From: Thermosynechococcus sp. HN-54
GTDB taxonomy: Bacteria > Cyanobacteriota > Cyanobacteriia > Thermosynechococcales > Thermosynechococcaceae
Direction: 5' to 3'
Assembly (NCBI RefSeq): GCF_023650955.1
Contig: NZ_CP098039.1
Location: 2,480,001 to 2,544,000 of the forward strand
Length of the DNA: 64,000 bases
The position numbers and the translations under genes were made by a program. The notes beneath the pieces are model-generated. The model ran no database searches. It had not been told where the DNA came from and saw nothing but the letters and a program-made list of their open reading frames with translations. Below, in pieces: positions 1-64,000 of this stretch; the first letter of the stretch is position 1; every line of letters begins with the position of its first letter.

Positions 1-314
1 CCTCGTTGATGATTGATGGCGGCTACCCGAAAAATATGGGCACCAAAATTCAGCACCCGGAGATTCATGTTCTCAATGGCGGCATTGTCGAGCACGCCCT
101 CGATATTGACTGGAAAATTATGGAAATTGTGAATATGGATGTGCCCTCACGGCAGATGTTTGCCTGTTTTGCGGAAGCCATGCTTTTAGAGTTTGAGGGC
201 TGGCACACCAATTTCTCTTGGGGGCGCAATCAAATTACGGTGGAAAAGATGCAGCAAATTGGTGAAGTCTCTCGCAAACACGGATTTAAGCCACTACTGT
301 TGAACACTCAGTAA
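1..314 (+). CDS. aar: Long-chain acyl-ACP reductase (AAR), C-terminal part
   Basis: The reading frame is open from the window edge, so only about the last 103 residues are present. The segment (GGYPKNMG near the start, then [16 protein letters not shown] and [11 protein letters not shown]) matches my memory of the C-terminus of cyanobacterial acyl-ACP reductase. That enzyme reduces fatty acyl-ACP to fatty aldehyde with NADPH as the first step of alkane synthesis. The call is supported by the next gene: aar lies directly upstream of accA in many cyanobacteria, here with a 22-bp gap on the same strand. The partner aldehyde-deformylating oxygenase would be expected further upstream, outside the window. 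The apparent TTG at position 6 is internal, not a real start. Confidence 0.85.
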
Positions 315-336
315 CACAAAAGGAATCCAATCGCCT

Positions 337-1311
337 ATGGCAAACGAACGTCGCACGCTTCTGTTGGAGTTTGAAAAGCCCCTCGTGGAGCTAGAAGCCC
401 AAATTCAGCAAGTGCGGGATAAGTCTTCGGAGTTTGGCGTTGATGTCTCGGAGCAAATCCGTGAACTGGAAGAGCGCGCCAAGCAACTGCGCTATGAAAT
501 TTTCAGTAAGTTGACGCCGGGGCAAACCCTACAGGTGGCTCGCCATCCCCGCCGCCCCAGTACCCTTGATTACATCCAAGCCATTAGTGAAGAGTGGATT
601 GAACTCCATGGCGATCGCCGGGGCAGCGATGATCCAGCCATTGTGGGTGGCGTGGGTCGGCTCAATGGTCAACCCGTTGTGATGTTGGGTCAGCAAAAGG
701 GGCGGGATACCAAGGACAATGTGGCTCGCAATTTTGGTATGGCCTCCCCAGGGGGCTATCGCAAAGCCCTGCGCCTGATGGAGCATGCCAACCGCTTTCA
801 GATGCCCATCCTCACCTTTATTGATACGCCAGCGGCTTGGGCTGGGGTGGAGGCGGAAAAGTTTGGCCAAGGGGAAGCCATTGCCTACAATCTGCGGGAG
901 ATGTTTCGCTTTGAGGTGCCGATCATCTGCACCGTAATTGGCGAAGGCGGCTCAGGAGGAGCGTTGGCCATTGGTGTCGGCGATCGCCTGCTGATGTTTG
1001 AGCATGCCGTCTATAGTGTGGCGCCCCCGGAGGCCTGTGCCGCCATTCTCTGGCGCGATGCCCAAAAAGCCCCCCAAGCAGCGGAAGCGTTGAAAATCAC
1101 GGCTCGCGATCTGCTGAAGCTGGGAATCATTGATGAAATTGTGCCCGAACCCGTGGGCGCTGCCCATAGCAACCCTGTGGAAGCAGCGGAAAACCTCAAG
1201 GCCGCCCTCTTGCGAAATCTGGCCGAAGTGCAAGCCCTCAGCAGTAGTGAACGGCGGGAGTTGCGCTACCAGAAATTCCGGCGCATGGGGGTCTTTAGTC
1301 AAGCAGTATGA
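337..1311 (+). CDS. accA: Acetyl-CoA carboxylase carboxyltransferase subunit alpha
   Basis: 324 residues, the usual length for AccA. With AccD it transfers the carboxyl group from carboxybiotin on AccB to acetyl-CoA, giving malonyl-CoA for fatty-acid synthesis. Visible family features are an N-terminal helical segment ([12 protein letters not shown]), the RHPRRP stretch, [14 protein letters not shown], and the glycine-rich [15 protein letters not shown] of the crotonase-like fold near residues 202-216. The ATG is preceded by AAGGAA at a suitable distance. The stop overlaps the start of the next gene by four bases (ATGA), so the two are probably translationally coupled. AccB is encoded separately at 17.9-18.4 kb. 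Confidence 0.97.
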
Positions 1312-2015
1312 CCCAACAAGTCCTCATCACAGGAGCCAGTAGTGGCATTGGGGCAGCCACCGCGGTTGCCTTTGCCCGCGCCGGATTTAATGTGGTGCTC
1401 TTGGGGCGATCGCCCGCGAAGCTTGCCGCTGTCCATGCCCAAGTGGTGGCCTGTGGGGTTGAAGCTCATACCTTTAGTGTGGATTTTAGCGATCCTGAAC
1501 CCCTGCGATCGCGCCTCGATCAGATTTTGGCCAGTGTCGGGGATGTCCACGTCTTGGTGAATAATGCGGGGATGGCCAGAACGGCGCCCCTCATTGATCA
1601 ACCCTTGGCGGACTGGCAGCAGATTCTTAACGTCAACCTCACCAGTGCCCTGATTTGCTCCCAAGCGATTCTGCCGCAACTGCGATCCCGCCAGTGCGGT
1701 ACGATAGTGAATGTTGTTTCAATTGCTGGGCGACATGTTTTTCCCGACTGGGGCGCCTACTGTGTCTCAAAGTTTGCCCTCATGGCTTTGACCAAAACGA
1801 TGGCCGCTGAAGAGCGTGCCCATGGTATCCGCGTGATTGCCATCTGTCCTGGCGCTGTTGACACCCCCATTTGGGAGCATGTTGCTGGAGACTTTGACCG
1901 CGCGGGGATGTTAACCCCAGAAGACGTTGCCAACACAATTTTGTACACGACGCAATTGCCACAAACGGCCTTTGTTGAAGAGCTAGTGGTCATGCCCCTT
2001 GGCGGAACCCTCTAG
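1308..2015 (+). CDS. Short-chain dehydrogenase/reductase (SDR family)
   Basis: 235 residues, a classical-length SDR. The Rossmann nucleotide-binding motif TGASSGIG is at residues 8-15, NNAG at 85-88, and the catalytic set Ser138, Tyr151, Lys155 (YCVSK) is complete, so an active NAD(P)-dependent oxidoreductase is expected. ADFSD-type specificity residues are not clear enough to choose NAD or NADP. The start overlaps the accA stop by four bases, suggesting one transcript with aar-accA. A role in lipid or aldehyde metabolism would fit those neighbours, but the substrate cannot be read from the sequence; it is not obviously FabG. Confidence 0.88.
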
Positions 2016-2047
2016 GCTCCCTTTGTCCTTCACTTGTCACTTTCTCT

Positions 2048-2737
2048 ATGACAACGTTCAATATGCCCGATTCGATCATTAACGGTAAAGCGACGACGCC
2101 TGCGATTTTGCCCGATCGCAACACGCACCAAGGTAAAGAAGCCATTCCCCACCCACCCCCCCCTGAGGTTGCCAAGGCAGAAATGATGGCGGCTGTGCGC
2201 ACGATTCTTCTGAGTGTGGGTGAGGATCCGGATCGCGAGGGGTTGCTGAAAACCCCTAAGCGGGTAGCCGAAGCAATGCAATTTCTCACCAGTGGTTACA
2301 GTCAATCCCTTGAGGCCCTCGTCAACGGCGCCATCTTTGATGAAGGCCACGACGAAATGGTCTTAGTGCGCGACATCAACTTCTTTAGCCTCTGTGAGCA
2401 TCACATGTTGCCCTTTATTGGCAAAGCCCATGTGGCCTACATTCCCAACCAGCGGGTGATTGGCCTCAGTAAACTGGCGCGAATTGTCGAGATGTATGCA
2501 CGGCGGCTGCAGGTGCAGGAACGGTTGACCCGTCAAGTGGCCGAAGCCATTGAAACAGTTCTTGATCCCAAGGGGGTAGCCGTGGTCATGGAAGCCAGCC
2601 ACATGTGCATGGTGATGCGCGGTGTCCAAAAACCCGGCTCGTGGACGGTGACCAGTTCAATGCTAGGCGTGTTTCGGGATGACCAAAAAACCCGTGAGGA
2701 GTTTCTCAACCTGATTCGCCATCAGCCAAATTTCTAA
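2048..2737 (+). CDS. folE: GTP cyclohydrolase I
   Basis: 229 residues. Converts GTP to 7,8-dihydroneopterin triphosphate, the first step toward tetrahydrofolate and pterins. The zinc ligands are visible: Cys116 and His119 in CEHHMLPF, and Cys187 in [11 protein letters not shown]. The [19 protein letters not shown] motif near residues 59-77 is diagnostic. The first 45 residues are proline-rich and poorly conserved, so the true start could be the ATG six codons later (2063). No strong Shine-Dalgarno sequence precedes either ATG. It lies 32 bp after the SDR gene on the same strand and is followed by a GC-rich hairpin. Confidence 0.96.
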
Positions 2738-2750
2738 GGGTCTCTTGTGG

Positions 2751-2770
2751 GGGGGCGATCGCTAGCCCCC
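2751..2770 (+). terminator. GC-rich hairpin downstream of folE
   Basis: GGGGGC and GCCCCC form a perfect 6-bp stem around an 8-base loop (GATCGCTA), 13 bases after the folE stop. There is no run of T after it, so it is a weak candidate for an intrinsic terminator. The loop carries part of a HIP1-like GCGATCGC, so the hairpin may be coincidental. Confidence 0.4.
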
Positions 2771-2827
2771 TCAGTGGCTCTCAGAAACTTAGGTTAGGAT
2801 GAGAATGAGCGACATCCTCCTGAGATC

Positions 2828-3322
2828 ATGCTGCAAACACTCCCCTTGTCTAAACATCGCCAACGCCTCCAGACACCGCCAAAATTCCTCAAGGTGGGGG
2901 TAGCCTATCTGCTGTGGTGCTTCAGCCTCGTGGGGTTCTGCGGCCTGCAACGCTTTTATGTAGGGCAGCCGATTATGGGGTTTTTGTACCTGATCACCTT
3001 TGGCTTTTGTGGCGTCGGCCAATTGATTGATCTGTTTTTGATTCCGGGGATGGTGGATCATCGCAACACTTACTTGCGGGGACGTTATCTCGCGGCATGG
3101 GAGCAACCCGACCTCAGCTCAATGCCCACAACACCGATGCACCGTTTACTGCAAGTGGCCAAGGAACATGGGGGCGTTCTCTCAGCCGCCCAAGCAGCCC
3201 TTTATACCCACTTTGATGCCCAAACTGTTGAGGAACTCCTCTTTGAGGCACAGCGGCTGGGGTATGCCACTGTCTTTAATGATCCAGAAACGGGTGCAGT
3301 GCGCTATCGCTTTGATGTGTAG
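2828..3322 (+). CDS. TM2 domain-containing membrane protein
   Basis: 164 residues. After about 30 polar residues there are two hydrophobic segments (roughly 30-48 and 54-78) joined by GLQRFYVGQPIMG, the short turn with G, R/H, F-Y-x-G typical of TM2 domains. The C-terminal half is soluble and predicted helical (HGGVLSAAQAALYTHFDAQTVEELLFEAQRLG). The function of TM2 proteins in cyanobacteria is not established. It is followed by cobJ after only three bases, so cotranscription is likely, though no functional link to cobalamin synthesis is evident. Confidence 0.8.
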   Translation: MLQTLPLSKHRQRLQTPPKFLKVGVAYLLWCFSLVGFCGLQRFYVGQPIMGFLYLITFGFCGVGQLIDLFLIPGMVDHRNTYLRGRYLAAWEQPDLSSMPTTPMHRLLQVAKEHGGVLSAAQAALYTHFDAQTVEELLFEAQRLGYATVFNDPETGAVRYRFDV

Positions 3323-3325
3323 TGC

Positions 3326-5155
3326 ATGCCACTGTTAGCGGACTATCAACCGATTGGGGCGATCGCCACCACGGCTCAAGGACTGGCCCAACTCCAGCGC
3401 ATTGTTGAAACAGGGGTTCCCCTGAGCATTTGGGTGCCTAGCCATTTAGAATCCACCCACCCTAGGGTACAAACCTACAATCGCCCCCTTGCAGCACATC
3501 TCGAAAACCACTGGTGCCACTATCGCGCTTGGATCTTTGCCTTGGCCTGCGGCGCGGTGGTGCGATTGATTGCTCCCCTACTAAGCCACAAGAAACAGGA
3601 TCCCCCCGTCTGCGTGCTTTCTGAGGATGGCCAGTGGATCCTGAGTTTGCTGGGCGGTCATGGCGCCGGGGGCGATCGCCTGTGTCAAGTCCTCGGAGCC
3701 ACCATTGGTGCAACCCCGATTCTTACGGGAGCCAGTCACGCTCAGGGCTACTTTCCTGTGGATACGTGGGGCAAAGCCTTGGGTTGGCAGCAGGGCAGCG
3801 GCGACTGGAACGCGATCGCCAGCCAACAGGCTCAAGGGAAACCGTTGCAAGTGTATCAAACCTGCGGTAGTTCTTTGTGGCGCACTGGCCTCAGTCCCGA
3901 TCAACCCGTTGAGGTGGTGACCACACCACCAGAGAACAATGCCGTTTGGATCACCGAAAAAGTCTTAGCCGCTTCTCTAACCTCAAGTGTGGCTTGGCAT
4001 CCACGGGTACTATGGCTAGGCATTGGCTGTGAACGGGGAACACCGGCAGCCCTGATCCAAGAGGCGATTGATCATACTCTTGCTCAAGCCGGGTTAAGTC
4101 CGCTAGCGATCGCCGGCATTGCCAGTATTGATCGCAAAGCCGATGAGGTGGGTTTATGTCAGGTGGCTGCGGCGCACCATTGGCCAACTCGCTGGTTTTC
4201 CGCTCAAGAATTAGCCGCCGTTACCGTACCCACTCCCTCAGCAATTGTGGCCGCAGAAATGGGAACCCCCAGTGTGGCTGAAGCAGCGGCAGTATTGGCC
4301 AGTGATCGAGGGCAATTGATCGTGCCGAAGCAAATCTACCGTTGCCCTAGTGAACGCGGTGCGGTGACGATCGCCCTTGCCCAAGCACAGCGGGAATTCA
4401 TTCCCCGGCAAGGCTCCCTCAGCCTCATTGGCACCGGTCCGGGGGCATTGGATCAGCTCACCCTCGCAGCACGCTCCGCCCTTTTGGCCGCTGATATGCT
4501 TGTGGGCTATGACCTTTACCTAGACCTGCTGACCCCCCTACGGCGACCGGGACAGATGGTGGCAGCTTATGCCATTACCCAAGAGCGGCAACGCGCTCAA
4601 GATGCCATTGATCTAGCCCAGTGGGGACTCAATGTCGCCGTGGTCTCTTCTGGCGACTGTGGGATCTATGGCATGGCGGGTCTAGTCCTAGAGCTATTAG
4701 CAGAAGCAGGTATCAGCGATTTACCTGTGGAGGTGTTGCCGGGGGTGAGTGCCGTCAATGCTGCGGCGGCTCGTTTGGGGGCACCCCTGATGCATGACTT
4801 TTGTACCATTAGCCTCAGCGATCGCCTGACCCCTTGGCCAGTGATTGAGAAGCGCCTACGCGCTGCGGCTGCAGCCGATTTTGTGACCGCCCTTTATAAT
4901 CCGCGTTCGCGCGATCGCCAGCAGCAATTGGTGGACGCCAAAGCCATTTTCTTAGACTATCGTTCACCGCAAACACCCGTGGCGATCGTCCGTGCCGCCT
5001 ATCGTGCCGAGGAGCACATTACCTTAACCACCCTTGGCGCCTTGGAACCGGAAACGGTGGATATGTTTAGCTTGGTGCTGATCGGCAATGCCAGTACTCG
5101 CCGCTTCCATGATTGGCTGATTACCCCTCGCGGCTATCTCGGAAAGGCATCCTAG
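3326..5155 (+). CDS. cobJ: CbiG-CobJ fusion: cobalt-precorrin-5A hydrolase domain and precorrin-3B C17-methyltransferase
   Basis: 609 residues, about twice the length of a stand-alone CobJ. Residues 1 to about 350 resemble CbiG, which opens the ring and releases the acetaldehyde fragment in the anaerobic corrin route (APLLSHKKQDPP, LSLLGGHGAGGD and a C-terminal VAAEMGTPSVAEAAA segment). From about residue 360 there is a complete tetrapyrrole methylase of CobJ/CbiH type: LSLIGTGPGALDQLTLAA, SSGDCGIYGMAG, VEVLPGVSAVNAAAARLG, and YNPRSRDRQQQL. The methylase adds a methyl at C17 with S-adenosylmethionine and contracts the ring. Such fusions are known in cyanobacteria. Together with the CbiM locus at 52 kb it indicates B12-type cofactor synthesis. 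Confidence 0.93.
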   Translation: MPLLADYQPIGAIATTAQGLAQLQRIVETGVPLSIWVPSHLESTHPRVQTYNRPLAAHLENHWCHYRAWIFALACGAVVRLIAPLLSHKKQDPPVCVLSEDGQWILSLLGGHGAGGDRLCQVLGATIGATPILTGASHAQGYFPVDTWGKALGWQQGSGDWNAIASQQAQGKPLQVYQTCGSSLWRTGLSPDQPVEVVTTPPENNAVWITEKVLAASLTSSVAWHPRVLWLGIGCERGTPAALIQEAIDHTLAQAGLSPLAIAGIASIDRKADEVGLCQVAAAHHWPTRWFSAQELAAVTVPTPSAIVAAEMGTPSVAEAAAVLASDRGQLIVPKQIYRCPSERGAVTIALAQAQREFIPRQGSLSLIGTGPGALDQLTLAARSALLAADMLVGYDLYLDLLTPLRRPGQMVAAYAITQERQRAQDAIDLAQWGLNVAVVSSGDCGIYGMAGLVLELLAEAGISDLPVEVLPGVSAVNAAAARLGAPLMHDFCTISLSDRLTPWPVIEKRLRAAAAADFVTALYNPRSRDRQQQLVDAKAIFLDYRSPQTPVAIVRAAYRAEEHITLTTLGALEPETVDMFSLVLIGNASTRRFHDWLITPRGYLGKAS

Positions 5156-5511
5156 AGCAAGCCGGCCTGACCAAGTAGATTAAAGCAAGCCCAGTTGACA
5201 ATACTGAGGGCGATCGAGCCAAAGAAGGCACTCCAAAAACCATTGCGTAGTCTAAAGCCATCGACAAGGGCTGCCGCAAGGGCAAAAATGGCGGCATTGA
5301 TAATTAGCGCCACTAGACCAAACGACAGAAAAATAAAGGGGAATGCAAAGAATTTCAGGATAGCCCCCAACGTGGCATTCAGCAAGCCAAAGACAATGGC
5401 CGACCACAGCGCAGTTGTGAATTTATCAATTTCCACCCCCAGAAACGAGAGCCGCGACACAATAAACAAGCTAATACCGGTCACCAGCCACGTAATCAGT
5501 AAACCCCACAT
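5152..5511 (-). CDS. Phage-holin-like 4-TM membrane protein
   Basis: 119 residues from the ATG at 5511 (MWGLLITWLVTG), chosen because GGGAG lies just upstream and the longer reading frame adds only unconserved sequence. Four hydrophobic segments are visible (about 3-22, 33-52, 56-80, 90-115), with a Gly-Leu-Asn-containing second helix. This pattern matches the small membrane family labelled phage holin family or 4TM in annotation pipelines. Despite the name, these proteins are ordinary bacterial membrane proteins of unknown role. It lies 17 bp behind the next small membrane gene on the same strand. Its stop overlaps the cobJ stop by four bases in convergent orientation. Confidence 0.72.
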   Translation of the reverse strand: MWGLLITWLVTGISLFIVSRLSFLGVEIDKFTTALWSAIVFGLLNATLGAILKFFAFPFIFLSFGLVALIINAAIFALAAALVDGFRLRNGFWSAFFGSIALSIVNWACFNLLGQAGLL

Positions 5512-5528
5512 AGGCAACTCCCCAGGAC

Positions 5529-5741
5529 TTAGACCACAATCAAAAAGAAGGGCAACACGGGTACCCCAAAGGCAGCACTCAACCCGTAGCTGATTAGGCT
5601 GAGGAGAAGACTGAGCAGAAGCGAGAGACACAGTGACCACATCAGGTGGGAGGCAAACTCCTGTAACCCCTGCCAAAAGGGATCAAAGGACACCTCTAGG
5701 ACTTGGCCATTGGCAGACACGAGTACGGACGCTTGGGACAT
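5529..5741 (-). CDS. Small membrane protein, unknown function
   Basis: 70 residues from the ATG at 5741 (MSQASVLVSANGQVLEV). This start is preferred because AGAGGAGAG stands directly upstream; the longer frame has no support. The first 30 residues are polar and resemble a short beta hairpin (LVSANGQVLEVSFDPFWQGL). They are followed by one or two hydrophobic helices (about 32-70) rich in Leu and Ser. No family is recognised. It is 17 bp upstream of the 4-TM protein gene on the same strand, and the pair may be an operon. Confidence 0.6.
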   Translation of the reverse strand: MSQASVLVSANGQVLEVSFDPFWQGLQEFASHLMWSLCLSLLLSLLLSLISYGLSAAFGVPVLPFFLIVV

Positions 5742-5882
5742 TGCACTCTCCTCTAGCAGCGCTGCCTCTATTCTAAGCCAGCGGTGAGAACGTAACGTTT
5801 TTAGACATAAATTATTGGTAAACTCGCCGCTCCTGAAATCTGGGGCGATAATAGATAAAGAGCGCGACGCACTGAGGTGGGC

Positions 5883-7130
5883 ATGGGACAAGGTTGGCAA
5901 GTGGGGCATGTCTTTGGCATTCCCCTCTACATTGATCGGTCGTGGTTTCTAGTGATTCTGCTGTTTACATTTCTCAATGGCAGTGACTGGCAAGCCACCT
6001 ACCCTCAGTGGGGAGCACTGGTATGGGTGATGGGATTCCTGGTTTCCCTGCTGCTGTTTGCCTCAGTGCTGCTCCATGAATTGGGGCATAGCTTGGTGGC
6101 ACGTTCCCAAGGGATTACCGTGCGCTCAATTACTCTCTTTCTCTTTGGCGGCATGGCGGCCATTGAACGGGAATCCAACACCCCCGGTCAAGCCTTTCAG
6201 GTGGCGATCGCGGGTCCTTTGGTGAGTTTTGCCCTCTTTGCCCTCTTGCAAGCAGCCGCTGTGATCCTGCCAAGGGAGCATCCTTTCCATGAACTGTTGC
6301 TCTATCTGGCCAATATCAACTTTGTCTTGGGGGTCTTTAACCTCTTGCCGGGGCTTCCCCTCGATGGTGGCCAAGTGCTCAAGGCAGCCGTTTGGAAATT
6401 GACGGGCAATCGCTTTCAGGGGATGCGTTGGGCAGCGCGATCGGGACAGGTGTTGGGATGGCTAGCCATTAGTTTTGGGCTATTGCTGACACTCCTTGGC
6501 AGTGGTAATGGTCTGTGGTTGGGACTGTTGGGTTGGTTTGCCCTGCAAAATGCGATACTTTATCACCGTCTCAGCCAGCTCCAAGAAACACTGCTCACTC
6601 TCACGGCTGCCGAGGCCATGACACGGGATTTTCGCGTCATTGAGGGGACGCTCTCCCTGCGGGAGTTTGCCGATCGCTATCTGCTGCTGGCCGATCGCCA
6701 GCCCACGGCTTACTTTGTCGCTACTGATGGGCGCTATCGGGGCTATTTGGATGCCCAAGCCCTGAACCATGTGGAACGCAGCCGCTGGGAGGTGACCCCT
6801 GTGGAAGAATTAACCATTCCCCTGAGGGCAATTGCCACCGTCAAAGAAACCGATTCTCTCGCCAAGGTTGTCTGCACCCTAGAGGAGCAGCAGCAGCGCT
6901 TTGTGACTGTTTTGACTCCTGCCGATGCCGTTGCTGGCGTGATTGATCGCGGCGATGTCCTGCTAGCTCTGGCCAAACGCTTGCATTGGCAACTGGGGAA
7001 ACAGGACATTCAACGCCTCAAGCAAGAAAGGCGCTATCCCCCTGAACTGCAATTATTGGAACTCGCACGCACTGCGCTGCAATTTCAGGGGAGCGATCGC
7101 GGCATACCACTCGTTTCTCAAGTTCGCTAA
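5883..7130 (+). CDS. Site-2-type M50 zinc metalloprotease with C-terminal CBS-like region
   Basis: 415 residues from the ATG at 5883; a GTG two codons earlier (5877) is possible, but its GAGGTGG is better placed as the ribosome site of the ATG. The zinc motif HELGH is at 65-69 with catalytic Glu66, and the third ligand lies in NLLPGLPLDGG (Asp161). Six or so membrane helices fill the first 225 residues. After that comes a soluble part (AAEAMTRDFRVIEG onward, to about 360) that looks like a CBS pair, as in archaeal and cyanobacterial S2P homologues. Such proteases cut membrane-anchored regulators; the substrate here is unknown. Confidence 0.88.
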   Translation: MGQGWQVGHVFGIPLYIDRSWFLVILLFTFLNGSDWQATYPQWGALVWVMGFLVSLLLFASVLLHELGHSLVARSQGITVRSITLFLFGGMAAIERESNTPGQAFQVAIAGPLVSFALFALLQAAAVILPREHPFHELLLYLANINFVLGVFNLLPGLPLDGGQVLKAAVWKLTGNRFQGMRWAARSGQVLGWLAISFGLLLTLLGSGNGLWLGLLGWFALQNAILYHRLSQLQETLLTLTAAEAMTRDFRVIEGTLSLREFADRYLLLADRQPTAYFVATDGRYRGYLDAQALNHVERSRWEVTPVEELTIPLRAIATVKETDSLAKVVCTLEEQQQRFVTVLTPADAVAGVIDRGDVLLALAKRLHWQLGKQDIQRLKQERRYPPELQLLELARTALQFQGSDRGIPLVSQVR

Positions 7131-7141
7131 AAATTTTAACA

Positions 7142-7825
7142 ATGGCTACTGCAACGGCGATCGCTCGCGCAATCATCAACTTTCGGGATTTAGAGACCAA
7201 ATTAGGCCTCGTTAAATCCACCGACCCTAACTTTTTTCCTGAGTGGCAATCGGAAACAGCACAGCTCAGCGATAGGGAAATAGAGATATTAAACCGCTTA
7301 TCCCAACGGTATTTACTCTACTTAGAAGAGAGTGAAGTGAGTGAAGGAACACTCAATATTATTTTACTATCTCCCTTACTAGACGCATTAGGCTTGTGTG
7401 ACCCCCCCTATCGCATTCGCGGCGAAACATGGGTAGAAATCCAAACAACAGTTGATAGTGAAGAGGGCAGAATCAACCTAGAGGGACGGATAGATGCGCT
7501 GACCATTCGGGACAACTTCTGGCTAGTTGTGATTGAAGGTAAACGGAGTGGCTTTAGTGTCCTACGGGCTGTGCCCCAAGCCCTTGCCTATATGTCTGCC
7601 TGTCCTGACCGCAATATCCCTACTTTTGGCTTGGTGACGAATGGCTATGACTATCTTTTTGTGAAACTCATTGGCAATGAATTTGCGCTATCCCATAACT
7701 TTACGTTGCTTGCCGATAGCGATCGCAATCTCATCCGAGTCGCACGGATACTCAAGCATTTAGTCCAGTACATTCCTGTTGCAAAGGATTTTCAGAGGCC
7801 AAAACCTTCAGATCAGATTAATTAA
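7142..7825 (+). CDS. HsdR N-terminal-like PD-(D/E)XK nuclease-fold protein, orphan
   Basis: 227 residues. The core has the PD-(D/E)XK pattern seen in type I restriction HsdR N-terminal domains: Asp118 (GRIDAL), then Glu132-Gly-Lys134 (VIEGKRSG), then a QxxxY motif (Gln146-Ala-Leu-Ala-Tyr150), and a late TFGLVTNGYDY strand. There is no helicase domain, and no HsdM or HsdS gene is nearby. It is therefore either an orphan nuclease domain or a member of the small HsdR_N-like family that is common in cyanobacteria and whose role is unknown. The gene contains HIP1 octamers, so it has long resided in this lineage. It converges on trnW and ends just before it. Confidence 0.7.
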   Translation: MATATAIARAIINFRDLETKLGLVKSTDPNFFPEWQSETAQLSDREIEILNRLSQRYLLYLEESEVSEGTLNIILLSPLLDALGLCDPPYRIRGETWVEIQTTVDSEEGRINLEGRIDALTIRDNFWLVVIEGKRSGFSVLRAVPQALAYMSACPDRNIPTFGLVTNGYDYLFVKLIGNEFALSHNFTLLADSDRNLIRVARILKHLVQYIPVAKDFQRPKPSDQIN

Positions 7826-7898
7826 CGCGCCCTGGAGGACTCGAACCCCCGACATCCGGTTTTGGAGACCGACGTTCTACCAACTGAACTAAGGACGC
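7826..7898 (-). tRNA. trnW: tRNA-Trp (anticodon CCA)
   Basis: 73 nt. The acceptor stem GCGTCCT/AGGGCGC, D arm, anticodon loop CTCCAAA (anticodon CCA), 5-nt variable loop and a T arm with TTCGAGT all pair properly. The discriminator base is G and CCA is not encoded. It lies 8 bp downstream of rplS on the same strand, an order conserved in cyanobacteria. Confidence 0.97.
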
Positions 7899-7906
7899 AA
7901 GGCTGT

Positions 7907-8269
7907 TTACAGAGGGCGATCGAACCGTGCTTTGATGCGCGAGGCTTTACCCACGAGGTTGCGCAGGTAGTAGAGTTTGGCACGGCGGACTTTACCCCGC
8001 TGGATTACTTTTATACTATCAATTCGTGGCGAATGTAGCAAAAAGACGCGCTCAACGCCCACGCCTTGAAAGACACGGCGCACGGTAATGGTGCGATTAA
8101 TGCCCGTGTTGCGCATGGCAATCACATCCCCTTCGTAGGGCTGCACGCGCTCTTTACCGCCTTCTTGAATTTTGACTCCGACCCGAACGCGATCGCCCAC
8201 ATGAATCACGGGCAAGTCAGTCTTCATTTGCTCCGCTTCAATTGAGCGAATAATCTCTTGGGCGTTCAT
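7907..8269 (-). CDS. rplS: 50S ribosomal protein L19
   Basis: 120 residues, the normal length. L19 sits at the interface of the 30S and 50S subunits. The family pattern is clear: [22 protein letters not shown], the YEGDVIA strand, then [20 protein letters not shown] and RRAKLYYLR. The ATG is preceded by AAGGAAC in the minus-strand leader. trnW follows downstream. In many cyanobacteria secE and nusG would follow trnW, but here a convergent HsdR-like gene occupies that position. Confidence 0.98.
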
Positions 8270-8334
8270 GACAGTTCCTTAACTCGCAATCTCTTAGCAT
8301 ACCCTAAGCACTTGGACTTGTCTAGGCTAGAGGT

Positions 8335-8931
8335 TTATTTCTTGCCTTGCAGATCGCCAAGGGTATATCCCAAAGTCAACAGCATCCGTCGCAGCAGGGG
8401 CAAGCTCAAGCCAATCACATTGCTGGGGGTACCGACAATTTTCTCAACAAAGGCTCCACCGCGACCATCGAGGGCAAAGCAGCCCGCACAGGCAAGGGGT
8501 TCACCCGAGGCCACATAGGCAGCAATTTCAGCATCACTGATCTCAGCAAAAACCACTTGGGTGGACTCCACCTCGACACAGGTGCGCCCCTGTGCCAAAT
8601 CAATCAAGGCATGGCCTGTCAGCAATTCTCCCGTTTGACCGCGCATGTGTTGCCAGCGGGCGATCGCCACCTCAGGTGAGGCAGGTTTACCATAAATTTC
8701 TCCCCCCAGAACCAGCACAGAATCACAACCCAAAATGAGGGCGGGGGGTGGGTAGGTTTGAGCCACTGTTTCTGCCTTACACCGTGCCAGTAATCGCACC
8801 AGTTCCGTGGGAGTAGTTGCCTGAATCACGGATTCATCAAAGTGGCTGGGTTGAATAATGGGATCAATGCCAACTTGTTGCAGCAATTGGCGGCGCGCCG
8901 GCGAGGCAGAGGCAAGAACAAAGGGCACCAT
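8335..8931 (-). CDS. maf: Maf family nucleoside triphosphate pyrophosphatase
   Basis: 198 residues. The N-terminal signature [12 protein letters not shown], the FDES motif near residue 31 and the [15 protein letters not shown] segment near 69-83 identify the Maf/HAM1 fold. These enzymes hydrolyse non-canonical or modified nucleoside triphosphates, often dTTP/UTP analogues, to monophosphates in the cytosol. The gene is 65 bp upstream of rplS on the same strand and could be transcribed with it. Substrate specificity (YhdE versus YceF type) was not resolved by eye. Confidence 0.9.
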
Positions 8932-9044
8932 AGGACTGCTTGCTAAGTAACTGATTCTTATGATCTCACATTGAAATTGCTAAACCTGCATGAGGTGTCC
9001 CATTGAGGGGCTATTATCGAGGTGTTGCGTCTGGAGTCAGATTA

Positions 9045-11021
9045 ATGACCAGTGCGGCCTACACCTACACTCCCCCCGGCGGCCTCCCCCAAGATGCCTC
9101 GTTACCCGATCACTTTTTGGCCTACAAAACCCTCCAGTCACTGCCAGAAATTTGGCCTCTATTAGCGCAACGCCATGGGGAGGTGGTTGCCGTTGATGCG
9201 CCCTACGAAGAGCCGGCCACTCGCATTACCTACAGTGAACTCTATCAACGCATTCAACGCTTTGCTGCTGGGCTACAGGCGCTGGGTGTCGCTGCTGGCG
9301 ATCGCGTGGCTCTATTTGCTGACAATAGTCCCCGTTGGCTAATTGCCGATCAAGGAAGCATGATGGCCGGTGCCATTAATGTGGTTCGCAGTGGTACCGC
9401 AGACGCCCAAGAACTTCTCTATATTTTGCGCGACAGTGGTTCGACCCTGCTGCTGATTGAAAACTTAGCTACCCTGCGCAAACTCCAAGAGGGTTTAGTA
9501 GATACACGGGTGGAAACCGTTGTCCTCCTGAGTGCAGAACCTCCAGAACTTGAGCATTTTCCCCTACGGCTTTTGAACTTTGGTCAAGTCTTTACCGAAG
9601 GACAATACGGCGCAGTGCGGGCGGTAGCAATTACCCCCGATGACTTGGCAACGCTGATGTACACCTCCGGTACCACGGGTCAACCCAAGGGCGTAATGGT
9701 CACCCATGGGGGGCTACTGAGTCAAATTGTCAATCTTTGGGCGATTGTGCAGCCCCAAGTGGGCGATCGCATCCTTAGTATCTTGCCCATTTGGCATGCC
9801 TACGAACGGGTAGCCGAGTACTTTCTCTTTGCCTGTGGCTGTAGCCAAACCTATACTAACCTCCGTCACTTCAAGAATGACTTAAAACGGTGTAAGCCCC
9901 ACTACCTGATTGCCGTGCCCCGCATCTGGGAAGGGTTTTATGAAGGCGTGCAAAAGCAACTGCGGGATGCGCCGGCCATGAAACGGCATCTTGCCCAGTT
10001 TTTCCTCGGTGTGGGTCAGCAATATGTCCTGCAACGGCGACTGCTTAACGGTCTGAGTCTGACCAACCCCCATCCCAGCGGTTGGCAAAAATTTGTTGCC
10101 CGTCTGCAAACCTTTTTCCTCAAGCCCCTCTACGAACTGGGGGAGAAGCGTGTCTATAGCAAAATTCGTGAAGCCACGGGCGGTGAGATTAAACAGGTGA
10201 TTAGTGGTGGCGGTGCCCTTGCCCCCCATTTGGACACATTCTATGAAGTCATCAACCTAGAAGTACTGGTGGGCTACGGCCTCACAGAAACTGCCGTAGT
10301 GCTGACCGCTCGCCGCTCTTGGGCCAATTTACGGGGATCTGCTGGCCGCCCGATTCCCGATACCGCCATTAAAATTGTTGACCCGGAAACCAAAGCCCCC
10401 CTTGATTTCTGGCAAAAGGGACTAGTAATGGCCAAGGGGCCACAGGTGATGCGCGGCTACTACAACAAACCGGAGGCCACCGCCAAAGTGCTGGATGCCG
10501 AAGGCTGGTTTGACACCGGTGACTTAGGCTATCTCACCCCCAATGGCGATCTGGTACTCACCGGGCGGCAGAAGGACACGATTGTTCTCAGCAACGGTGA
10601 AAATATCGAACCCCAGCCCATTGAGGATGCCTGTGTCCGCAGCGCCTATATTGACCAGATTATGCTAGTGGGTCAAGATCAAAAAGCCTTGGGTGCCCTA
10701 ATTGTGCCTAATTTGGAAGCTCTGGAGCAGTGGGTGGTTGCCAAGGGATACCGCTTGGAGTTGCCAAACCGTCCAGCGCCGACGGGCAGCGGTGAAGTGG
10801 TTACGCTGGAGAGCAAAGTCATTATTGATCTCTATCGCCAAGAACTGTTGCGAGAAGTGCAAAATCGCCCCGGCTATCGCCCGGATGATCGCATTGCCAC
10901 ATTTCGCTTTGTCCTCGAACCCTTTACGATAGAGAATGGTCTTTTGACCCAAACCCTAAAAATTCGCCGTCATGTCGTGAGCGATCGCTACCGCGATATG
11001 ATTAACGCCATGTTTGAGTAA
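9045..11021 (+). CDS. aas: Acyl-ACP synthetase / long-chain fatty acid CoA ligase (AMP-binding)
   Basis: 658 residues from the ATG at 9045, which has GGAG upstream; the longer TTG frame from 9003 is less likely. The adenylation motif YTSGTTGQPKGVMVTH, the A5-type GYGLTE, the FDTGDLG motif and the hinge GRQKDTIVLSNGENIEP are all present. In cyanobacteria this FadD-like enzyme works as acyl-ACP synthetase, recycling free fatty acids released from membrane lipids with ATP. That function is inferred from the family in cyanobacteria rather than from a residue that separates ACP from CoA. The gene is followed after five bases by the YlqD gene. Confidence 0.9.
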   Translation: MTSAAYTYTPPGGLPQDASLPDHFLAYKTLQSLPEIWPLLAQRHGEVVAVDAPYEEPATRITYSELYQRIQRFAAGLQALGVAAGDRVALFADNSPRWLIADQGSMMAGAINVVRSGTADAQELLYILRDSGSTLLLIENLATLRKLQEGLVDTRVETVVLLSAEPPELEHFPLRLLNFGQVFTEGQYGAVRAVAITPDDLATLMYTSGTTGQPKGVMVTHGGLLSQIVNLWAIVQPQVGDRILSILPIWHAYERVAEYFLFACGCSQTYTNLRHFKNDLKRCKPHYLIAVPRIWEGFYEGVQKQLRDAPAMKRHLAQFFLGVGQQYVLQRRLLNGLSLTNPHPSGWQKFVARLQTFFLKPLYELGEKRVYSKIREATGGEIKQVISGGGALAPHLDTFYEVINLEVLVGYGLTETAVVLTARRSWANLRGSAGRPIPDTAIKIVDPETKAPLDFWQKGLVMAKGPQVMRGYYNKPEATAKVLDAEGWFDTGDLGYLTPNGDLVLTGRQKDTIVLSNGENIEPQPIEDACVRSAYIDQIMLVGQDQKALGALIVPNLEALEQWVVAKGYRLELPNRPAPTGSGEVVTLESKVIIDLYRQELLREVQNRPGYRPDDRIATFRFVLEPFTIENGLLTQTLKIRRHVVSDRYRDMINAMFE

Positions 11022-11026
11022 TCTCC

Positions 11027-11473
11027 ATGACAGACCCTATGGATACTAAACTGCTCCTGCGGCGCCAGATTATGGTGAAAGCAATCGTTACTCCTGAGTG
11101 GAAAGACGATGCCCAAAGGCAGCTTCAGGCTCAACTGAATCAAGTGGATGGCCAAATTCAGCAGTTGGATTTTCAATTGCAGCAGGTGATTGAGGAACTG
11201 CGCAAAAGTACTGAAGCGCCAGACGTAATCAATGCCCGCATTCAAGACGTTCAAGGGCAAGCCAACAACCAAAAGGCACAACTCCTGCAGCAAAAAAATC
11301 TGATTCTCCAGCAACTGGATCAGGTACAACGCCTCCAAATGGGTCAAGAAGTGGATCAAGGTCAGGTGGATAACTTCTTCTATGTCACCAAAGGGGACAA
11401 CCTGATCCAAAAAATGCAGGTGGAGATTCTCCTGCGCAATGGCGTCATCGAAGAAATTCGTGGCACCCTCTAA
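11027..11473 (+). CDS. YlqD family protein
   Basis: 148 residues. The N-terminus (LLRRQIMVKAIVTPEWK) is followed by a long Gln-rich coiled coil (about 28-106) and a C-terminal beta region (FFYVTKGDNLIQKM then VEILLRNGVIEEIRG). This layout matches the YlqD family, found in Bacillus and cyanobacteria, of unknown function. The start is five bases after the acyl-ACP synthetase stop, so the two are likely one transcript. An internal ATG (11039) is a possible alternative start. Confidence 0.82.
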   Translation: MTDPMDTKLLLRRQIMVKAIVTPEWKDDAQRQLQAQLNQVDGQIQQLDFQLQQVIEELRKSTEAPDVINARIQDVQGQANNQKAQLLQQKNLILQQLDQVQRLQMGQEVDQGQVDNFFYVTKGDNLIQKMQVEILLRNGVIEEIRGTL

Positions 11474-11548
11474 GTGCTGCCCCTCGTTTTTCGTGATCTT
11501 TAGTGCATTTGACTCCCTATCTATTGCCAACCAAGGATAGCAGCCCCT

Positions 11549-12823
11549 ATGATTCGTGAACTGTTCATGCCCGCCCTCAGCTCCACCATGACCGAAGGGA
11601 AAATTGTCTCTTGGCTGAAATCTCCCGGCGATAAGGTGGCCAAAGGCGAAACCGTGCTGATTGTGGAATCCGATAAGGCCGACATGGATGTCGAGTCCTT
11701 CTACGATGGCTATTTGGCGGTGATTACCGTGGCGGCTGGAGAAGTGGCACCCGTGGGTTCCACCATTGGCCTTGTGGCAGAAACAGAAGCAGAAATTGCG
11801 GAAGCGCAGGCAAAGGCGAAGTCCCTTGGTAGCGGCACAAGTGCTGTGGCTCCGACGACGACAACCGCGGCGGCCACCACTAATGGTTCAGGAACGACAC
11901 CCGTGGCTGCTCCCCCAAGTACTGCCGCTGTGCCATCTGGGCGAGTGATCGCTTCCCCCCGCGCCCGCAAATTGGCCAAGGAACACAAAATTGATTTGAA
12001 GACCCTCAAGGGAACGGGTCCCAATGGTCGAATTACAGCCGCCGATGTGGAAGCCTTGATTGGTGCGCCTGCAACTCCTACCCCATCTGTGGCAACACCC
12101 CCTGCACCTGTACCCACCGCAACATCTGCCACTGCCCCGGTTGTGGCCAAGGACGATTTGGTGCCGCTCACAACGCTGCAAAATGCGGTGGTGCGGAATA
12201 TGGTGGCCAGCCTCGGCATTCCCGACTTCCATGTGGCCTACACGATTACAACGGATGCGCTGGATCGGCTGTACCAGCAGATTAAATCTAAAGGGGTAAC
12301 GATGACAGCCCTCTTGGCCAAGGCGATCGCCCTGACGCTGCAAAAACACCCGATCATGAATGCCTACTATACGGAGCAAGGGATTCAATACCGCCGCGAC
12401 ATTAACATTGCGGTTGCCGTGGCGATGCCGGGTGGCGGTCTAATTACACCAGTGCTCAAAAACGCTGATCAAATTGACATCTACAGTCTCTCGCGCACTT
12501 GGAAAGACTTGGTGGAGCGGGCACGGGCGAAACAACTGCAACCCGATGAATACAGCACCGGCACCTTTAGCCTCTCTAACCTCGGGATGTTTGGCGTTGA
12601 CTCCTTTGATGCGATTCTCACACCGGGTCAGGGGGCAATTCTGGCAGTGGGTGCCTCGCGTCCGACGGTGGTTGCCACCGAGGATGGCCTTTTGGGGGTG
12701 AAGCGGCAGATGAAGGTGAATATCACCTGTGATCATCGCGTGATCTATGGTGCCGATGCTGCTGCCTTTCTCCAAGATTTAGCCAAACTCATTGAAACCA
12801 ATCCCCAAGCGCTGACGCTCTAA
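11549..12823 (+). CDS. pdhC: Pyruvate dehydrogenase E2, dihydrolipoamide acetyltransferase
   Basis: 424 residues. Domains in order: one lipoyl domain with the lipoylated Lys43 in ESDKADMDVES; a Thr/Ala/Pro-rich linker (about 95-130); a peripheral subunit-binding domain (ASPRARKLAKEHKIDL, GTGPNGRITAADVEA); a second Ala/Pro linker; and the catalytic acetyltransferase core from about 205. The active-site signature reads DHRVIYGAD, with Tyr where HRxxDG enzymes have Asp. To my knowledge this is shared with plastid and other cyanobacterial E2s, so it is not a defect. It supplies acetyl-CoA for the carboxylase subunits encoded in this window. It is closely followed by an ABC ATPase gene. Confidence 0.95.
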   Translation: MIRELFMPALSSTMTEGKIVSWLKSPGDKVAKGETVLIVESDKADMDVESFYDGYLAVITVAAGEVAPVGSTIGLVAETEAEIAEAQAKAKSLGSGTSAVAPTTTTAAATTNGSGTTPVAAPPSTAAVPSGRVIASPRARKLAKEHKIDLKTLKGTGPNGRITAADVEALIGAPATPTPSVATPPAPVPTATSATAPVVAKDDLVPLTTLQNAVVRNMVASLGIPDFHVAYTITTDALDRLYQQIKSKGVTMTALLAKAIALTLQKHPIMNAYYTEQGIQYRRDINIAVAVAMPGGGLITPVLKNADQIDIYSLSRTWKDLVERARAKQLQPDEYSTGTFSLSNLGMFGVDSFDAILTPGQGAILAVGASRPTVVATEDGLLGVKRQMKVNITCDHRVIYGADAAAFLQDLAKLIETNPQALTL

Positions 12824-12826
12824 GCG

Positions 12827-13474
12827 GTGACTGCCCTGCTGGAAATCAGGGATCTCCATTTTGGCTATGGGGCAACGCCCTCACTGCTACAGGGGATCAA
12901 TCTCACGGTGCAGGGGGGCGATCGCCTTGGCATCATTGGCGACAATGGTTCTGGGAAAACAACCCTGCTGCTTCTCTGTGCGGCTGTCCTTAAGCCACAG
13001 CGGGGAACGATTACCTGTTTGGGGCAGTCAGTGGTGGCGGGACAGTTTCAACCGGCAGTGGGGGTTGTGCTGCAACATCCAGCGGATCAGTTAATTGGCG
13101 CAACCGTGGCCGAGGATGTCGCCTTTGGCCCAGAAAACTTGGGCTGTTCCCCTCCAGAGGTTCAGCAGCGAGTTCAGCAAGCCTTGGCCAAGACAGGAAC
13201 CAGCCACTTGGCCGATCGCGTGCCCCATCAACTGTCGGGGGGAGAACAACGCATGGTAGCGATCGCGGGCATTTTGGCCATGCAGCCTATGCTGATCCTT
13301 TACGATGAACCCACCGCCTTCTTGGATCAACGGAGTTGTCGCACCTTGATTGAGTTTCTGCAAGCGGATGCGACTCCTGGCATGGTTGTCAGCCATGACC
13401 TTGCATTTTTGCGTACCGTCTGTACTCAGATTTGGCTCCTAGAGTCAGGGCATCTCCGTCCCCTAGCGTTGTAA
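12827..13474 (+). CDS. Energy-coupling-factor type ABC transporter ATPase
   Basis: 215 residues from a GTG start three bases after the E2 stop. It has Walker A GDNGSGKTT (38-46), a Q loop (VVLQHPADQL, the Q-H-P form typical of ECF ATPases), the signature LSGGEQ, Walker B LILYDEPTAFLD and the switch His in VVSHD. The length and Q loop fit CbiO/EcfA-type ATPases for vitamin or metal uptake. No S-component or T-component lies next to it. The CbiM gene at 52.2 kb lacks a local ATPase, so this protein could serve it, but that is a guess. Confidence 0.85.
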   Translation: MTALLEIRDLHFGYGATPSLLQGINLTVQGGDRLGIIGDNGSGKTTLLLLCAAVLKPQRGTITCLGQSVVAGQFQPAVGVVLQHPADQLIGATVAEDVAFGPENLGCSPPEVQQRVQQALAKTGTSHLADRVPHQLSGGEQRMVAIAGILAMQPMLILYDEPTAFLDQRSCRTLIEFLQADATPGMVVSHDLAFLRTVCTQIWLLESGHLRPLAL

Positions 13475-13477
13475 CCT

Positions 13478-14647
13478 ATGCTGCGTCGTCGTGTGTGGCT
13501 GTTGTTCGTGCTCTTCTGCTGGAGTCTTTGTTGGACGATCTGGCCGGTACAGGCGCAAAACTCAACCCTCATTCGCGGCGTTTGGCTGACCCAGAATGAT
13601 GTCCCAATTTTGCGCGATCGCCCGCGCTTGGAGGCAGCCCTCAATGATTTACAGCGCCTCAACTTCAACACCCTCTACCCCGTTGTTTGGAACTCTGGCT
13701 ATGTCAGTTTCCCCAGTGCCACTGCGAGGAATCTGGGAATCCAGCCCTTTGTCCTGCGGGGGATTCAGGATTACGACATTCTCGGAGAACTCACCCAGCA
13801 GGCGCACTGCCGTAATCTATTGGTCATTCCGTGGTTTGAATTTGGCTTTATGGTGCCAGAAACCTCAGAACTGGCTCTGGCTCATCCAGACTGGCTTACC
13901 CAAGGGGTCAATGGTGAAACGACGCGCTTAACTGCTGCTGGGGAAGTGGCTTGGATGAATCCCTTTCATCCTGAGGTACAAGCTTTTCTCACCAACATTG
14001 TCCTTGAGGTGCTGCGGCAGTACCCGGTTGATGGTGTACAGTTTGATGACCACCTCAGTCTGCCGGTGGAGTTTGGCTATGATGCCTACACCCGTGCCCT
14101 CTATCAACAGGAAAGGAAAAAAACTGTTCCAGAGAATCCCCGTGATCCGGAATGGATGCGTTGGCGAGCTGATAAATTGACCGCTTTTGTCCAAACCTTA
14201 CGGCAGCGCGTGAAGCAGGAATTTCCTAATGCTATTTTTTCTGTTTCACCAACAACACTGCCAACGGCCTACCAAAGTTTTCTTCAAGATTGGCCGCAAT
14301 GGGTGGCTTTAGGACTCCTCGATGAAGTGGTGGTTCAGGTTTATCGCTACAATCTCGCCAGTTTTGTCCAACAATTAACTCAGCCAGAGATCCTCCACGC
14401 CCAAACCCAAATTTCCACCGCCGTTGGTGTCCTCACGGGGCTACGTACCAATCCGGTGCCGATTGAACTGGTAGATGCCAAGGTGGAGGCAGCGCTGCGA
14501 TTGGGGCTAGGCGTGTCCTTTTTCTCCTTTGAGACCCTGTGGGAACGAGCGCCAGATCCCCGCGATCGCCGCCAAAACACCATTCTCTTTCATTTTCGTC
14601 AGCCCTTGCCGCGGCGGTTGTTTGCCCAAGCTTGCCCAAGGGTTTAG
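13478..14647 (+). CDS. Secreted glycoside hydrolase-like protein (GHL10/DUF187 family)
   Basis: 389 residues. A signal peptide is visible (RRR then a hydrophobic core, cleavage near VQAQN at about 26-28). The mature part begins RGVWLTQNDVPIL, followed by NFNTLYPVVWNSGY, PWFEFGFMVP, NPFHPEVQAFL and DGVQFDDHLSLP. This sequence of beta-strand ends is typical of the GHL10 (YddW-like) TIM-barrel family related to glycoside hydrolases. A periplasmic or outer-envelope polysaccharide substrate is expected but not known. It starts three bases after the ATPase stop. Confidence 0.83.
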   Translation: MLRRRVWLLFVLFCWSLCWTIWPVQAQNSTLIRGVWLTQNDVPILRDRPRLEAALNDLQRLNFNTLYPVVWNSGYVSFPSATARNLGIQPFVLRGIQDYDILGELTQQAHCRNLLVIPWFEFGFMVPETSELALAHPDWLTQGVNGETTRLTAAGEVAWMNPFHPEVQAFLTNIVLEVLRQYPVDGVQFDDHLSLPVEFGYDAYTRALYQQERKKTVPENPRDPEWMRWRADKLTAFVQTLRQRVKQEFPNAIFSVSPTTLPTAYQSFLQDWPQWVALGLLDEVVVQVYRYNLASFVQQLTQPEILHAQTQISTAVGVLTGLRTNPVPIELVDAKVEAALRLGLGVSFFSFETLWERAPDPRDRRQNTILFHFRQPLPRRLFAQACPRV

Positions 14648-15824
14648 CAGTCAAGGGTGGTTTCGCGCTCCCAAGGGGTAACCCGATGGCGAAACTGTTG
14701 CCATTCGTAGGATTTTAGCTTGAGATAGGCATCCACACAATCACTGCCCAAGCGATCGCGAAAGAGGGGGTCACGATCCAAGGCTTCTAGCGCCAGCATC
14801 AGATTTTGCGGCACTTCCTTAACTGTGCCCTTGGGGAGAGGGTCGGTGTAGCTGTTGTTGTCGTAGCGCGGCCCCGGCTCTAGCTTGTTGACAATGCCAT
14901 CCAAACTGGCGGCAATGACTGCCGCCGTTAGCAAGTAGGGGTTCGCCGCACCATCGGCTAAGCGCAGTTCAAAGCGTCCAGAATCCGGAATCCGCATCAC
15001 ATGGGTGCGGTTATTACGGGTGTAGGTCAGGGTGCTAGGAGACCAAGTGGCACCAGAAAGAGTGACAGGGGCACTGAGACGGCGGTAGGAGTTCACGGTT
15101 GGAGAGGTAAAGGCACAGAGGGCTTCCCCATGGGCCAAGACACCAGCAATGAAGTGGTAGGCCAGAGCCGATAGCCCCAACTCCCCCTGATCATCATGAA
15201 AGAGATTGGTTTTGCCCTCCATATCCCAAAGGGAAAGGTGCATGGGCAGCCATTGCCCGTCAGGTGATCAAAGGGCTTGGGCATAAATGTGGCGCAGTAG
15301 CTGTGGAGTTCAGCAATACTTTTGACCATGTACTTAAAGAAGGCGTGGCGATCGCTGGTTACCAAAGCATCATCAAAGAGCCAATTCATTTCAAATTGGC
15401 CGTTGGCGTCTTCATGATCATTCTGGTAGGGTTGCCAGCGGAGGGTCTGCATGCCATCGCAAATATCGCGAATCACCCCAAAGCGGCGCAGTTGGTCATA
15501 GCAGGGCTTGACCTGAGTATCAGCTGCATCAGAAAGGCTCTGACCGTCCGCCCTCAGGAGCATAAACTCACACTCAACACCAGTGCGGGGACGAAAGCCC
15601 AAGTCTGTCGCCTACTGAAGCACCTGTTGTAGCACCCAACGGGGGGGTTGTTTCAGGGGGGTGTTATCGCCTTGGAGTAAATTGGCCGGCATCCATGCCA
15701 CCTCCGGCTTCCAAGGCAAGGGAAACACGCGCTGGCGATCGCCCACAGTAAGGACATCAGCATCGGCGGGGGTCATATCTAGCCAAGCCGCAAATCCTGC
15801 AAACCCTCCCTGTCCTGAAGTCAA
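14644..15824 (-). pseudogene. Glutamine synthetase (GlnT/type III-like), disrupted
   Basis: Three adjacent fragments together read as a glutamine synthetase: FAGFAAWLDMTPADADV, WKPEVAWMPANL, then VECEFMLL, ANGQFEMNW and MPKPFDHLTGNGC, then MHLSLWDMEGKTNLFHD, a YRR motif (SYRRLSAP) and a SGRFELRLADGAANPY C-terminal segment. Two lesions are visible. An in-frame TAG (15612-15614) lies between LQQVLQ and ATDLGFRPR, consistent with CAG to TAG. One base is missing near 15243-15246, where the conserved GC-H-x-H shifts frame. The N-terminus also starts too far into the domain, about 40 residues short. It sits 14 bp behind ilvB on the same strand. The gene is very unlikely to give an active enzyme. 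Confidence 0.9.
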
Positions 15825-15837
15825 GGGGGAACGCCTC

Positions 15838-17646
15838 CTAGAGCTTACTGCCGCACTCGGGACAGAAGCGATGGCTAGAGATAGTTTTTGCCCCGCAGTT
15901 GGCGCAATAGATCAATTCGGCAGCCTTTTCGAGCACCTTGCGTTCCGGCAGTCCCAGCATTTGGGAGTTGGCCTTGCCGGGGGCAACCATCGGGTAGCAA
16001 TTTTCATCGCGGGTGACATGGGCATCTAGGAGCACTGGGCCATCGTAGGCCAAGACTTCTTGGACAATGGCATCCAAATTGTGGCGATCGCTCACCCGCA
16101 ACCCCTTAACTCCGTAAGCCTCCGCCAATTTCACAAAATCGGGCATCCCCTTGGCCATATTGGAATGGGAATAACGCTCCTCGTAAAAGGCCTGCTGCCA
16201 CTGCCGCACCATTCCCTGCCAAAAATTGTTAATAATGACCGTCTTGACAGCAATACCGTACTGAGCCAATGTGGCCAACTCTTGGGAATTCATCTGGAAA
16301 CTGGCATCGCCACTAATACAGATCACCTGTTGATCGGGTAATGCCACCTTCACCCCCATTGCTGCGGGCATGCCAAAGCCCATCGTGCCCAAGCCGGCAC
16401 TGGAGATCCAACGCCGAGGGCCATTTTTCAGGAATTGCGCCGCCCACATTTGGTGCTGACCCACATCAGTCGTGTAGTAGGCATCAGGCGCATGGCGACC
16501 AAAGGCAACAATCACCTCTTGGGGCGAGAGTTCACCACTGGGCTGCGGCACGACGAGGGGATAGTCCTCTTTCCAGACCTTGATGCGCTCTAGCCACGTT
16601 TGGGTGGCGGGTTCAACGGCTTCACCACTGTCTTCAATGTGCTTGAGGAGTTGCTGAAGCACTGGTTTAACGCTGCCAACAATCGGCACATCAGGCACAC
16701 GGTTTTTGCCTACTTCGGCAGGATCAATGTCAATGTGAATCACCTTAGCGCGGGAGGCAAATTCATCCAGCTTACCGGTCACGCGATCGTCAAACCGCGC
16801 CCCCACGGCAATCAGTAGATCACACTCACTGACGGCAAAGTTGGCATAGGCAGTGCCATGCATCCCCAACATACCCACGGAGAGGGGATGGGACTCAGGA
16901 AACGCCCCCTTACCCATGAGTGTTGTTGTCACCGGAATCTGGAATAGCTCGGCTAACCTAAGCACCTCCTCGTGAGCACCCGCTGTAATCGCGCCGCCCC
17001 CCACATAGAACAAGGGTCGCTTGGCCTCACGCATCAATTGAACCGCTTGGGCAATTTGACGAGCATTGCCGCGAATCGTGGGACGATAGCCCCGCAGCTT
17101 CACTTGACCCGGCTCGACCGGTTCGTATTCACAGACCTCAAGCCCCACGTCCTTGGGAATATCCACCAGTACAGGCCCAGGCCGACCGGTGGTGGCAATG
17201 TAAATGGCCTCAGCAATGATCCGTGCCATGTCCTTGGCTGCCCGCACCACATAGGAGTGTTTGACAATGGGCAGTGTAATGCCAAAAATATCTGTTTCCT
17301 GAAAGGCATCGGTACCAATGGCTGAACGCGGCACCTGACCCGTGATCACCAGCAGCGGAATCGAATCCATATGGGCTGTGGCAATGCCGGTCACTAAGTT
17401 CGTTGCCCCTGGCCCTGACGTACCAAAACACACTCCCACTTGACCTGTGGCACGAGCGTAGCCATCAGCGGCGTGGGCTGCCCCCTGTTCGTGGCGCACC
17501 AGAATGTGCTGAATGATTCCCTTGGATTCAGCACGGTAAAGTTCATCATAAATCGGTAAAATCGCTCCACCAGGATAGCCAAAAATATGCTTAACGCCGT
17601 GACGGCATAGGGTATCAATAAGGATATACGCTCCAGTTGCTTGCAC
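15838..17646 (-). CDS. ilvB: Acetolactate synthase large subunit with C-terminal zinc ribbon
   Basis: 602 residues from a GTG start with GAGG upstream. This thiamine-diphosphate and FAD enzyme makes acetolactate or acetohydroxybutyrate, the first common step of valine, leucine and isoleucine synthesis. Visible motifs are [10 protein letters not shown], the catalytic Glu in [30 protein letters not shown], and the ThDP-binding [11 protein letters not shown] with [12 protein letters not shown]. The core ends near residue 575. The last 22 residues form a CxxC-x10-CxxC zinc ribbon (Cys581, 584, 595, 598) that is not part of the standard enzyme. The regulatory subunit ilvH is not in the window. Confidence 0.95.
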
Positions 17647-17731
17647 AGGCCAACCTCGTCAGGCAGTGGTGGTCAATGTTTCTAAATTCTAATTTTTTGA
17701 TTACCGTCTCGGCAAGAGAGCGCAGACTTGA

Positions 17732-17768
17732 AAGCATTGAATTATTGGGTTGAAGCGCCTCAATGCTT
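17732..17768. promoter_or_regulatory. Inverted repeat in the ilvB upstream region
   Basis: AAGCATTGA and TCAATGCTT form a perfect 9-bp inverted repeat around a 19-base centre, in the 226-bp AT-rich stretch between the accB stop and the ilvB start. On the minus strand it lies after accB and before ilvB, so it could be a terminator for accB or a leader structure of ilvB. No clear T-run follows it, and I do not see a leader peptide rich in branched-chain codons. Confidence 0.4.
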
Positions 17769-17872
17769 AATATATTTTTGCAATTAAAAGTTTACCCGCT
17801 GCACCGCAAGTGTCATGATCACAAGAGTGAAATGTATTGATCCAGAATTCCAATTAAGATTTGTTAAAAGTT

Positions 17873-18352
17873 CTAGTTGGGCATAATGCGCATGAGGGTT
17901 TGACCATACTCAATTGGCTCAGCATTTTGCACGAGAATTTCCACCACTTGGCCATTGACTTCTGACTCAATCTCATTCATTAACTTCATTGCTTCGATGA
18001 TGCAGACCACCTGACCCTTTTTCACTGTATCGCCCACTTCTACGAAGGGAGGTTCATCGGGAGCGGGAGCACGATAAAAGGTGCCCACCATAGGCGCAAC
18101 AATATCGACTGTTTTGCGGCTAGCTGGGGGTGGTGTTGGTTCAGGCTCAGGGCTAAGGGTGGGCGCAGAGGCGGGCACGGAGGGTACGGTTGGGACGGGA
18201 GCGGGTGCCACAACCACGGGGGTGCTGCCACTGAATTGCTCACGCTTGCGCAGTTGCAGTTCCAGTTCGCCACTCTTGAGATTGAGTTCGGTGACGCTGG
18301 TTTGGTCAAACATTAGTAGCAGTTCGCGTACTTGGTTGAGGTCAAGCTCCAC
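17873..18352 (-). CDS. accB: Biotin carboxyl carrier protein of acetyl-CoA carboxylase
   Basis: 159 residues. An N-terminal helical part ([14 protein letters not shown]) is followed by a Pro/Ala/Val-rich linker (about 48-80) and the biotinyl domain, with the biotinylated Lys in [13 protein letters not shown] near residue 122. The GTG start at 18352 is supported by AGGAGT, which overlaps the stop codon of efp. The efp-accB pair is conserved in cyanobacteria and is surely one transcript here. It carries the carboxybiotin that AccA/AccD use to carboxylate acetyl-CoA. Confidence 0.97.
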
Positions 18353-18363
18353 ACCCGTTACTC

Positions 18364-18921
18364 CTATTCGCGGCCAAGATACGTGTCTGAGCGAGTATCA
18401 ATGCGAATCCGCTCGCCTACAGAGATAAATAACGGTACCATGACTTGGGCACCGGTTTCGACAATGGCGGGTTTCGATCCGCCGGTAGCGGTGTCTCCCT
18501 TCACGCCGGGATCCGTTTGCACCACTTCTAGGACGACGGAGTTGGGTAGCTCAACTTCAAGAACTTGATCGCCCCATTTGACAATATTCACTTCCATGCC
18601 TTCTTTGAGATACTTGGCGCGATCGCCAATTTGCGCTGGCGTGAGGCGAGCCTCCTCATAGCTTTCCATGTCCATAAAGACATAGTCTTCACCATCTTTG
18701 TAGGTATGCTGCATGGTGCGTTTTTCAAGGGTGGCTTGGGGAACAGTCTCCCCAGCCCGAAACGTACGCTCAATGACGTTACCCGTCTGCACATTTTTGA
18801 GTTTTGTGCGCACAAAGGCGGAGCCTTTCCCCGGTTTGACGTGCAAAAATTCGACCACTCGCCAGACGGCACCATCAAGCTCAATACTCACACCGGGGCG
18901 AAAATCGTTACTGGAAATCAT
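18364..18921 (-). CDS. efp: Elongation factor P
   Basis: 185 residues, the full usual length. EF-P relieves ribosome stalling at consecutive prolines. The N-terminal KOW-like domain has the modification loop [13 protein letters not shown], with Lys at the tip and neighbouring Lys/Gly of the family. The two OB domains follow ([10 protein letters not shown], then a C-terminal [20 protein letters not shown] with the conserved YLGR end). The gene precedes accB by 11 bp. The proline-rich linkers in ChlD and E2 in this window are plausible clients. Confidence 0.97.
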
Positions 18922-19107
18922 GTCCTACCGTGCAGTTCACCAAGCTACTATTGTATCCTTGAGCGTTGCGCTTCCTCACACCAGTTCAGTAGATTTCCCT
19001 AGAGGCAGATCCATTGCCACCCCCTAGAATTGCCAAAGGGCGATCGCCCCAACAAGTGCTAAACTGAGGAGTAATGTGAAGAAAACAACACACCAAGGAC
19101 AGTAACA

Positions 19108-19350
19108 ATGGCTGCAACCCTTGAACTAAGTCAAGAAAACGTCGAAAAAGTCCTTGATGAACTCCGCCCCTATTTGATGGCCGATGGCGGTAATGTGGAA
19201 CTCGTAGAAATTGAAGGGCCTGTGGTGCGGCTGCGGCTACAGGGTGCCTGTGGCTCTTGTCCGAGTTCGACGATGACGCTGCGCATGGGCATTGAGCGCA
19301 AGTTAAAAGAAGCCATTCCGGAAATTGCCGAAGTCCAGCAGGTGCTCTAA
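19108..19350 (+). CDS. NifU C-terminal domain (Nfu-type) iron-sulfur scaffold
   Basis: 80 residues, consisting only of the Nfu domain. The CxxC that binds a 4Fe-4S cluster is in GACGSCPSS (Cys49 and Cys52). The pattern [13 protein letters not shown] before it and [16 protein letters not shown] after it are diagnostic. In cyanobacteria this single-domain protein is the main Fe-S scaffold feeding photosystem I and other targets. The ATG follows AAGGACAGTAACA. It diverges from efp across 186 bp, and a crr6 gene follows 26 bp downstream on the same strand. Confidence 0.96.
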
Positions 19351-19376
19351 CTACTTGACTGCTGGGGAGAGAATGA

Positions 19377-19859
19377 GTGGTGGCGATCGCAATCCAGTTA
19401 ACGCCCGATCAGATTGATCGTCTGGATTTATCTCCCCTGCAGCGAGTTCTTGATCCGCTGATTGCAGCGCAGCAACTTTTGGATCATCACCAAGCGCTGC
19501 GTTTTATTATTGATTATCCCAGGCCAGCCGATGAGCCTGATCTGGAGCTTTCGGAATTGGCGCCCGTGCGCCTGTGGTTTATTCGTGCCGATGTCTCCTA
19601 CCCGTGGCTGCCCTATTTACTGGATTGGTCAGCGGGGGAACTCGTGCGTTATGGAGCGATGCTCGTTCCCCATGAATTCCATCCGCAGCAGGGCATTATC
19701 TTTAACCCCCAAGCCCTTGATATTTTTGTGATGGCCAAGGTGTTTACCCTTTGGCAATGGCTTCAGGGACAGGGCTATCCTGCTGCTGAAAAAATTAAAG
19801 GCATGGCGGCGATGTTTGGCTATGAGCTAGATACGGCTCTTTTTACATTGCTTTACTAA
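19377..19859 (+). CDS. crr6: CRR6 family NdhI maturation factor
   Basis: 160 residues from a GTG start (tandem GTG codons at 19377 and 19380). The segments LRFIIDYPRP, APVRLWFIRADVSYPWLPYLLDW, ELVRYGAMLVPHEF and FVMAKVFTLWQWL match the CRR6 (DUF1817) family as I recall it. CRR6 is a soluble factor needed for maturation of the NdhI iron-sulfur subunit of the photosynthetic NDH-1 complex in plastids and cyanobacteria. Its place next to an Nfu Fe-S scaffold gene suits that role. Identification is by pattern recall only. Confidence 0.82.
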   Translation: MVAIAIQLTPDQIDRLDLSPLQRVLDPLIAAQQLLDHHQALRFIIDYPRPADEPDLELSELAPVRLWFIRADVSYPWLPYLLDWSAGELVRYGAMLVPHEFHPQQGIIFNPQALDIFVMAKVFTLWQWLQGQGYPAAEKIKGMAAMFGYELDTALFTLLY

Positions 19860-19900
19860 AATTATCATTTTGCAAAAAATAACAGACAGTTCCAAAATTC

Positions 19901-19919
19901 TGAAGTAGAATTTACTTCA
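19901..19919. promoter_or_regulatory. Palindrome TGAAGTA-N5-TACTTCA upstream of the exonuclease-ATPase gene
   Basis: A perfect 7-bp inverted repeat with a 5-base centre lies in AT-rich DNA, 65 bp before the GTG of the exonuclease-ATPase gene and about 40 bp after crr6. Its size and symmetry suit a dimeric repressor site. A partial copy (TGAAGTGAAA) lies about 20 bp further on. A weak hairpin terminator of crr6 is the alternative, but there is no T-run. Confidence 0.4.
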
Positions 19920-19984
19920 ACCTAGGGCTTCTAGCTTATGAAGTGAAACGTGTATGATAACAGACCTACGTTCGGAGTCTAAAG

Positions 19985-22315
19985 GTGTCTTATCTTGTTA
20001 TTGATACAGAAGGAAATCCTCTCAAGCAAGTTGCTGTCATTGATGCAAAAGGTCATCTTATTTATGAGGCCTATACTGAATCAGCAAATGATAAGCATGC
20101 CAATAAAAAGAAATTTCACGAAATCAGTCATGACTTAAAGTCTCTCTTAAATGGACATATATGTGTTTTTCACAATGCAGGTGCAGACCTACAAACATTA
20201 AGATCTAGCTTAGATTTAGACGGTGAACTTAAATATGAGTGTACAGAACAGCTAGCACGGCGACTATTCCCGAGCTTACCCTCTTATGGACTAGCAGAAT
20301 TGTGCACCTACTTTAAGATTAATCATCAGGGCAGGGGATTCACGTTAAGTAACGCTCATGATGCTCAATATGATGCTAGATTTACTTATGAACTTTATCG
20401 ATATCTTTGCCGCTACAAGCTCAAACAGGAAAAATATCCTAATGTTTTTAGTAGTGTTCGAGTAGATACACCATTTCAAGATTTTCCTGATGCATTTAAG
20501 GTACAAGAGCCACAGTATCGCTATATCTATCAACTAGTTCAAGAAATTCGTGAGGATAATAATCTTCAGAGTCAAGGAGTGGTTATTTTGGGTGAAGCAG
20601 GCAGTGGCAAAACCCATATGGCCATGCGAATTGCTCAACAATTGCTTAAATATAACCGCTTATTTTTTATTCTACAACCAGCTCATGAAAACAATGTTCT
20701 CTATCACATTTACAGTAGTGTTTTGCAATCTTTAGTGCAACCTGTAGAGAAGGGATATACACAGTTGGAGTATTTTCTTTCCAATATATTCTTCAGTATT
20801 CTGAGTAAATATCAAAATAATGAAGATGACCGATGGTTATTAGAAAAACTATCAAAAGATAGATTATATCTGTTTTGTGAAAGTGGAAATAATGAAACTA
20901 AGACCCGTGAAGAAAGGATTGAAAGACTTGAAAAATATTTACTACGTTGGCATAATTCTCAGCGATTTAATAACTTATTTTCTGAAATTTTTATTAAAGG
21001 ATTAATAAAATATTGTCGTTATCGCAGAGAATACTATCGTGATATTATCATTCGATGGTTAGCAGGTAGTGGAATTGAAGAAGATGAAGAGACTAAAATT
21101 GGCCTACCTGATTGGGGAGAAACACTAACAAGCAACGATTTTGCATTGCAAGCACTTATTAGTCTTTCAGTTCTATCTACCTTAGATCAGCCACTACTGA
21201 TTATTTTTGACCAACTTGAAGGATTAGCTAACCCTAATAATAGACCAATTTTGCTAAAACTAGGTGAGGCTTTGCGGGAGTTAATGACAAATCTCCGCAA
21301 TACATTATTTATTCTCAATTTATTTCCAATTACTTGGCAGTATTTTCAGGATACCCTTGAAAAATCAACAATTGAGCGTCTTAGTGCCAATACTATCTCT
21401 ATACAAGAGCCAACAGCAGATGAAATTTTGGCTATCTTAAATGAACGCCTTAAGCCTGCAGGTGTTTTTGCAGAAGCTTTTTTCAACTTAGAGGAATTAC
21501 ATCAAATTGTTCATTCTGAGTCAATTCGCAGCTCATTAATTTTGGCTGCAAACCTATATCGTAAGATCGTCAATGAGATTAATTTTTCTGATCTTTCTAT
21601 TGGACATTACCCAAATGCTATTTCGGAAGTAACACAAGAGGTGCAGAATCTAATTATAAAAATCAATGATCTGGAGCAGCGGATCAAAATTTTAGAAGAA
21701 AGAACAATTTCAAAAATATCTTTTGAAGAAGAATTGTATAAATTTTTAAGGGAAAAGAAATATATTCTAGCTAAAGATTATGGAAAAATTGGCTATCAAA
21801 ATAATTATCATGAGTTAGGAGTACTAAAGTGCGTTTTAAATTATCTTCAAATTGTCAAACCTAATATTAGTCTTACACAGTATGCTATCCAAATGCCAAT
21901 TAATGATCAAATCATCTACTTAGGGCATTGTAAAAAATATGTAATAATTATGAATAATCCAGAAACAAGTAGAAAACCAACTATTAATGTTAATGCTTGT
22001 TTTCGAGCAATTCAAAGCTTTCTTGCTGATAAAAAGGAAGCAACATTATTTATTTATCGAGATAATCGGATTCGTTTTCCTCAATCAAACAATTCTCCTG
22101 CCGCTAGAAATTGGAGATCACTCCAACATCGGTTTGGTCATCGGTTAGAGATACGACATATTAATGTGAACGACTATATTTGGTTACATCTTTTCTATGC
22201 AATGATAACTGCGATTGAAAATAAGGAATTTGAAGGAGATGTCAGACCTGCTGAAGCCGTTAACTTATTCTTGAAAAAGTATCCGAATGAGTTTTGGAGT
22301 TATCTTTTTAGATAG
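19985..22315 (+). CDS. DEDDh exonuclease fused to a STAND-like P-loop ATPase, candidate defence protein
   Basis: 776 residues from a GTG with GGAG nine bases upstream; the start is fixed by the first exonuclease motif lying at residues 7-9. The N-terminal domain (1 to about 145) is a DnaQ-type DEDDh 3'-5' exonuclease: Asp7-Thr-Glu9, His63-Asn64 with Asp68, and His125-x4-Asp130. Next comes an ATPase with Walker A GEAGSGKT (203-210) and Walker B LLIIFDQLEG (404-413), of the DQxE type seen in STAND proteins. A coiled coil runs from about 545 to 575, and the C-terminal 200 residues match nothing I recognise. Base composition is strikingly AT-rich, with no HIP1 octamer, unlike its neighbours. It stands alone on the plus strand. 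Nuclease plus signalling ATPase plus a variable end resembles Avs-like phage sensors, which is inference. Confidence 0.78.
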   Translation: MSYLVIDTEGNPLKQVAVIDAKGHLIYEAYTESANDKHANKKKFHEISHDLKSLLNGHICVFHNAGADLQTLRSSLDLDGELKYECTEQLARRLFPSLPSYGLAELCTYFKINHQGRGFTLSNAHDAQYDARFTYELYRYLCRYKLKQEKYPNVFSSVRVDTPFQDFPDAFKVQEPQYRYIYQLVQEIREDNNLQSQGVVILGEAGSGKTHMAMRIAQQLLKYNRLFFILQPAHENNVLYHIYSSVLQSLVQPVEKGYTQLEYFLSNIFFSILSKYQNNEDDRWLLEKLSKDRLYLFCESGNNETKTREERIERLEKYLLRWHNSQRFNNLFSEIFIKGLIKYCRYRREYYRDIIIRWLAGSGIEEDEETKIGLPDWGETLTSNDFALQALISLSVLSTLDQPLLIIFDQLEGLANPNNRPILLKLGEALRELMTNLRNTLFILNLFPITWQYFQDTLEKSTIERLSANTISIQEPTADEILAILNERLKPAGVFAEAFFNLEELHQIVHSESIRSSLILAANLYRKIVNEINFSDLSIGHYPNAISEVTQEVQNLIIKINDLEQRIKILEERTISKISFEEELYKFLREKKYILAKDYGKIGYQNNYHELGVLKCVLNYLQIVKPNISLTQYAIQMPINDQIIYLGHCKKYVIIMNNPETSRKPTINVNACFRAIQSFLADKKEATLFIYRDNRIRFPQSNNSPAARNWRSLQHRFGHRLEIRHINVNDYIWLHLFYAMITAIENKEFEGDVRPAEAVNLFLKKYPNEFWSYLFR

Positions 22316-22359
22316 TTATAGATTAGTCCAATAGTATTCGTAAGGGCTTAATTATTAGA

Positions 22360-23634
22360 GTGACCACTACGGTATTGGGGATTGATTTTGGTACCTCGGG
22401 GGCGCGGGCGATCGCCATCGATCCTGAAGGCAAGATTCTCGCCACTGCCCGTCGTCCGTTGCACCAGCCCGATCAACCCCAAGAATGGGCAGCAACCCTG
22501 CGGGCGTTGATTTTAGAGATTCCAAACCCTATCCGTCAGCAAATTCAGCGGATTGTCATTGATGCGACTTCTAGCACCGTTTTCCTCTGTGATGCTCAGG
22601 GACAGCCCTGCTCACCCGTTCTTCTCTACAACGACGATCGCGCCCACGATCATGTTCAAACGCTGCGGCCGATCTTAGCCACGGATCATGTTGTCCTGAG
22701 TGCCACCAGTAGTCTAGTCAAACTGCTCTGGCTCCAGACCCACTACCCAACCGTCAACGCTGTTTTAGTACACCAAGCGGATTGGCTGGCTTTTTTGCTC
22801 CACGGTCAACTGGGCATCTCCGACTGGCACAATGCCCTGAAGTTGGGCTACGACCCGGCAAAAGAAACCTACCCTGACTGGTTTAATCATCCCACGCTAG
22901 CTCCTTTACAGTCTCTGTTGCCAAAAGTGGTAGCTCCCGGTACAGTCTTGGGAAAAGTTAGGGCGGCTGAGTTGGGGTTATCGCCGCAGTGTGAGGTGTG
23001 TGCCGGTACCACCGATAGCATTGCTGCCTTTTTGGCCAGTGGTGCCTCGGAAGTGGGTGAGGCGGTCACCTCTTTGGGGTCAACCCTTGTGCTCAAGCTC
23101 TTGAGTGCCTCTAGGGTAGAGGACTTGGCAGCAGGCATCTACAGTCATCGCTTGGGCGATCGCAGTTCGCGCGCCGTAGGCGATCGCTGGCTAGTGGGGG
23201 GCGCCTCCAACTGTGGCGCAGCCATTCTAGGGCAATTTTTCACCCCAGCGGAACTAGAGCACCTCAGTGCCCAAATTGATGTGACTCAACCCACAGGGTT
23301 GGACTACTACCCCCTGTTGAAGCGGGGCGAACGCTTTCCCATCAATGATCCTGACCTTGAACCTCGCCTAGAACCCCGGCCCGACGACCCTCGCCTCTTT
23401 TTGCAGGGACTCCTCGAAAGTCTCAGCCGCATTGAAGCCCAAGGCTATGCACAATTACAGCGTTTGGGTGCCTCCCCCCTGAAACGGGTCTGGACGGCTG
23501 GGGGCGGTGCCCGTAATCCCGCCTGGTTAGCCCTCCGCCAACAATACCTAGGGGTTCCCGTTGCCATTTCACCCCAAACAGAGGCCGCCTATGGTGCAGC
23601 CCGTCTCGCTCAAGTAGGCCTGAATTTTAGCTAG
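22360..23634 (+). CDS. FGGY-family sugar kinase (ribulokinase/xylulokinase-like)
   Basis: 424 residues from a GTG. The ASKHA fold is plain: phosphate-1 loop LGIDFGTSGARA, the IVIDATSSTVFLCD strand, CAGTTDSIAAFLASG, and the adenosine motif TAGGGARNPAW near the C-terminus. At 424 residues it is shorter than true xylulokinases (about 490). It fits the cyanobacterial and plant group to which Synechococcus SePSK belongs, reported to phosphorylate D-ribulose. The substrate here is therefore likely a pentulose but not certain. The stop overlaps the convergent GTPase gene by eight bases. HIP1 octamers reappear here after their absence in the preceding gene. Confidence 0.85.
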   Translation: MTTTVLGIDFGTSGARAIAIDPEGKILATARRPLHQPDQPQEWAATLRALILEIPNPIRQQIQRIVIDATSSTVFLCDAQGQPCSPVLLYNDDRAHDHVQTLRPILATDHVVLSATSSLVKLLWLQTHYPTVNAVLVHQADWLAFLLHGQLGISDWHNALKLGYDPAKETYPDWFNHPTLAPLQSLLPKVVAPGTVLGKVRAAELGLSPQCEVCAGTTDSIAAFLASGASEVGEAVTSLGSTLVLKLLSASRVEDLAAGIYSHRLGDRSSRAVGDRWLVGGASNCGAAILGQFFTPAELEHLSAQIDVTQPTGLDYYPLLKRGERFPINDPDLEPRLEPRPDDPRLFLQGLLESLSRIEAQGYAQLQRLGASPLKRVWTAGGGARNPAWLALRQQYLGVPVAISPQTEAAYGAARLAQVGLNFS

Positions 23635-25015
23635 GGTAGAGCTGCGCTTGAATTTCTGACTTGAGCCGATTGAGAATATGGCGCTGATCCAGTTGACTGA
23701 GGATTTGTTGCACCACGGTTTTCGGCCCAGCAGCCCCCCAGCCTGCGCCGTTGGCAAAGTAGGTTTTGGCCACTTGCCCCATCGTATAGGAGGCAAAGCC
23801 AGCAATCCCCGCTTGGGTCATGGCCACGGAGAGATAGGGGCCAAGGGCAATTCCCCCGCTCATCGGCGTTGCGAGTCCCAACAGTCCCTTGAGGGAACTC
23901 AGTCCCAAGTTGACGGCCAATTCCCCTAAGCTAATGCTGCCCATGGCGAGGGCGATTGTTTGCAGTAGCTCCTTGGCGCCTGCTTCTGTGAGTTCAATGC
24001 CGTAGAGGCGCGAGAGCAGTTGAATCGTGGTCAAGTCAATGACGGCACTGCTGACCATATCGAGAACGGTGACGGGGTTGAGGGCGATCGCCAGCGCCTT
24101 GGTGACAGCTCCTTTCCAAATCAGTTGGTTCGCCTCTTCCTCTCGCAGTTCCAGCTTGTAGCGGGCTAACTCTTCACTGACTTGATTGGCAAAAAGCATT
24201 GAATTGAGGGCAATCAGCGCTTTCCCTTCGCGCTCTAGCACCTCTAAGATTTTCCGTTTCAGGGGTTCCACCTGAGGGGCGCCGATGGTCATGGTCACTT
24301 GGACGCGGCCTTGTTTGTCCCGCTTGAGTTGGGGCACAAGGGGGGCTGCCGCTACCATCACGATTTCTTCAGGGGAAAGAAGCTCTTTGACGCGCTCATC
24401 ACGGATTTTGGCATAGATGGCCTCGCGATCCGCCTCTGGGTACTGATCCACTTTGTTAAAGACCAGAAGCATTGGCTTGCCCGCCTGCCGCAACTCACTG
24501 AGGGCTTGGTATTCAAGACGGGTCAAGTCTCCAGCGATAACAAAGAGGATTAAATCCGCTTGAGCCGCTACTTCCCGTGCCAATTGCTCCCGTGCTGCGC
24601 CATTGACTTCGTCCAACCCCGGTGTATCAATGAGTCGAATCGGATTACCCCGCTGGGCTTCAGAAATTTGCCAAAGGGCACTGGCTTCCTCTTTGGTCAC
24701 GCCATGAATGGGTCCAGTGGCAAAGTAGGGTTCCCCTAGCAGCGCATTTAGCAGGGAGGACTTTCCCCGCCCCACCATGCCAAAGACAGCAATGTGCACC
24801 ACCCCGTAGTGGAGCTTATCGAGCCTGTCCTCTAGTTCAGCGATCGCCCGCGCGAGGGAGGCTTTTTCGGTGCCAGTGGCTTTGCACTCGAACAGCAATT
24901 TTTCAAGGGCACTCTTTGCCGCTTCGTAGCTACGGGCGCTTTGGTAGTCCTCAAGGTCATCAATTGCCCCTTGAAGTTCCCTGAGCAGCAAGTCTTTTGG
25001 CGATCGCTCTACCAC
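23627..25015 (-). CDS. Era-like GTPase with DUF697-type membrane domain
   Basis: 462 residues. A helical N-terminus (to about 70) precedes a GTPase domain with P-loop GMVGRGKS (79-86), switch II DTPG (130-133) and the specificity motif NKVDQY. The C-terminal 170 residues hold hydrophobic helices (AIALNPVTVLDMVSSAVIDL, then GGIALGPYLSV), as in the DUF697 family of membrane-associated GTPases common in cyanobacteria. The start is a GTG with no visible Shine-Dalgarno sequence. Cellular role unknown. A related protein with a ruined P-loop is encoded at 40.1 kb. Confidence 0.85.
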   Translation of the reverse strand: MVERSPKDLLLRELQGAIDDLEDYQSARSYEAAKSALEKLLFECKATGTEKASLARAIAELEDRLDKLHYGVVHIAVFGMVGRGKSSLLNALLGEPYFATGPIHGVTKEEASALWQISEAQRGNPIRLIDTPGLDEVNGAAREQLAREVAAQADLILFVIAGDLTRLEYQALSELRQAGKPMLLVFNKVDQYPEADREAIYAKIRDERVKELLSPEEIVMVAAAPLVPQLKRDKQGRVQVTMTIGAPQVEPLKRKILEVLEREGKALIALNSMLFANQVSEELARYKLELREEEANQLIWKGAVTKALAIALNPVTVLDMVSSAVIDLTTIQLLSRLYGIELTEAGAKELLQTIALAMGSISLGELAVNLGLSSLKGLLGLATPMSGGIALGPYLSVAMTQAGIAGFASYTMGQVAKTYFANGAGWGAAGPKTVVQQILSQLDQRHILNRLKSEIQAQLYPS

Positions 25016-25067
25016 AGATATAAAACCACCCTCACCAAGATTTGTCTTTCATTTTAAGGGTCAAGAA

Positions 25068-25141
25068 CGGGACTGGTGCGATTTGAACGCACGGCCTAGC
25101 GCTTAGGAGGCGCTCGCTCTATCCGACTGAGCTACAGCCCC
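25068..25141 (-). tRNA. trnR: tRNA-Arg (anticodon CCT)
   Basis: 74 nt. The acceptor stem GGGGCTG/CAGTCCC (one G-T pair), D arm with AGCTCAGTCGGATAGAGC, anticodon loop CTCCTAA (anticodon CCT, reading AGG) and T loop TTCAAAT are all in order. The discriminator is G and CCA is not encoded. It lies between the GTPase and peroxiredoxin genes on the same strand. Confidence 0.96.
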
Positions 25142-25179
25142 AAAGAGATACCTTCTATCCTAGCGAGTTTCGCGCCCGC

Positions 25180-25770
25180 CTACGTTGTCGCCACTGCTGG
25201 TGCCGTCGTTTCCAAAGCCTCAATTTCCTGAAGCAGTCGCTCTAGGGGGGCATTGGGTTCTAAAAACGAGAAGAGATGCTTGTAGCGGAGCTTGCCCTCG
25301 CGATCAATGAGAAATTGTGCGGGTAGCGGTGCCCCCAAGGCTTGGCCCGTGCGGTATTTGCGAAAGACTTGGCAACTGGGGTCATAGAGCAGGGGCATCT
25401 TCAAGGCCATATCCGCCTTCACTTTTTCGCTTTGTTGGGCATCGGTACTGGTGACCACGAGAACCGCCACCCCCTTGCCTTGAAAGGTTTCATAGTTTTC
25501 ATTCAAAGCCTTGAGATAGGGGTAGCACAGTGGGCAGTATTGATGCTCCGTAAAAATACGGGTAAACACCAGCAGGAGTGGCTGCTCTTTCCACACGTTT
25601 GCAAGGCGAACAGGCGTATTCAAGCCTACGCCGGGTAGCTCCACATCTGGAACTAGTGCACCCCGCTTCAGTTGATTTTGGGGCGGCAGTGGCCACGCAT
25701 TTTGCCAAAACCGCTCATTAAAGAGACCACTGAAGTTGGTGGAGGTGAGAAACGGCAATTGAACAGCCAT
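25180..25770 (-). CDS. AhpC/TSA-family thiol peroxidase or redoxin
   Basis: 196 residues. The thioredoxin-fold segment has LLLVFTRIFTEHQYCPLCYPYL with Cys79 and Cys82 (CPLC), followed by VAVLVVTSTDAQQSEKVK, LLYDPSCQVFRKY and PAQFLIDREGKLRY. Peroxiredoxins normally have TxxC; here the second cysteine three residues on gives a CxxC, as in thioredoxin-like oxidoreductases. It may be a peroxidase or a disulfide reductase. GAGGAC precedes the ATG. It follows ndhH on the same strand with a 30-bp gap. Confidence 0.8.
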   Translation of the reverse strand: MAVQLPFLTSTNFSGLFNERFWQNAWPLPPQNQLKRGALVPDVELPGVGLNTPVRLANVWKEQPLLLVFTRIFTEHQYCPLCYPYLKALNENYETFQGKGVAVLVVTSTDAQQSEKVKADMALKMPLLYDPSCQVFRKYRTGQALGAPLPAQFLIDREGKLRYKHLFSFLEPNAPLERLLQEIEALETTAPAVATT

Positions 25771-25800
25771 GGCGTCCTCGCTGCTGGCTCAATGAGGTTC

Positions 25801-26985
25801 CTAGCGATCGACGGATCCCATAATCACATCGATACTGCCAAGGATAGCAACAATATCCGCCACTTTCATCCCCTTGAGCAACTGGGGCAGCACTTGCAGA
25901 TTATTAAAATCCGGTGGCCGAATCTTCCAGCGCCAAGGGAAGACATTATCATCGCCAATCAGATAAATCCCTAGCTCCCCTTTCCCCGATTCAACACGCA
26001 CATAGTGTTCCCCCTTCGGGATTTTGAATGTGGGAGCGAGCTTTTTGCCCAAGTACTGATAGTCAAAGCCATTCCACTCTGACTTGGCACCCTCCAACAT
26101 CCGCTTGGCTTCAAGGTTTTCGTAGGGACCGCCGGGCAGGCCATCCAAAGCTTGGCGAATGATTTTTACCGATTCGCGCATTTCCTGAATGCGAACGATG
26201 TAGCGGGCAAGGCAATCGCCCTCTGTGGCGGTGGGCACCTCCCAATCAAAGTCGTCGTAGCACTCGTAATGATCGACCTTGCGCAAATCCCACTTGACAC
26301 CGCATGCCCGCAACATTGGCCCTGATAGCCCCCAGTTGATCGCCTCCTCGCGGCTAATTTTGCCTACGCCCTGCAAACGACGCACAAAGATGGGGTTGTT
26401 GGTGATCAGGCGTTCGTACTCATCGACTTTGGGCAGGAAATAGTCGCAAAAGTCACGGCACTTGGTGACCCAACCATAGGTAAGATCGGCAGCCACTCCG
26501 CCGATACGGAAGTAGTTGTTGTTGATGAAGCGCATGCCTGTGGCCGCTTCAAAGAGATCGTAGATGTACTCCCGCTCGCGGAAGATATAGAAAAAGGGCG
26601 TCTGGGCACCCACATCCGCCAGAAAGGGACCCAGCCACAGCAGGTGATTGGCAATGCGGTTCAGTTCCAGCATGATCACGCGGATGTAGCTGGCGCGTTT
26701 GGGCACGGGAATACCCGCCAATTTTTCCGGCGCATTCACTGTGACCGCTTCGTTAAACATCCCCGCCGCATAGTCCCAACGGCTGACGTAGGGAATGAAC
26801 ATGATATTTGTGCGGTTCTCGGCAATTTTTTCCATGCCGCGATGGAGGTAGCCGATCACCGGCTCACAGTCAATCACATCCTCGCCATCAAGGGTCACCA
26901 TTAACCGCAAAACCCCGTGCATTGAGGGATGGTGCGGCCCCATATTGATGACCATGGGTTCAGTGCGAGTCTCTATCGTGGGCAT
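25801..26985 (-). CDS. ndhH: NAD(P)H-quinone oxidoreductase subunit H
   Basis: 394 residues, the standard length. NdhH is a hydrophilic connecting subunit of NDH-1 on the cytoplasmic side of the thylakoid, homologous to the 49-kDa subunit of complex I, at the plastoquinone pocket. Recognised segments are [69 protein letters not shown] and the C-terminal [14 protein letters not shown]. It stands apart from the ndhC/ndhJ genes at 44-45 kb. Confidence 0.98.
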
Positions 26986-27073
26986 AGATGGCAGTTCCGC
27001 TAGAGGGTTGGAGGCTTACTGTTGATATGCTACACAGGTTTTCCCCGCTTGCCAATTCAAATTTGCTTATGGC

Positions 27074-28363
27074 TTAGATAACAGTGCCATCGGGGATCAC
27101 AGCATTTTTGAGAATCACCACCACGCCACTGCGAATATAGAATCCCTGATCCTCACGGTTGGATTCCTCGACATGGTCTTTGTTGATGATTTTGACATCG
27201 CGGCCAATGCAGGCGTTTTTATCCACAATAGCCCCACGGATGACACTGTTGGCACCAATGCCGATGGGAATTTTATGTTGCAATAGAAGTTGGCTGCGCT
27301 GCGCCGAGTCTTGGTAGTAGTCTGCCCCCATCAGCAGGGAATGGTCAATGACACAGCCCGATTCCACGCGCGATCGCACCCCTAGAACCGAATGGTGAAC
27401 TTGGCATTCCTTGAGGATGCAGCCCTCACTAATGATGGACTCCGTGATGGTGCAACTGAGAATCTTGCTGGGGGGCAAGTAGCGGGGACGGGTGTAGATC
27501 GGCGCATTTTCATCGTAAAAGCTAAAGGGAGGCTGGGGTTGTTGGGTAAGCGCAAGGTTGGCTTCGTAGAAGGATCCAATCGTGCCAATATCTTCCCAGT
27601 AGCCATTAAAGACATAGGTTTGGACAAGGTGGGAACGCGCGGCAGCGGGGATGATTTCTTTGCCAAAGTCAGTGGCGTCGGCCATCTGTTGCAGCAGATC
27701 AATGAGGACTTGCCGCTTAAAGACATAAATCCCCATCGAGGCAATGTAGGGTTTGCGATGGGCCTCCTCAGCACTGAGGCCGTAGCGGGTCGTGTCCACA
27801 CGCATATCTCGTAGGGCATCACCCGTAGGTTTTTCGCGGAAGTCGGTCACCCGCCCTGTACCATCGACTTTAATCAAGCCAAAGCCAGAGGCAGCCTTTT
27901 CATCAACGGGCAAGACGGAGAGGGTAATATCGGCACCCGTATCGCGGTGGCGTTGGACAAACAGGCGATAGTCCATGCGGTAGAGGTGATCCCCCGACAA
28001 AATCAGGTACTCATCCACATCCCAGTCGGCCAAAAGCCAGAGGTATTGGCGCACCGCATCGGCGGTACCCTGAAACCAATTGGGATTTTCTGGGGTTTGC
28101 TGGGCTGCTAACACTTCGACAAAGCCGCCCGTGAGGCCGGGAAAGGTGTAGGTACGGGCAATGTGACGGTTGAGGGAGGCCGAGTTGAACTGGGTGAGAA
28201 CGTAAATGTTGTTGATTTCGGAGTTGATGCAATTGCTCACAGGAATATCAATGAGGCGATATTTTCCAGCAAGGGGAACCGCAGGCTTGGCGCGACGCTT
28301 GGTCAAGGGATAGAGACGTGTTCCGGCACCGCCCCCAAGGATAATCGCCAGGACTCGTTTCAT
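27074..28363 (-). CDS. glgC: Glucose-1-phosphate adenylyltransferase (ADP-glucose pyrophosphorylase)
   Basis: 429 residues from the ATG at 28363, giving the typical cyanobacterial length. GGAG seven bases before this ATG supports it over the long upstream frame and over an ATG four codons earlier. Glucose-1-phosphate and ATP give ADP-glucose for glycogen; the cyanobacterial enzyme is activated by 3-phosphoglycerate. Motifs: [20 protein letters not shown], the substrate Asp in [27 protein letters not shown], and a left-handed beta helix C-terminus ending [10 protein letters not shown]. It diverges from the small gene at 28.5 kb. Confidence 0.97.
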
Positions 28364-28506
28364 TGAAAACTCCATCTGAACGGCCACATCAACAGTGTAC
28401 GCTGTGGCGGCACTTCTCTTTGCGAGGGGAACCCTTTTTGGTAAAGAAGCCGCGCAATGGCATGATAATGATACTTGGTCGTTGATCCCAAGCGGAGAGT
28501 CGCAGC

Positions 28507-28713
28507 ATGGGATTTGTGGATATTGCGATCGCTGATTTGGCAGCGGACTACGGTGTCTCCGTGGAAACCGTCTGTGGGTTGTGCGATCGCTTGGGTATTC
28601 GCTATACCAGTCCGCAAACGCGCCTGCCCCTTGAAGATGCCAAAGCAATTATTTTGGCGTTGACGGACTCCGCGCCACCGCATGATCAACGGGACACATC
28701 ACCGCACTCGTAA
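28507..28713 (+). CDS. Small helix-turn-helix-like protein upstream of psbV
   Basis: 68 residues. GGAGAG precedes the ATG. The sequence [31 protein letters not shown] reads as a helix-turn-helix of the type in MerR or IF-2 N-terminal domains. [11 protein letters not shown] follows, and then an unstructured tail. It starts 143 bp from the divergent glgC gene and ends 21 bp before psbV, so it may be cotranscribed with the cytochrome genes. A DNA-binding or nucleic-acid-binding role is a guess from the fold only. Confidence 0.6.
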
Positions 28714-28734
28714 GACCTGCTTATTGGGAGAACT

Positions 28735-29226
28735 ATGTTAAAAAAATGCATTTGGCTTGCGGTTGCCCTTTGCCTTTGCCTCTGGCAACTGACCATGGGT
28801 ACAGCACTGGCCGCTGAACTGACCCCTGACGTCCTGACCGTTCCCCTCAACAGTGAAGGAAAAACCATTACCCTGACGGAAAAGCAATACTTCGAGGGTA
28901 AGCGTCTCTTCCAGTATGCTTGCGCCTCCTGCCATGTGGGGGGAATCACCAAAACCAACCCCAATTTGGATCTGCGCACCGAAACCCTCGCCTTGGCCAC
29001 ACCGCCGCGAGATAATATCGAAGGTTTGGTGGACTACATGAAAAACCCCACCACCTACGATGGCGAGCAGGAAATTGCTGAGGTGCACCCCAGTCTGCGC
29101 AGCGCCGACATTTTCCCGAAAATGCGGAATTTGACGGAAAAAGACTTGGTGGCGATTGCCGGTCACATCCTTGTCGAACCCAAGATCTTAGGTGACAAGT
29201 GGGGTGGCGGTAAAATTTACTACTAA
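28735..29226 (+). CDS. psbV: Photosystem II cytochrome c550
   Basis: 163 residues: a 26-residue signal peptide (cleavage before AELTPDVLT) and a 137-residue mature protein. Haem is bound at CASCH (Cys63, Cys66, His67; mature 37, 40, 41). The second axial ligand His118 (mature His92) is in AEVHPSLR. The extrinsic lumenal protein stabilises the oxygen-evolving complex. The C-terminus ends in the conserved KIYY. GGGAG precedes the ATG. It is the first of three tandem lumenal cytochrome c genes. Confidence 0.98.
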   Translation: MLKKCIWLAVALCLCLWQLTMGTALAAELTPDVLTVPLNSEGKTITLTEKQYFEGKRLFQYACASCHVGGITKTNPNLDLRTETLALATPPRDNIEGLVDYMKNPTTYDGEQEIAEVHPSLRSADIFPKMRNLTEKDLVAIAGHILVEPKILGDKWGGGKIYY

Positions 29227-29255
29227 TTACGACTCAAGAAGGATTTTCCCAACTC

Positions 29256-29783
29256 ATGCACCAACCTCACTCGTGGCTACGCCCCATTGCCTTGCTCTGC
29301 GGCAGCCTTTTGATTCTATGGCTAGGCTGGGCGATCGCGCCGGCAACGGCACTGGCAGCCGGCGGGGTAGATAACTATGTGATCCAATACCTCAAGGTAA
29401 CGGACACTGTAGAATTGCCCCTCAATGATCGCGGTGAGACCAAAACCTTCACAGCAGCGGATTTGACCCGTGGCAAGCGGCTCTTTGAGGAAAACTGCAA
29501 AAACTGTCATGTCGGTGGCAGCACGTTACCCAATCCTTTGGTGTCACTCTCTCTAAAGGATCTCAAGGGGGCAACCCCCCCACGGGATACAATTGCCAGC
29601 CTCGTTGCTTTCCAGCGATCGCCGAGGTCCTACGATGGCAGCGAAGAGAGTTATTCCTGCCGCCGCGTGAGTGAGGACTGGTTGACCACAGAACAGCTGG
29701 AGACCTTAGCTGCCTTTATTTTGCGAGCGGCAGCCGTGGCGCCCGGTTGGGGCGTAGAAAGCTTTCCAGACAGTGCCCCCTAG
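29256..29783 (+). CDS. psbV2: PsbV2, cytochrome c550-like protein
   Basis: 175 residues with a signal peptide ending at about ALAAG (34-36). The body aligns with PsbV: TVELPLNDRGETKTF, CKNCHVGG haem site (Cys81, Cys84, His85), ATPPRDTIASL, and SYDGSEESYSCRRV. The residue aligned with the PsbV axial His118 is Cys135. I recall that a crystal structure of the Thermosynechococcus protein reported His/Cys haem ligation. The last 20 residues diverge and lack the KIYY end. Placed 29 bp after psbV with AAGGA before its ATG. It may partly replace PsbV; its real function is not settled. Confidence 0.94.
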   Translation: MHQPHSWLRPIALLCGSLLILWLGWAIAPATALAAGGVDNYVIQYLKVTDTVELPLNDRGETKTFTAADLTRGKRLFEENCKNCHVGGSTLPNPLVSLSLKDLKGATPPRDTIASLVAFQRSPRSYDGSEESYSCRRVSEDWLTTEQLETLAAFILRAAAVAPGWGVESFPDSAP

Positions 29784-29894
29784 GTTGGGAACTTTGCTAC
29801 ACTGACCTTTGGTGAGTCTTACACCCCTTGATTTTTGGGACTTTATCCATCATTTTGTCCAGACCCTGACGCATTCCATGAAAGGAGAACTCCG

Positions 29895-30233
29895 TTGAAA
29901 AAGCTATTCATTTGCGTTTGCGCGATCGCGATCGCTCTCTTTGTCAGCCTCACCCCTGCGGCCTTGGCAGCAGATTTAGCCAATGGTGCCAAAGTCTTTA
30001 GCGGCAACTGCGCAGCCTGTCACATGGGGGGCGGCAATGTGGTGATGGCCAACAAAACCCTGAAAAAAGAAGCCCTTGAGCAATTTGGCATGTACTCCGA
30101 GGATGCCATTATTTACCAAGTGCAGCACGGCAAAAATGCCATGCCCGCTTTTGCTGGTCGTCTCACCGATGAACAAATTCAAGATGTGGCTGCCTACGTC
30201 CTCGATCAAGCTGCCAAGGGTTGGGCAGGCTAA
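29895..30233 (+). CDS. petJ: Cytochrome c6
   Basis: 112 residues starting at TTG 29895, with AAGGAGA seven bases upstream. This gives a clean 25-residue signal peptide (KKLFICVCA hydrophobic core, cleavage after ALA) and an 87-residue mature protein. Longer upstream starts would bury the signal peptide. The haem site is CAACH (Cys39, Cys42, His43) and the Met ligand is Met83 in NAMPAF. It carries electrons in the lumen from cytochrome b6f to photosystem I. It closes the psbV-psbV2-petJ cluster. Confidence 0.96.
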
Positions 30234-30263
30234 AATTGCCACAGTCTGAAAATAACGATTGAT

Positions 30264-30298
30264 GAAGGGTGTAGGCCTAGGTTCTACATCCTTTTTTT
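30264..30298 (+). terminator. Rho-independent terminator after petJ
   Basis: AGGGTGTAG (30266-30274) pairs with CTACATCCT (30284-30292), nine pairs including one G-T, around a 9-base loop. A run of seven T follows at once. It lies 33 bases after the petJ stop and probably ends the cytochrome transcript. Confidence 0.88.
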
Positions 30299-30385
30299 GT
30301 CCTGTGACTGCCCTACAAGTCCTGCACAGAGAGATGTTTTATTCTGCATCCCCTAGGGGATTCTCCCTAGAACCAGTGCAATTCA

Positions 30386-30391
30386 TATAAT
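30386..30391 (+). promoter_or_regulatory. Possible -10 element (TATAAT) before the hybrid histidine kinase gene
   Basis: A perfect TATAAT lies 44 bases before the kinase ATG, downstream of the petJ terminator. No good -35 hexamer stands 17 bases upstream, so this rests on the -10 match alone. Confidence 0.4.
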
Positions 30392-30434
30392 TGATGAAAG
30401 ACTTGCTCCTACAAAAAGGCGGTACACTTGGGCT

Positions 30435-33400
30435 ATGCCTGCTGCCCCATTGCCAGCAAATGAACCGGAACGGCAACGTGCCCTTGAGCAGTATCGGATT
30501 TTAGATACGCCTCCGGAGCCGATCTTTGATGAAATTACCAATTTAGCAGCGGCAATTTGCGAAACTCCCATTGCCCTGATTAGTCTCATCGATCGCGAGC
30601 GGCAGTGGTTTAAGTCTAAGGTGGGGTTAGATGCCTGTGAAACCCCAAGGGATGTCGCCTTTTGCGCTCACGTGATTCTCCAGCCTGAGCCGCTGATTGT
30701 ACCGGATACCCGCCTTGATCCGCGCTTTGCCGATAATCCCTTTGTCAGTGGCCCACCCTATATCCGCTTTTATGCGGGGATGCCCTTGGTGACGCCGCAG
30801 GGTTATGGCATTGGTACCCTCTGTGTGGTGGATTATCAACCGCGGCAGTTGAGTGCTGTTCAACAACAAACCCTACGTACCCTTGCCCGCCAAGTGATTA
30901 GTGAACTGGAGATCCGCCACCACCTAGAGGTCACTCAGCAACAACTGGCCTATATTCAGCAGATGAGTAGCCTCCAAGAGGCGGTCTTCAATAGTAGTAA
31001 TCACGCCATTATTGCCACCCGTACCGATGGCATCATTACGCTGGTGAATCGAGCGGCCCAAGAATGGCTGGGATATAGCGCCTCAGCACTGGTGGGCAAA
31101 GCCACTCCCGAACGCTTCCATGATCCCCAAGAGGTGGAGCGCTATGCGCAGATTCTCAGTGCCCAACTGGGAGAGCCAGTTCCTGTGGGGTTTGAGACAC
31201 TGGTGGCACGGGCACGGCGTGGCCTAGCGGATGAGCAGGAGTGGACATTTGTGCGGCGGGATGGCTCTCGCTTTCCTGTGTCCCTGTCAGTCACCCCGAT
31301 TCATGATAGCCAAGAGCAACTCATTGGCTTTTTGGAGCTAGCGGTTGATATTACCGACAAGAAAAAAATTGAGGCGGAGCTGCGACTGCGGGAGCGAGCC
31401 ATTATTGCTAGCACTAATGGCATTGTGATTACCGATTACCGCCAACCAGATAATCCCATTATCTATGTGAATCCTGCCTTTGAGCGGATGACCGGGTATC
31501 GGGCGACGGAAGTCATTGGCAAAAATTGCCGCTTTTTGCAGGGGCGCGATCGCCATCAACCGGGGGCAGAGGCTATCCGCAATGCCATTAAAAAAGGCCA
31601 ATCCTGCCGTGTGGTGCTGCGCAACTACCGTAAAAATGGCCAACCCTTCTGGAATGAACTTGCCATCTCACCAATTTATAACGAGTTTGGCGAAATTACC
31701 CACTACATTGGCATTCAAAGCGATATCACAGAACGGCAACGGGCACAACTGTTTTTACAGCAGCAGGTGAAACGCACCCTCCTTCTCAATCGCATTACTG
31801 AGGAGATTCGCCAGCAAATTGAACGGGAGCACATTTGCCGCACGGCAGTTCAGCAGGTGGGGACAACCCTGAATGTCAGTCGTTGCCTGTTGTTTGTCTA
31901 TCAGGAGAATGCCCCTTCCCCGATGGAACTAGTGGCCGAGTACTGTGCGCCGGGGGTACCCTCCGTCAATGAGTGCGACCTTGATTTGGCACAGATACGC
32001 AGCTCATTTTTGGAATCGGTCTTTGCCTCTGATGAAGTATTTAGTTGCGATGATGTGACGACTGATAACCGCCTCGTTGCGCTTCATGAGTATTGCGAAG
32101 CCCTGAGTGTGAAATCTGCGGTGATTGTGCGCACAGCCTATCGCAATCAACCCAATGGTTTACTCATTTTGCACCAGTGCGATCGCCAGCGGCGGTGGAC
32201 GGATGCGATTAAAAGTTTGCTCAAGAGTGTGGCGGCACAGGTGGGGATTGGCCTTGCCCAAGTGCAACTCCTTGAACAGGAAACCCGGCAACGTCAGCAA
32301 CTGCAACAGCAAATGCAGCGGGCACTGCTGCTGAATCAAATTACTGAACAGATTCGTCAGAGCCTCGATACGGAAACGGTCTTTGAAACAACCGTCACCC
32401 AAATTGGTCAAGCCTTTGGGGTTAGTCGCTGTTTGATTCACCGCTACGAGCTGGGGCCGCCTCCCCGCATTCCCGATGTGGCCGAATACCTGCAACCGGG
32501 CTACGCATCGATGAAGGGGGTCAATGTGCCTGTGGAAAATAACCCCCACGCCCTCCAAGTCTTAGGTAGCGATGCCGCCGTTGTTTCCCACGATGTGACG
32601 CAGGATCCTCTCCTTGCCAGTGCAGAGAAACTGTGCCGCCAGTTTGAAATTAAGTCAATGCTAGCCATTCGTACGTCCTATAAGGGAGTGCCCAACGGCA
32701 TTATTGGCCTGCACCAGTGCGATCGCCAGCGGCAGTGGACCCCTGACGAAATTGAACTCCTTGAAGCAGTAGCGGCGCAAGTGGGAATTGCCATCGCCCA
32801 AGCAGAACTCCTGCGCCATGAACAGCAGCAGCGCCAATTATTGGCTCAACAAAACCAAGAACTCGAACAGGCGCGGCTCCAAGCCGAACTCGCCAACCGT
32901 GCCAAGAGTGAATTTTTGGCCACCATGAGCCATGAAATCCGCACCCCCATGAATGCAGTTTTGGGCTTTACCAATTTGCTCTTAGATACGCCCCTCAATG
33001 AGCAGCAGCGGGACTTTTTGCAGACACTCCACCAAGCCGGCGAGGCACTCCTGACAATTATTAACGACATTCTCGACTTCTCGAAAATTGAATCCGGCAA
33101 ACTGGTGCTCGAGCGGCAACCCTTTGATGTGCGTGAGTGTGTGGAGGATGTCCTCAGCCTCCTCGCCAGCAAAGCTGAGGAAAAAGACCTAGAGTTGCTC
33201 TACACCTGCACCCCCGAAACCCCTGCCCAAATCACAGGGGATGTGACCCGGCTGCGACAAATTCTCGTTAACTTAGTGGGCAATGGCATTAAGTTTACCC
33301 ACGAAGGTCAAGTGCTGGTTCATGTGAGAGTGGTCAAACGGCAGGAGAAAACGTTTCTGGAATTTCAAGTTCAGGATACGGGCATTGGCATTCCTAGCGA

Positions 33401-34487
33401 TCGCTTGGATCGGCTCTTCAAGCCCTTTAGTCAAGTGGATGCCTCGACGACCCGCGAGTATGGTGGCACCGGCCTAGGGTTAGTGATCAGCAAACGCCTC
33501 TGTGAGTTGATGGGCGGCGATATGTCCGTCGAAAGTGTCGAGGGGCAAGGCACCACATTTACGTTTACGATCCTCGCTGAAGGGCAAAAGCCCTACGTGC
33601 CGCCGACCGTTCATCCTGCCTTGGCAAACAAGCGGGTTCTTGTCGTGGACGATAATGCCGCCAGCCGCGATAATCTCTGCACATTGCTGCAAAACTGGGG
33701 AATGGTTCCCGTCGGATATGGCGATCCGCAACTGATTCTAGAAGCACCGCCCCCATGGGATTTGGCAGTCATTGATTTGAATATGCCCAAAATGTCGGGG
33801 CTTCAGCTGGCAGAACGCTTGCAATCACAGGCCTCTTTCAACCAACAACCGATTGTCCTGCTGACTCCCCTGAGTTGGCTGGAAACCGCCAGTCGCAAAG
33901 AACTCGTTACGGCTCACGTCCCCAAACCGATTCGCCTCCTCACCCTCCGACAAACCCTGATTAAGGTACTCAGCAGTGATAGCCTCGGTCAGGTCACTCC
34001 GGTGAAAACCGGGATCGATCCTAACTTGGGGAGCCGCTTCCCCCTGCGCATCTTGCTGGCTGAGGACAATGCGGTGAACCAGAAGGTGGCGTTGCATATT
34101 CTCAAGCGAATGGGCTACCGCGCTGATGTCGCTGCCAATGGCCTAGAGGTGCTTGAAGCACTACAACAACGCCCCTACGATGTCGTGCTCATGGATGTGC
34201 AAATGCCGAAGATGGACGGTCTAGAAGCAACCGAACGCATCTGTGCCCAATGGCCTCCTAGTCAACGCCCTTGGATTATTGCCATGACGGCCAATGCCCT
34301 TGCGGGCGATCGCGAGCGCTGCTTTGCGGCGGGGATGGATGACTATATCAGTAAACCGATTAAAATTGAAGCCCTTGCCGCTGCCCTCAACCGCTGTCGC
34401 TGCCTCAGTCCCAAGACGACCTACCCGCAACTGTGTGAGCAGATCAACTTTGATAGCGATCAGAATATAGCAGAGTCTATGAGTTAG
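30435..34487 (+). CDS. Hybrid histidine kinase with GAF, PAS, LOV, GAF, GAF sensors and two receiver domains
   Basis: 1350 residues, no membrane segment. Order: GAF (about 22-165), PAS (181-305), a LOV-type PAS (323-436), GAF (452-611), GAF (629-793), HisKA with phospho-acceptor His833 (SHEIRTP), HATPase ([22 protein letters not shown]), then receivers with Asp1114 (VIDLNMP) and Asp1254 (MDVQMP). The LOV part has the photoactive Cys365 in [11 protein letters not shown] plus the flavin contacts NYRKNG, FWNEL and GIQSD, so FMN binding and blue-light response are expected. The two middle GAF domains share an HQCDRQR motif but not the bilin Cys-His of cyanobacteriochromes. It overlaps mtnP by four bases at the 3' end. 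Confidence 0.92.
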
Positions 34488-35353
34488 AGATATTTGGCCA
34501 AGAGCAGATGAAGTTTCTCCTTGGTGACTGCGGGTACCTTGTCAAGGGGCGTGAGAATGGCATTCTTTAAGGCACGGTGGGCTTTAGAGGCTGGTGGATT
34601 GGCATGGAGGCGTTTGATGGTTTCACAGATAATCGCTTGGGCATTTTTGACATTGCGCTGCAAGTTGCCAATAATCATCTCCACTGTGACTGAGTCATGC
34701 TCTGGGTGCCAGCAGTCGTAATCCGTAACCAGCGCCAGCGTTGCATAGGCAATCTCCGCTTCACGAGCCAGTTTGGCCTCTGGTAGGTTGGTCATGCCAA
34801 TCACCGTTCCTCCCCACGAGCGGTACAGGTTGGACTCTGCCAGCGTCGAGAAAGCAGGGCCTTCCATACACACATAGGTACCTTGGCGGTGGAGGGTGAC
34901 ATCGGGCAGGTTGAGATCGGCGATCGCATCCGCAAGAACGCCGGCAAGGGCAGGACACACCGGATCGGCAAAGCCAATGTGCGCCACAATACCCTCCCCA
35001 AAGAATGTGGAAATGCGGTTACGGGTACGGTCAATGAATTGATCCGGCACCACCATATCGAGGGGCTTCACTTGTTCCTGCAACGACCCCACAGCAGATG
35101 CAGAGAGGAGGTACTCGACCCCAAGGGACTTGAAGCCATAGATGTTGGCACGAAAAGGGATCTCCGTTGGCAGCAGATGGTGATCGCGGCCATGGCGCGC
35201 CAAAAAGACGACGGGAATTCCCTCAATCTTGCCGCAAATAAAGGCATCGGAAGGATTACCAAAGGGCGTAGTCAGACGTACCTCTTCAACATCGGTGAGG
35301 GCATCCATCTTGTAGAGACCACTCCCGCCAATAATGCCAATTTTTGCAGACAT
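34484..35353 (-). CDS. mtnP: S-methyl-5'-thioadenosine phosphorylase
   Basis: 289 residues from the ATG at 35353 ([17 protein letters not shown]). The upstream frame extension lacks similarity, and AGGAA precedes this ATG. Phosphate-binding GGSGLY near residue 9, [22 protein letters not shown], and the base/ribose site [13 protein letters not shown] with [14 protein letters not shown] place it in the PNP/MTAP family. The closing DYDCWHPEH fits MTAP. It recycles methylthioadenosine from polyamine synthesis to methylthioribose-1-phosphate and adenine. Confidence 0.95.
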
Positions 35354-35413
35354 GGAGATTCCTAAAACACCAACGGGCAATAGCTTAGCATTAGTTGCCA
35401 CCGTTGCGGTGGT

Positions 35414-37033
35414 TTAGAGGCTACGGAGGGGGTTGAACTGGTAGTTGGAGCCTTTGGGACCATTGGGACCGGGTGCTGCTTGAACCAGGGGAACGCGATC
35501 AAAAGTTCCCTTGGCGGTTTGCCCCTGAATTTGCACCCCTTGGCGCAGGAGTTGTTGCGTGCTGGCGCGATCGCCCCCTTGAATCATCGCTTGGGCAAGG
35601 GCTTGAGTTGCATCGTAGGCGGTAGTGGTGCGCCAACTAATCTGACCCCGCCACGCTTGTGCTGCCTGCTGAGCAAAGGGATCACTGGGGTTGGTACTCC
35701 AAGGCACCGCCAGAATCATGCCATTGATGGCGCTATCCCCCTTGATCAATAAATCAGGGCTGTAGAGTTGATCACTACCAAACAACTGCACGGGGGTGGT
35801 TTGGGTTTGATTGGCAATGGCAAGGGCAACGGCATCATTCACCCGTGCGCGACTCATAGCCAAAATTACCACATTGGCTCCCGCTTGCTGTGCTGTGGTC
35901 ATTGCTGTATTGGCATTAGAGCCGGCAGCAGCCACATCCATCTGTTGCACCACTTGAGCACCAAACCGAGGCAGAGCAGCGACTAATTTAGTTTTCAGTT
36001 CATCACTGTAGGGGCTATCGCTGTTGTAGAGAACAGCCACTTTGGCATTAGGGACTTTTTTCGCTGCGGCTTGGGCGAGAGTATTGGCGGCATTGTCAAG
36101 GTAGGTATTGAGGAGTTGTTGCCCCTTTTCATTCAGGGATAGCGTCTGTACCTGTACTGTGCCGTTGCCTTGGGGAGTGACAGTCGTGGTTAAGGGAGAA
36201 AGAGCGGCAATCCCCGCTTGTTCATAGACCTGTAGAGCGGCACGACTATTGGCATCGGTGCCATGACCTAGTACCCCTTGGATTGAACTGTTGATCAAAT
36301 CTTCGGCCAAACTGGTCACACCATTGGGGCTGTTTTCATTGACAATGGCGACTTCAAGGGCACGACTGGGGCCACTGGCATTAAAGCGCTCTTGGTACTG
36401 AGCTACCCCCCGCAGAATTTCCTTGGCAGTATCGGGGCTAGTACCAATGGGAACAACGGTGGCCATCGTCATCGGGTTGCCAGCTTGGCGGGCACGGGCA
36501 TTGTTGAGATAAATGCGTGCCTCTGGATCATTGGGATCGAGGGTGACCAGTTCTTGATACTTGGCGATCGCCTGTGCCCAATCTCCCTGATCAAAGGCAA
36601 GGGCGGCTTCCTGCTTCAGGGCTGCTCGCTGCGGATTGGGTTCACTGATCAGGATGCGCTCTCCTTGGCTAATGTGTGCTGTGTTGCGGGCGGTGGTTTT
36701 GCTCACCAGTTGCTTGCCACTGGCTGTCGCTTCCGTCAGGGGTGAAGTATTGACGTCGCGGCTGGCAATAAAGATTCGATAGCCGAGGAAACCAATACCA
36801 CCCGCGAGCAATAGAACCACCCCAAGGGCAGCAGCAACTAGCGGTAGTTTCGATTTTCCAGCCCCAGCACTGCTATTACCACTGGCAGGATTCATGGCTT
36901 CACGGGGTAGGCCACACACATCACAGTCAGGGCCAAAGTTTTCATAGGGGGAGTGGGCACCACTGGCATTGGGGTAGGATTTACCATTTTTAGGTACGCC
37001 ATCGCACTTCCAAGAACCGGGAGATGGTGCCAT
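35414..37033 (-). CDS. Membrane-anchored solute-binding-like protein with Cys-rich N-terminus and TPR
   Basis: 539 residues in an unusual mosaic. Residues 1-45 have Cys10, Cys37 and Cys40 (SWKCDG, PDCDVCGLP), resembling a small zinc ribbon. A membrane helix follows at about 63-88 (LPLVAAALGVVLLLAGG). Next are a TPR-like pair (ALKQEAALAFDQGDWAQAI, 135-170) and a type-I periplasmic binding domain of the Leu/Ile/Val class (about 190-525: LAEDLINSSIQGVLGHG, VAVLYNSDSPYSDELK, GSDQLYSPDLLI, YDATQALAQAM). No permease genes are nearby, so it may be a receptor rather than a transporter part. GGGGGG precedes the ATG. Confidence 0.8.
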   Translation of the reverse strand: MAPSPGSWKCDGVPKNGKSYPNASGAHSPYENFGPDCDVCGLPREAMNPASGNSSAGAGKSKLPLVAAALGVVLLLAGGIGFLGYRIFIASRDVNTSPLTEATASGKQLVSKTTARNTAHISQGERILISEPNPQRAALKQEAALAFDQGDWAQAIAKYQELVTLDPNDPEARIYLNNARARQAGNPMTMATVVPIGTSPDTAKEILRGVAQYQERFNASGPSRALEVAIVNENSPNGVTSLAEDLINSSIQGVLGHGTDANSRAALQVYEQAGIAALSPLTTTVTPQGNGTVQVQTLSLNEKGQQLLNTYLDNAANTLAQAAAKKVPNAKVAVLYNSDSPYSDELKTKLVAALPRFGAQVVQQMDVAAAGSNANTAMTTAQQAGANVVILAMSRARVNDAVALAIANQTQTTPVQLFGSDQLYSPDLLIKGDSAINGMILAVPWSTNPSDPFAQQAAQAWRGQISWRTTTAYDATQALAQAMIQGGDRASTQQLLRQGVQIQGQTAKGTFDRVPLVQAAPGPNGPKGSNYQFNPLRSL

Positions 37034-37073
37034 GATGCCCCCCTTTCAAGTGAATTTGGAACAGTGTGCTGTC

Positions 37074-37418
37074 TTAGGCACGCGCAAGAACAGGATTTTC
37101 GTCCTCGGCGTCTTCGGTGTCGGTCTCTTCTTCAAGGACAATCGTCATGAAGCGGAGAATGTTTTCGTTGAGGCGCATGGCGCGTTCCAAGGGGGCGATC
37201 GCCGTCCCGGCAGCGGTATAGGTCATCAGAATGTAGTAGCCCTCCCGCAGTTTCTTGATCGGGTAGGCAAAGCGACGCTTACCGCGGTTTTGCACCTTGA
37301 GCTTGGTAGCGCCCTGTTCTTCTAAAAAAGTGCGAAATTGGCTAATGGTTTGTTCCAGTTGTTCTTCACCCACGTCGGGACGAACAATATACAGCGTTTC
37401 GTAGTTACGAATAATCAT
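37074..37418 (-). CDS. rpsF: 30S ribosomal protein S6
   Basis: 114 residues. MIIRNYETLYIVRPDV, the KVQNRGKRRFAYPIKK segment and GYYILMTY are the S6 ferredoxin-like fold; the tail is acidic (EEETDTEDAEDE). The ATG has GGGAG upstream. S6 lines the 30S platform with S18. Neither rpsR nor ssb is next to it, so it stands alone as usual in cyanobacteria. The solute-binding gene lies 40 bp downstream. Confidence 0.98.
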   Translation of the reverse strand: MIIRNYETLYIVRPDVGEEQLEQTISQFRTFLEEQGATKLKVQNRGKRRFAYPIKKLREGYYILMTYTAAGTAIAPLERAMRLNENILRFMTIVLEEETDTEDAEDENPVLARA

Positions 37419-37532
37419 CAGGTCAACTCCCTTTGGACAAATGGCCTTTTGACGAATGCAAAAAGCAAGGCTTTATAATTCTAGCACCGCAGTTTGCCAT
37501 TCTTGGCAAGGAGCAAAGGGGACTAATTCACT

Positions 37533-38342
37533 ATGGTGGAACGGTTTGTGCGGGTGCAGACCACGGGGGGACAGATTCATTACGGCACACTGCAACTCAA
37601 TCGTGAAGTGATGATTTGGGATGCGGCACCGTGGCTCCACGGCCAGCCCACGAACCAAGTCCTCAGTCCCGATAGCTACCAACTGCTGGCTCCCTGCTCC
37701 CCCTCAAAAATTGTTGCTGTGGGACGCAACTATGTGAAGCACGCTGCGGAAATGGGTGATAGTGTCCCCCCTGAGCCGTTGATTTTTCTAAAACCGCCGA
37801 CAACAGTTCAAGCCCCTGGCTGTCCCATTTGGTATCCCCCTCAAGTGAAGCGCGTGGACTATGAGGGGGAATTGGCGGTGGTCATTGGTCGTCGTACCCG
37901 TGCCTGCCCTGAAAATGAAGCTCTTGAGCATATTTGGGGTTACACGATCGCCAACGATGTCACGGCTCGAGATCTTCAACAGCGGGAGCAACAATGGACG
38001 CGGGCAAAGGGGTTTGACACATTTTGCCCCCTAGGGCCTTGGATTGTGCGAGAGGTTCCCAGTGATGCGCGGTTGCAAACCTTTATTAATGAGGCAGCAC
38101 AACCCGTCCAGTCAGCAACGATTGATCAAATGGTTTTCTCACCGGCAAAGTTGGTGAGTTTCATTAGCTATGTGATGACGCTGCTGCCGGGGGATGTGGT
38201 ATTGACGGGGACACCCGCAGGAATTGGTGCATTACAGGTGGGCGATCGCGTGCGCGTCGAAATTGAAGGCATTGGCAGCCTCGTTTCTGTGGTTACCATA
38301 CCTGAAACCCCTTGGACACCCCCCTTGGGTCGCACCTACTAG
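37533..38342 (+). CDS. Fumarylacetoacetate hydrolase family protein
   Basis: 269 residues. The FAH fold is indicated by VAVGRNYVKHAAEMG, PLIFLKPPTTV, the metal-binding Glu and Asp in RVDYEGELAVVIGR, GYTIANDVTARDLQ, AKGFDTFCPLGPWI and GDVVLTGTPAGIGAL. Members cleave C-C bonds of 2-oxo acids or act as oxaloacetate decarboxylases or isomerases. The exact substrate cannot be told. Five bases after its stop the CRISPR array begins, so there is no room for a terminator between them. Confidence 0.9.
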   Translation: MVERFVRVQTTGGQIHYGTLQLNREVMIWDAAPWLHGQPTNQVLSPDSYQLLAPCSPSKIVAVGRNYVKHAAEMGDSVPPEPLIFLKPPTTVQAPGCPIWYPPQVKRVDYEGELAVVIGRRTRACPENEALEHIWGYTIANDVTARDLQQREQQWTRAKGFDTFCPLGPWIVREVPSDARLQTFINEAAQPVQSATIDQMVFSPAKLVSFISYVMTLLPGDVVLTGTPAGIGALQVGDRVRVEIEGIGSLVSVVTIPETPWTPPLGRTY

Positions 38343-38346
38343 GAAT

Positions 38347-39655
38347 ATGCTCAACGCCTTACGGCATCAGTGGTAGAGGCACCCTGGCCAGTTTGATCGG
38401 CATCCCACTGGCTTGTGCTCAACGCCTTACGGCATCAGTGGTAGAGGCACATAGTTTCCCCAGTATTGAAAGTTATTTCGGCAATGTGCTCAACGCCTTA
38501 CGGCATCAGTGGTAGAGGCACATAGTTTCCCCAGTATTGAAAGTTATTTCGGCAATGTGCTCAACGCCTTACGGCATCAGTGGTAGAGGCACGTTCGAGT
38601 ATTTGCAAAGAGAGCATGGCTTCCGGCGGTGCTCAACGCCTTACGGCATCAGTGGTAGAGGCACAAGTGCACTGGCAGTGCCCATCTGAGCCTGATAAGT
38701 GCTCAACGCCTTACGGCATCAGTGGTAGAGGCACTAATTTATAGGATCAAAGAAACCCCGGCCCACGCGTGCTCAACGCCTTACGGCATCAGTGGTAGAG
38801 GCACGGCAACTTCTATTTTGAATGCCCTTGGCTGGATTTGTGCTCAACGCCTTACGGCATCAGTGGTAGAGGCACATTGCTGGTATTGGAACCGAAAAGT
38901 TTGGCACTGGAGTGCTCAACGCCTTACGGCATCAGTGGTAGAGGCACAAGGTAGATCCTCTTCGATAGATAAATCCTTAAAAGTGCTCAACGCCTTACGG
39001 CATCAGTGGTAGAGGCACCCCTTTTTACAGATAGATTTAGATACCCTTTTCGTGCTCAACGCCTTACGGCATCAGTGGTAGAGGCACATCTAGTTTTGAA
39101 ATTTGCGAGGCTGTCTGGGAGGTGCTCAACGCCTTACGGCATCAGTGGTAGAGGCACCCTACCATGCCAACTTGCCAGACCTGATCGAAGTCCGTGCTCA
39201 ACGCCTTACGGCATCAGTGGTAGAGGCACTTCCCGGATCTTCTCCTCCTCTACCAACCTGCGGAGTGCTCAACGCCTTACGGCATCAGTGGTAGAGGCAC
39301 TCGAAATTTTCTTTTTTTTTTTTTTGCGTTTTCTGCCTGTGCTCAACGCCTTACGGCATCAGTGGTAGAGGCACGTATGAGTCGAGTTGGGGGCGCCGCC
39401 GACAAGAAGTGCTCAACGCCTTACGGCATCAGTGGTAGAGGCACCGATCGAGCCGCTCCGCGGTGCCAATACCCAAGGGAGTGCTCAACGCCTTACGGCA
39501 TCAGTGGTAGAGGCACACTCATTCCCGCCGCACGCGCCGTCGGCATGTGCTCAACGCCTTACGGCATCAGTGGTAGAGGCACTACCCTCACCGCGTCTCT
39601 GGGGTGTTCCCTTGTGGCCGTGCTCAACGCCTTACGGCATCAGTGGTAGAGGCAC
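38347..39655. CRISPR. CRISPR array: 19 repeats of 36 bp, 18 spacers
   Basis: The 36-bp repeat begins GTGCTCAACGCC, contains the hairpin GCC-TTAC-GGC and ends GTAGAGGCAC. Repeat starts: 38347, 38415, 38486, 38557, 38629, 38699, 38769, 38840, 38912, 38983, 39052, 39122, 39194, 39265, 39339, 39409, 39481, 39547, 39620. All copies are identical except the first, whose first base is A instead of G. Spacers are 30-38 bp. Spacers 2 and 3 are identical, leaving 17 unique. The deviant repeat at the low end and the coding gene abutting it suggest the leader lies on the high side, with transcription leftward. No cas gene is in the window; the type cannot be assigned from the repeat alone. Confidence 0.98.
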
Positions 39656-40116
39656 AGCGGCACTCTGGAAATGCCTCTATAACTAGGTTAGCACAGTCAC
39701 TTTTCAAGCACCTCAGGCACTTCGTTTTTTTGTGACTGTAAAATTTTTAGCTTCGGCCAGTATTCAGTTGTCAATCCCGCTCTGGGGAATAGGTTCAGAG
39801 ATTTTCAAGCACCTCTAAATCTAACAAAAACTCTCAAATTGAGTCAAGAGGCTGTATTTGAATATCAGCCGTGTCGGAGAATATTTGAATCCAGAGGTGC
39901 TTGCATGCTCGACAATCCTCCACAAAATTTAGCCGTCATTCTCTCCGTCCTCGTGAATTTGAGTGCTGTTGACGAGTCAGGGTACAGTCCTGCTTAGGGG
40001 CTATACAAAGAGGGGCACTTCCTGTTGATAGTGGCTTTTAAGGTTTTGACTGTGTTCCATCCCTGTGAAAAGGGCGGTAAGCTAACAAACAAAGGGTCTT
40101 GCTGGGAGTCAACGAA
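39656..40116. other. Non-coding region after the CRISPR array, probable leader plus repeats
   Basis: About 460 bp, partly AT-rich, with no credible gene. TTTTCAAGCACCTC occurs at 39701-39714 and 39802-39815, and its core CAAGCACCTC again inverted at 39894-39903. ACAGTCAC (39693) and GTGACTGT (39732) form an 8-bp inverted repeat enclosing the first copy. This is the likely leader side of the array. Near the right end (about 40050-40078) is a sequence ending TGTGAAAAGGGC that resembles the end of the element at 49.1 kb. Confidence 0.6.
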
Positions 40117-41343
40117 ATGGCCATTGCTGCCGCCATTATTCTTTTGTTGTTGAGTGGCTGGGTAAATGACCATCCTTGGGGATGGGTACTCATTCTCAGT
40201 TTGGGATTGGGCTATTGGTATTGGCGGCGATCGCCCGCTCCTCCTACAAATGCTGCCCTTGCCCAGCCTACTCTGCATCCTCAATTGCTAGAGAAGCAAC
40301 TCGCAGACACTCGCATTCTCCTGCAAGAACTGCCAGCAGACCGCCAAGCCTCCCTTCAGGAAACCCACAACCGCCTACAACAGCGCTTAGACCAGTCAAT
40401 GGTGGAGGTGTGTGTACTGGGGCAATCAGCTCACGCTCTTAAACAGGTGTACTATGTGGTGGCAACCCTACATCTCGATGGCTGTACGCTTCAGCAGCAA
40501 ACATTGGCAACGGTACCCCAAGCGGACTTGGTGCTGTTGACTGTCACAGGTGCGCTCACCGCTAGTGAGTTTGAAATGCTGCGGGTGTTGCAAGCAGGCC
40601 ATTATCACGTTCTGGTAGTCTGGTGTTCAGACATGGCGCAGGAGCGCGATCGCGTGGCGTTGCATTTACACCAACAACTGCAACAACTCCAAGTCAAGCC
40701 AGATCAAGTCATTGCTTTTACGATCAACAATCCTCAGTCCCTCACCTCACCACTGCTCCACTGCCTCACGCAAGAGCGAGCCAATCTCGTCTTAGCCGGC
40801 ACCTATCGCCGTGCCCAACAACTGCATCAACAGGCTCAAGCTGCCCTCAACCAGTATCGCCGAGAGGGAGCCACCCTCATCATCGAGCGCTATCAATGGC
40901 TGGCAGCAGCAGCAACGGCAGTGAATCCTCTACCCCTTCTCGATCTGGTTATGGCAGGGGGGCTTTTGGTACGCCTCACGTGGGACTTGGGTCAAATCTA
41001 TCAGCGCTCATTCCGTCTGGCAGATGCTGAACCCCTTGCCAAGGAGTTATTGCGGCTGATGGTACAGTTGGGAGCTGTGGAACTGGGCACGCAATCCCTA
41101 GGGCAGTGGCTCAAGGGCAATTCCCTCACCTATCTAGCCGGAAGTTGTTTACAGGGAGCAACAGCTGCCTATGTGTTGCGCTTGAGTGGATTCAGTTTGA
41201 TTCATTACTTTGAGACCGTTCCCCAAGCCAAATCTCTGCCTTTGGTGGCTCGATTGCAGCAAAGCCTTCAGTGGGCACAGCAACAGGTGGGACGCTCTCC
41301 CCTACAAACCCTTGGGGACTCTCTTGGCTTGCCATCGGCCTAG
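40117..41343 (+). CDS. Membrane protein related to DUF697 GTPases, P-loop lost
   Basis: 408 residues from the ATG at 40117, which has GGGAG upstream; the TTG six codons earlier is less likely. Two hydrophobic helices open the protein (AAAIILLLLSGW, GWVLILSLGLGYWYW), then a helical stretch. A Rossmann-like domain follows in which the P-loop position reads VCVLGQSAHALKQ, with no GKS/T. QADLVLLTVTGALTASEFEML and VLVVWCSDM sit where G3 and G4 would be. The C-terminus (AAATAVNPLPLLDLVMAGG and after) resembles the DUF697 membrane domain of the GTPase at 23.6 kb. Nucleotide binding is unlikely. It overlaps the convergent glycosyltransferase gene by 42 bases. Confidence 0.75.
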   Translation: MAIAAAIILLLLSGWVNDHPWGWVLILSLGLGYWYWRRSPAPPTNAALAQPTLHPQLLEKQLADTRILLQELPADRQASLQETHNRLQQRLDQSMVEVCVLGQSAHALKQVYYVVATLHLDGCTLQQQTLATVPQADLVLLTVTGALTASEFEMLRVLQAGHYHVLVVWCSDMAQERDRVALHLHQQLQQLQVKPDQVIAFTINNPQSLTSPLLHCLTQERANLVLAGTYRRAQQLHQQAQAALNQYRREGATLIIERYQWLAAAATAVNPLPLLDLVMAGGLLVRLTWDLGQIYQRSFRLADAEPLAKELLRLMVQLGAVELGTQSLGQWLKGNSLTYLAGSCLQGATAAYVLRLSGFSLIHYFETVPQAKSLPLVARLQQSLQWAQQQVGRSPLQTLGDSLGLPSA

Positions 41344-42129
41344 CCAGTGACGCAGGAGTTGAGCCGCAAAAAGCACAACAAATGCGGGATTGTTGATTAG
41401 ATAGCGTTGCCAGAGGCGGCGGGGTTCTTGTAGGAGTCGAAAGAGCCATTCCAAACCGATCGCCATCATCCAGCGAGGGGCTTGAGCGACAATCCCACTG
41501 TGGAAGTTAAAGGCGGCTCCTACGCCCACAAGAACCACCGGCAAGCAGGGGCTTTGCCGCGCCATCCACTCCTCCTGCTTGGGACAACCAAGGCTGACAA
41601 AGACGAGGTCAGCACCGCTATCAAGAATGCGCTGGCGATCGCTAGCATCTTCCTCAGGGGTCAAGGGACGAAAGGGGGGGGCGTAGGTACTCACCAGTTG
41701 GATACGGGGAAAGCGTTGCTGTAACTTTCCTTGCAGTCGCTCTAGCACCAGCGATTCACTGCCATAGAGGAAAATACGCCAGCCTTCCTCTTGGGCGCGA
41801 TCGCACAAAGCAAGCATCAAATCAGGCCCATAGACCCGCTCCGCTTGGGGAAAGCCCAAGAGCTGCAATCCCCATACCAAGGGCATGCCGTCAGAGGTCA
41901 CCAGTTGGGCACCATTCACCACCCGTTGGAAGGGCGATCGCCACACCCCTGTCATTACCACGTGGACATTGGCGGCAACGACATAACCCCCCTTACCTTG
42001 GCGAATCCACTCAGCAATTAGATCACAGGCTTGGTGGTACGTTGTTACATCAATGCGTGTTCCTAAAATGTGTGCTGACGCCACGCTAGTGCTACTCCGC
42101 ATGCTCTGCTTGATTTCAGCGTAAGACAT
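41302..42129 (-). CDS. WecG/TagA/CpsF family glycosyltransferase
   Basis: 275 residues from the ATG at 42129; starts at 42177, 42153 or 42102 are also possible and none has a strong ribosome site. Family segments: ILGTRIDVTTYHQA, VVAANVHVVMTGV, LVTSDGMPLVWGL, RVYGPDLMLALCDRA, IFLYGSE, VFVSLGCPKQEEWMA and VLVGVGAAFNFHSG. These enzymes transfer ManNAcA-type or related sugars to lipid-linked intermediates for cell-surface polysaccharides at the cytoplasmic face. No other polysaccharide genes are adjacent. The 5' end runs against the divergent DnaJ-protein gene, leaving a very short promoter region. Confidence 0.9.
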   Translation of the reverse strand: MSYAEIKQSMRSSTSVASAHILGTRIDVTTYHQACDLIAEWIRQGKGGYVVAANVHVVMTGVWRSPFQRVVNGAQLVTSDGMPLVWGLQLLGFPQAERVYGPDLMLALCDRAQEEGWRIFLYGSESLVLERLQGKLQQRFPRIQLVSTYAPPFRPLTPEEDASDRQRILDSGADLVFVSLGCPKQEEWMARQSPCLPVVLVGVGAAFNFHSGIVAQAPRWMMAIGLEWLFRLLQEPRRLWQRYLINNPAFVVLFAAQLLRHWLGRWQAKRVPKGL

Positions 42130-42192
42130 TGGTTGCAGAACCGAAGTGAACATCCGACAATGCAAAGCAGATGTCATGTTGTGCCCTGGGAA

Positions 42193-42759
42193 ATGAATTT
42201 AGAAGAGTGCTATCGCATTCTGGAGTTGCCACAAGGGGCGTCCTTAGCGCAAGTGAAATCTGCCTACCGACGACTCGCACGACACTATCATCCTGATGTC
42301 AACCCCGGCGATCGCACAGCCCATGAGAAGTTTATTCTCCTTCAACAGGCTTACGAAAAACTCGTGCGGGTACTGCCTACCTTTCGACCCACCCCTGTTA
42401 AATCAGAACCCCAATCTCGTCCGTCGCAAACACCGCCGCCTCTTTCCGCCTTTGAAATTCAACTCAAACATACCAGCTATCGCCAACTTCAGGAATTTCT
42501 CAAATATCGCTGCTATCAACGTGCCATATCCCTTGTAGAAGGATTGGCCAGTCGGCTGCCCCAAGATGTCGAAGTACGGCAGTGGCAAGCGGTCACCTAT
42601 CAGTGCTGGGCACGGCAACTTATTCGCGATCGCCAGCCCCAAGCGGCACGGGAATACCTACATCGCGCGCTGAAAGCCGATCCGGATAACCGACTCCTTT
42701 GGCAAGAAGCAGAAAAGGACTTTCGTACCCTTGATCGCCTCTATGGCAAAGAAATCTAA
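42193..42759 (+). CDS. J-domain (DnaJ-like) protein with helical C-terminus
   Basis: 188 residues from the ATG at 42193 (MNLEECYRILELP); upstream in-frame ATGs add sequence unlike a J domain. The J domain spans about 1-65, with the HPD motif in HYHPDVNPGDRTAHEKF and the usual helices. A Pro-rich linker (about 70-95) and a TPR-like helical part (YRQLQEFLKYRCYQRAISLVEG, AAREYLHRALKADPDN) follow. It would stimulate DnaK ATPase on a specific client. No zinc-finger or substrate-binding DnaJ domains are present. The stop overlaps the next minus-strand gene by four bases. Confidence 0.88.
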   Translation: MNLEECYRILELPQGASLAQVKSAYRRLARHYHPDVNPGDRTAHEKFILLQQAYEKLVRVLPTFRPTPVKSEPQSRPSQTPPPLSAFEIQLKHTSYRQLQEFLKYRCYQRAISLVEGLASRLPQDVEVRQWQAVTYQCWARQLIRDRQPQAAREYLHRALKADPDNRLLWQEAEKDFRTLDRLYGKEI

Positions 42760-43040
42760 GTCCAGTCCTCCCGCTTATTGCTGCCCACCTTGTAAACACC
42801 GCCGCGAGCGTGGATGGCACGGGTACGCTCAAAGAGGTCTTCCTCCGTGAGTTGCCATTTTTCCAGCAGCTCTGCCATTAACTTCTTATTGGTTTCGGCA
42901 CCCGGAAAGCCATCGTAGCGAATGAGCAGGCGTCCTAACTCCGCTAGGTTGTAATCACTGATGCCCTCTTGCCGCAGGCGCTCGAGAACCAACCGATCTT
43001 GGGCTTCGCGGGGATGTTGTAGGTTTTGGGAGTTTGTCAT
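42756..43040 (-). CDS. DUF3288 family protein
   Basis: 94 residues from the ATG at 43040, with GGAGG six bases upstream. The segments HPREAQDRLVLERLRQEG, YNLAELGRLLIRYDGFPGA and KWQLTEEDLFERTRAIHARGG match a small conserved cyanobacterial family labelled DUF3288, of unknown function. It is highly charged and helical with no membrane segment. It lies 22 bp downstream of dprA on the same strand. Confidence 0.82.
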   Translation of the reverse strand: MTNSQNLQHPREAQDRLVLERLRQEGISDYNLAELGRLLIRYDGFPGAETNKKLMAELLEKWQLTEEDLFERTRAIHARGGVYKVGSNKREDWT

Positions 43041-43062
43041 TTCAGCCTCCAAGCTAAACGTT

Positions 43063-44187
43063 TTAACGGCTAGTTTTGCGATAGCGATTCCCCGGCTGCT
43101 GCTCTACCCAGCCCGTCAGCTCTAAGTGCATTAGTTCTGCCATCACCACCCCCGTTTCCAGCGGTACACGCTGCACAATGTCATCAAAGGCAACACTGCT
43201 GCTACCTTGGCTCAGTTGTTGAATGGCTTCCAGAATCTGTTGCTGGGGGGGCGATAGCGTTGGGGGCGGGGCTGAGAACGGTTTTGGATCAAGGGGGGGT
43301 GTATGCCCCAATTGTTCGAGGAGAGCTTCTTCTCCCAAGATAATCTGTGCCCCCTGATTCACCAGACTGAGGGCACCCTTGGCACGGTGGTTATCGAGAT
43401 GCCCCGGCAGCACATAGACATCACGACCATACTCAGCAGCATAGCGAGCGGTAATAAGAGCACCCGATTTGTAGGGAGCCTCTGCAATAATCACCGCACG
43501 GCACAGACCAGCAATGATGCGATTGCGACGGGGAAATTGGGGGCGATCGGCACCGACTCCCCTTGGATACTCACTCAAGAACCCGCCGCGTTCGCGGATT
43601 TGGTAGTAAAGCGGGCGATTTTCCGGTGGGTAGATCATATCCACGCCTGTTGCCAAAACGGCCAGTGTCGCACCCCCTGCTTCTAGGCAGCCGCGATGAG
43701 CAGCGCCATCAATACCTGCGGCCATTCCTGAAACGACAATAAACCCGGCTTGGGCAAGGGCATACCCTAGCTTGTGCGCCCAACGCTGTGCGTATTCTGA
43801 AGGATCACGGGTGCCGACAATGGCAACGGTCGGTGTGGATTGACTCAGGAGTTCTGTAGCACGGGCACCGCCATAGTAGAGCAAGGGCGGCGGATCAGGA
43901 ATTTCCCGCAGCAGGGGTGGATAGCAAGGGTCACTCAACACCCAATGGTGGGGGTTTTGCTGGCAGTGCTGTGCGTAGAGGGCTTGGGGTTGGCACTGCT
44001 GCCGCTGGCGGGCGATCGCCCCCTGAAGTTTTGAGCCAATTCCTTCGACTTCTGCGAGAGCGGCTAGAGGAGCTTCCCAAGCTGTTTTTAAGTCGCCAAA
44101 GTGCTGCCACAGGCGTTTGAGCAACACTGGGCCAAGGCCGGGTACCTGTGACCAACTGTACCAATAGGCAGCATCAGCAGGAACCAA
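43063..44187 (-). CDS. dprA: DNA-processing protein DprA
   Basis: 374 residues. A helix-hairpin-helix region (VPGLGPVLLKRL, VEGIGSKLQGA) leads to the Rossmann-like domain with AIVGTRDPSEY, VVSGMAAGIDGAAHRGCLE, LATGVDMIYPPENRPLY, FPRRNRIIAGL and SGALITARYAAEYGR. A winged-helix C-terminus (VPLETGVVMAELMHLELTGWVEQ) follows. DprA loads RecA on incoming single-stranded DNA in natural transformation, and cyanobacteria of this group are transformable. The start is a TTG six bases after the ndhJ stop with no clear ribosome site, so coupling to ndhJ is likely. Confidence 0.95.
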   Translation of the reverse strand: MVPADAAYWYSWSQVPGLGPVLLKRLWQHFGDLKTAWEAPLAALAEVEGIGSKLQGAIARQRQQCQPQALYAQHCQQNPHHWVLSDPCYPPLLREIPDPPPLLYYGGARATELLSQSTPTVAIVGTRDPSEYAQRWAHKLGYALAQAGFIVVSGMAAGIDGAAHRGCLEAGGATLAVLATGVDMIYPPENRPLYYQIRERGGFLSEYPRGVGADRPQFPRRNRIIAGLCRAVIIAEAPYKSGALITARYAAEYGRDVYVLPGHLDNHRAKGALSLVNQGAQIILGEEALLEQLGHTPPLDPKPFSAPPPTLSPPQQQILEAIQQLSQGSSSVAFDDIVQRVPLETGVVMAELMHLELTGWVEQQPGNRYRKTSR

Positions 44188-44193
44188 GGGAGC

Positions 44194-44700
44194 TTAGTAG
44201 GCTTCCTGCAACTCGTAGAAATCAGGGGTGATGTAGTCCTTGCGCAGTGGCCAGCCCACCCAATCCTCGGGCATGAGGATGCGCTTCAAATTTGGGTGCC
44301 CCTCATACACAATGCCAAACATATCGTAGGATTCCCGCTCTTGCCAGTCGGCGGTTTTCCAAATCCAATAGACCGAAGGCACGCGGGCATCATTCCGAGG
44401 GACAAAGACTTTAATCCGCACTTCGGGGGGGCGATCGGCATTATCACTGAGCTTGATCAGGTGGTACGTGCTCACCAAGTCTTGGCCGGGACCCGAATCA
44501 TAGGCGGCCTGGCACTGCAAATAGTTAAAGCCATCGGCATAGAGGGCTTGACACACCGCTAGGAGGCGATCGCGATCAACTTTAATGATTTCTACGCCAG
44601 AGGCATCGGTGCCGAGGGATTCCACACTCAGGTTTTGAGACTGTAGAAGGCGGCAGACAGGGCCAGCTTCAACAATGGGGGCTTCGGGGGTGTCACTCAT
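44194..44700 (-). CDS. ndhJ: NAD(P)H-quinone oxidoreductase subunit J
   Basis: 168 residues. NdhJ is the 30-kDa-type hydrophilic subunit of NDH-1. Diagnostic segments are [55 protein letters not shown] and [22 protein letters not shown] precedes the ATG. It follows ndhC by 35 bp on the same strand. ndhK, which usually sits between them in cyanobacteria, is not present here. Confidence 0.97.
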
Positions 44701-44735
44701 GTTCGCTGCTCCAACCTAAACGGCAATCAACTCAC

Positions 44736-45134
44736 TCACGACCATTCGAGGGCACGCTTGCGCCAGGCGTAAACCAGAGCCACGACCAGAATGGCAATGA
44801 AAATCAAGGCTTCAATAAAGGCCAGTAAGCCCAACTGATGGAAGGCTACCGCCCAAGGATATAAAAAGACCGTCTCCACATCAAAAATGACAAAGACAAG
44901 GGCAAACATGTAGTAGCGCACATTGAACTGAATCCACGCGCCACCAATGGGTTCCATCCCCGATTCATAGGTGGTCAGGCGAATCATCCGCCCCGATTTC
45001 GGACGCAATAGCGCAGAGGCAGCTAAGGCCAATACCGGTACCAGACCACAGATAATCAAAAAGCCAAGAAAATATTCGTAACCAGTGAGAACAAACACGG
45101 TTGCGGTGTCCCTCGATGTTGGAATCGCTACCAT
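44736..45134 (-). CDS. ndhC: NAD(P)H-quinone oxidoreductase subunit 3
   Basis: 132 residues from the ATG at 45134, with GGGGAG upstream. The family usually starts at FVLTGYEYF, where a GTG at 45098 would give 120 residues, so the first 12 residues are uncertain. Three membrane helices are visible ([45 protein letters not shown], with the conserved Asp-Glu; [22 protein letters not shown]). It is a thylakoid membrane subunit of NDH-1 next to the quinone site. It diverges from the PfkB kinase gene. Confidence 0.96.
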
Positions 45135-45212
45135 TTTGACACACTCCCCTAGCGATCGCTAGGCTAGGGATCAATAGAAAAAACTAAATTGCCTTATAGC
45201 GAATCATTAGCG

Positions 45213-46202
45213 ATGTCCCAACCTACTGTCCTCTGTGCTGGCGAAGTCCTCTTTGACTGTTTAGAAGTGCCCCCTGATCTCCCCCAGTGTTTTCTTGGGG
45301 GTGCCCCCGCTAATGTTGCCTCTGGTTTGGTGAAGTTGGGGGTGAGTGCTGCCTTTTTGGGCGCTGTGGGGGACGATGCCTTGGGAGACCAAGCCTGTGC
45401 CGAATTAGCCGCTTTGGGCGTCAATATCGAAGCGGTCGAGCGGGTAGCTGGGGTGCCGACGCGGCAAGTGCGCGTTCAACTGGTGGGGGGCGATCGCCAG
45501 TTTGTCGGGTTTGCGCCAGCGGGAACTTCTGTCTTTGCGGATATGCAGTTCTGTGGCCAGCAAGTCTCCCCATCGTTACTGGCTGGGGCACGATTTTTCG
45601 TCACAGGGACGCTTGGACTTGCCAGTGAACCCACTGCCACCACCATTGAACATCTCGTGCAGCAACTGCGGCAAAGAGGGGTTTTGATTCTCATTGATGC
45701 TAATTGGCGACCGATCTTTTGGGCAAATCCAAATACTGCTCCTGAACGCATTCGCCCTTTTCTAGCACAGGCGCATTTCCTAAAACTGGCCAAGGAGGAA
45801 GCAGAGTTATTTTTCTCTGATAGTGATCCCCAAGCAGTCTATCGTGCCCTTTGGGGAACAGCAGCGGATCATGCCGTTGTCATTACCGACGGGGATCAAG
45901 CCATTCACTACTGCTGGCAGGGGAATCAAGGAAAATTACAACCTCCCCCTATGCCTGTGGTGGATACTACCGGTGCAGGAGATGGCTTTGTCGCAGGTTG
46001 GATTGCCCAATTGGTGCAGGGCACCCCTGAAAACTACCGTGACCCTGAATGGCAGGCCACTTGTTTAGAATTTGCCACTGTGGTAGGTGCCCTCGTGACC
46101 ACAAAACGGGGAGCGATCGCAGGCCAACCAACCCTTGCGGAAGTGACTAGTTGGCTTCGGGATCATCCTCAAAGAAAAATACGGACGCACTCAACGGGCT
46201 AG
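45213..46202 (+). CDS. PfkB-family carbohydrate kinase (fructokinase-like)
   Basis: 329 residues from the ATG at 45213; a TTG eight codons earlier is possible, and neither has a clear ribosome site. The two PfkB signatures are present: the N-terminal FLGGAPANVASGLVKLG, and the C-terminal VVDTTGAGDGFVAGW with the catalytic Asp. IDANWRPIFW, KLAKEEAELFF and VITDGDQAIHY fit fructokinases. It would phosphorylate fructose or a related sugar with ATP. The last 56 bases overlap a convergent minus-strand gene. Confidence 0.88.
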   Translation: MSQPTVLCAGEVLFDCLEVPPDLPQCFLGGAPANVASGLVKLGVSAAFLGAVGDDALGDQACAELAALGVNIEAVERVAGVPTRQVRVQLVGGDRQFVGFAPAGTSVFADMQFCGQQVSPSLLAGARFFVTGTLGLASEPTATTIEHLVQQLRQRGVLILIDANWRPIFWANPNTAPERIRPFLAQAHFLKLAKEEAELFFSDSDPQAVYRALWGTAADHAVVITDGDQAIHYCWQGNQGKLQPPPMPVVDTTGAGDGFVAGWIAQLVQGTPENYRDPEWQATCLEFATVVGALVTTKRGAIAGQPTLAEVTSWLRDHPQRKIRTHSTG

Positions 46203-46440
46203 CAGTGGTTGATGGGGTTGCCGCGATCGCTGGCTCATTTTCACGGGTAGGGATGGCTGTCGCCAAGGGACACGCCCGCCAAAACCCCCGCACCGGCACA
46301 TTCAGTTTTTCGCAGGTACCACCGCGCCGCCCTTCAGAATAATAGAAGCGGCAAAAGCGGCAAGTTGTGGGAGTGATAATTGGGCTGTCCATCGCGGGGA
46401 TCAACTCCGAAGTAAAATCTTTAGGCTCTCTACCTTCCAT
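46147..46440 (-). CDS. Small four-cysteine protein, unknown function
   Basis: 97 residues from the ATG at 46440; an internal ATG at 46392 (MDSPIITPTTCRFC) may be the true start. The core TCRFCRFYYSEGRRGGTCEKLNVPVRGFWRACPLA has four Cys in CxxC-x14-C-x13-C spacing, suggesting a bound zinc. I recall similar short proteins across cyanobacteria but no function. The rest is low-complexity Ala/Thr/Ser and an acidic tail. It overlaps the kinase gene by 56 bases, so its C-terminus is probably unconstrained. Confidence 0.65.
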   Translation of the reverse strand: MEGREPKDFTSELIPAMDSPIITPTTCRFCRFYYSEGRRGGTCEKLNVPVRGFWRACPLATAIPTRENEPAIAATPSTTASPLSASVFFFEDDPEAN

Positions 46441-46597
46441 CCTATGAAATTCCCCTCAGCGACTTTTTCAGCGATCACAGGGGCGAAGCAGCCCAAGGAG
46501 CAAGTTTTAGCGATCCCCAGTGGTCAAAAGTGCTTTTAGATTCTTTTCATACTCCCGCAACACTCCGTAATAATACGGACATCAATTGTAGGAAAAA

Positions 46598-46628
46598 TGA
46601 AAAAAAGGTTACGTCCGCAGACGCAACC
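46598..46628 (-). terminator. Intrinsic terminator after acsF
   Basis: Read on the minus strand, GGTTGCGTC, loop TGCG and GACGTAACC form a 9-bp stem with one mismatch, followed directly by seven T. It is 36 bases past the acsF stop and should end that transcript. A separate perfect hairpin TCCGTA-ATAA-TACGGA lies at 46564-46579 just beyond it. Confidence 0.85.
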
Positions 46629-46664
46629 CATGGAGATCACTGTATTTCTAGGCCGCGGAGGAAA

Positions 46665-47843
46665 TTAACGCACCGCAGCCGGTGTCGGTTCCTTAGCGGG
46701 GATCAAGAATAACTTGATCATTTGCCATACATTCGAGAGATAGAGGGGAAGTTTCTTGAGGAAGCCCCCATTTTGCTTGCTAATTTCTGTGAGCTTGGCG
46801 TTGTTTTCGACACACCGCTCTAACCGCTCATAGAATTCTGGATGATCCACATCAAGAATCACCGGGAAAACACGGCCTGCGGTTTCATTGGTTTTGGCAA
46901 TCACCTCGCGATCGTACTCGCGGGCATCCAAGCCAATAGCGGCATAAAACTTCTCCCGCTGGACATCATTAAGATACATGGTGGCAAAGACCGAGAGCAG
47001 GAAGAAGCGGCACCACAGTTTCGGTGGTAGCCAGCAGACCATGAAATAGCGTGCCCATTTCTTACCAGAGAGGGATAGGGGAATTTCCTTAATCTTTTGC
47101 CAGAAGGTGCGCGGACGATCCAACATTTGCGGTTGGGCACGCATCACAGCATCAAAGAAGTCACCGTGTCGGTTTTCGTCTTGGCACCAGTTCTCAAAGA
47201 AGCGGAAGATGGGGTAAATGCGATGTTCGGGGTGCTTTTCCAGATGGCGATAGATCGTAATGTAGCGCCAGTAGCCAATTTTCTCGGAGAGGTAGGTGGC
47301 GTAGAAGATGAATTCGGGTTCAAAGTAGGTGTAACTGCGGTGCTGCGTCAAAAAGCCGAGATCCAACGATAGGTTGAAGTCGGACATGGCTTTGTTCAAG
47401 AACCCGGCGTGGCGGGCTTCGTCTCGCGACATGAGGGCAAAGCACTCTGCGAGTAGGGGGTTGCGATCCTTAAGCTTGCGGCTGAGTTCTTTGTAGAGAA
47501 GAAAGCCGGAAAACTCGGCTGTGCAGGAGCGCTCCAAAAATTCAATGAACAACTGGCGGGTTTCACCATCAATGTGATCCCAGGACTGTTCAAATTCTTT
47601 ATCCCGCACAAAGTGGTGGCGGTTGTAGTCGCAGCGGAATTCCTCAAGGATGGCCTCCAGCTCTGCTTTATTTTCCGTAATGTCCATATTGGCCATCGCT
47701 TCAAAGTCGGTGGTGTAGAAGCGGGGCGTGAGGATGGTTTCCTTGGCAGGGGCTTTAATGCCCGGCCGCAGTTCTTCAAACTCTGGTTTGGCGACGGTAT
47801 TGACCATAAAATGCTGCGTCTCGCTCTTGCTAACGGCACTCAT
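46665..47843 (-). CDS. acsF: Magnesium-protoporphyrin IX monomethyl ester oxidative cyclase (AcsF)
   Basis: 392 residues. The aerobic cyclase forms the isocyclic ring of chlorophyll using O2 and a diiron centre. Iron-ligand motifs of the ferritin-like type are visible: the E of the [24 protein letters not shown] helix, [13 protein letters not shown] (ExxH), and [17 protein letters not shown] (second ExxH). [13 protein letters not shown] near residue 40 is characteristic. No chlL-type alternative cyclase (BchE) is in the window. A strong terminator follows. It works downstream of the magnesium chelatase whose D subunit is at 54 kb. Confidence 0.97.
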
Positions 47844-47893
47844 AAAGCATGGTAGCGAAAATCACCGATGCGTTACAGGTCGTTACAGAACCG

Positions 47894-48262
47894 TTACATT
47901 CCCCACCAGCGGCTGAGTTGATTGCGCCAGCGATCGCCCCAAGAGGCAGACCACGTGGATTGGCAATAGCGTTGAATTAACTGCTGCCCCAAAGGGGTCA
48001 GGCGATAGCGATCCGTCAGACCTTGACCATCCACTTCCCGCCGCAGCAGGCCTACACGGATTAACCAGTCCAACTCTGCCTCCGCAAGGAGTACGGGCAA
48101 GGGCGATCGCGTGAAGCCAGACTTTAGACCCGCTTCTCCGGCAATTTCTAGGAGGGCGACACTCCGCTGCTGCATTGTCTGAAACAGTGCGGGCAAAAAA
48201 GGACTACAGCGCAGGGCGCGATCGCCCCGTGCCAACATCTTCGGAGAATACGCGATCGCCAC
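47894..48262 (-). CDS. Npun_F0494-like small conserved cyanobacterial protein
   Basis: 122 residues from a GTG. SPKMLARGDRALRCSPFLPALFQTM, LPVLLAEAELDWLIRVGLLRREVDGQGLTDRYRLTPLGQQLI: the second part looks like a winged helix, and the whole matches a cyanobacterial family that I recall as Npun_F0494. No function is known. It starts 11 bases after the stop of the gene at 48.3-48.9 kb, so they are probably one transcript. Confidence 0.7.
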   Translation of the reverse strand: MAIAYSPKMLARGDRALRCSPFLPALFQTMQQRSVALLEIAGEAGLKSGFTRSPLPVLLAEAELDWLIRVGLLRREVDGQGLTDRYRLTPLGQQLIQRYCQSTWSASWGDRWRNQLSRWWGM

Positions 48263-48273
48263 AGGGTACGTCC

Positions 48274-48948
48274 CTAAAAAGAACCTGAATAACCACTATC
48301 AATGAAGGTTGCTCGCTCATTCACTGACGTACCACCGGTGGGGGATGTCTGAGGCAATTGAGCCGCTGGAGAGGCTGATGACGAAGAGGAGGTTTCTGCT
48401 TCCTGACGGCGGCGATCAGGCAAGACCACCCGCTCCATGATGAACTCAATTGTGCCCTTGCGCAGCCATCCCCGTGCCACCAAAATATCCCCTAGCCGTG
48501 CCCCTGTAGCGCGCTGATCCGCTAAGGCCACTTCAATTTGTGCCGGTGTCACCAGCTCAGCCTCAACAAGATAATTCCCCAACCGTTTTGTATAGCTGTC
48601 ATCATGGGGGCGCTGGATAAAGGGGGGCTTTTTCGCCGCTGCCTCCGCTTCTGGTACGACATCGGGCAGACTGTCAAGGGCACGCTGATCCCCTGCTAGG
48701 GCAACCAAGCACTCTTTGATTTTCATCAGAATTTCCGCTGCTCGTCGGGGTTGATGCTGCTGGGCTGCCTGCTCCAACAGCCGCGCTTCCGCCTCAATGA
48801 GTGTTTGTCGTGAGGCCACTGCTGCCACTTGTAAAATCCGTGCCTGCTGCTGAAGAGCGGCCATATCACGTTCCAGAAGCGCTTTTTTGCACTGCTTGAG
48901 AACAAGGGCTCCCTGCTTCAGCAGGACTTTGTGGGCAGGAGTAGTCAT
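48274..48948 (-). CDS. Hypothetical protein with MshEN/GspE-N-like segment
   Basis: 224 residues from the ATG at 48948. The N-terminal half is a long amphipathic helical region (ALVLKQCKKALLERDMAALQQQARIL and on). From about 121 comes RLGNYLVEAELVTPAQIEVALADQRATGARLGDILVARGWL, which looks like the N-terminal domain of type II secretion or pilus ATPases that binds cyclic-di-GMP in some members. The tail is Ser/Ala/Thr-rich. No ATPase domain is present. Function unknown. A link to pili or a second messenger is inference from the segment alone. Confidence 0.6.
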   Translation of the reverse strand: MTTPAHKVLLKQGALVLKQCKKALLERDMAALQQQARILQVAAVASRQTLIEAEARLLEQAAQQHQPRRAAEILMKIKECLVALAGDQRALDSLPDVVPEAEAAAKKPPFIQRPHDDSYTKRLGNYLVEAELVTPAQIEVALADQRATGARLGDILVARGWLRKGTIEFIMERVVLPDRRRQEAETSSSSSASPAAQLPQTSPTGGTSVNERATFIDSGYSGSF

Positions 48949-49114
48949 AGACAGCAACAGCGGGGATAAAGAAGATGACTTAAAAGAATGTTAAAGCTTA
49001 GCAACTGCCTTTGGTATTGTTGAGGCAATGGGGAACACAAATCTACTTTTACTATAGTCCCTTGCTATGAACCCATTCAGGTGAAACGGGGCCAAATTAA
49101 AATTTCTCCAAAAT

Positions 49115-49216
49115 ACAGCCCTTTTCTGAAATACAACGGACGTCAAGGAGCTTTGCGCCTCTCTGCCAATGGCTTTCACAGTGTTGAGCATATTGCATCC
49201 TTGTGAAAAGGGCTGT
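49115..49216. mobile_element. MITE-like element with 12-bp terminal inverted repeats
   Basis: ACAGCCCTTTTC at 49115-49126 and its exact complement GAAAAGGGCTGT at 49205-49216 bound a 102-bp AT-rich stretch without any coding frame, in the 273-bp gap between two minus-strand genes. Size, perfect ends and lack of coding fit a non-autonomous insertion element. No clear target duplication is seen at the edges. A relative of the right end occurs near 40078. A large stem-loop of other origin is the alternative. Confidence 0.5.
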
Positions 49217-49221
49217 CATTG

Positions 49222-49965
49222 TCACTGTTGCTGCCGTAGGACGGTGTTAAAGAGATTTTTCACCTGTTCCCAAGCATCTCGCGCCGCTGCTGCATCGTAG
49301 CTGTCTCTTTGATCACAGAAAAAGCCATGATCTGCTGGATAGACAAAGACATGGTGGCGAATGCCGTGGTGGCGCAAAGCCGTTTCAATTTGCTTAACTT
49401 GCTCCATGGGAATACTTTGGTCGCGATCGCCAAAGAAGGCATAGAGCGTGCCGCGAATTTTCGGTGTGATTTCAATGGTGGGTAGTCCACCGCCGGGAGT
49501 CATGGTTGTAATCCCAGCGCCGTAGAATGAGGCCGTGGCTTTAATGTCCGGTAACTGAGCCACCAGATAGGCCACATGACCGCCAAAGCAAAAGCCAATT
49601 GTACCAATGGCATCCCCATCGACAGTTTCAAGGCCGCGCAGATAGGCAATGGTGGCTTGGGTGTCACTAAGAAGTTCCTCGGCTTTGGTTTGGTTTTTGT
49701 ACTGCCGCCCCAAATCAATATCAGCGGCGGTGTAGCCCGTTTCAAAGCCGGGGGCAAAGCGTTGGTAAATGGCGGGGGCGATCGCCACATAGCCTTCACG
49801 GGCAATGCGTTCCGTCACATCACGGATATGGGCATTGACACCAAAAATTTCCTGAAACACAATCACTGCCGGGTACCGACCGGCAGCCACTGGCTCTGCC
49901 AAGTAGGCATCAATGAGCAGATCGCCATTGACGACTTTGACCCAACGGCTCGTAATCTCCACCAT
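49222..49965 (-). CDS. Dienelactone hydrolase family protein
   Basis: 247 residues from the ATG at 49965, with AGGAGGT six bases upstream. Alpha/beta hydrolase: YPAVIVFQEIFGVNAHIRDV carries the Glu of the family; the nucleophile Cys is in GTIGFCFGGHVAY; FYGAGI, FFGDRDQSIPMEQ (Asp) and YPADHGFFCDQR (His) complete the Cys-Asp-His triad. The substrate is unknown in cyanobacteria, where no chloroaromatic pathway is present. A 61-residue gene precedes it by 10 bases. The MITE-like element lies just beyond its 3' end. Confidence 0.93.
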   Translation of the reverse strand: MVEITSRWVKVVNGDLLIDAYLAEPVAAGRYPAVIVFQEIFGVNAHIRDVTERIAREGYVAIAPAIYQRFAPGFETGYTAADIDLGRQYKNQTKAEELLSDTQATIAYLRGLETVDGDAIGTIGFCFGGHVAYLVAQLPDIKATASFYGAGITTMTPGGGLPTIEITPKIRGTLYAFFGDRDQSIPMEQVKQIETALRHHGIRHHVFVYPADHGFFCDQRDSYDAAAARDAWEQVKNLFNTVLRQQQ

Positions 49966-49975
49966 TGTCAACCTC

Positions 49976-50161
49976 CTAAGCGGGAATGTCGAGGTCAGGA
50001 AAGGTACGCTTGAAGTCGCTAATTAACTCATCCAGTTCCGTTAGGGCGGATTCAATGTCAATCCTGAGGGTGCCATTATCGGGCAGTTCTAGGAGCTTTT
50101 TGAGGCTCTCCCGCTTGGCGACAACAATGGCAAGACGTTCCTGTAGTGTGGACAACTCCAT
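49976..50161 (-). CDS. Small coiled-coil protein, unknown function
   Basis: 61 residues with GAGGTAGAAAG before the ATG. ELSTLQERLAIVVAKRESLKKLLELPD and IESALTELDELISDFKRTFPDLD are two charged amphipathic helices that could form a hairpin. It is coupled to the dienelactone hydrolase gene, ten bases downstream. I do not recognise a named family, but the good ribosome site and position favour a real gene. Confidence 0.62.
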   Translation of the reverse strand: MELSTLQERLAIVVAKRESLKKLLELPDNGTLRIDIESALTELDELISDFKRTFPDLDIPA

Positions 50162-50188
50162 CTTTCTACCTCACTGCAAAACCCACTC

Positions 50189-50773
50189 CTACTCTACCGC
50201 TCCCTTGCCCAGATTCTCCCCTTGGGTGGGCGGGGGGGGCACCAGTTCCACATTGATTTCATTCACAGGGCGCGGCCGCAGTTCCAGAGATTGCGATCTT
50301 GGGAGCAAATCAAAGATGTCGCGAAACGTGTCATCGAGCGTTTCAAAGGGCACCACACCGATAAATTCCTGCCGCAATTGCCCTTGGCGATCAAAAATCA
50401 GTGTTTGCGGCACTGGGCCTTTGTAGTAGTAGCCCGCTTCATTAGGGGAGAATTGCGCTCCAAAGGGTAAGGCATCGACATCAATGGCAATGAAATCGGT
50501 GACGCGACCATAGTACCCCTGCAATTGGGAGATGGTTGAGGCAAACTGCTTGCAGTCGCGGCTATCGTTCACATAAAACAGCAGCAGTGTGGCGCGATCG
50601 CTCTGGCGCGATTTCTCCAGGGTAACCTTGGGTGGCACCAACGAGCCATTGCCGGCATAGAGGGCAAAGATATTCCCATCGTAGCGATCGTCTTGTAGCC
50701 CTGCCCAACTCGGCGCTGTCCACAATCCCCACAGCAGGAGGACAAGTCCTAACCAGCCCCAAACCCGTTTCAT
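50189..50773 (-). CDS. Thylakoid photosystem I accumulation factor-like thioredoxin-fold protein
   Basis: 194 residues from the ATG at 50773, with GGAG six bases upstream. A signal or anchor segment (KRVWGWLGLVLLLWGLWTAPSWAG) leads to a periplasm- or lumen-facing thioredoxin-like domain: ATLLLFYVNDSRDCKQFASTISQLQ (one Cys where thioredoxin has CxxC), DFIAIDVDALPFG, and GPVPQTLIFDRQGQLRQEFIGVV. This pattern fits the cyanobacterial protein annotated as thylakoid membrane photosystem I accumulation factor. The C-terminus is Pro-rich. The family name is from recall and the exact role is uncertain. Confidence 0.68.
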   Translation of the reverse strand: MKRVWGWLGLVLLLWGLWTAPSWAGLQDDRYDGNIFALYAGNGSLVPPKVTLEKSRQSDRATLLLFYVNDSRDCKQFASTISQLQGYYGRVTDFIAIDVDALPFGAQFSPNEAGYYYKGPVPQTLIFDRQGQLRQEFIGVVPFETLDDTFRDIFDLLPRSQSLELRPRPVNEINVELVPPPPTQGENLGKGAVE

Positions 50774-50939
50774 TTTTCGCTCCATCACGTTCTGTAAAGA
50801 CACTATACCGCCACGCCATCCCCCTCCCGTGCATTGTAGAACCGATGCCGTCCCTTCTAAGGTAGAAAGAGTGTCTTTGTTACTTTTGCGACTGGCTACA
50901 GGGGTGCTTTTTCTGTGGCTTTTTTTGGCCTGATCAGTC

Positions 50940-51713
50940 GTGATCAAAGGAATGAATCTGTACCGACGTTTAGGGATAGTCACGATTTTCAGTACAGTGC
51001 TACTGGTCAGTTGTGCCCCCGCCTCGCAAAAGGGCACTCTCCAGCTCTATGCCAATGGTGAAGAGCGCTTGCAAACGGGATGGACAACCAAAGATGGCTG
51101 GAAGCTCCAGTTTGACCATGTCTATTTGACGTTGGGCACGGTGACTGCCTATCAAACCAATCCACCTTTTGATCCTGAGACGGGCGATCGCCCCGCAAGT
51201 GAAGTGACGGTTGTGTTTAGCGATGCGATGACGGTGGATTTGGTGAGTGATCAGCGTCCCCTTGTGGGCAGTGCTGAGGCGGCGGTGGGTCACTTCAACG
51301 CTCTTCAATGGCAGACGGTAGCGCCCAGTTTACAACTGGTGGGAACAGCCCAGCGGGGCAATGTCACTCTCCCCTTTGACATTACATTGAATCAGCCCTT
51401 GGAATTTGTCTGTGGCGACTACATTGGTGACGAACGCAAGGGCATTGTCGCAGCCAATAGCGCTGCTGATGTAGAGATCACGCTGCATTTTGACCATCTT
51501 TTTGGTGACGGCGCTGAACCGGCAACCGCCGAGATCAATCGAGATGCGGTGGGCTTTGACCCCTTTGCCGCGATTGCCACCCCTGCGGGAGTCACGCTTG
51601 ATTGGACAGGATTACAGCAAAAACTTAGCCCCAAAGACTTTGAAACCCTGCGCAAAGCCCTCAGTAGTCTGGGGCATGTGGGCGAAGGGCACTGTCGGGA
51701 GGTTTCCTCATGA
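50940..51713 (+). CDS. Lipoprotein of a cobalt/nickel uptake locus, unknown fold
   Basis: 257 residues from a GTG; an ATG at 50952 has AAAGGA too close to it. A signal peptide with lipobox LVSC (Cys25) anchors it in a membrane. The mature part has KLQFDHVYLTLGTVTAYQTNP, VVFSDAMTVDLVSD, HFNALQWQTV, and ITLHFDHLFGDG with several His and Asp that could bind metal. It overlaps the NikL-like gene by four bases (ATGA), placing it firmly in the CbiM operon. It may resemble metal-binding lipoproteins such as MbnP, but the match is not secure. Confidence 0.7.
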   Translation: MIKGMNLYRRLGIVTIFSTVLLVSCAPASQKGTLQLYANGEERLQTGWTTKDGWKLQFDHVYLTLGTVTAYQTNPPFDPETGDRPASEVTVVFSDAMTVDLVSDQRPLVGSAEAAVGHFNALQWQTVAPSLQLVGTAQRGNVTLPFDITLNQPLEFVCGDYIGDERKGIVAANSAADVEITLHFDHLFGDGAEPATAEINRDAVGFDPFAAIATPAGVTLDWTGLQQKLSPKDFETLRKALSSLGHVGEGHCREVSS

Positions 51714-52189
51714 AGACTGTTTTAGCAACTGTCGTCACCCTAGGACTGGTGGTTCCCAAAGCCCTTGCCCATGGCGTGGATTTGCGCTATCAACCCCAAC
51801 AGGTTATTCGCATCACCGCTCGGTACGATAGTGGTCAACCCATGGCCGACGCGAGGGTGCAGGTCTTTGCCCCCGATCGCCCCCAAACCCCAGCAATGAC
51901 GGGAACGACCAATGCCCAAGGGGAGTTTCAATTTGTGCCCGATCGCCCCGGTCAGTGGCAGGTACAGGTACGTCAAGCCGGCCATGGTGGATTGCTGACC
52001 ATTCCGGTAGCCACCTCTGGCCAAGGAACGACTGAAGCAGCAATTGCCGTTGCGCCAAAGACGCCGGCAACGGTTTCCCTAAGTCAATACACCCCTGCTC
52101 AAATCACTGTCATGGTCTTGGCGGTGCTCTGGGGTGCCATTGGTACTGCTTGCTTTGCGTGGTCGCGACGGCGAGTCCAGGTGGAGTAA
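51710..52189 (+). CDS. NikL/CbiL-like periplasmic component of a Ni/Co ECF transporter
   Basis: 159 residues. Signal peptide to about residue 20 (cleavage after ALA), so the mature chain begins with His. Then an Ig-like carboxypeptidase-regulatory fold (VIRITARYDSGQPMADARVQVFAPD, TTNAQGEFQFVPDRPGQW) and a C-terminal membrane helix (ITVMVLAVLWGAIGTACFAW). This is the NikL-type accessory protein found with CbiM/NikM permeases. Its stop overlaps the CbiM start (TAATG), indicating translational coupling. Confidence 0.8.
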   Translation: MKTVLATVVTLGLVVPKALAHGVDLRYQPQQVIRITARYDSGQPMADARVQVFAPDRPQTPAMTGTTNAQGEFQFVPDRPGQWQVQVRQAGHGGLLTIPVATSGQGTTEAAIAVAPKTPATVSLSQYTPAQITVMVLAVLWGAIGTACFAWSRRRVQVE

Positions 52190-52875
52190 TGCACATTCCC
52201 GATGGTTTGGTATCCCCCCTGTGGTGTGGACTGGGCTACGCCGGTACGGGCGGTCTGCTGTGGTGGTCTTGCCGACGTTTGCAACGGGCGACCGGAGATA
52301 CTCTAGCGATCGTCCCCCGTTTGGCTTTGTTAACAGCGGCTTTTTTTACTGCTTCCGCGGTTTATATCCCGGTGCCCCCCGCCAGTGTCCATCTCATGTT
52401 CCTTGGCAGTCTGGGGATTCTTTTGGGGGAAGGAGCAATGATAGCCGTGGTGGTGGGATTATTGCTACAGGCAGTGATGTTTGGTCATGGCGGCTTGACC
52501 ACCCTAGGTCTCAATGCTCTGATCATGGGGATTCCTGCGCTCCTTGCCGCTGCTGTTTTTCGGGGGCTGTGGCATCGCTGTCCACCAAGGGGGCGATCGC
52601 TCTTTGGATGGGTCTTGGGGGCTGGGGTTGTGCTGTTGGCCGTGCTCCTATTTAGCGCAATCGTTATCCTAAGCTTGCCAGCAACCATAGGTGAACAGCG
52701 GGAGTGGCTAGCGCTGACGGCAATTGTCATTGCCCATCTGCCCCTTGCTATGTTGGAGGGAGTGGTTACGGCCTCACTGCTGGTCTTTTTGGCCAAGGTC
52801 AAGCCGGAATTCCTGTTCCAAGGCGTGTCCCTTTCCCGTGAAGAGTCTCCTTACCCTACTGCCGACCCTCACTGA
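52189..52875 (+). CDS. cbiM: Cobalt/nickel ECF transporter substrate-binding component CbiM
   Basis: 228 residues from the ATG at 52189, which makes the N-terminus MHIPDG, the metal-binding end in this family (His2, with His68 in SVHLM as a further ligand). Seven or so membrane helices follow (GDTLAIVPRLALLTAAFFT, VHLMFLGSLGILLGEGAMIAVVVGL, and so on), with GLTTLGLNALIMG near the middle. The T component (CbiQ) and ATPase (CbiO) are not adjacent. It probably brings in cobalt for the corrin pathway or nickel for enzymes; the metal is not decided by sequence. Confidence 0.92.
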   Translation: MHIPDGLVSPLWCGLGYAGTGGLLWWSCRRLQRATGDTLAIVPRLALLTAAFFTASAVYIPVPPASVHLMFLGSLGILLGEGAMIAVVVGLLLQAVMFGHGGLTTLGLNALIMGIPALLAAAVFRGLWHRCPPRGRSLFGWVLGAGVVLLAVLLFSAIVILSLPATIGEQREWLALTAIVIAHLPLAMLEGVVTASLLVFLAKVKPEFLFQGVSLSREESPYPTADPH

Positions 52876-53767
52876 ACTCTACGGATTAATCTTTCTGTGC
52901 ATGGGCATTGGCTATGGCAGTAGTCGCTTTTTGCCACCAACGACGGGGGCTTGGCTAGCGCAAGGGTTGTTCTGGGTGGGGACGCCCCTAACGGCATTTA
53001 GTTTTATTGTCACGACCACGATTACGGGTCACAGTCCATTGGCTCCTCTGTTGGCTTGGCTAGGGATGGGGATCGGCGTCAGCTTGGCATGGCTCTGGTT
53101 ACAGCAATATCCCGCTCACACGCGGCAGGAGCAGGGCACTTTTCTCTTGGCAACCATGGTGGGCAACACGGGTTTTATTGGCTTTCCCATTACTTGGCGA
53201 CTGCTGGGGCAGGAGCACTTTAGCTGGGGGTTGTTTTTTGATCTGATGGGAACGCTGCTCATTTCCTATAGTGCTGGCATTGGCGTGGCGGCGAGTTTTG
53301 GCGATCGCGTTATCTCGCTATCAAAGCTCCTTTGGCACATTGGTCGTAATCCAACGCTTTGGTGTGTGGGCTTAGGACTGCTGCTGCGACAACATCCCCT
53401 ACCGGCGATCGCCCAACAGGGACTTCTGACCTTGGCATGGTTAATGGTGATTGCTGGCCTCATCTATATGGGGATCTGCCTTGGGGAAGCCCCCCTCAAG
53501 CTCCAATGGCAGCGGATGATTCCCTGTCTGACCATTAAGATGCTCTTGGTTCCACTGCTGCTAGGAATAGGGTTAACCCTGATCGGGGTCACAGGGCCGC
53601 CGCGCCTAGGAATGGTGCTGCAAGCAGGGATGCCCCCCGCCTTTATGACGCTGATCTTGGCGGATGTTTATCACTTAGACCGCGCCTTTGCCGCCAGCTT
53701 AATTTTGACTAGTCTTTTTGCCTTGATTCTTTTGTTGCCCCTGTGGCTGGTGCTCTTTGCCGGCTAG
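52838..53767 (+). CDS. AEC-family (auxin efflux carrier-type) permease
   Basis: 309 residues from a GTG at 52838 that overlaps the cbiM end by 38 bases; earlier codons in this frame are the shadow of cbiM. About ten hydrophobic helices are present, with TELYGLIFLCMGIGYGSSRF, LATMVGNTGFIGFPITWRLLG and VLQAGMPPAFMTLILADVY matching the conserved Asn-Thr-Gly-Phe-x-Gly-Phe-Pro and Met-Pro motifs of AEC transporters. Substrates in bacteria are usually organic acids or unknown. Being in the metal-uptake operon may point to a metal-related role, which is only an inference. Confidence 0.84.
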   Translation: MKSLLTLLPTLTELYGLIFLCMGIGYGSSRFLPPTTGAWLAQGLFWVGTPLTAFSFIVTTTITGHSPLAPLLAWLGMGIGVSLAWLWLQQYPAHTRQEQGTFLLATMVGNTGFIGFPITWRLLGQEHFSWGLFFDLMGTLLISYSAGIGVAASFGDRVISLSKLLWHIGRNPTLWCVGLGLLLRQHPLPAIAQQGLLTLAWLMVIAGLIYMGICLGEAPLKLQWQRMIPCLTIKMLLVPLLLGIGLTLIGVTGPPRLGMVLQAGMPPAFMTLILADVYHLDRAFAASLILTSLFALILLLPLWLVLFAG

Positions 53768-53781
53768 GGGCATTTGGTGGC

Positions 53782-53883
53782 TTAATCATCCGGGGTCAAG
53801 CGCAACAGCAGGTAGCCTGCGCCTAAACCAACCAAAACCAGCGTAAACGTAATTACCGCAGTATTGAAAATCTCTTCTGCCAT
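53782..53883 (-). CDS. petM: Cytochrome b6f complex subunit 7 (PetM)
   Basis: 33 residues. It reads [13 protein letters not shown] then a single membrane helix (about 8-27) with [15 protein letters not shown] at the end. The acidic MAEE start, length and the Gly-containing helix fit PetM, a one-helix subunit of the cytochrome b6f complex. The upstream region has GAGG eight bases before the ATG. The identification rests on pattern and length, since such peptides carry little signal; PetN, PetL and PsbX patterns fit less well. Confidence 0.78.
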
Positions 53884-53934
53884 AGGGCGGCCTCAGCTAA
53901 CAAGAACCCATTTTAACCAATTTGGCTCATTTGC

Positions 53935-54297
53935 TTACCACGGCTCCAAAACAGGTTCCCGCAGCAGCTCATGGGTACCACGATTCACGGTCAAGAAGAT
54001 CCCGCGGGGTGTTTTGGTCAATAGATACGTGTACTCGCCATTGACGGCCTCGAAGTAATAACCTTGGGGACTCCAATCCCGCAGGGGCAGCCGAATCGAT
54101 AGGCGTGGATCCTGCTTGTGTCGCGCCATGTAATAGGCGGGGCGATCGCCTCCACAGATATTCACCCAATAGCTACGGGTCTCCGTGGCCACAAAGGTAC
54201 TCTCATAGGAGCGACAGGAGAGGGGACGTGCCAATGCCGCCAGCGGTGTCAGGATCAAAAGAGTCACAGCAGCAATTGTCTGCCCAAGATATTTCAT
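53935..54297 (-). CDS. Small secreted protein, unknown function
   Basis: 120 residues with a signal peptide (cleavage near ALARP, about 23-24) and two Cys in the mature part (LSCRSYES, VNICGGDRP) that could pair. Short beta-like strands follow (LSIRLPLRDW, YYFEAVNGEYTYLL, GIFLTVNRGTHELL). I recognise no domain. It precedes petM on the same strand with 51 bp between them, so readthrough is possible. Confidence 0.65.
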   Translation of the reverse strand: MKYLGQTIAAVTLLILTPLAALARPLSCRSYESTFVATETRSYWVNICGGDRPAYYMARHKQDPRLSIRLPLRDWSPQGYYFEAVNGEYTYLLTKTPRGIFLTVNRGTHELLREPVLEPW

Positions 54298-54411
54298 CAG
54301 TAGGCTTTCCTATGGGTTTCTAACTCCAGTCTAGCTAAGGAGGCGGGAAAGGGTTTCCACCCTCGGTAAGATAGATGATGACGACTGCTGTTTACCTTTA
54401 ACAGGGATTCA

Positions 54412-56415
54412 ATGACGCTCGCGATCGCCCCCTTTCCCATCACTGCCATCATTGGCCAAGAGGCTATTAAACTGGCGCTGTTGTTGGCCGCTGTTGATCC
54501 CGGTTTGGGCGGGGTGATCATTGCGGGGCGGCGGGGGACTGCCAAATCCGTCCTTGCGCGGGGTATTCATGCCCTATTGCCCCCCATTGAAGTCATTGAT
54601 CAGGGAGAGATTCCAGTACCGATCATTGCCAACCCCGACCCCGAACGCCCCCAAGACTGGGATAGCCGCTTGCAGGCTTGGCGCCAAAGCCATCCCGATG
54701 TCGAGTTGACCACCAAAGTCATTCCAGCCCCCTTTGTGCAAATTCCCCTTGGCGTCACGGAGGATCGCCTCTTGGGAGCTGTGGATGTGAGTCAATCGGT
54801 GCAGCGGGGCGAAGCGGTCTTTCAGCCCGGCCTATTGGCGGCAGCCCACCGGGGGGTGCTCTATGTGGATGAAATCAATCTCTTGGATGAGCAATTGGCC
54901 AATGTCCTGATGGCGGTACTGAGTGCTGGCCGCAACCAAATTGAACGGGAGGGGATTAGTCTAGATCACCCTTGTCGTCCCTTTTTAATTGCCACATTTA
55001 ACCCCGACGAGGGGGAAGTGCCACCCCATCTGCTGGATCGGTTTGCGATCGCCCTATCGGCGGATACGGTTCTGGGCTTAGATGAGCGGGTTGCAGCGGT
55101 GGATCATGCCACCCAATTTGCTGATTCGCCCCAAGCCTTTTTGCAGCAGTACGATGCTGAGCTAGAGGATCTGCGCACCCAAATTATTCTGGCGCGGGAA
55201 TGGCTCAAGGAGGTGAAAATTCAACGGCAGCAAATTGCCTATCTCGTCACCGAAGCCCTACGGGGCGGTGTTCAAGGTCATCGAGCAGAACTCTTTGCAG
55301 TGCGGGTGGCCAAAGCCCATGCTGCCCTGAATGGCCGCAGCGAAGTCAATGCCGAAGATCTACGCCGCGCTGTTGAACTGGTGATTGTGCCGCGCGCCAC
55401 CCAACTGGAACCGCCGCCAGATCAACCGCCCCCACCGCCACCCCCCCCAGAGAATCAGCAGTCTGACCCCGAAGAGGAAGCCGATGAGCCAGAGACGCCA
55501 CCGAAAGAACAGCAGGAGACGCCACCCATTCCTGAGGAATTTGTTTTTGAGGCTGATGGTACAGTCTTGGATGAGTCGGTGCTCTACTTTGCCCAACTAA
55601 CCCAACGCCAAGGGAAATCGGGGAGTCGCAGCCTGATTTATTCCCAAGATCGCGGTCGCTATATCCGCCCCATTCTGCCCCGTGGCCGAGGGGGTCGAAT
55701 TGCGGTGGATGCCACCCTGCGCAGCGCTGCTCCCTACCAAAAATCCCGTCGCCTGCGCCAACCCCAACGCCGCGTCATTGTTGAAAACAGGGATCTGCGA
55801 ATTAAACGTCTGGTACGCAAGGCGGGTGCCTTGATTATTTTTGTGGTCGATGCCTCTGGCTCAATGGCACTAAACCGTATGAACTCCGCCAAGGGGGCAG
55901 TTCTCCGCCTATTGACCCAAGCCTATCAAAACCGTGACATGGTGGCCCTCATTCCCTTTCGTGGTGAGCAGGCAGAGGTGCTTCTACCGCCCACTCGATC
56001 CATTGAAGCGGCACGGCGGCGCCTTGAAACGCTGCCCTGTGGGGGTGGCTCTCCCCTTGCCCACGGCCTCACCCAAGCGGTGCGAGTAGGCTTGAATGCC
56101 CGTCAAAGTGGTGAAATTGGTCAGGTGATGATTGTGGCCATTACCGATGGTCGGGGCAATATCCCCCTGAGCCGCTCCCTTGGGGAAACCATACTGCCAG
56201 AGACCAAGCCCGATATCAAAGCAGAGATACTGGAAATTGCCGCTAAAATTCAAGCCTTGGGTCTCAAGCTCTTGGTGATTGATACCGAGAATAAGTTTGT
56301 CTCCACAGGCATGGGCAAGGAATTGGCACGGCAAGCCGGTGGCAAGTATTACCATCTGCCCAAAGCCACGGATCAGGCGATCGCCCAAGTAACCCAGAAT
56401 GCCCTGCAATTTTAG
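54412..56415 (+). CDS. chlD: Magnesium chelatase subunit D
   Basis: 667 residues. With ChlI and ChlH it inserts Mg2+ into protoporphyrin IX, the committed step of chlorophyll synthesis. AAA+ domain first ([19 protein letters not shown], Walker A-like [13 protein letters not shown], Walker [14 protein letters not shown]). A linker follows at about 340-385 with eight consecutive prolines and many Glu/Asp, then a von Willebrand A domain with the MIDAS motif [11 protein letters not shown] and [14 protein letters not shown] precedes the ATG. The proline run makes it a likely EF-P client. It converges on groEL, with a shared terminator region. Confidence 0.97.
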
Positions 56416-56423
56416 ACACCAAT

Positions 56424-56454
56424 AAAAAACTCTCCCCCCAGTTAGAGAGGAGAG
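56424..56454 (-). terminator. Intrinsic terminator between chlD and groEL
   Basis: CTCTCC at 56430-56435 pairs with GGAGAG at 56449-56454. Read on the minus strand the stem is followed by a run of six T (56424-56429), so it terminates groEL. On the plus strand it is followed by AAAATA, so it is only a weak terminator for chlD. Confidence 0.75.
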
Positions 56455-56482
56455 AAAATAGCAAACTATTAGGGTAGTGAGC

Positions 56483-58120
<1,638 letters not shown>

Positions 58121-58287
58121 CTATCCTTTAGTAACTTGGAGGTAATGATTGAGGGACTGCAAACTTGGCAGACTTCAAGCCATTGTTCACAATACTGTGG
58201 AAAACAAGCTGAGGGCAATGGCAGAAAATGTAGGGGATTCCGCACTTGCTCGCGTACACTGACAATAGATGAACAATCTTCTCAGCC

Positions 58288-58911
58288 ATGGCTGGCCGCC
58301 ACCTCAATCAGCAGCGCCTACAGATCTTCTTGTACGTTACCGTAATGCTCGGCATTGCCCTTGCAGCAGCCAAGGAGTATTCTTACTTGAACAACGGCCA
58401 AGGGGGGCAAGACTGGCAAATTGGTGCTCCCCAAGTGGATGTCATTGCTGCTCAGCCGAAACGCTCCCTTGCGGAAATACGGGTCTTTGCCCTGCAATTG
58501 GTGAATCGCGATCGCCAGCTCAATAGCCTGCCGCCCCTTGTTGCCGATGAGTTACTTACAGAGGCCGCACAACGACATGCTGAGGATATGCTCAAGCGCC
58601 AGTATTTCAGCCATGTCAATCCAGAAGGGGAATCGCCAATGGATCGCTTTATCGCTCTAGGCGGTCGCGGTGGGGTGGGTGAAAATCTCATGGAGCAGAA
58701 AGGCACCCCCGGATTGGTGCTCAACTATAAGCTGATTGAGCGCTTCCAAAAAGGCTGGATGTCCAGTGAGGGGCATCGCCAAAATATTCTTCATCCTGAA
58801 TTTACCCGTTTTGGTTTTGGGATTGCTGTGAACCCAGCACGGGGAAACGTATATGCTGTCCAGATGTTTGCGCTCCCCCCCAGTAAGAGGGGAGCCTTGG
58901 TGGAGAAATAG
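58288..58911 (+). CDS. CAP (SCP/PR1) domain protein, membrane-anchored
   Basis: 207 residues. A hydrophobic N-terminal segment (QIFLYVTVMLGIALAAAKEY) is a signal or anchor. The CAP domain is clear from about 65: VNRDRQLNSLPPLVADELLTEAAQRHAEDM, YFSHVNPEGESPMDRF, GENLMEQKG and GHRQNILHPEFTRFGFGIAVN, including the two His of the family cleft. Extracytoplasmic; function in bacteria mostly unknown, sometimes sterol or lipid binding. Head-to-head with groEL across 173 bp. Confidence 0.93.
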   Translation: MAGRHLNQQRLQIFLYVTVMLGIALAAAKEYSYLNNGQGGQDWQIGAPQVDVIAAQPKRSLAEIRVFALQLVNRDRQLNSLPPLVADELLTEAAQRHAEDMLKRQYFSHVNPEGESPMDRFIALGGRGGVGENLMEQKGTPGLVLNYKLIERFQKGWMSSEGHRQNILHPEFTRFGFGIAVNPARGNVYAVQMFALPPSKRGALVEK

Positions 58912-58956
58912 AAGAAATGTCAATCTAGATAGAGGTAACGCTCGCAACACTTAATC

Positions 58957-59202
58957 ATGTTTACAGAAGAGATGTACGTTGTCCTCGAATCCACTGCCAG
59001 CGATGAGACATTTCTCACGCCGATGGAGCTACAGGCCAAGCTGGTGGAGTATTTAACAGGAACCGATGTTTCCCTAACGCCGGATCTGCTTGCTTTGCCC
59101 GATGTGGAAAGTCGTGCCCACTACCTCATGACAACGGGTTGTGAACTGCAATTACCCAATGGTGGCTACCTTCAGTGGTATGCCGTGCGTTTAGAAAAAT
59201 AA
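58957..59202 (+). CDS. crr7: Chlororespiratory reduction protein 7 homologue
   Basis: 81 residues. EEMYVVLESTASDETFLTPMELQAKLVEYL and the end GGYLQWYAVRLEK match the CRR7 family as I recall it. In plants CRR7 is needed for assembly of the NDH-1 subcomplex A; the cyanobacterial homologue is less studied. With crr6 at 19.4 kb and ndhC/J/H, this window holds several NDH-1 genes. A gene for an SRPBCC protein follows after 140 bp. Confidence 0.83.
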   Translation: MFTEEMYVVLESTASDETFLTPMELQAKLVEYLTGTDVSLTPDLLALPDVESRAHYLMTTGCELQLPNGGYLQWYAVRLEK

Positions 59203-59342
59203 TCGTTACAGAGGGTTACGAAACTCCTGCTCGGAAAATTCCGTTCTAATATAGATAAGGCTCTTGGATCAATAAAGGGTTCAGACGATTATTTATTCTT
59301 TCGTGGTATCCAAATCGTCAGGAATAGCAGGGTAACGAGACT

Positions 59343-59852
59343 GTGGCCGATCGCCGTCGTCAACAAAAGAAAAAACAGCAAATGACCTACAGTTGGCTGT
59401 TGGCAGGCACCTATCAAGCCCTTAGCTCTGCATCGGTGGATTTGATCTGGCGCAAAGTGGTGAATTTGGCCGATGTGTCGTGGCATCCTTTGATTTTGCG
59501 CACGAATGTGCCCTACGGACTTGTACCCAAGCCAGGGTTTATTTTCCAAGCCATGACCCGTTGGATTCCGTGGCCGATTCAGATTTTTGTCGAACGGGTA
59601 TCACCGGGGAAACTGTTGAGTATACGCATTTTGGTCTTGCCGGGGGTAGAGGAACGGGTGACCTATCGTTTAGAATCAACGGTCTGTGGGAGTCAGATTT
59701 CCTGCTCCGTGATGTTGCGGGGCTGGCTGGCGCCGCTGATTTGGTCGCTGATTCGTGATTATGCGGCAGTGTTGGCTGCCCGTCTGGCGATCGCTGCTGA
59801 AAAGGAACCCCCCTCTGCGAAGCCCCCCATTGACCCCTGTTTAGGTTTTTAG
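59343..59852 (+). CDS. SRPBCC-like (START-fold) protein
   Basis: 169 residues from a GTG at 59343 with AGGG upstream; an ATG at 59382 (MTYSWLLAG) would remove a very basic 13-residue tail and cannot be excluded. [86 protein letters not shown] and a long C-terminal helix ([23 protein letters not shown]) fit the SRPBCC lipid- or ligand-binding fold. Ligand unknown. It is 19 bp before argB on the same strand. Confidence 0.78.
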
Positions 59853-59871
59853 CCTGACGAGAGAGACTTCT

Positions 59872-60759
59872 ATGCTCAGCGATAGCGATCGCGTTCGTGT
59901 TCTCAGTGAAGCCCTGCCTTATCTCCAGGCCTTTGCCGGACGGACATTTGTGGTCAAATACGGCGGCGCCGCTATGAAGGAGGAACACCTCAAAGATTCC
60001 GTGATTCGCGATATTGTCTTTCTCTCCTATGTGGGGATTCGCCCGGTGGTTGTCCACGGCGGTGGCCCTGAAATCAATACGTGGCTGGGCAAACTCAACA
60101 TCGAGCCACAATTCAAAAATGGGTTGCGTGTCACCGATGCAGCCACGATGGATGTGGTGGAGATGGTTTTGGTGGGTCGGGTCAACAAGGAAATTGTGAC
60201 GCTGATCAATCGGGCAGGCGGACAAGCGGTCGGGCTGTGTGGCAAAGATGGCAATTTGATTCGCGCTCGTGCCCAAGGGGAAGAGAGCATTGGCTTTGTG
60301 GGTGAAGTACAGGGAGTGGATACCCGTGTGATCAGCGCCCTTGTGGACAAAGGGTACATTCCCGTCATCTCCAGTGTGGCTGCTGATGAGAGAGGGCAAG
60401 CCTACAACATCAATGCCGATACAGTTGCTGGCGAGATTGCAGCGGCCTTGGGGGCTGAGAAGCTGATTTTACTGACGGATACCGCAGGCATTTTGCGGGA
60501 TTATCGTGATCCCAGTACCCTCATTTATCGCCTTGATATTGCCGAAGCCCGCCGATTAATTAAAGAGGGGGTTGTCTCTGGCGGGATGATTCCTAAGGTC
60601 ACCTGTTGCGTGCGATCGCTTGCTCAGGGGGTCAAGGCAGCGCACATTATTGATGGCCGGGTGCCCCACGCCCTATTACTGGAAATTTTTACCGATTCGG
60701 GGATTGGCTCAATGCTCGTGGGTTCCAATGCAGCCTACGATCGCGCCTTTACTGATTGA
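59872..60759 (+). CDS. argB: Acetylglutamate kinase
   Basis: 295 residues. The second arginine-synthesis step, phosphorylating N-acetylglutamate. [77 protein letters not shown] and [27 protein letters not shown] are all family motifs. The N-terminal helix before the core ([18 protein letters not shown]) is the extension seen in arginine-inhibited hexameric enzymes. In cyanobacteria the enzyme is relieved from arginine inhibition by PII. GAGAG precedes the ATG. Confidence 0.97.
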
Positions 60760-60827
60760 AACTTTTTGCATGAAAAAGGGCGTCCTAGGGTATGACAAGG
60801 AGGTTTTAGCGTAAGCGCCTATTACTT

Positions 60828-61166
60828 ATGAAATTATTCTCTTTAATCCTAATTAGTAGCGGCTTAGCCACTAGCCTGACACTGCCAGCAGGTGCCCTTC
60901 CCCAACCCTATCCCCAAGTGGCGGTGAGTAGTTTCATGGGGACGTGTATTGAGCGTGGCCGGCGATCGGCGCCCCTTGTCCCCCGTTCAATGATGAATAA
61001 CATTTGTCAGTGCTCTATTAACTACCTACAACAGCGGGTGAGCTACGCCGACTTTCAGACCCTTGATCCCAATGGTGGTCAACCCCAGTCACCTCGCCAG
61101 CAGCAAGCACAGCGGGTTCTGGACGAGAGTGTCAGCTACTGCATTCGCCAGCAACTGGGGATTTAG
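60828..61166 (+). CDS. Small secreted cysteine-containing protein, unknown function
   Basis: 112 residues with a signal peptide (KLFSLILISSGLATSLTLP, cleavage near GALPQ at 23-25). The mature part has Cys in FMGTCIERGRR, NNICQCSINYLQQRV and VSYCIRQQ, four in all, probably two disulfides. The pattern SFMGTC... with MMNNICQCS recurs in small periplasmic proteins of cyanobacteria as far as I recall, but no function is known. AAGGAGG lies upstream but about 27 bases from the ATG, so it does not serve this start. Confidence 0.62.
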   Translation: MKLFSLILISSGLATSLTLPAGALPQPYPQVAVSSFMGTCIERGRRSAPLVPRSMMNNICQCSINYLQQRVSYADFQTLDPNGGQPQSPRQQQAQRVLDESVSYCIRQQLGI

Positions 61167-61283
61167 GCACTTTTTGAGCCTGCTGAGCGTCGGAAAACTT
61201 AGCTTGCGATCGCCAACGGCCAAGGCAAGTCTTTGTGCTAGATTGGGCGTAGGCTAAAGGATCGACAATTTAGGACGAATCAT

Positions 61284-62585
61284 ATGGGAATCACACACCG
61301 CACGCTCGTTGTCAGTACGACAGTCGTCATGACGGCATTGGTGGCTGTCACGGGTGCGGGTCTGCACTGGTCCCGTAGTTTAGCGGGTTTTCGCCAAAGT
61401 CCTAAGGAACTGGTGGATGAAGTGTGGCAGGTCATTGACCGTGAGTACGTGGATGCCACCTTCAATGGCAATGACTGGCGTGCCGTGCGGCGGGAATTTC
61501 TCTCGCGGAACTACACCAAACCCGAGGATGCTTACAAAGCGGCACGGGAAATGCTCGAGAAGCTCAATGACCCCTACACCCGCTTTATGGATCCGGAGCA
61601 GTTTCGCTCCATGCAAATTGAAACCTCTGGTGAACTCACGGGGGTAGGCATCACCATTACCCAAGACGAAAAGACCAAAGAAATCACGGTGGTTTCCCCC
61701 ATTGAAGGGAGTCCAGCCGCTGAGATGGGTCTAATGGCCAAGGATGTGATCCTAAAAATTGACGGCAAATCCACTAAGGGCATGGATCTCAACCAAGCCG
61801 TCAGCATGATCCGTGGCCCTGTGAATACAAAGGTGCGCTTAACCATCCAGCGGGGCGATCAAATCTTGAACTACGAGATCACCCGTGCCCGCATTGAAAT
61901 TCATCCCGTTCGCCACAGTTTGCGCCAAACCCCCCAGGGCCCTGTTGGCTATATTCGTCTTGTCACCTTTAGCTCCAATGCGGCGGCGGAAATGCGCGCA
62001 GCCATTCGCGATCTAGAGAAGCAAGGCGTCGAAGGCTATATTCTAGATTTGCGCTCCAACCCGGGGGGACTGCTCTTTGCCAGTGCCGAAATTGCCCGTA
62101 TGTTTCTACCACAGGGAGATATTGTCTCCACGGTCAACCGCCAAGGGGAAGCAGAGCGCTTACGCGCGGGTCGTGGTTTCTTGACCAGTAAACCCCTGGT
62201 GGTGCTGATTGATGGCGGGTCTGCAAGTGCCAGTGAAATCTTAGCGGGTGCTCTCCAGGATAATAACCGCGCAGTATTGGTGGGAACCCGCACCTTTGGG
62301 AAAGGCTTGGTGCAGTCCGTGCAGCCGGTAGGTGAAGGGGCAGGCATTGCGGTGACGATCGCCAAATACTTTACCCCCAGTGGCCGCGATATTAACAAGA
62401 AGGGCATTGAACCCGATATTGAAGTTACCCTCACTGAGCAGCAGCGCCAACAACTGACTCGCGATGACATTGCCACCGATCGCGATCCTCAATTTACACG
62501 AGCGTTAGCGGTTCTCAATGAACGCATCCTAGCAGAGCGACGCAACACCCAATCAGCGCGTCCCCCCCAGACAGCTAATCCTTAA
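61284..62585 (+). CDS. Carboxyl-terminal processing protease (S41, CtpA family)
   Basis: 433 residues. N-terminal signal/anchor (TTVVMTALVAVTGAGLHW), a helical part (LVDEVWQVIDREYVDATFNGNDW), a PDZ domain (about 115-200; GVGITITQD, IEGSPAAEMGLMAKDVILKIDG), then the catalytic region with Ser in VVLIDGGSASASEILAGAL and Lys in VGTRTFGKGLVQSV, a Ser-Lys dyad. Paralogues in cyanobacteria include CtpA, which trims the D1 precursor, plus CtpB and CtpC. Which one this is cannot be settled by eye. It would act in the lumen or periplasm. Confidence 0.92.
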   Translation: MGITHRTLVVSTTVVMTALVAVTGAGLHWSRSLAGFRQSPKELVDEVWQVIDREYVDATFNGNDWRAVRREFLSRNYTKPEDAYKAAREMLEKLNDPYTRFMDPEQFRSMQIETSGELTGVGITITQDEKTKEITVVSPIEGSPAAEMGLMAKDVILKIDGKSTKGMDLNQAVSMIRGPVNTKVRLTIQRGDQILNYEITRARIEIHPVRHSLRQTPQGPVGYIRLVTFSSNAAAEMRAAIRDLEKQGVEGYILDLRSNPGGLLFASAEIARMFLPQGDIVSTVNRQGEAERLRAGRGFLTSKPLVVLIDGGSASASEILAGALQDNNRAVLVGTRTFGKGLVQSVQPVGEGAGIAVTIAKYFTPSGRDINKKGIEPDIEVTLTEQQRQQLTRDDIATDRDPQFTRALAVLNERILAERRNTQSARPPQTANP

Positions 62586-62608
62586 GTTCACTCAGTTAGG
62601 TAATCACC

Positions 62609-63499
62609 GTGGCCGACCACCGCCGACAAGCCCAATGGGTATTGCTCTTGGTGCTAGGGGTCAATGTTGCCCTGACCGTCATTAAGGCGGTTGTCGGGGT
62701 TCTCAGTCATTCCCTCAGTTTGCAGGCTGATGCCCTACATAGTCTGACCGATGCCGGTAGTAGCATCTTGGGCTTAGTGGCCATGCAGTGGGCGAATCCC
62801 CATCCCGATCGCGACCATCCCTACGGCCACCAAAAGTTTGAAGCTTTGGGCGCATTGGGGATTGCCGCCTTCTTGGGCATGGTGTGCTTTGAGATATTAC
62901 AAAGTGCGGTTGAGCGCCTGCTGCATAAAAGCAGTGCGGTGACGATTACAGGGGCAGAACTATGGATTGTGATCCTCGTTCTTGGCATGAATATTGGCCT
63001 TACCCTCTATGAGCACCACATGGGGCACAAGCTCAATAATTCGGTTTTGATTGCTGATGCCAAGCATACCCTGAGTGATGTTTGGACCACGATTATTGTT
63101 CTCTTGGGGCTGATTGGGGTTTGGACGTTCAACTGGGATTGGTTAGATGTGGTGCTGGCATTTCCAGTTGCGGCTCTCGTCTTTTGGAGTGCTTGGGAAG
63201 TCCTCAAGCATAACATTCCTTGGTTGGTGGATGAGGTGGCGATCGCCCCAGAAGCGATTCATGAACTGGTGATGACAGTGCCAGGGGTGGTCAATTGCCA
63301 CGACATTAGCTCGCGGGGCATAGTGGGACGCCAAGTATTTATTGAGATGCACCTTATCGTCGAGGCCGAAGATATTCCCACTGCCCATGACATTACTGAG
63401 CAAATTGAAGCCCTGCTGCAAGACCGCTATGGACCGGCTCGCATTGTCATCCAGGTTGAACCGCCGAACTACGAATCCAGTCAGATCAGCTTCTCGTAG
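62609..63499 (+). CDS. Cation diffusion facilitator transporter
   Basis: 296 residues from a GTG with AGGT upstream. Six membrane helices in the first 200 residues. Metal-site motifs: SLQADALHSLTDAGSS in helix 2 and IADAKHTLSDVWTT in helix 5 (HxxxD pairs), with the histidine-containing loop DRDHPYGHQKFEALG between. The cytoplasmic C-terminal domain (VMTVPGVVNCHDISSRGIVGRQVFIEMHLIVE) is standard. Zinc, iron or manganese efflux is likely; HxxxD at helix 2 suits Zn or Co. It lies 23 bp behind the CtpA-family gene. Confidence 0.92.
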   Translation: MADHRRQAQWVLLLVLGVNVALTVIKAVVGVLSHSLSLQADALHSLTDAGSSILGLVAMQWANPHPDRDHPYGHQKFEALGALGIAAFLGMVCFEILQSAVERLLHKSSAVTITGAELWIVILVLGMNIGLTLYEHHMGHKLNNSVLIADAKHTLSDVWTTIIVLLGLIGVWTFNWDWLDVVLAFPVAALVFWSAWEVLKHNIPWLVDEVAIAPEAIHELVMTVPGVVNCHDISSRGIVGRQVFIEMHLIVEAEDIPTAHDITEQIEALLQDRYGPARIVIQVEPPNYESSQISFS

Positions 63500-63552
63500 G
63501 TGATTTCTGCTATTTTTTGAGCATCTGCGCAGAGCAACTGAGGAGTGACCCT

Positions 63553-64000
63553 GTGGTGTACGACTGTATTGTTGTTGGTTCAGGCCCTGCGGGCGGGGCA
63601 GCTGCCTATCACTTGGCCAAGCGAGGCCATCAGGTGTTGGTTCTGGAAAAGGAAAGCTTGCCCCGCTACAAGCCCTGTGGGGGGGGTGTGTCGCCCCAAG
63701 TGCAAGCTTGGTTTGACTTTGACTTTAGTCCGGCTATCTCCCTGAAGCTGACGCAAATGGTCTGTACATGGCAGGGTGGAGAGGCACAAGTACTGGAACT
63801 GCCCCCAGAGCAAGCCGTTTGGATGGTGCGCCGAGACGTGTTTGATTATTTTCTGATTCAGCAGGCGCAGCAACAGGGGGCACAAGTAGAGGCTCAAACC
63901 CCAGTCACAGGTCTGACCTGGGGGGGCGATCGCTGGCGGGTGCATACGCCCAAGGGGGATTTCACAGCGCAGTATCTCATTGGCTGTGATGGTGCCAAAG
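63553..64000 (+). CDS. Geranylgeranyl reductase family flavoprotein, N-terminal part
   Basis: The frame is open to the window edge, about 149 codons. GAGGAG precedes a GTG at 63553 (a second GTG follows directly). The N-terminus is an FAD-binding Rossmann fold: DCIVVGSGPAGGAAAYHLAKRG and the adenine-site acid in LVLEKESLPRYK, followed by PCGGGVSP. That YKPCGGGV motif is typical of geranylgeranyl reductase (ChlP-like) and related flavoproteins. True ChlP is only one member, so which reductase this is stays open. The segment ends at LIGCDGAK, the second FAD motif. Confidence 0.82.
   Translation, partial: MVYDCIVVGSGPAGGAAAYHLAKRGHQVLVLEKESLPRYKPCGGGVSPQVQAWFDFDFSPAISLKLTQMVCTWQGGEAQVLELPPEQAVWMVRRDVFDYFLIQQAQQQGAQVEAQTPVTGLTWGGDRWRVHTPKGDFTAQYLIGCDGAK

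Follow-up and report, generated by a model that had tools for sequence, protein, structure and literature searches.

The window analysed here (positions 1-64000, a stretch of 64,000 nucleotides from a Thermosynechococcus genome that consists of a single 2.71-Mb contig) carries at 19985..22315, on the plus strand, a gene of 776 open codons whose product joins an exonuclease to a predicted AAA+ ATPase and a putative restriction endonuclease (REase)-like domain. The question raised by this locus is whether a protein of this make-up defends the cell against invading DNA on its own, as a sequence-only reading had proposed, or has another role. The open reading frame named in that reading is real: it begins at a GTG codon, a GGAG that reads as a likely ribosome-binding site (19974..19977, +) lies 7 nt before it, and the start is aligned with the starts of homologues, for example MSYLVIDTEG in the homologue L037.

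Residues 1-150 (19985..20434, +) form a DEDDh (DnaQ/PolC-type) 3'-5' exonuclease domain. Pfam RNase_T was matched above its cut-off, the PADLOC DEDDh model was matched at 1e-13, a profile match to PolC/DnaQ structures was obtained, and comparison of these residues of an AlphaFold2 model with the PDB returned DnaQ/PolC exonucleases with Z about 16-17; RNase T and ISG20 were also among the structural matches. Alignment with homologues placed motif I (D7-T-E9) at 20003..20011, motif II (H63-N-A-x-x-D68) at 20171..20188 and motif III (H125-x4-D130) at 20357..20374, all on the plus strand. The window protein thus has the catalytic D, E, D, H and D of the DEDDh exonuclease superfamily, and the complete set of residues reported earlier is present, with the amendment that the catalytic five are D7, E9, D68, H125 and D130, while H63 is conserved yet outside the catalytic set. 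The exonuclease and Walker motifs are intact at the residues first given for them and invariant across the first 34 homologues, and the DEDDh residues are kept in the 52 full-length members of a second set, except for one D68E. A PADLOC match to PDC-S48 was set aside, since it spans the exonuclease only; the name PDC-S48 was not found in the literature searched.

Structure and profile comparison assigned residues 151-530 (20435..21574, +) to the ORC/Cdc6/TnsC-type AAA+ ATPases with a helical lid. The whole protein was modelled by AlphaFold2 with a pLDDT of 83.8 and a pTM of 0.82, and residues 151-530 of the model matched ORC2, Cdc6 and TnsC in the PDB with Z 15-16. The domain opens with an NPF-like motif (NVF in the window protein) that is common to distant relatives, and homologue alignment located Walker A (GEAGSGKT, residues 203-210; 20591..20614, +) and Walker B (DQLE, residues 409-412; 21209..21220, +), whose residues are kept in 67/67 members apart from a single case in which the first Walker A glycine is replaced (G203A). 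Also invariant in 67/67 are R465 (21377..21379, +), which lies at the base of the last core strand and is a candidate arginine finger, and R515 (21527..21529, +), a sensor-2 candidate. A winged helix after the AAA+ lid is absent from the model, in which a coiled coil and an alpha/beta domain follow before the protein ends. As modelled, the middle of the protein is an ORC/Cdc6/TnsC-type AAA+ ATPase and not a STAND ATPase.

The lid is followed by a fast-evolving helical linker that is probably a coiled coil, as judged from the model and dN/dS (residues 531-585; 21575..21739, +), and by residues 586-776 (21740..22312, +), which the model, the family consensus and structural matches suggest to be a degenerate REase-like domain. 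The C-terminal 200 residues had been described as unrecognised; this holds for sequence, as Pfam, NCBIfam, PHROG and PDB sequence searches returned no family for them, and does not hold for the predicted fold. When the C-terminal domain of a typical member was modelled by itself, the pLDDT was 92.7 and the elements ran alpha, three strands, alpha, strand, alpha, strand, alpha. The structural matches of this domain were mostly REase-like (EcoT38I, Can2, Cdn1, BstEII, XisH and the Avs4 N-terminus, and further HerA-DUF, LmuA, Cap4, Shedu and FokI) and included defence nucleases; their Z values were 4-6.2, and the fold call is therefore only moderate. Strands 2-3 of the consensus lack the D...ExK signature, so the domain, in which R692-D693 is conserved, is read as catalytically degenerate; with moderate confidence, it looks like a diverged and inactive REase-like fold. 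Estimates of dN/dS showed purifying selection in all three domains (mostly about 0.05-0.2), the linker alone being fast. The values for the C-terminus (0.07-0.18) correspond to a pace like that of the exonuclease, and adaptive evolution of this region was not seen. The proposed variable end is consequently not a hypervariable one; it is predicted to be an alpha/beta, REase-like domain with no repeat sensor.

The gene is a recently acquired one-gene islet. It is the sole content of an AT-rich inserted segment (19860..22359, with boundaries uncertain by about 20 bp) that is absent from eight congeneric genomes and has 33.8% GC, compared to 53.7% in the rest of the window. The GC content of the gene, likewise 33.8%, is about 14 standard deviations off that of other 2331-bp stretches of the window (mean 53.8%, sd 1.4, minimum 50.7). 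Across the family, GC is on average 4.5 points lower in the gene than in its own flanks, with 11 points as the second-largest deficit, so the 20-point deficit of the window gene is exceptional. Both flanking genes are found in 11/11 genomes of the genus and are adjacent, a few tens of bases apart, in eight of the 10 other species; relative to these eight, the window contains an extra ~2.5 kb holding just the exonuclease-ATPase gene, which occurs in the window genome only (1/11) and is missing from all 10 other species. A low-GC insert of 2.5 kb thus splits a gene pair that abuts in 8/10 congeners, which argues for recent acquisition of a single gene, as had been suspected, and presence among close strains is patchy. 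Terminal repeats, a transposase and a recombinase were looked for at the insert and none was found; mobile-element boundaries for the insert, lacking terminal repeats or a transposase, were dropped. The sequence-only reading had also invoked the lack of the octamer GCGATCGC, said to be carried by every neighbour. The window contains 91 copies of this octamer, against an expectation of about 1, but the nearby accB, NifU-like, 196-aa and ndhH genes are also without it, and an octamer-free gap of 3 kb is expected ~1.2 times per window under a Poisson model. Its absence, which is not beyond chance, therefore adds nothing to the GC evidence and was rejected as a sign of foreignness.

Homologues share ~30-43% identity and, at a threshold of E below 1e-80, are full-length or near full-length in 30/386 cyanobacterial species (about 8%). 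Further homologues are encoded on PLSDB plasmids of Synechococcus, Nostoc, Calothrix and Tolypothrix. A profile-guided scan of a genome collection returned 91 stretches, mostly from cyanobacteria, the non-cyanobacterial members being from Thiomargarita, Thioploca, Parabeggiatoa, Campylobacterota and Desulfamplus; a plain, non-profile search of the genome contig collection with the window protein gave no match, and no phage homologue was matched by tblastn of phage records or by a scan of viral contigs. The window protein is a long-branch outlier (branch length 2.55, median 0.17) whose neighbours in the tree are the cyanobacterial L037 and L038; it keeps all catalytic residues but deviates at several conserved positions, with R450T and N519I at positions kept in >90% of the family. 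Disruption was noted in three copies (L107, L129 and L130), two of them through frame changes that split the gene and the third apparently through an insertion that separates the exonuclease from the ATPase. Outside the exonuclease and the P-loop, the protein is not covered by any curated family of Pfam, NCBIfam, PHROGs or PADLOC. Each domain by itself is ordinary; judged by the libraries and open papers that were searched, their combination is new.

Several members lack the exonuclease and start at about residue 150. These comprise a monophyletic Thiotrichaceae group (L133, L134, L139, L141 and L143-L145), a Xenococcaceae pair (L125 and L127) and one Desulfamplus protein (L136), and were seen to adjoin housekeeping genes (proS or eno, for example). 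One Thiomargarita encodes the exonuclease in an overlapping ORF of its own. The exonuclease-free lineages retain the ATPase motifs and R692/D693; together with the split member, this indicates that the ATPase and the C-terminal domain are the constant core and the exonuclease is detachable, and suggests that the exonuclease may not be the essential activity. A swapped effector in the exonuclease-free members was considered and rejected, as they have no replacement domain and their N-terminus is merely shorter. Two sulfur-bacterial genome bins contain both a long and a short form (L093/L133 and L104/L134), and these could possibly form mixed oligomers.

The surroundings of family genes differ between plasmids and chromosomes. 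Among plasmid settings, 5/5 have defence or defence-candidate genes within three genes. A Thoeris-type ThsB (E 1e-71) and a macro-domain gene lie beside the family gene on plasmid p11801_1 of S. elongatus PCC 11801 (L031); a type IIG restriction-modification (RM) enzyme (3e-282) adjoins it in L033, DUF262 and DISARM drmABC in L070/L036, and DUF262 on the Nostoc plasmids L032 and L035 and the related contig L066, and HerA-NurA is close to it in L034. The p11801_1 plasmid is itself a 33-kb defence plasmid that also encodes an Avs2 homologue. On two S. elongatus plasmids, parA or parA/parB is beside the family gene, and the two family proteins are closely related. Chromosomal neighbours are mostly housekeeping genes and vary from lineage to lineage. 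When 132 near and 148 far neighbours were compared coarsely by PADLOC, no clear defence enrichment emerged, and a spot check of ten chromosomal neighbours revealed no clear defence system. No HerA partner is beside the window gene, and when a HerA-like part was compared with all family neighbourhoods only L034 was matched, weakly. Directly downstream of the family member in L080 (12497-17518, +), a 1,674-aa protein was noted whose N-terminus is DEDD-like and which contains two helicase parts, one like DpdF and the other like UvrD/GajB. Homologues near restriction genes, one of the supporting findings that the sequence-only reading had named, occur on plasmids. The findings that it had named as contrary, a conserved position in most cyanobacteria and a C-terminal match to a housekeeping replication or repair family, were not encountered, although some lineages do share a chromosomal position beside housekeeping genes.

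On balance, by a slight preference, these data describe a DNA-processing machine that is complete in one protein, belongs to a family as yet without a name and most likely serves in defence against invading DNA; by the same joint reading, it is related in design, as a one-gene form, to the ORC/Cdc6-inactive-REase counter-invader ATPases, which work elsewhere with HerA and separate nucleases. Mechanistically, ATP-bound AAA+ subunits would oligomerise through R465 on DNA, the likely substrate. The degenerate REase-like domain is predicted to help bind or recognise a DNA target or a partner, the DEDDh domain would then probably degrade the captured DNA from exposed 3' ends, and the outcome would be loss of the invader, whether phage or plasmid. 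We infer the likely role in defence from the acquisition, the patchiness, the plasmid company and the kinship of the gene, not from chromosomal islands. Of the single-gene defence proposed earlier, the exonuclease-ATPase fusion stands and defence is plausible because plasmid copies adjoin DISARM, Thoeris, type IIG RM, DUF262 and HerA-NurA genes; the mostly housekeeping chromosomal settings do not bear it out, and these neighbours, the shared positions, the exonuclease losses, the moderate Z values behind the REase-like call and the long branch of the window protein were all counted against it. A bolder formulation can be offered tentatively: the protein would be an immune system not described before, a single polypeptide whose ORC/Cdc6-type AAA+ ring places its own DEDDh exonuclease on invading DNA. 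One gene would then do the work of four or five in HerA-capture systems, and the system would have spread through cyanobacteria and giant sulfur bacteria in part by way of defence plasmids.

The housekeeping settings also bear on a different reading, by which the protein takes no part in immunity and is an accessory factor of DNA repair or replication-fork maintenance, its AAA+ domain delivering a proofreading-type exonuclease to damaged DNA. The closest folds are indeed those of replication proteins (ORC/Cdc6 and the PolC/DnaQ exonuclease), purifying selection is strong in all domains, and housekeeping neighbourhoods are stable in several lineages; however, the gene is found in only about 8% of cyanobacterial species, has been gained and lost, has plasmid copies beside defence genes and matched no named repair family, and we regard such a role as rather unlikely. 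DEDDh folds do not tell RNA from DNA substrates, and with RNase T and ISG20 among the structural matches the exonuclease could in principle act on RNA, as those enzymes do, under regulation by the ATPase. The best matches are nevertheless DNA proofreading exonucleases, and the ORC-type ATPase and REase-like fold point to DNA, which makes an RNA-directed nuclease the least probable of the readings.

The earlier comparison with Avs-type sensors drew on the order of nuclease, ATPase and C-terminal domain. As an Avs/STAND-type sensor-effector, the protein would sense a phage protein with its C-terminus and activate the exonuclease to kill the cell or the phage. Avs3 chains do appear in the Foldseek list (E 2e-3, rank 8), below the ORC/Cdc6 chains, and the P-loop gave weak Avs2 and NACHT/nSTAND profile matches; however, the nSTAND and NACHT profiles scored below the Pfam cut-offs, the STAND sensor motif (sensor strand LNLFP) and the winged helix-turn-helix (wHTH) are lacking, R465 and R515 are invariant, and the C-terminus is a 190-aa REase-like domain that evolves as slowly as the exonuclease, with no repeat sensor. 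Since its defining features were tested and did not appear, and the predicted fold is of the ORC/Cdc6/TnsC type, this layout was not borne out and is quite unlikely. A gene for maintenance of plasmids or other mobile elements, guarding its own element or attacking rival plasmids, would fit the parA or parA/parB neighbours on the two S. elongatus plasmids and the fact that ORC/Cdc6-TnsC-type ATPases are common in mobile elements (PMC10853773). Most copies, however, are chromosomal, without recombinase or partition genes, the two par-adjacent proteins are close relatives, and the window insert has neither transposase nor repeats; this role is very unlikely.

Should defence against invading DNA be the role, the gene would be a compact one-gene system in a phylum whose phage defence is poorly explored. 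It would also offer a simple model of the way in which recognition of DNA is linked to its degradation by ORC/Cdc6-type ATPases, which form the cores of BREX and HerA-capture systems. If not, it would be an unrecognised accessory DNA-maintenance enzyme uniting replication-initiator and proofreading folds. Through the naturally occurring versions that lack the exonuclease or have it split off, the part played by the nuclease is open to direct testing.

Among known systems, Avs1-4 resemble the window protein in holding a nuclease, an ATPase and a C-terminal domain in one polypeptide; the window protein differs in its ORC/Cdc6-type rather than STAND ATPase, its lack of a TPR-like sensor, its much smaller size and its exonuclease in place of the usual effectors. 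Gram-positive DinG with an N-terminal DEDDh exonuclease also fuses this nuclease to an ATPase, which in DinG is a superfamily-2 helicase and here is of the AAA+ type; the DinG model matched only residues 34-142 (39.5 bits, cut-off 789), with no superfamily-2 helicase part. BrxC/BrxD of BREX are likewise ORC/Cdc6-clade AAA+ proteins that serve DNA-based defence, but the domains appended in the window protein are others, the BrxC/BrxD profile PF10923 is absent from its Pfam list up to E 10, and no BREX system was seen next to the window gene.

The ATPase is homologous to ~700-aa NPF-motif cyanobacterial ATPases (hhalign 99.4%, E 2e-21; 22-25% identity). They belong to a distant, recurring operon (L163, L164 and L166-L169) that encodes a ~285-aa protein, a DEDD exonuclease (joined to a PD-(D/E)XK nuclease in L163) and the NPF-type ORC ATPase; L167 has three ATPase copies in tandem, and no PADLOC system name fits the two proteins of this operon that were tested. 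The operon shares with the window family the link of a homologous NPF-motif ATPase to a DEDD exonuclease, and differs in encoding the exonuclease separately; this exonuclease is of another DEDD subfamily (DNA_pol_A_exo1) and in L163 carries a Cas4/RecB-like nuclease domain. A related ORC-type ATPase is fused to a HerA-like translocase in a 1,096-aa protein (L171:2120-5407, +), upstream of which a 215-aa protein is encoded. The PADLOC mad8 model matches the HerA part of this fusion at 5e-29 and only the P-loop of the window protein, and membership in MADS was dropped.

The nearest described kind is that of ORC/Cdc6 ATPases with an inactive REase between AAA+ and wHTH, which occur in mobile neighbourhoods beside HerA/FtsK and active REases, at times joined by a 3'-5' exonuclease, and have been argued to be counter-invader systems (PMC10853773). 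The window family appears to share with them an ORC/Cdc6-type AAA+ domain followed by a putative degenerate REase-like domain, a 3'-5' exonuclease, which is a recurring partner there, and partly mobile, defence-associated settings. For the part after AAA+, REase-like structures dominate the matches, at Z <= 6.2, and comparing its profile with that of the C-terminal region in the distant relatives gave no significant result. The window family has no HerA/FtsK, C-terminal wHTH or second active REase; lacking HerA and wHTH, it was not filed as a member and is regarded as a variant in design, in which the DEDDh exonuclease is fused N-terminal to the ATPase in one gene where the counter-invader systems use an operon (PMC10853773).
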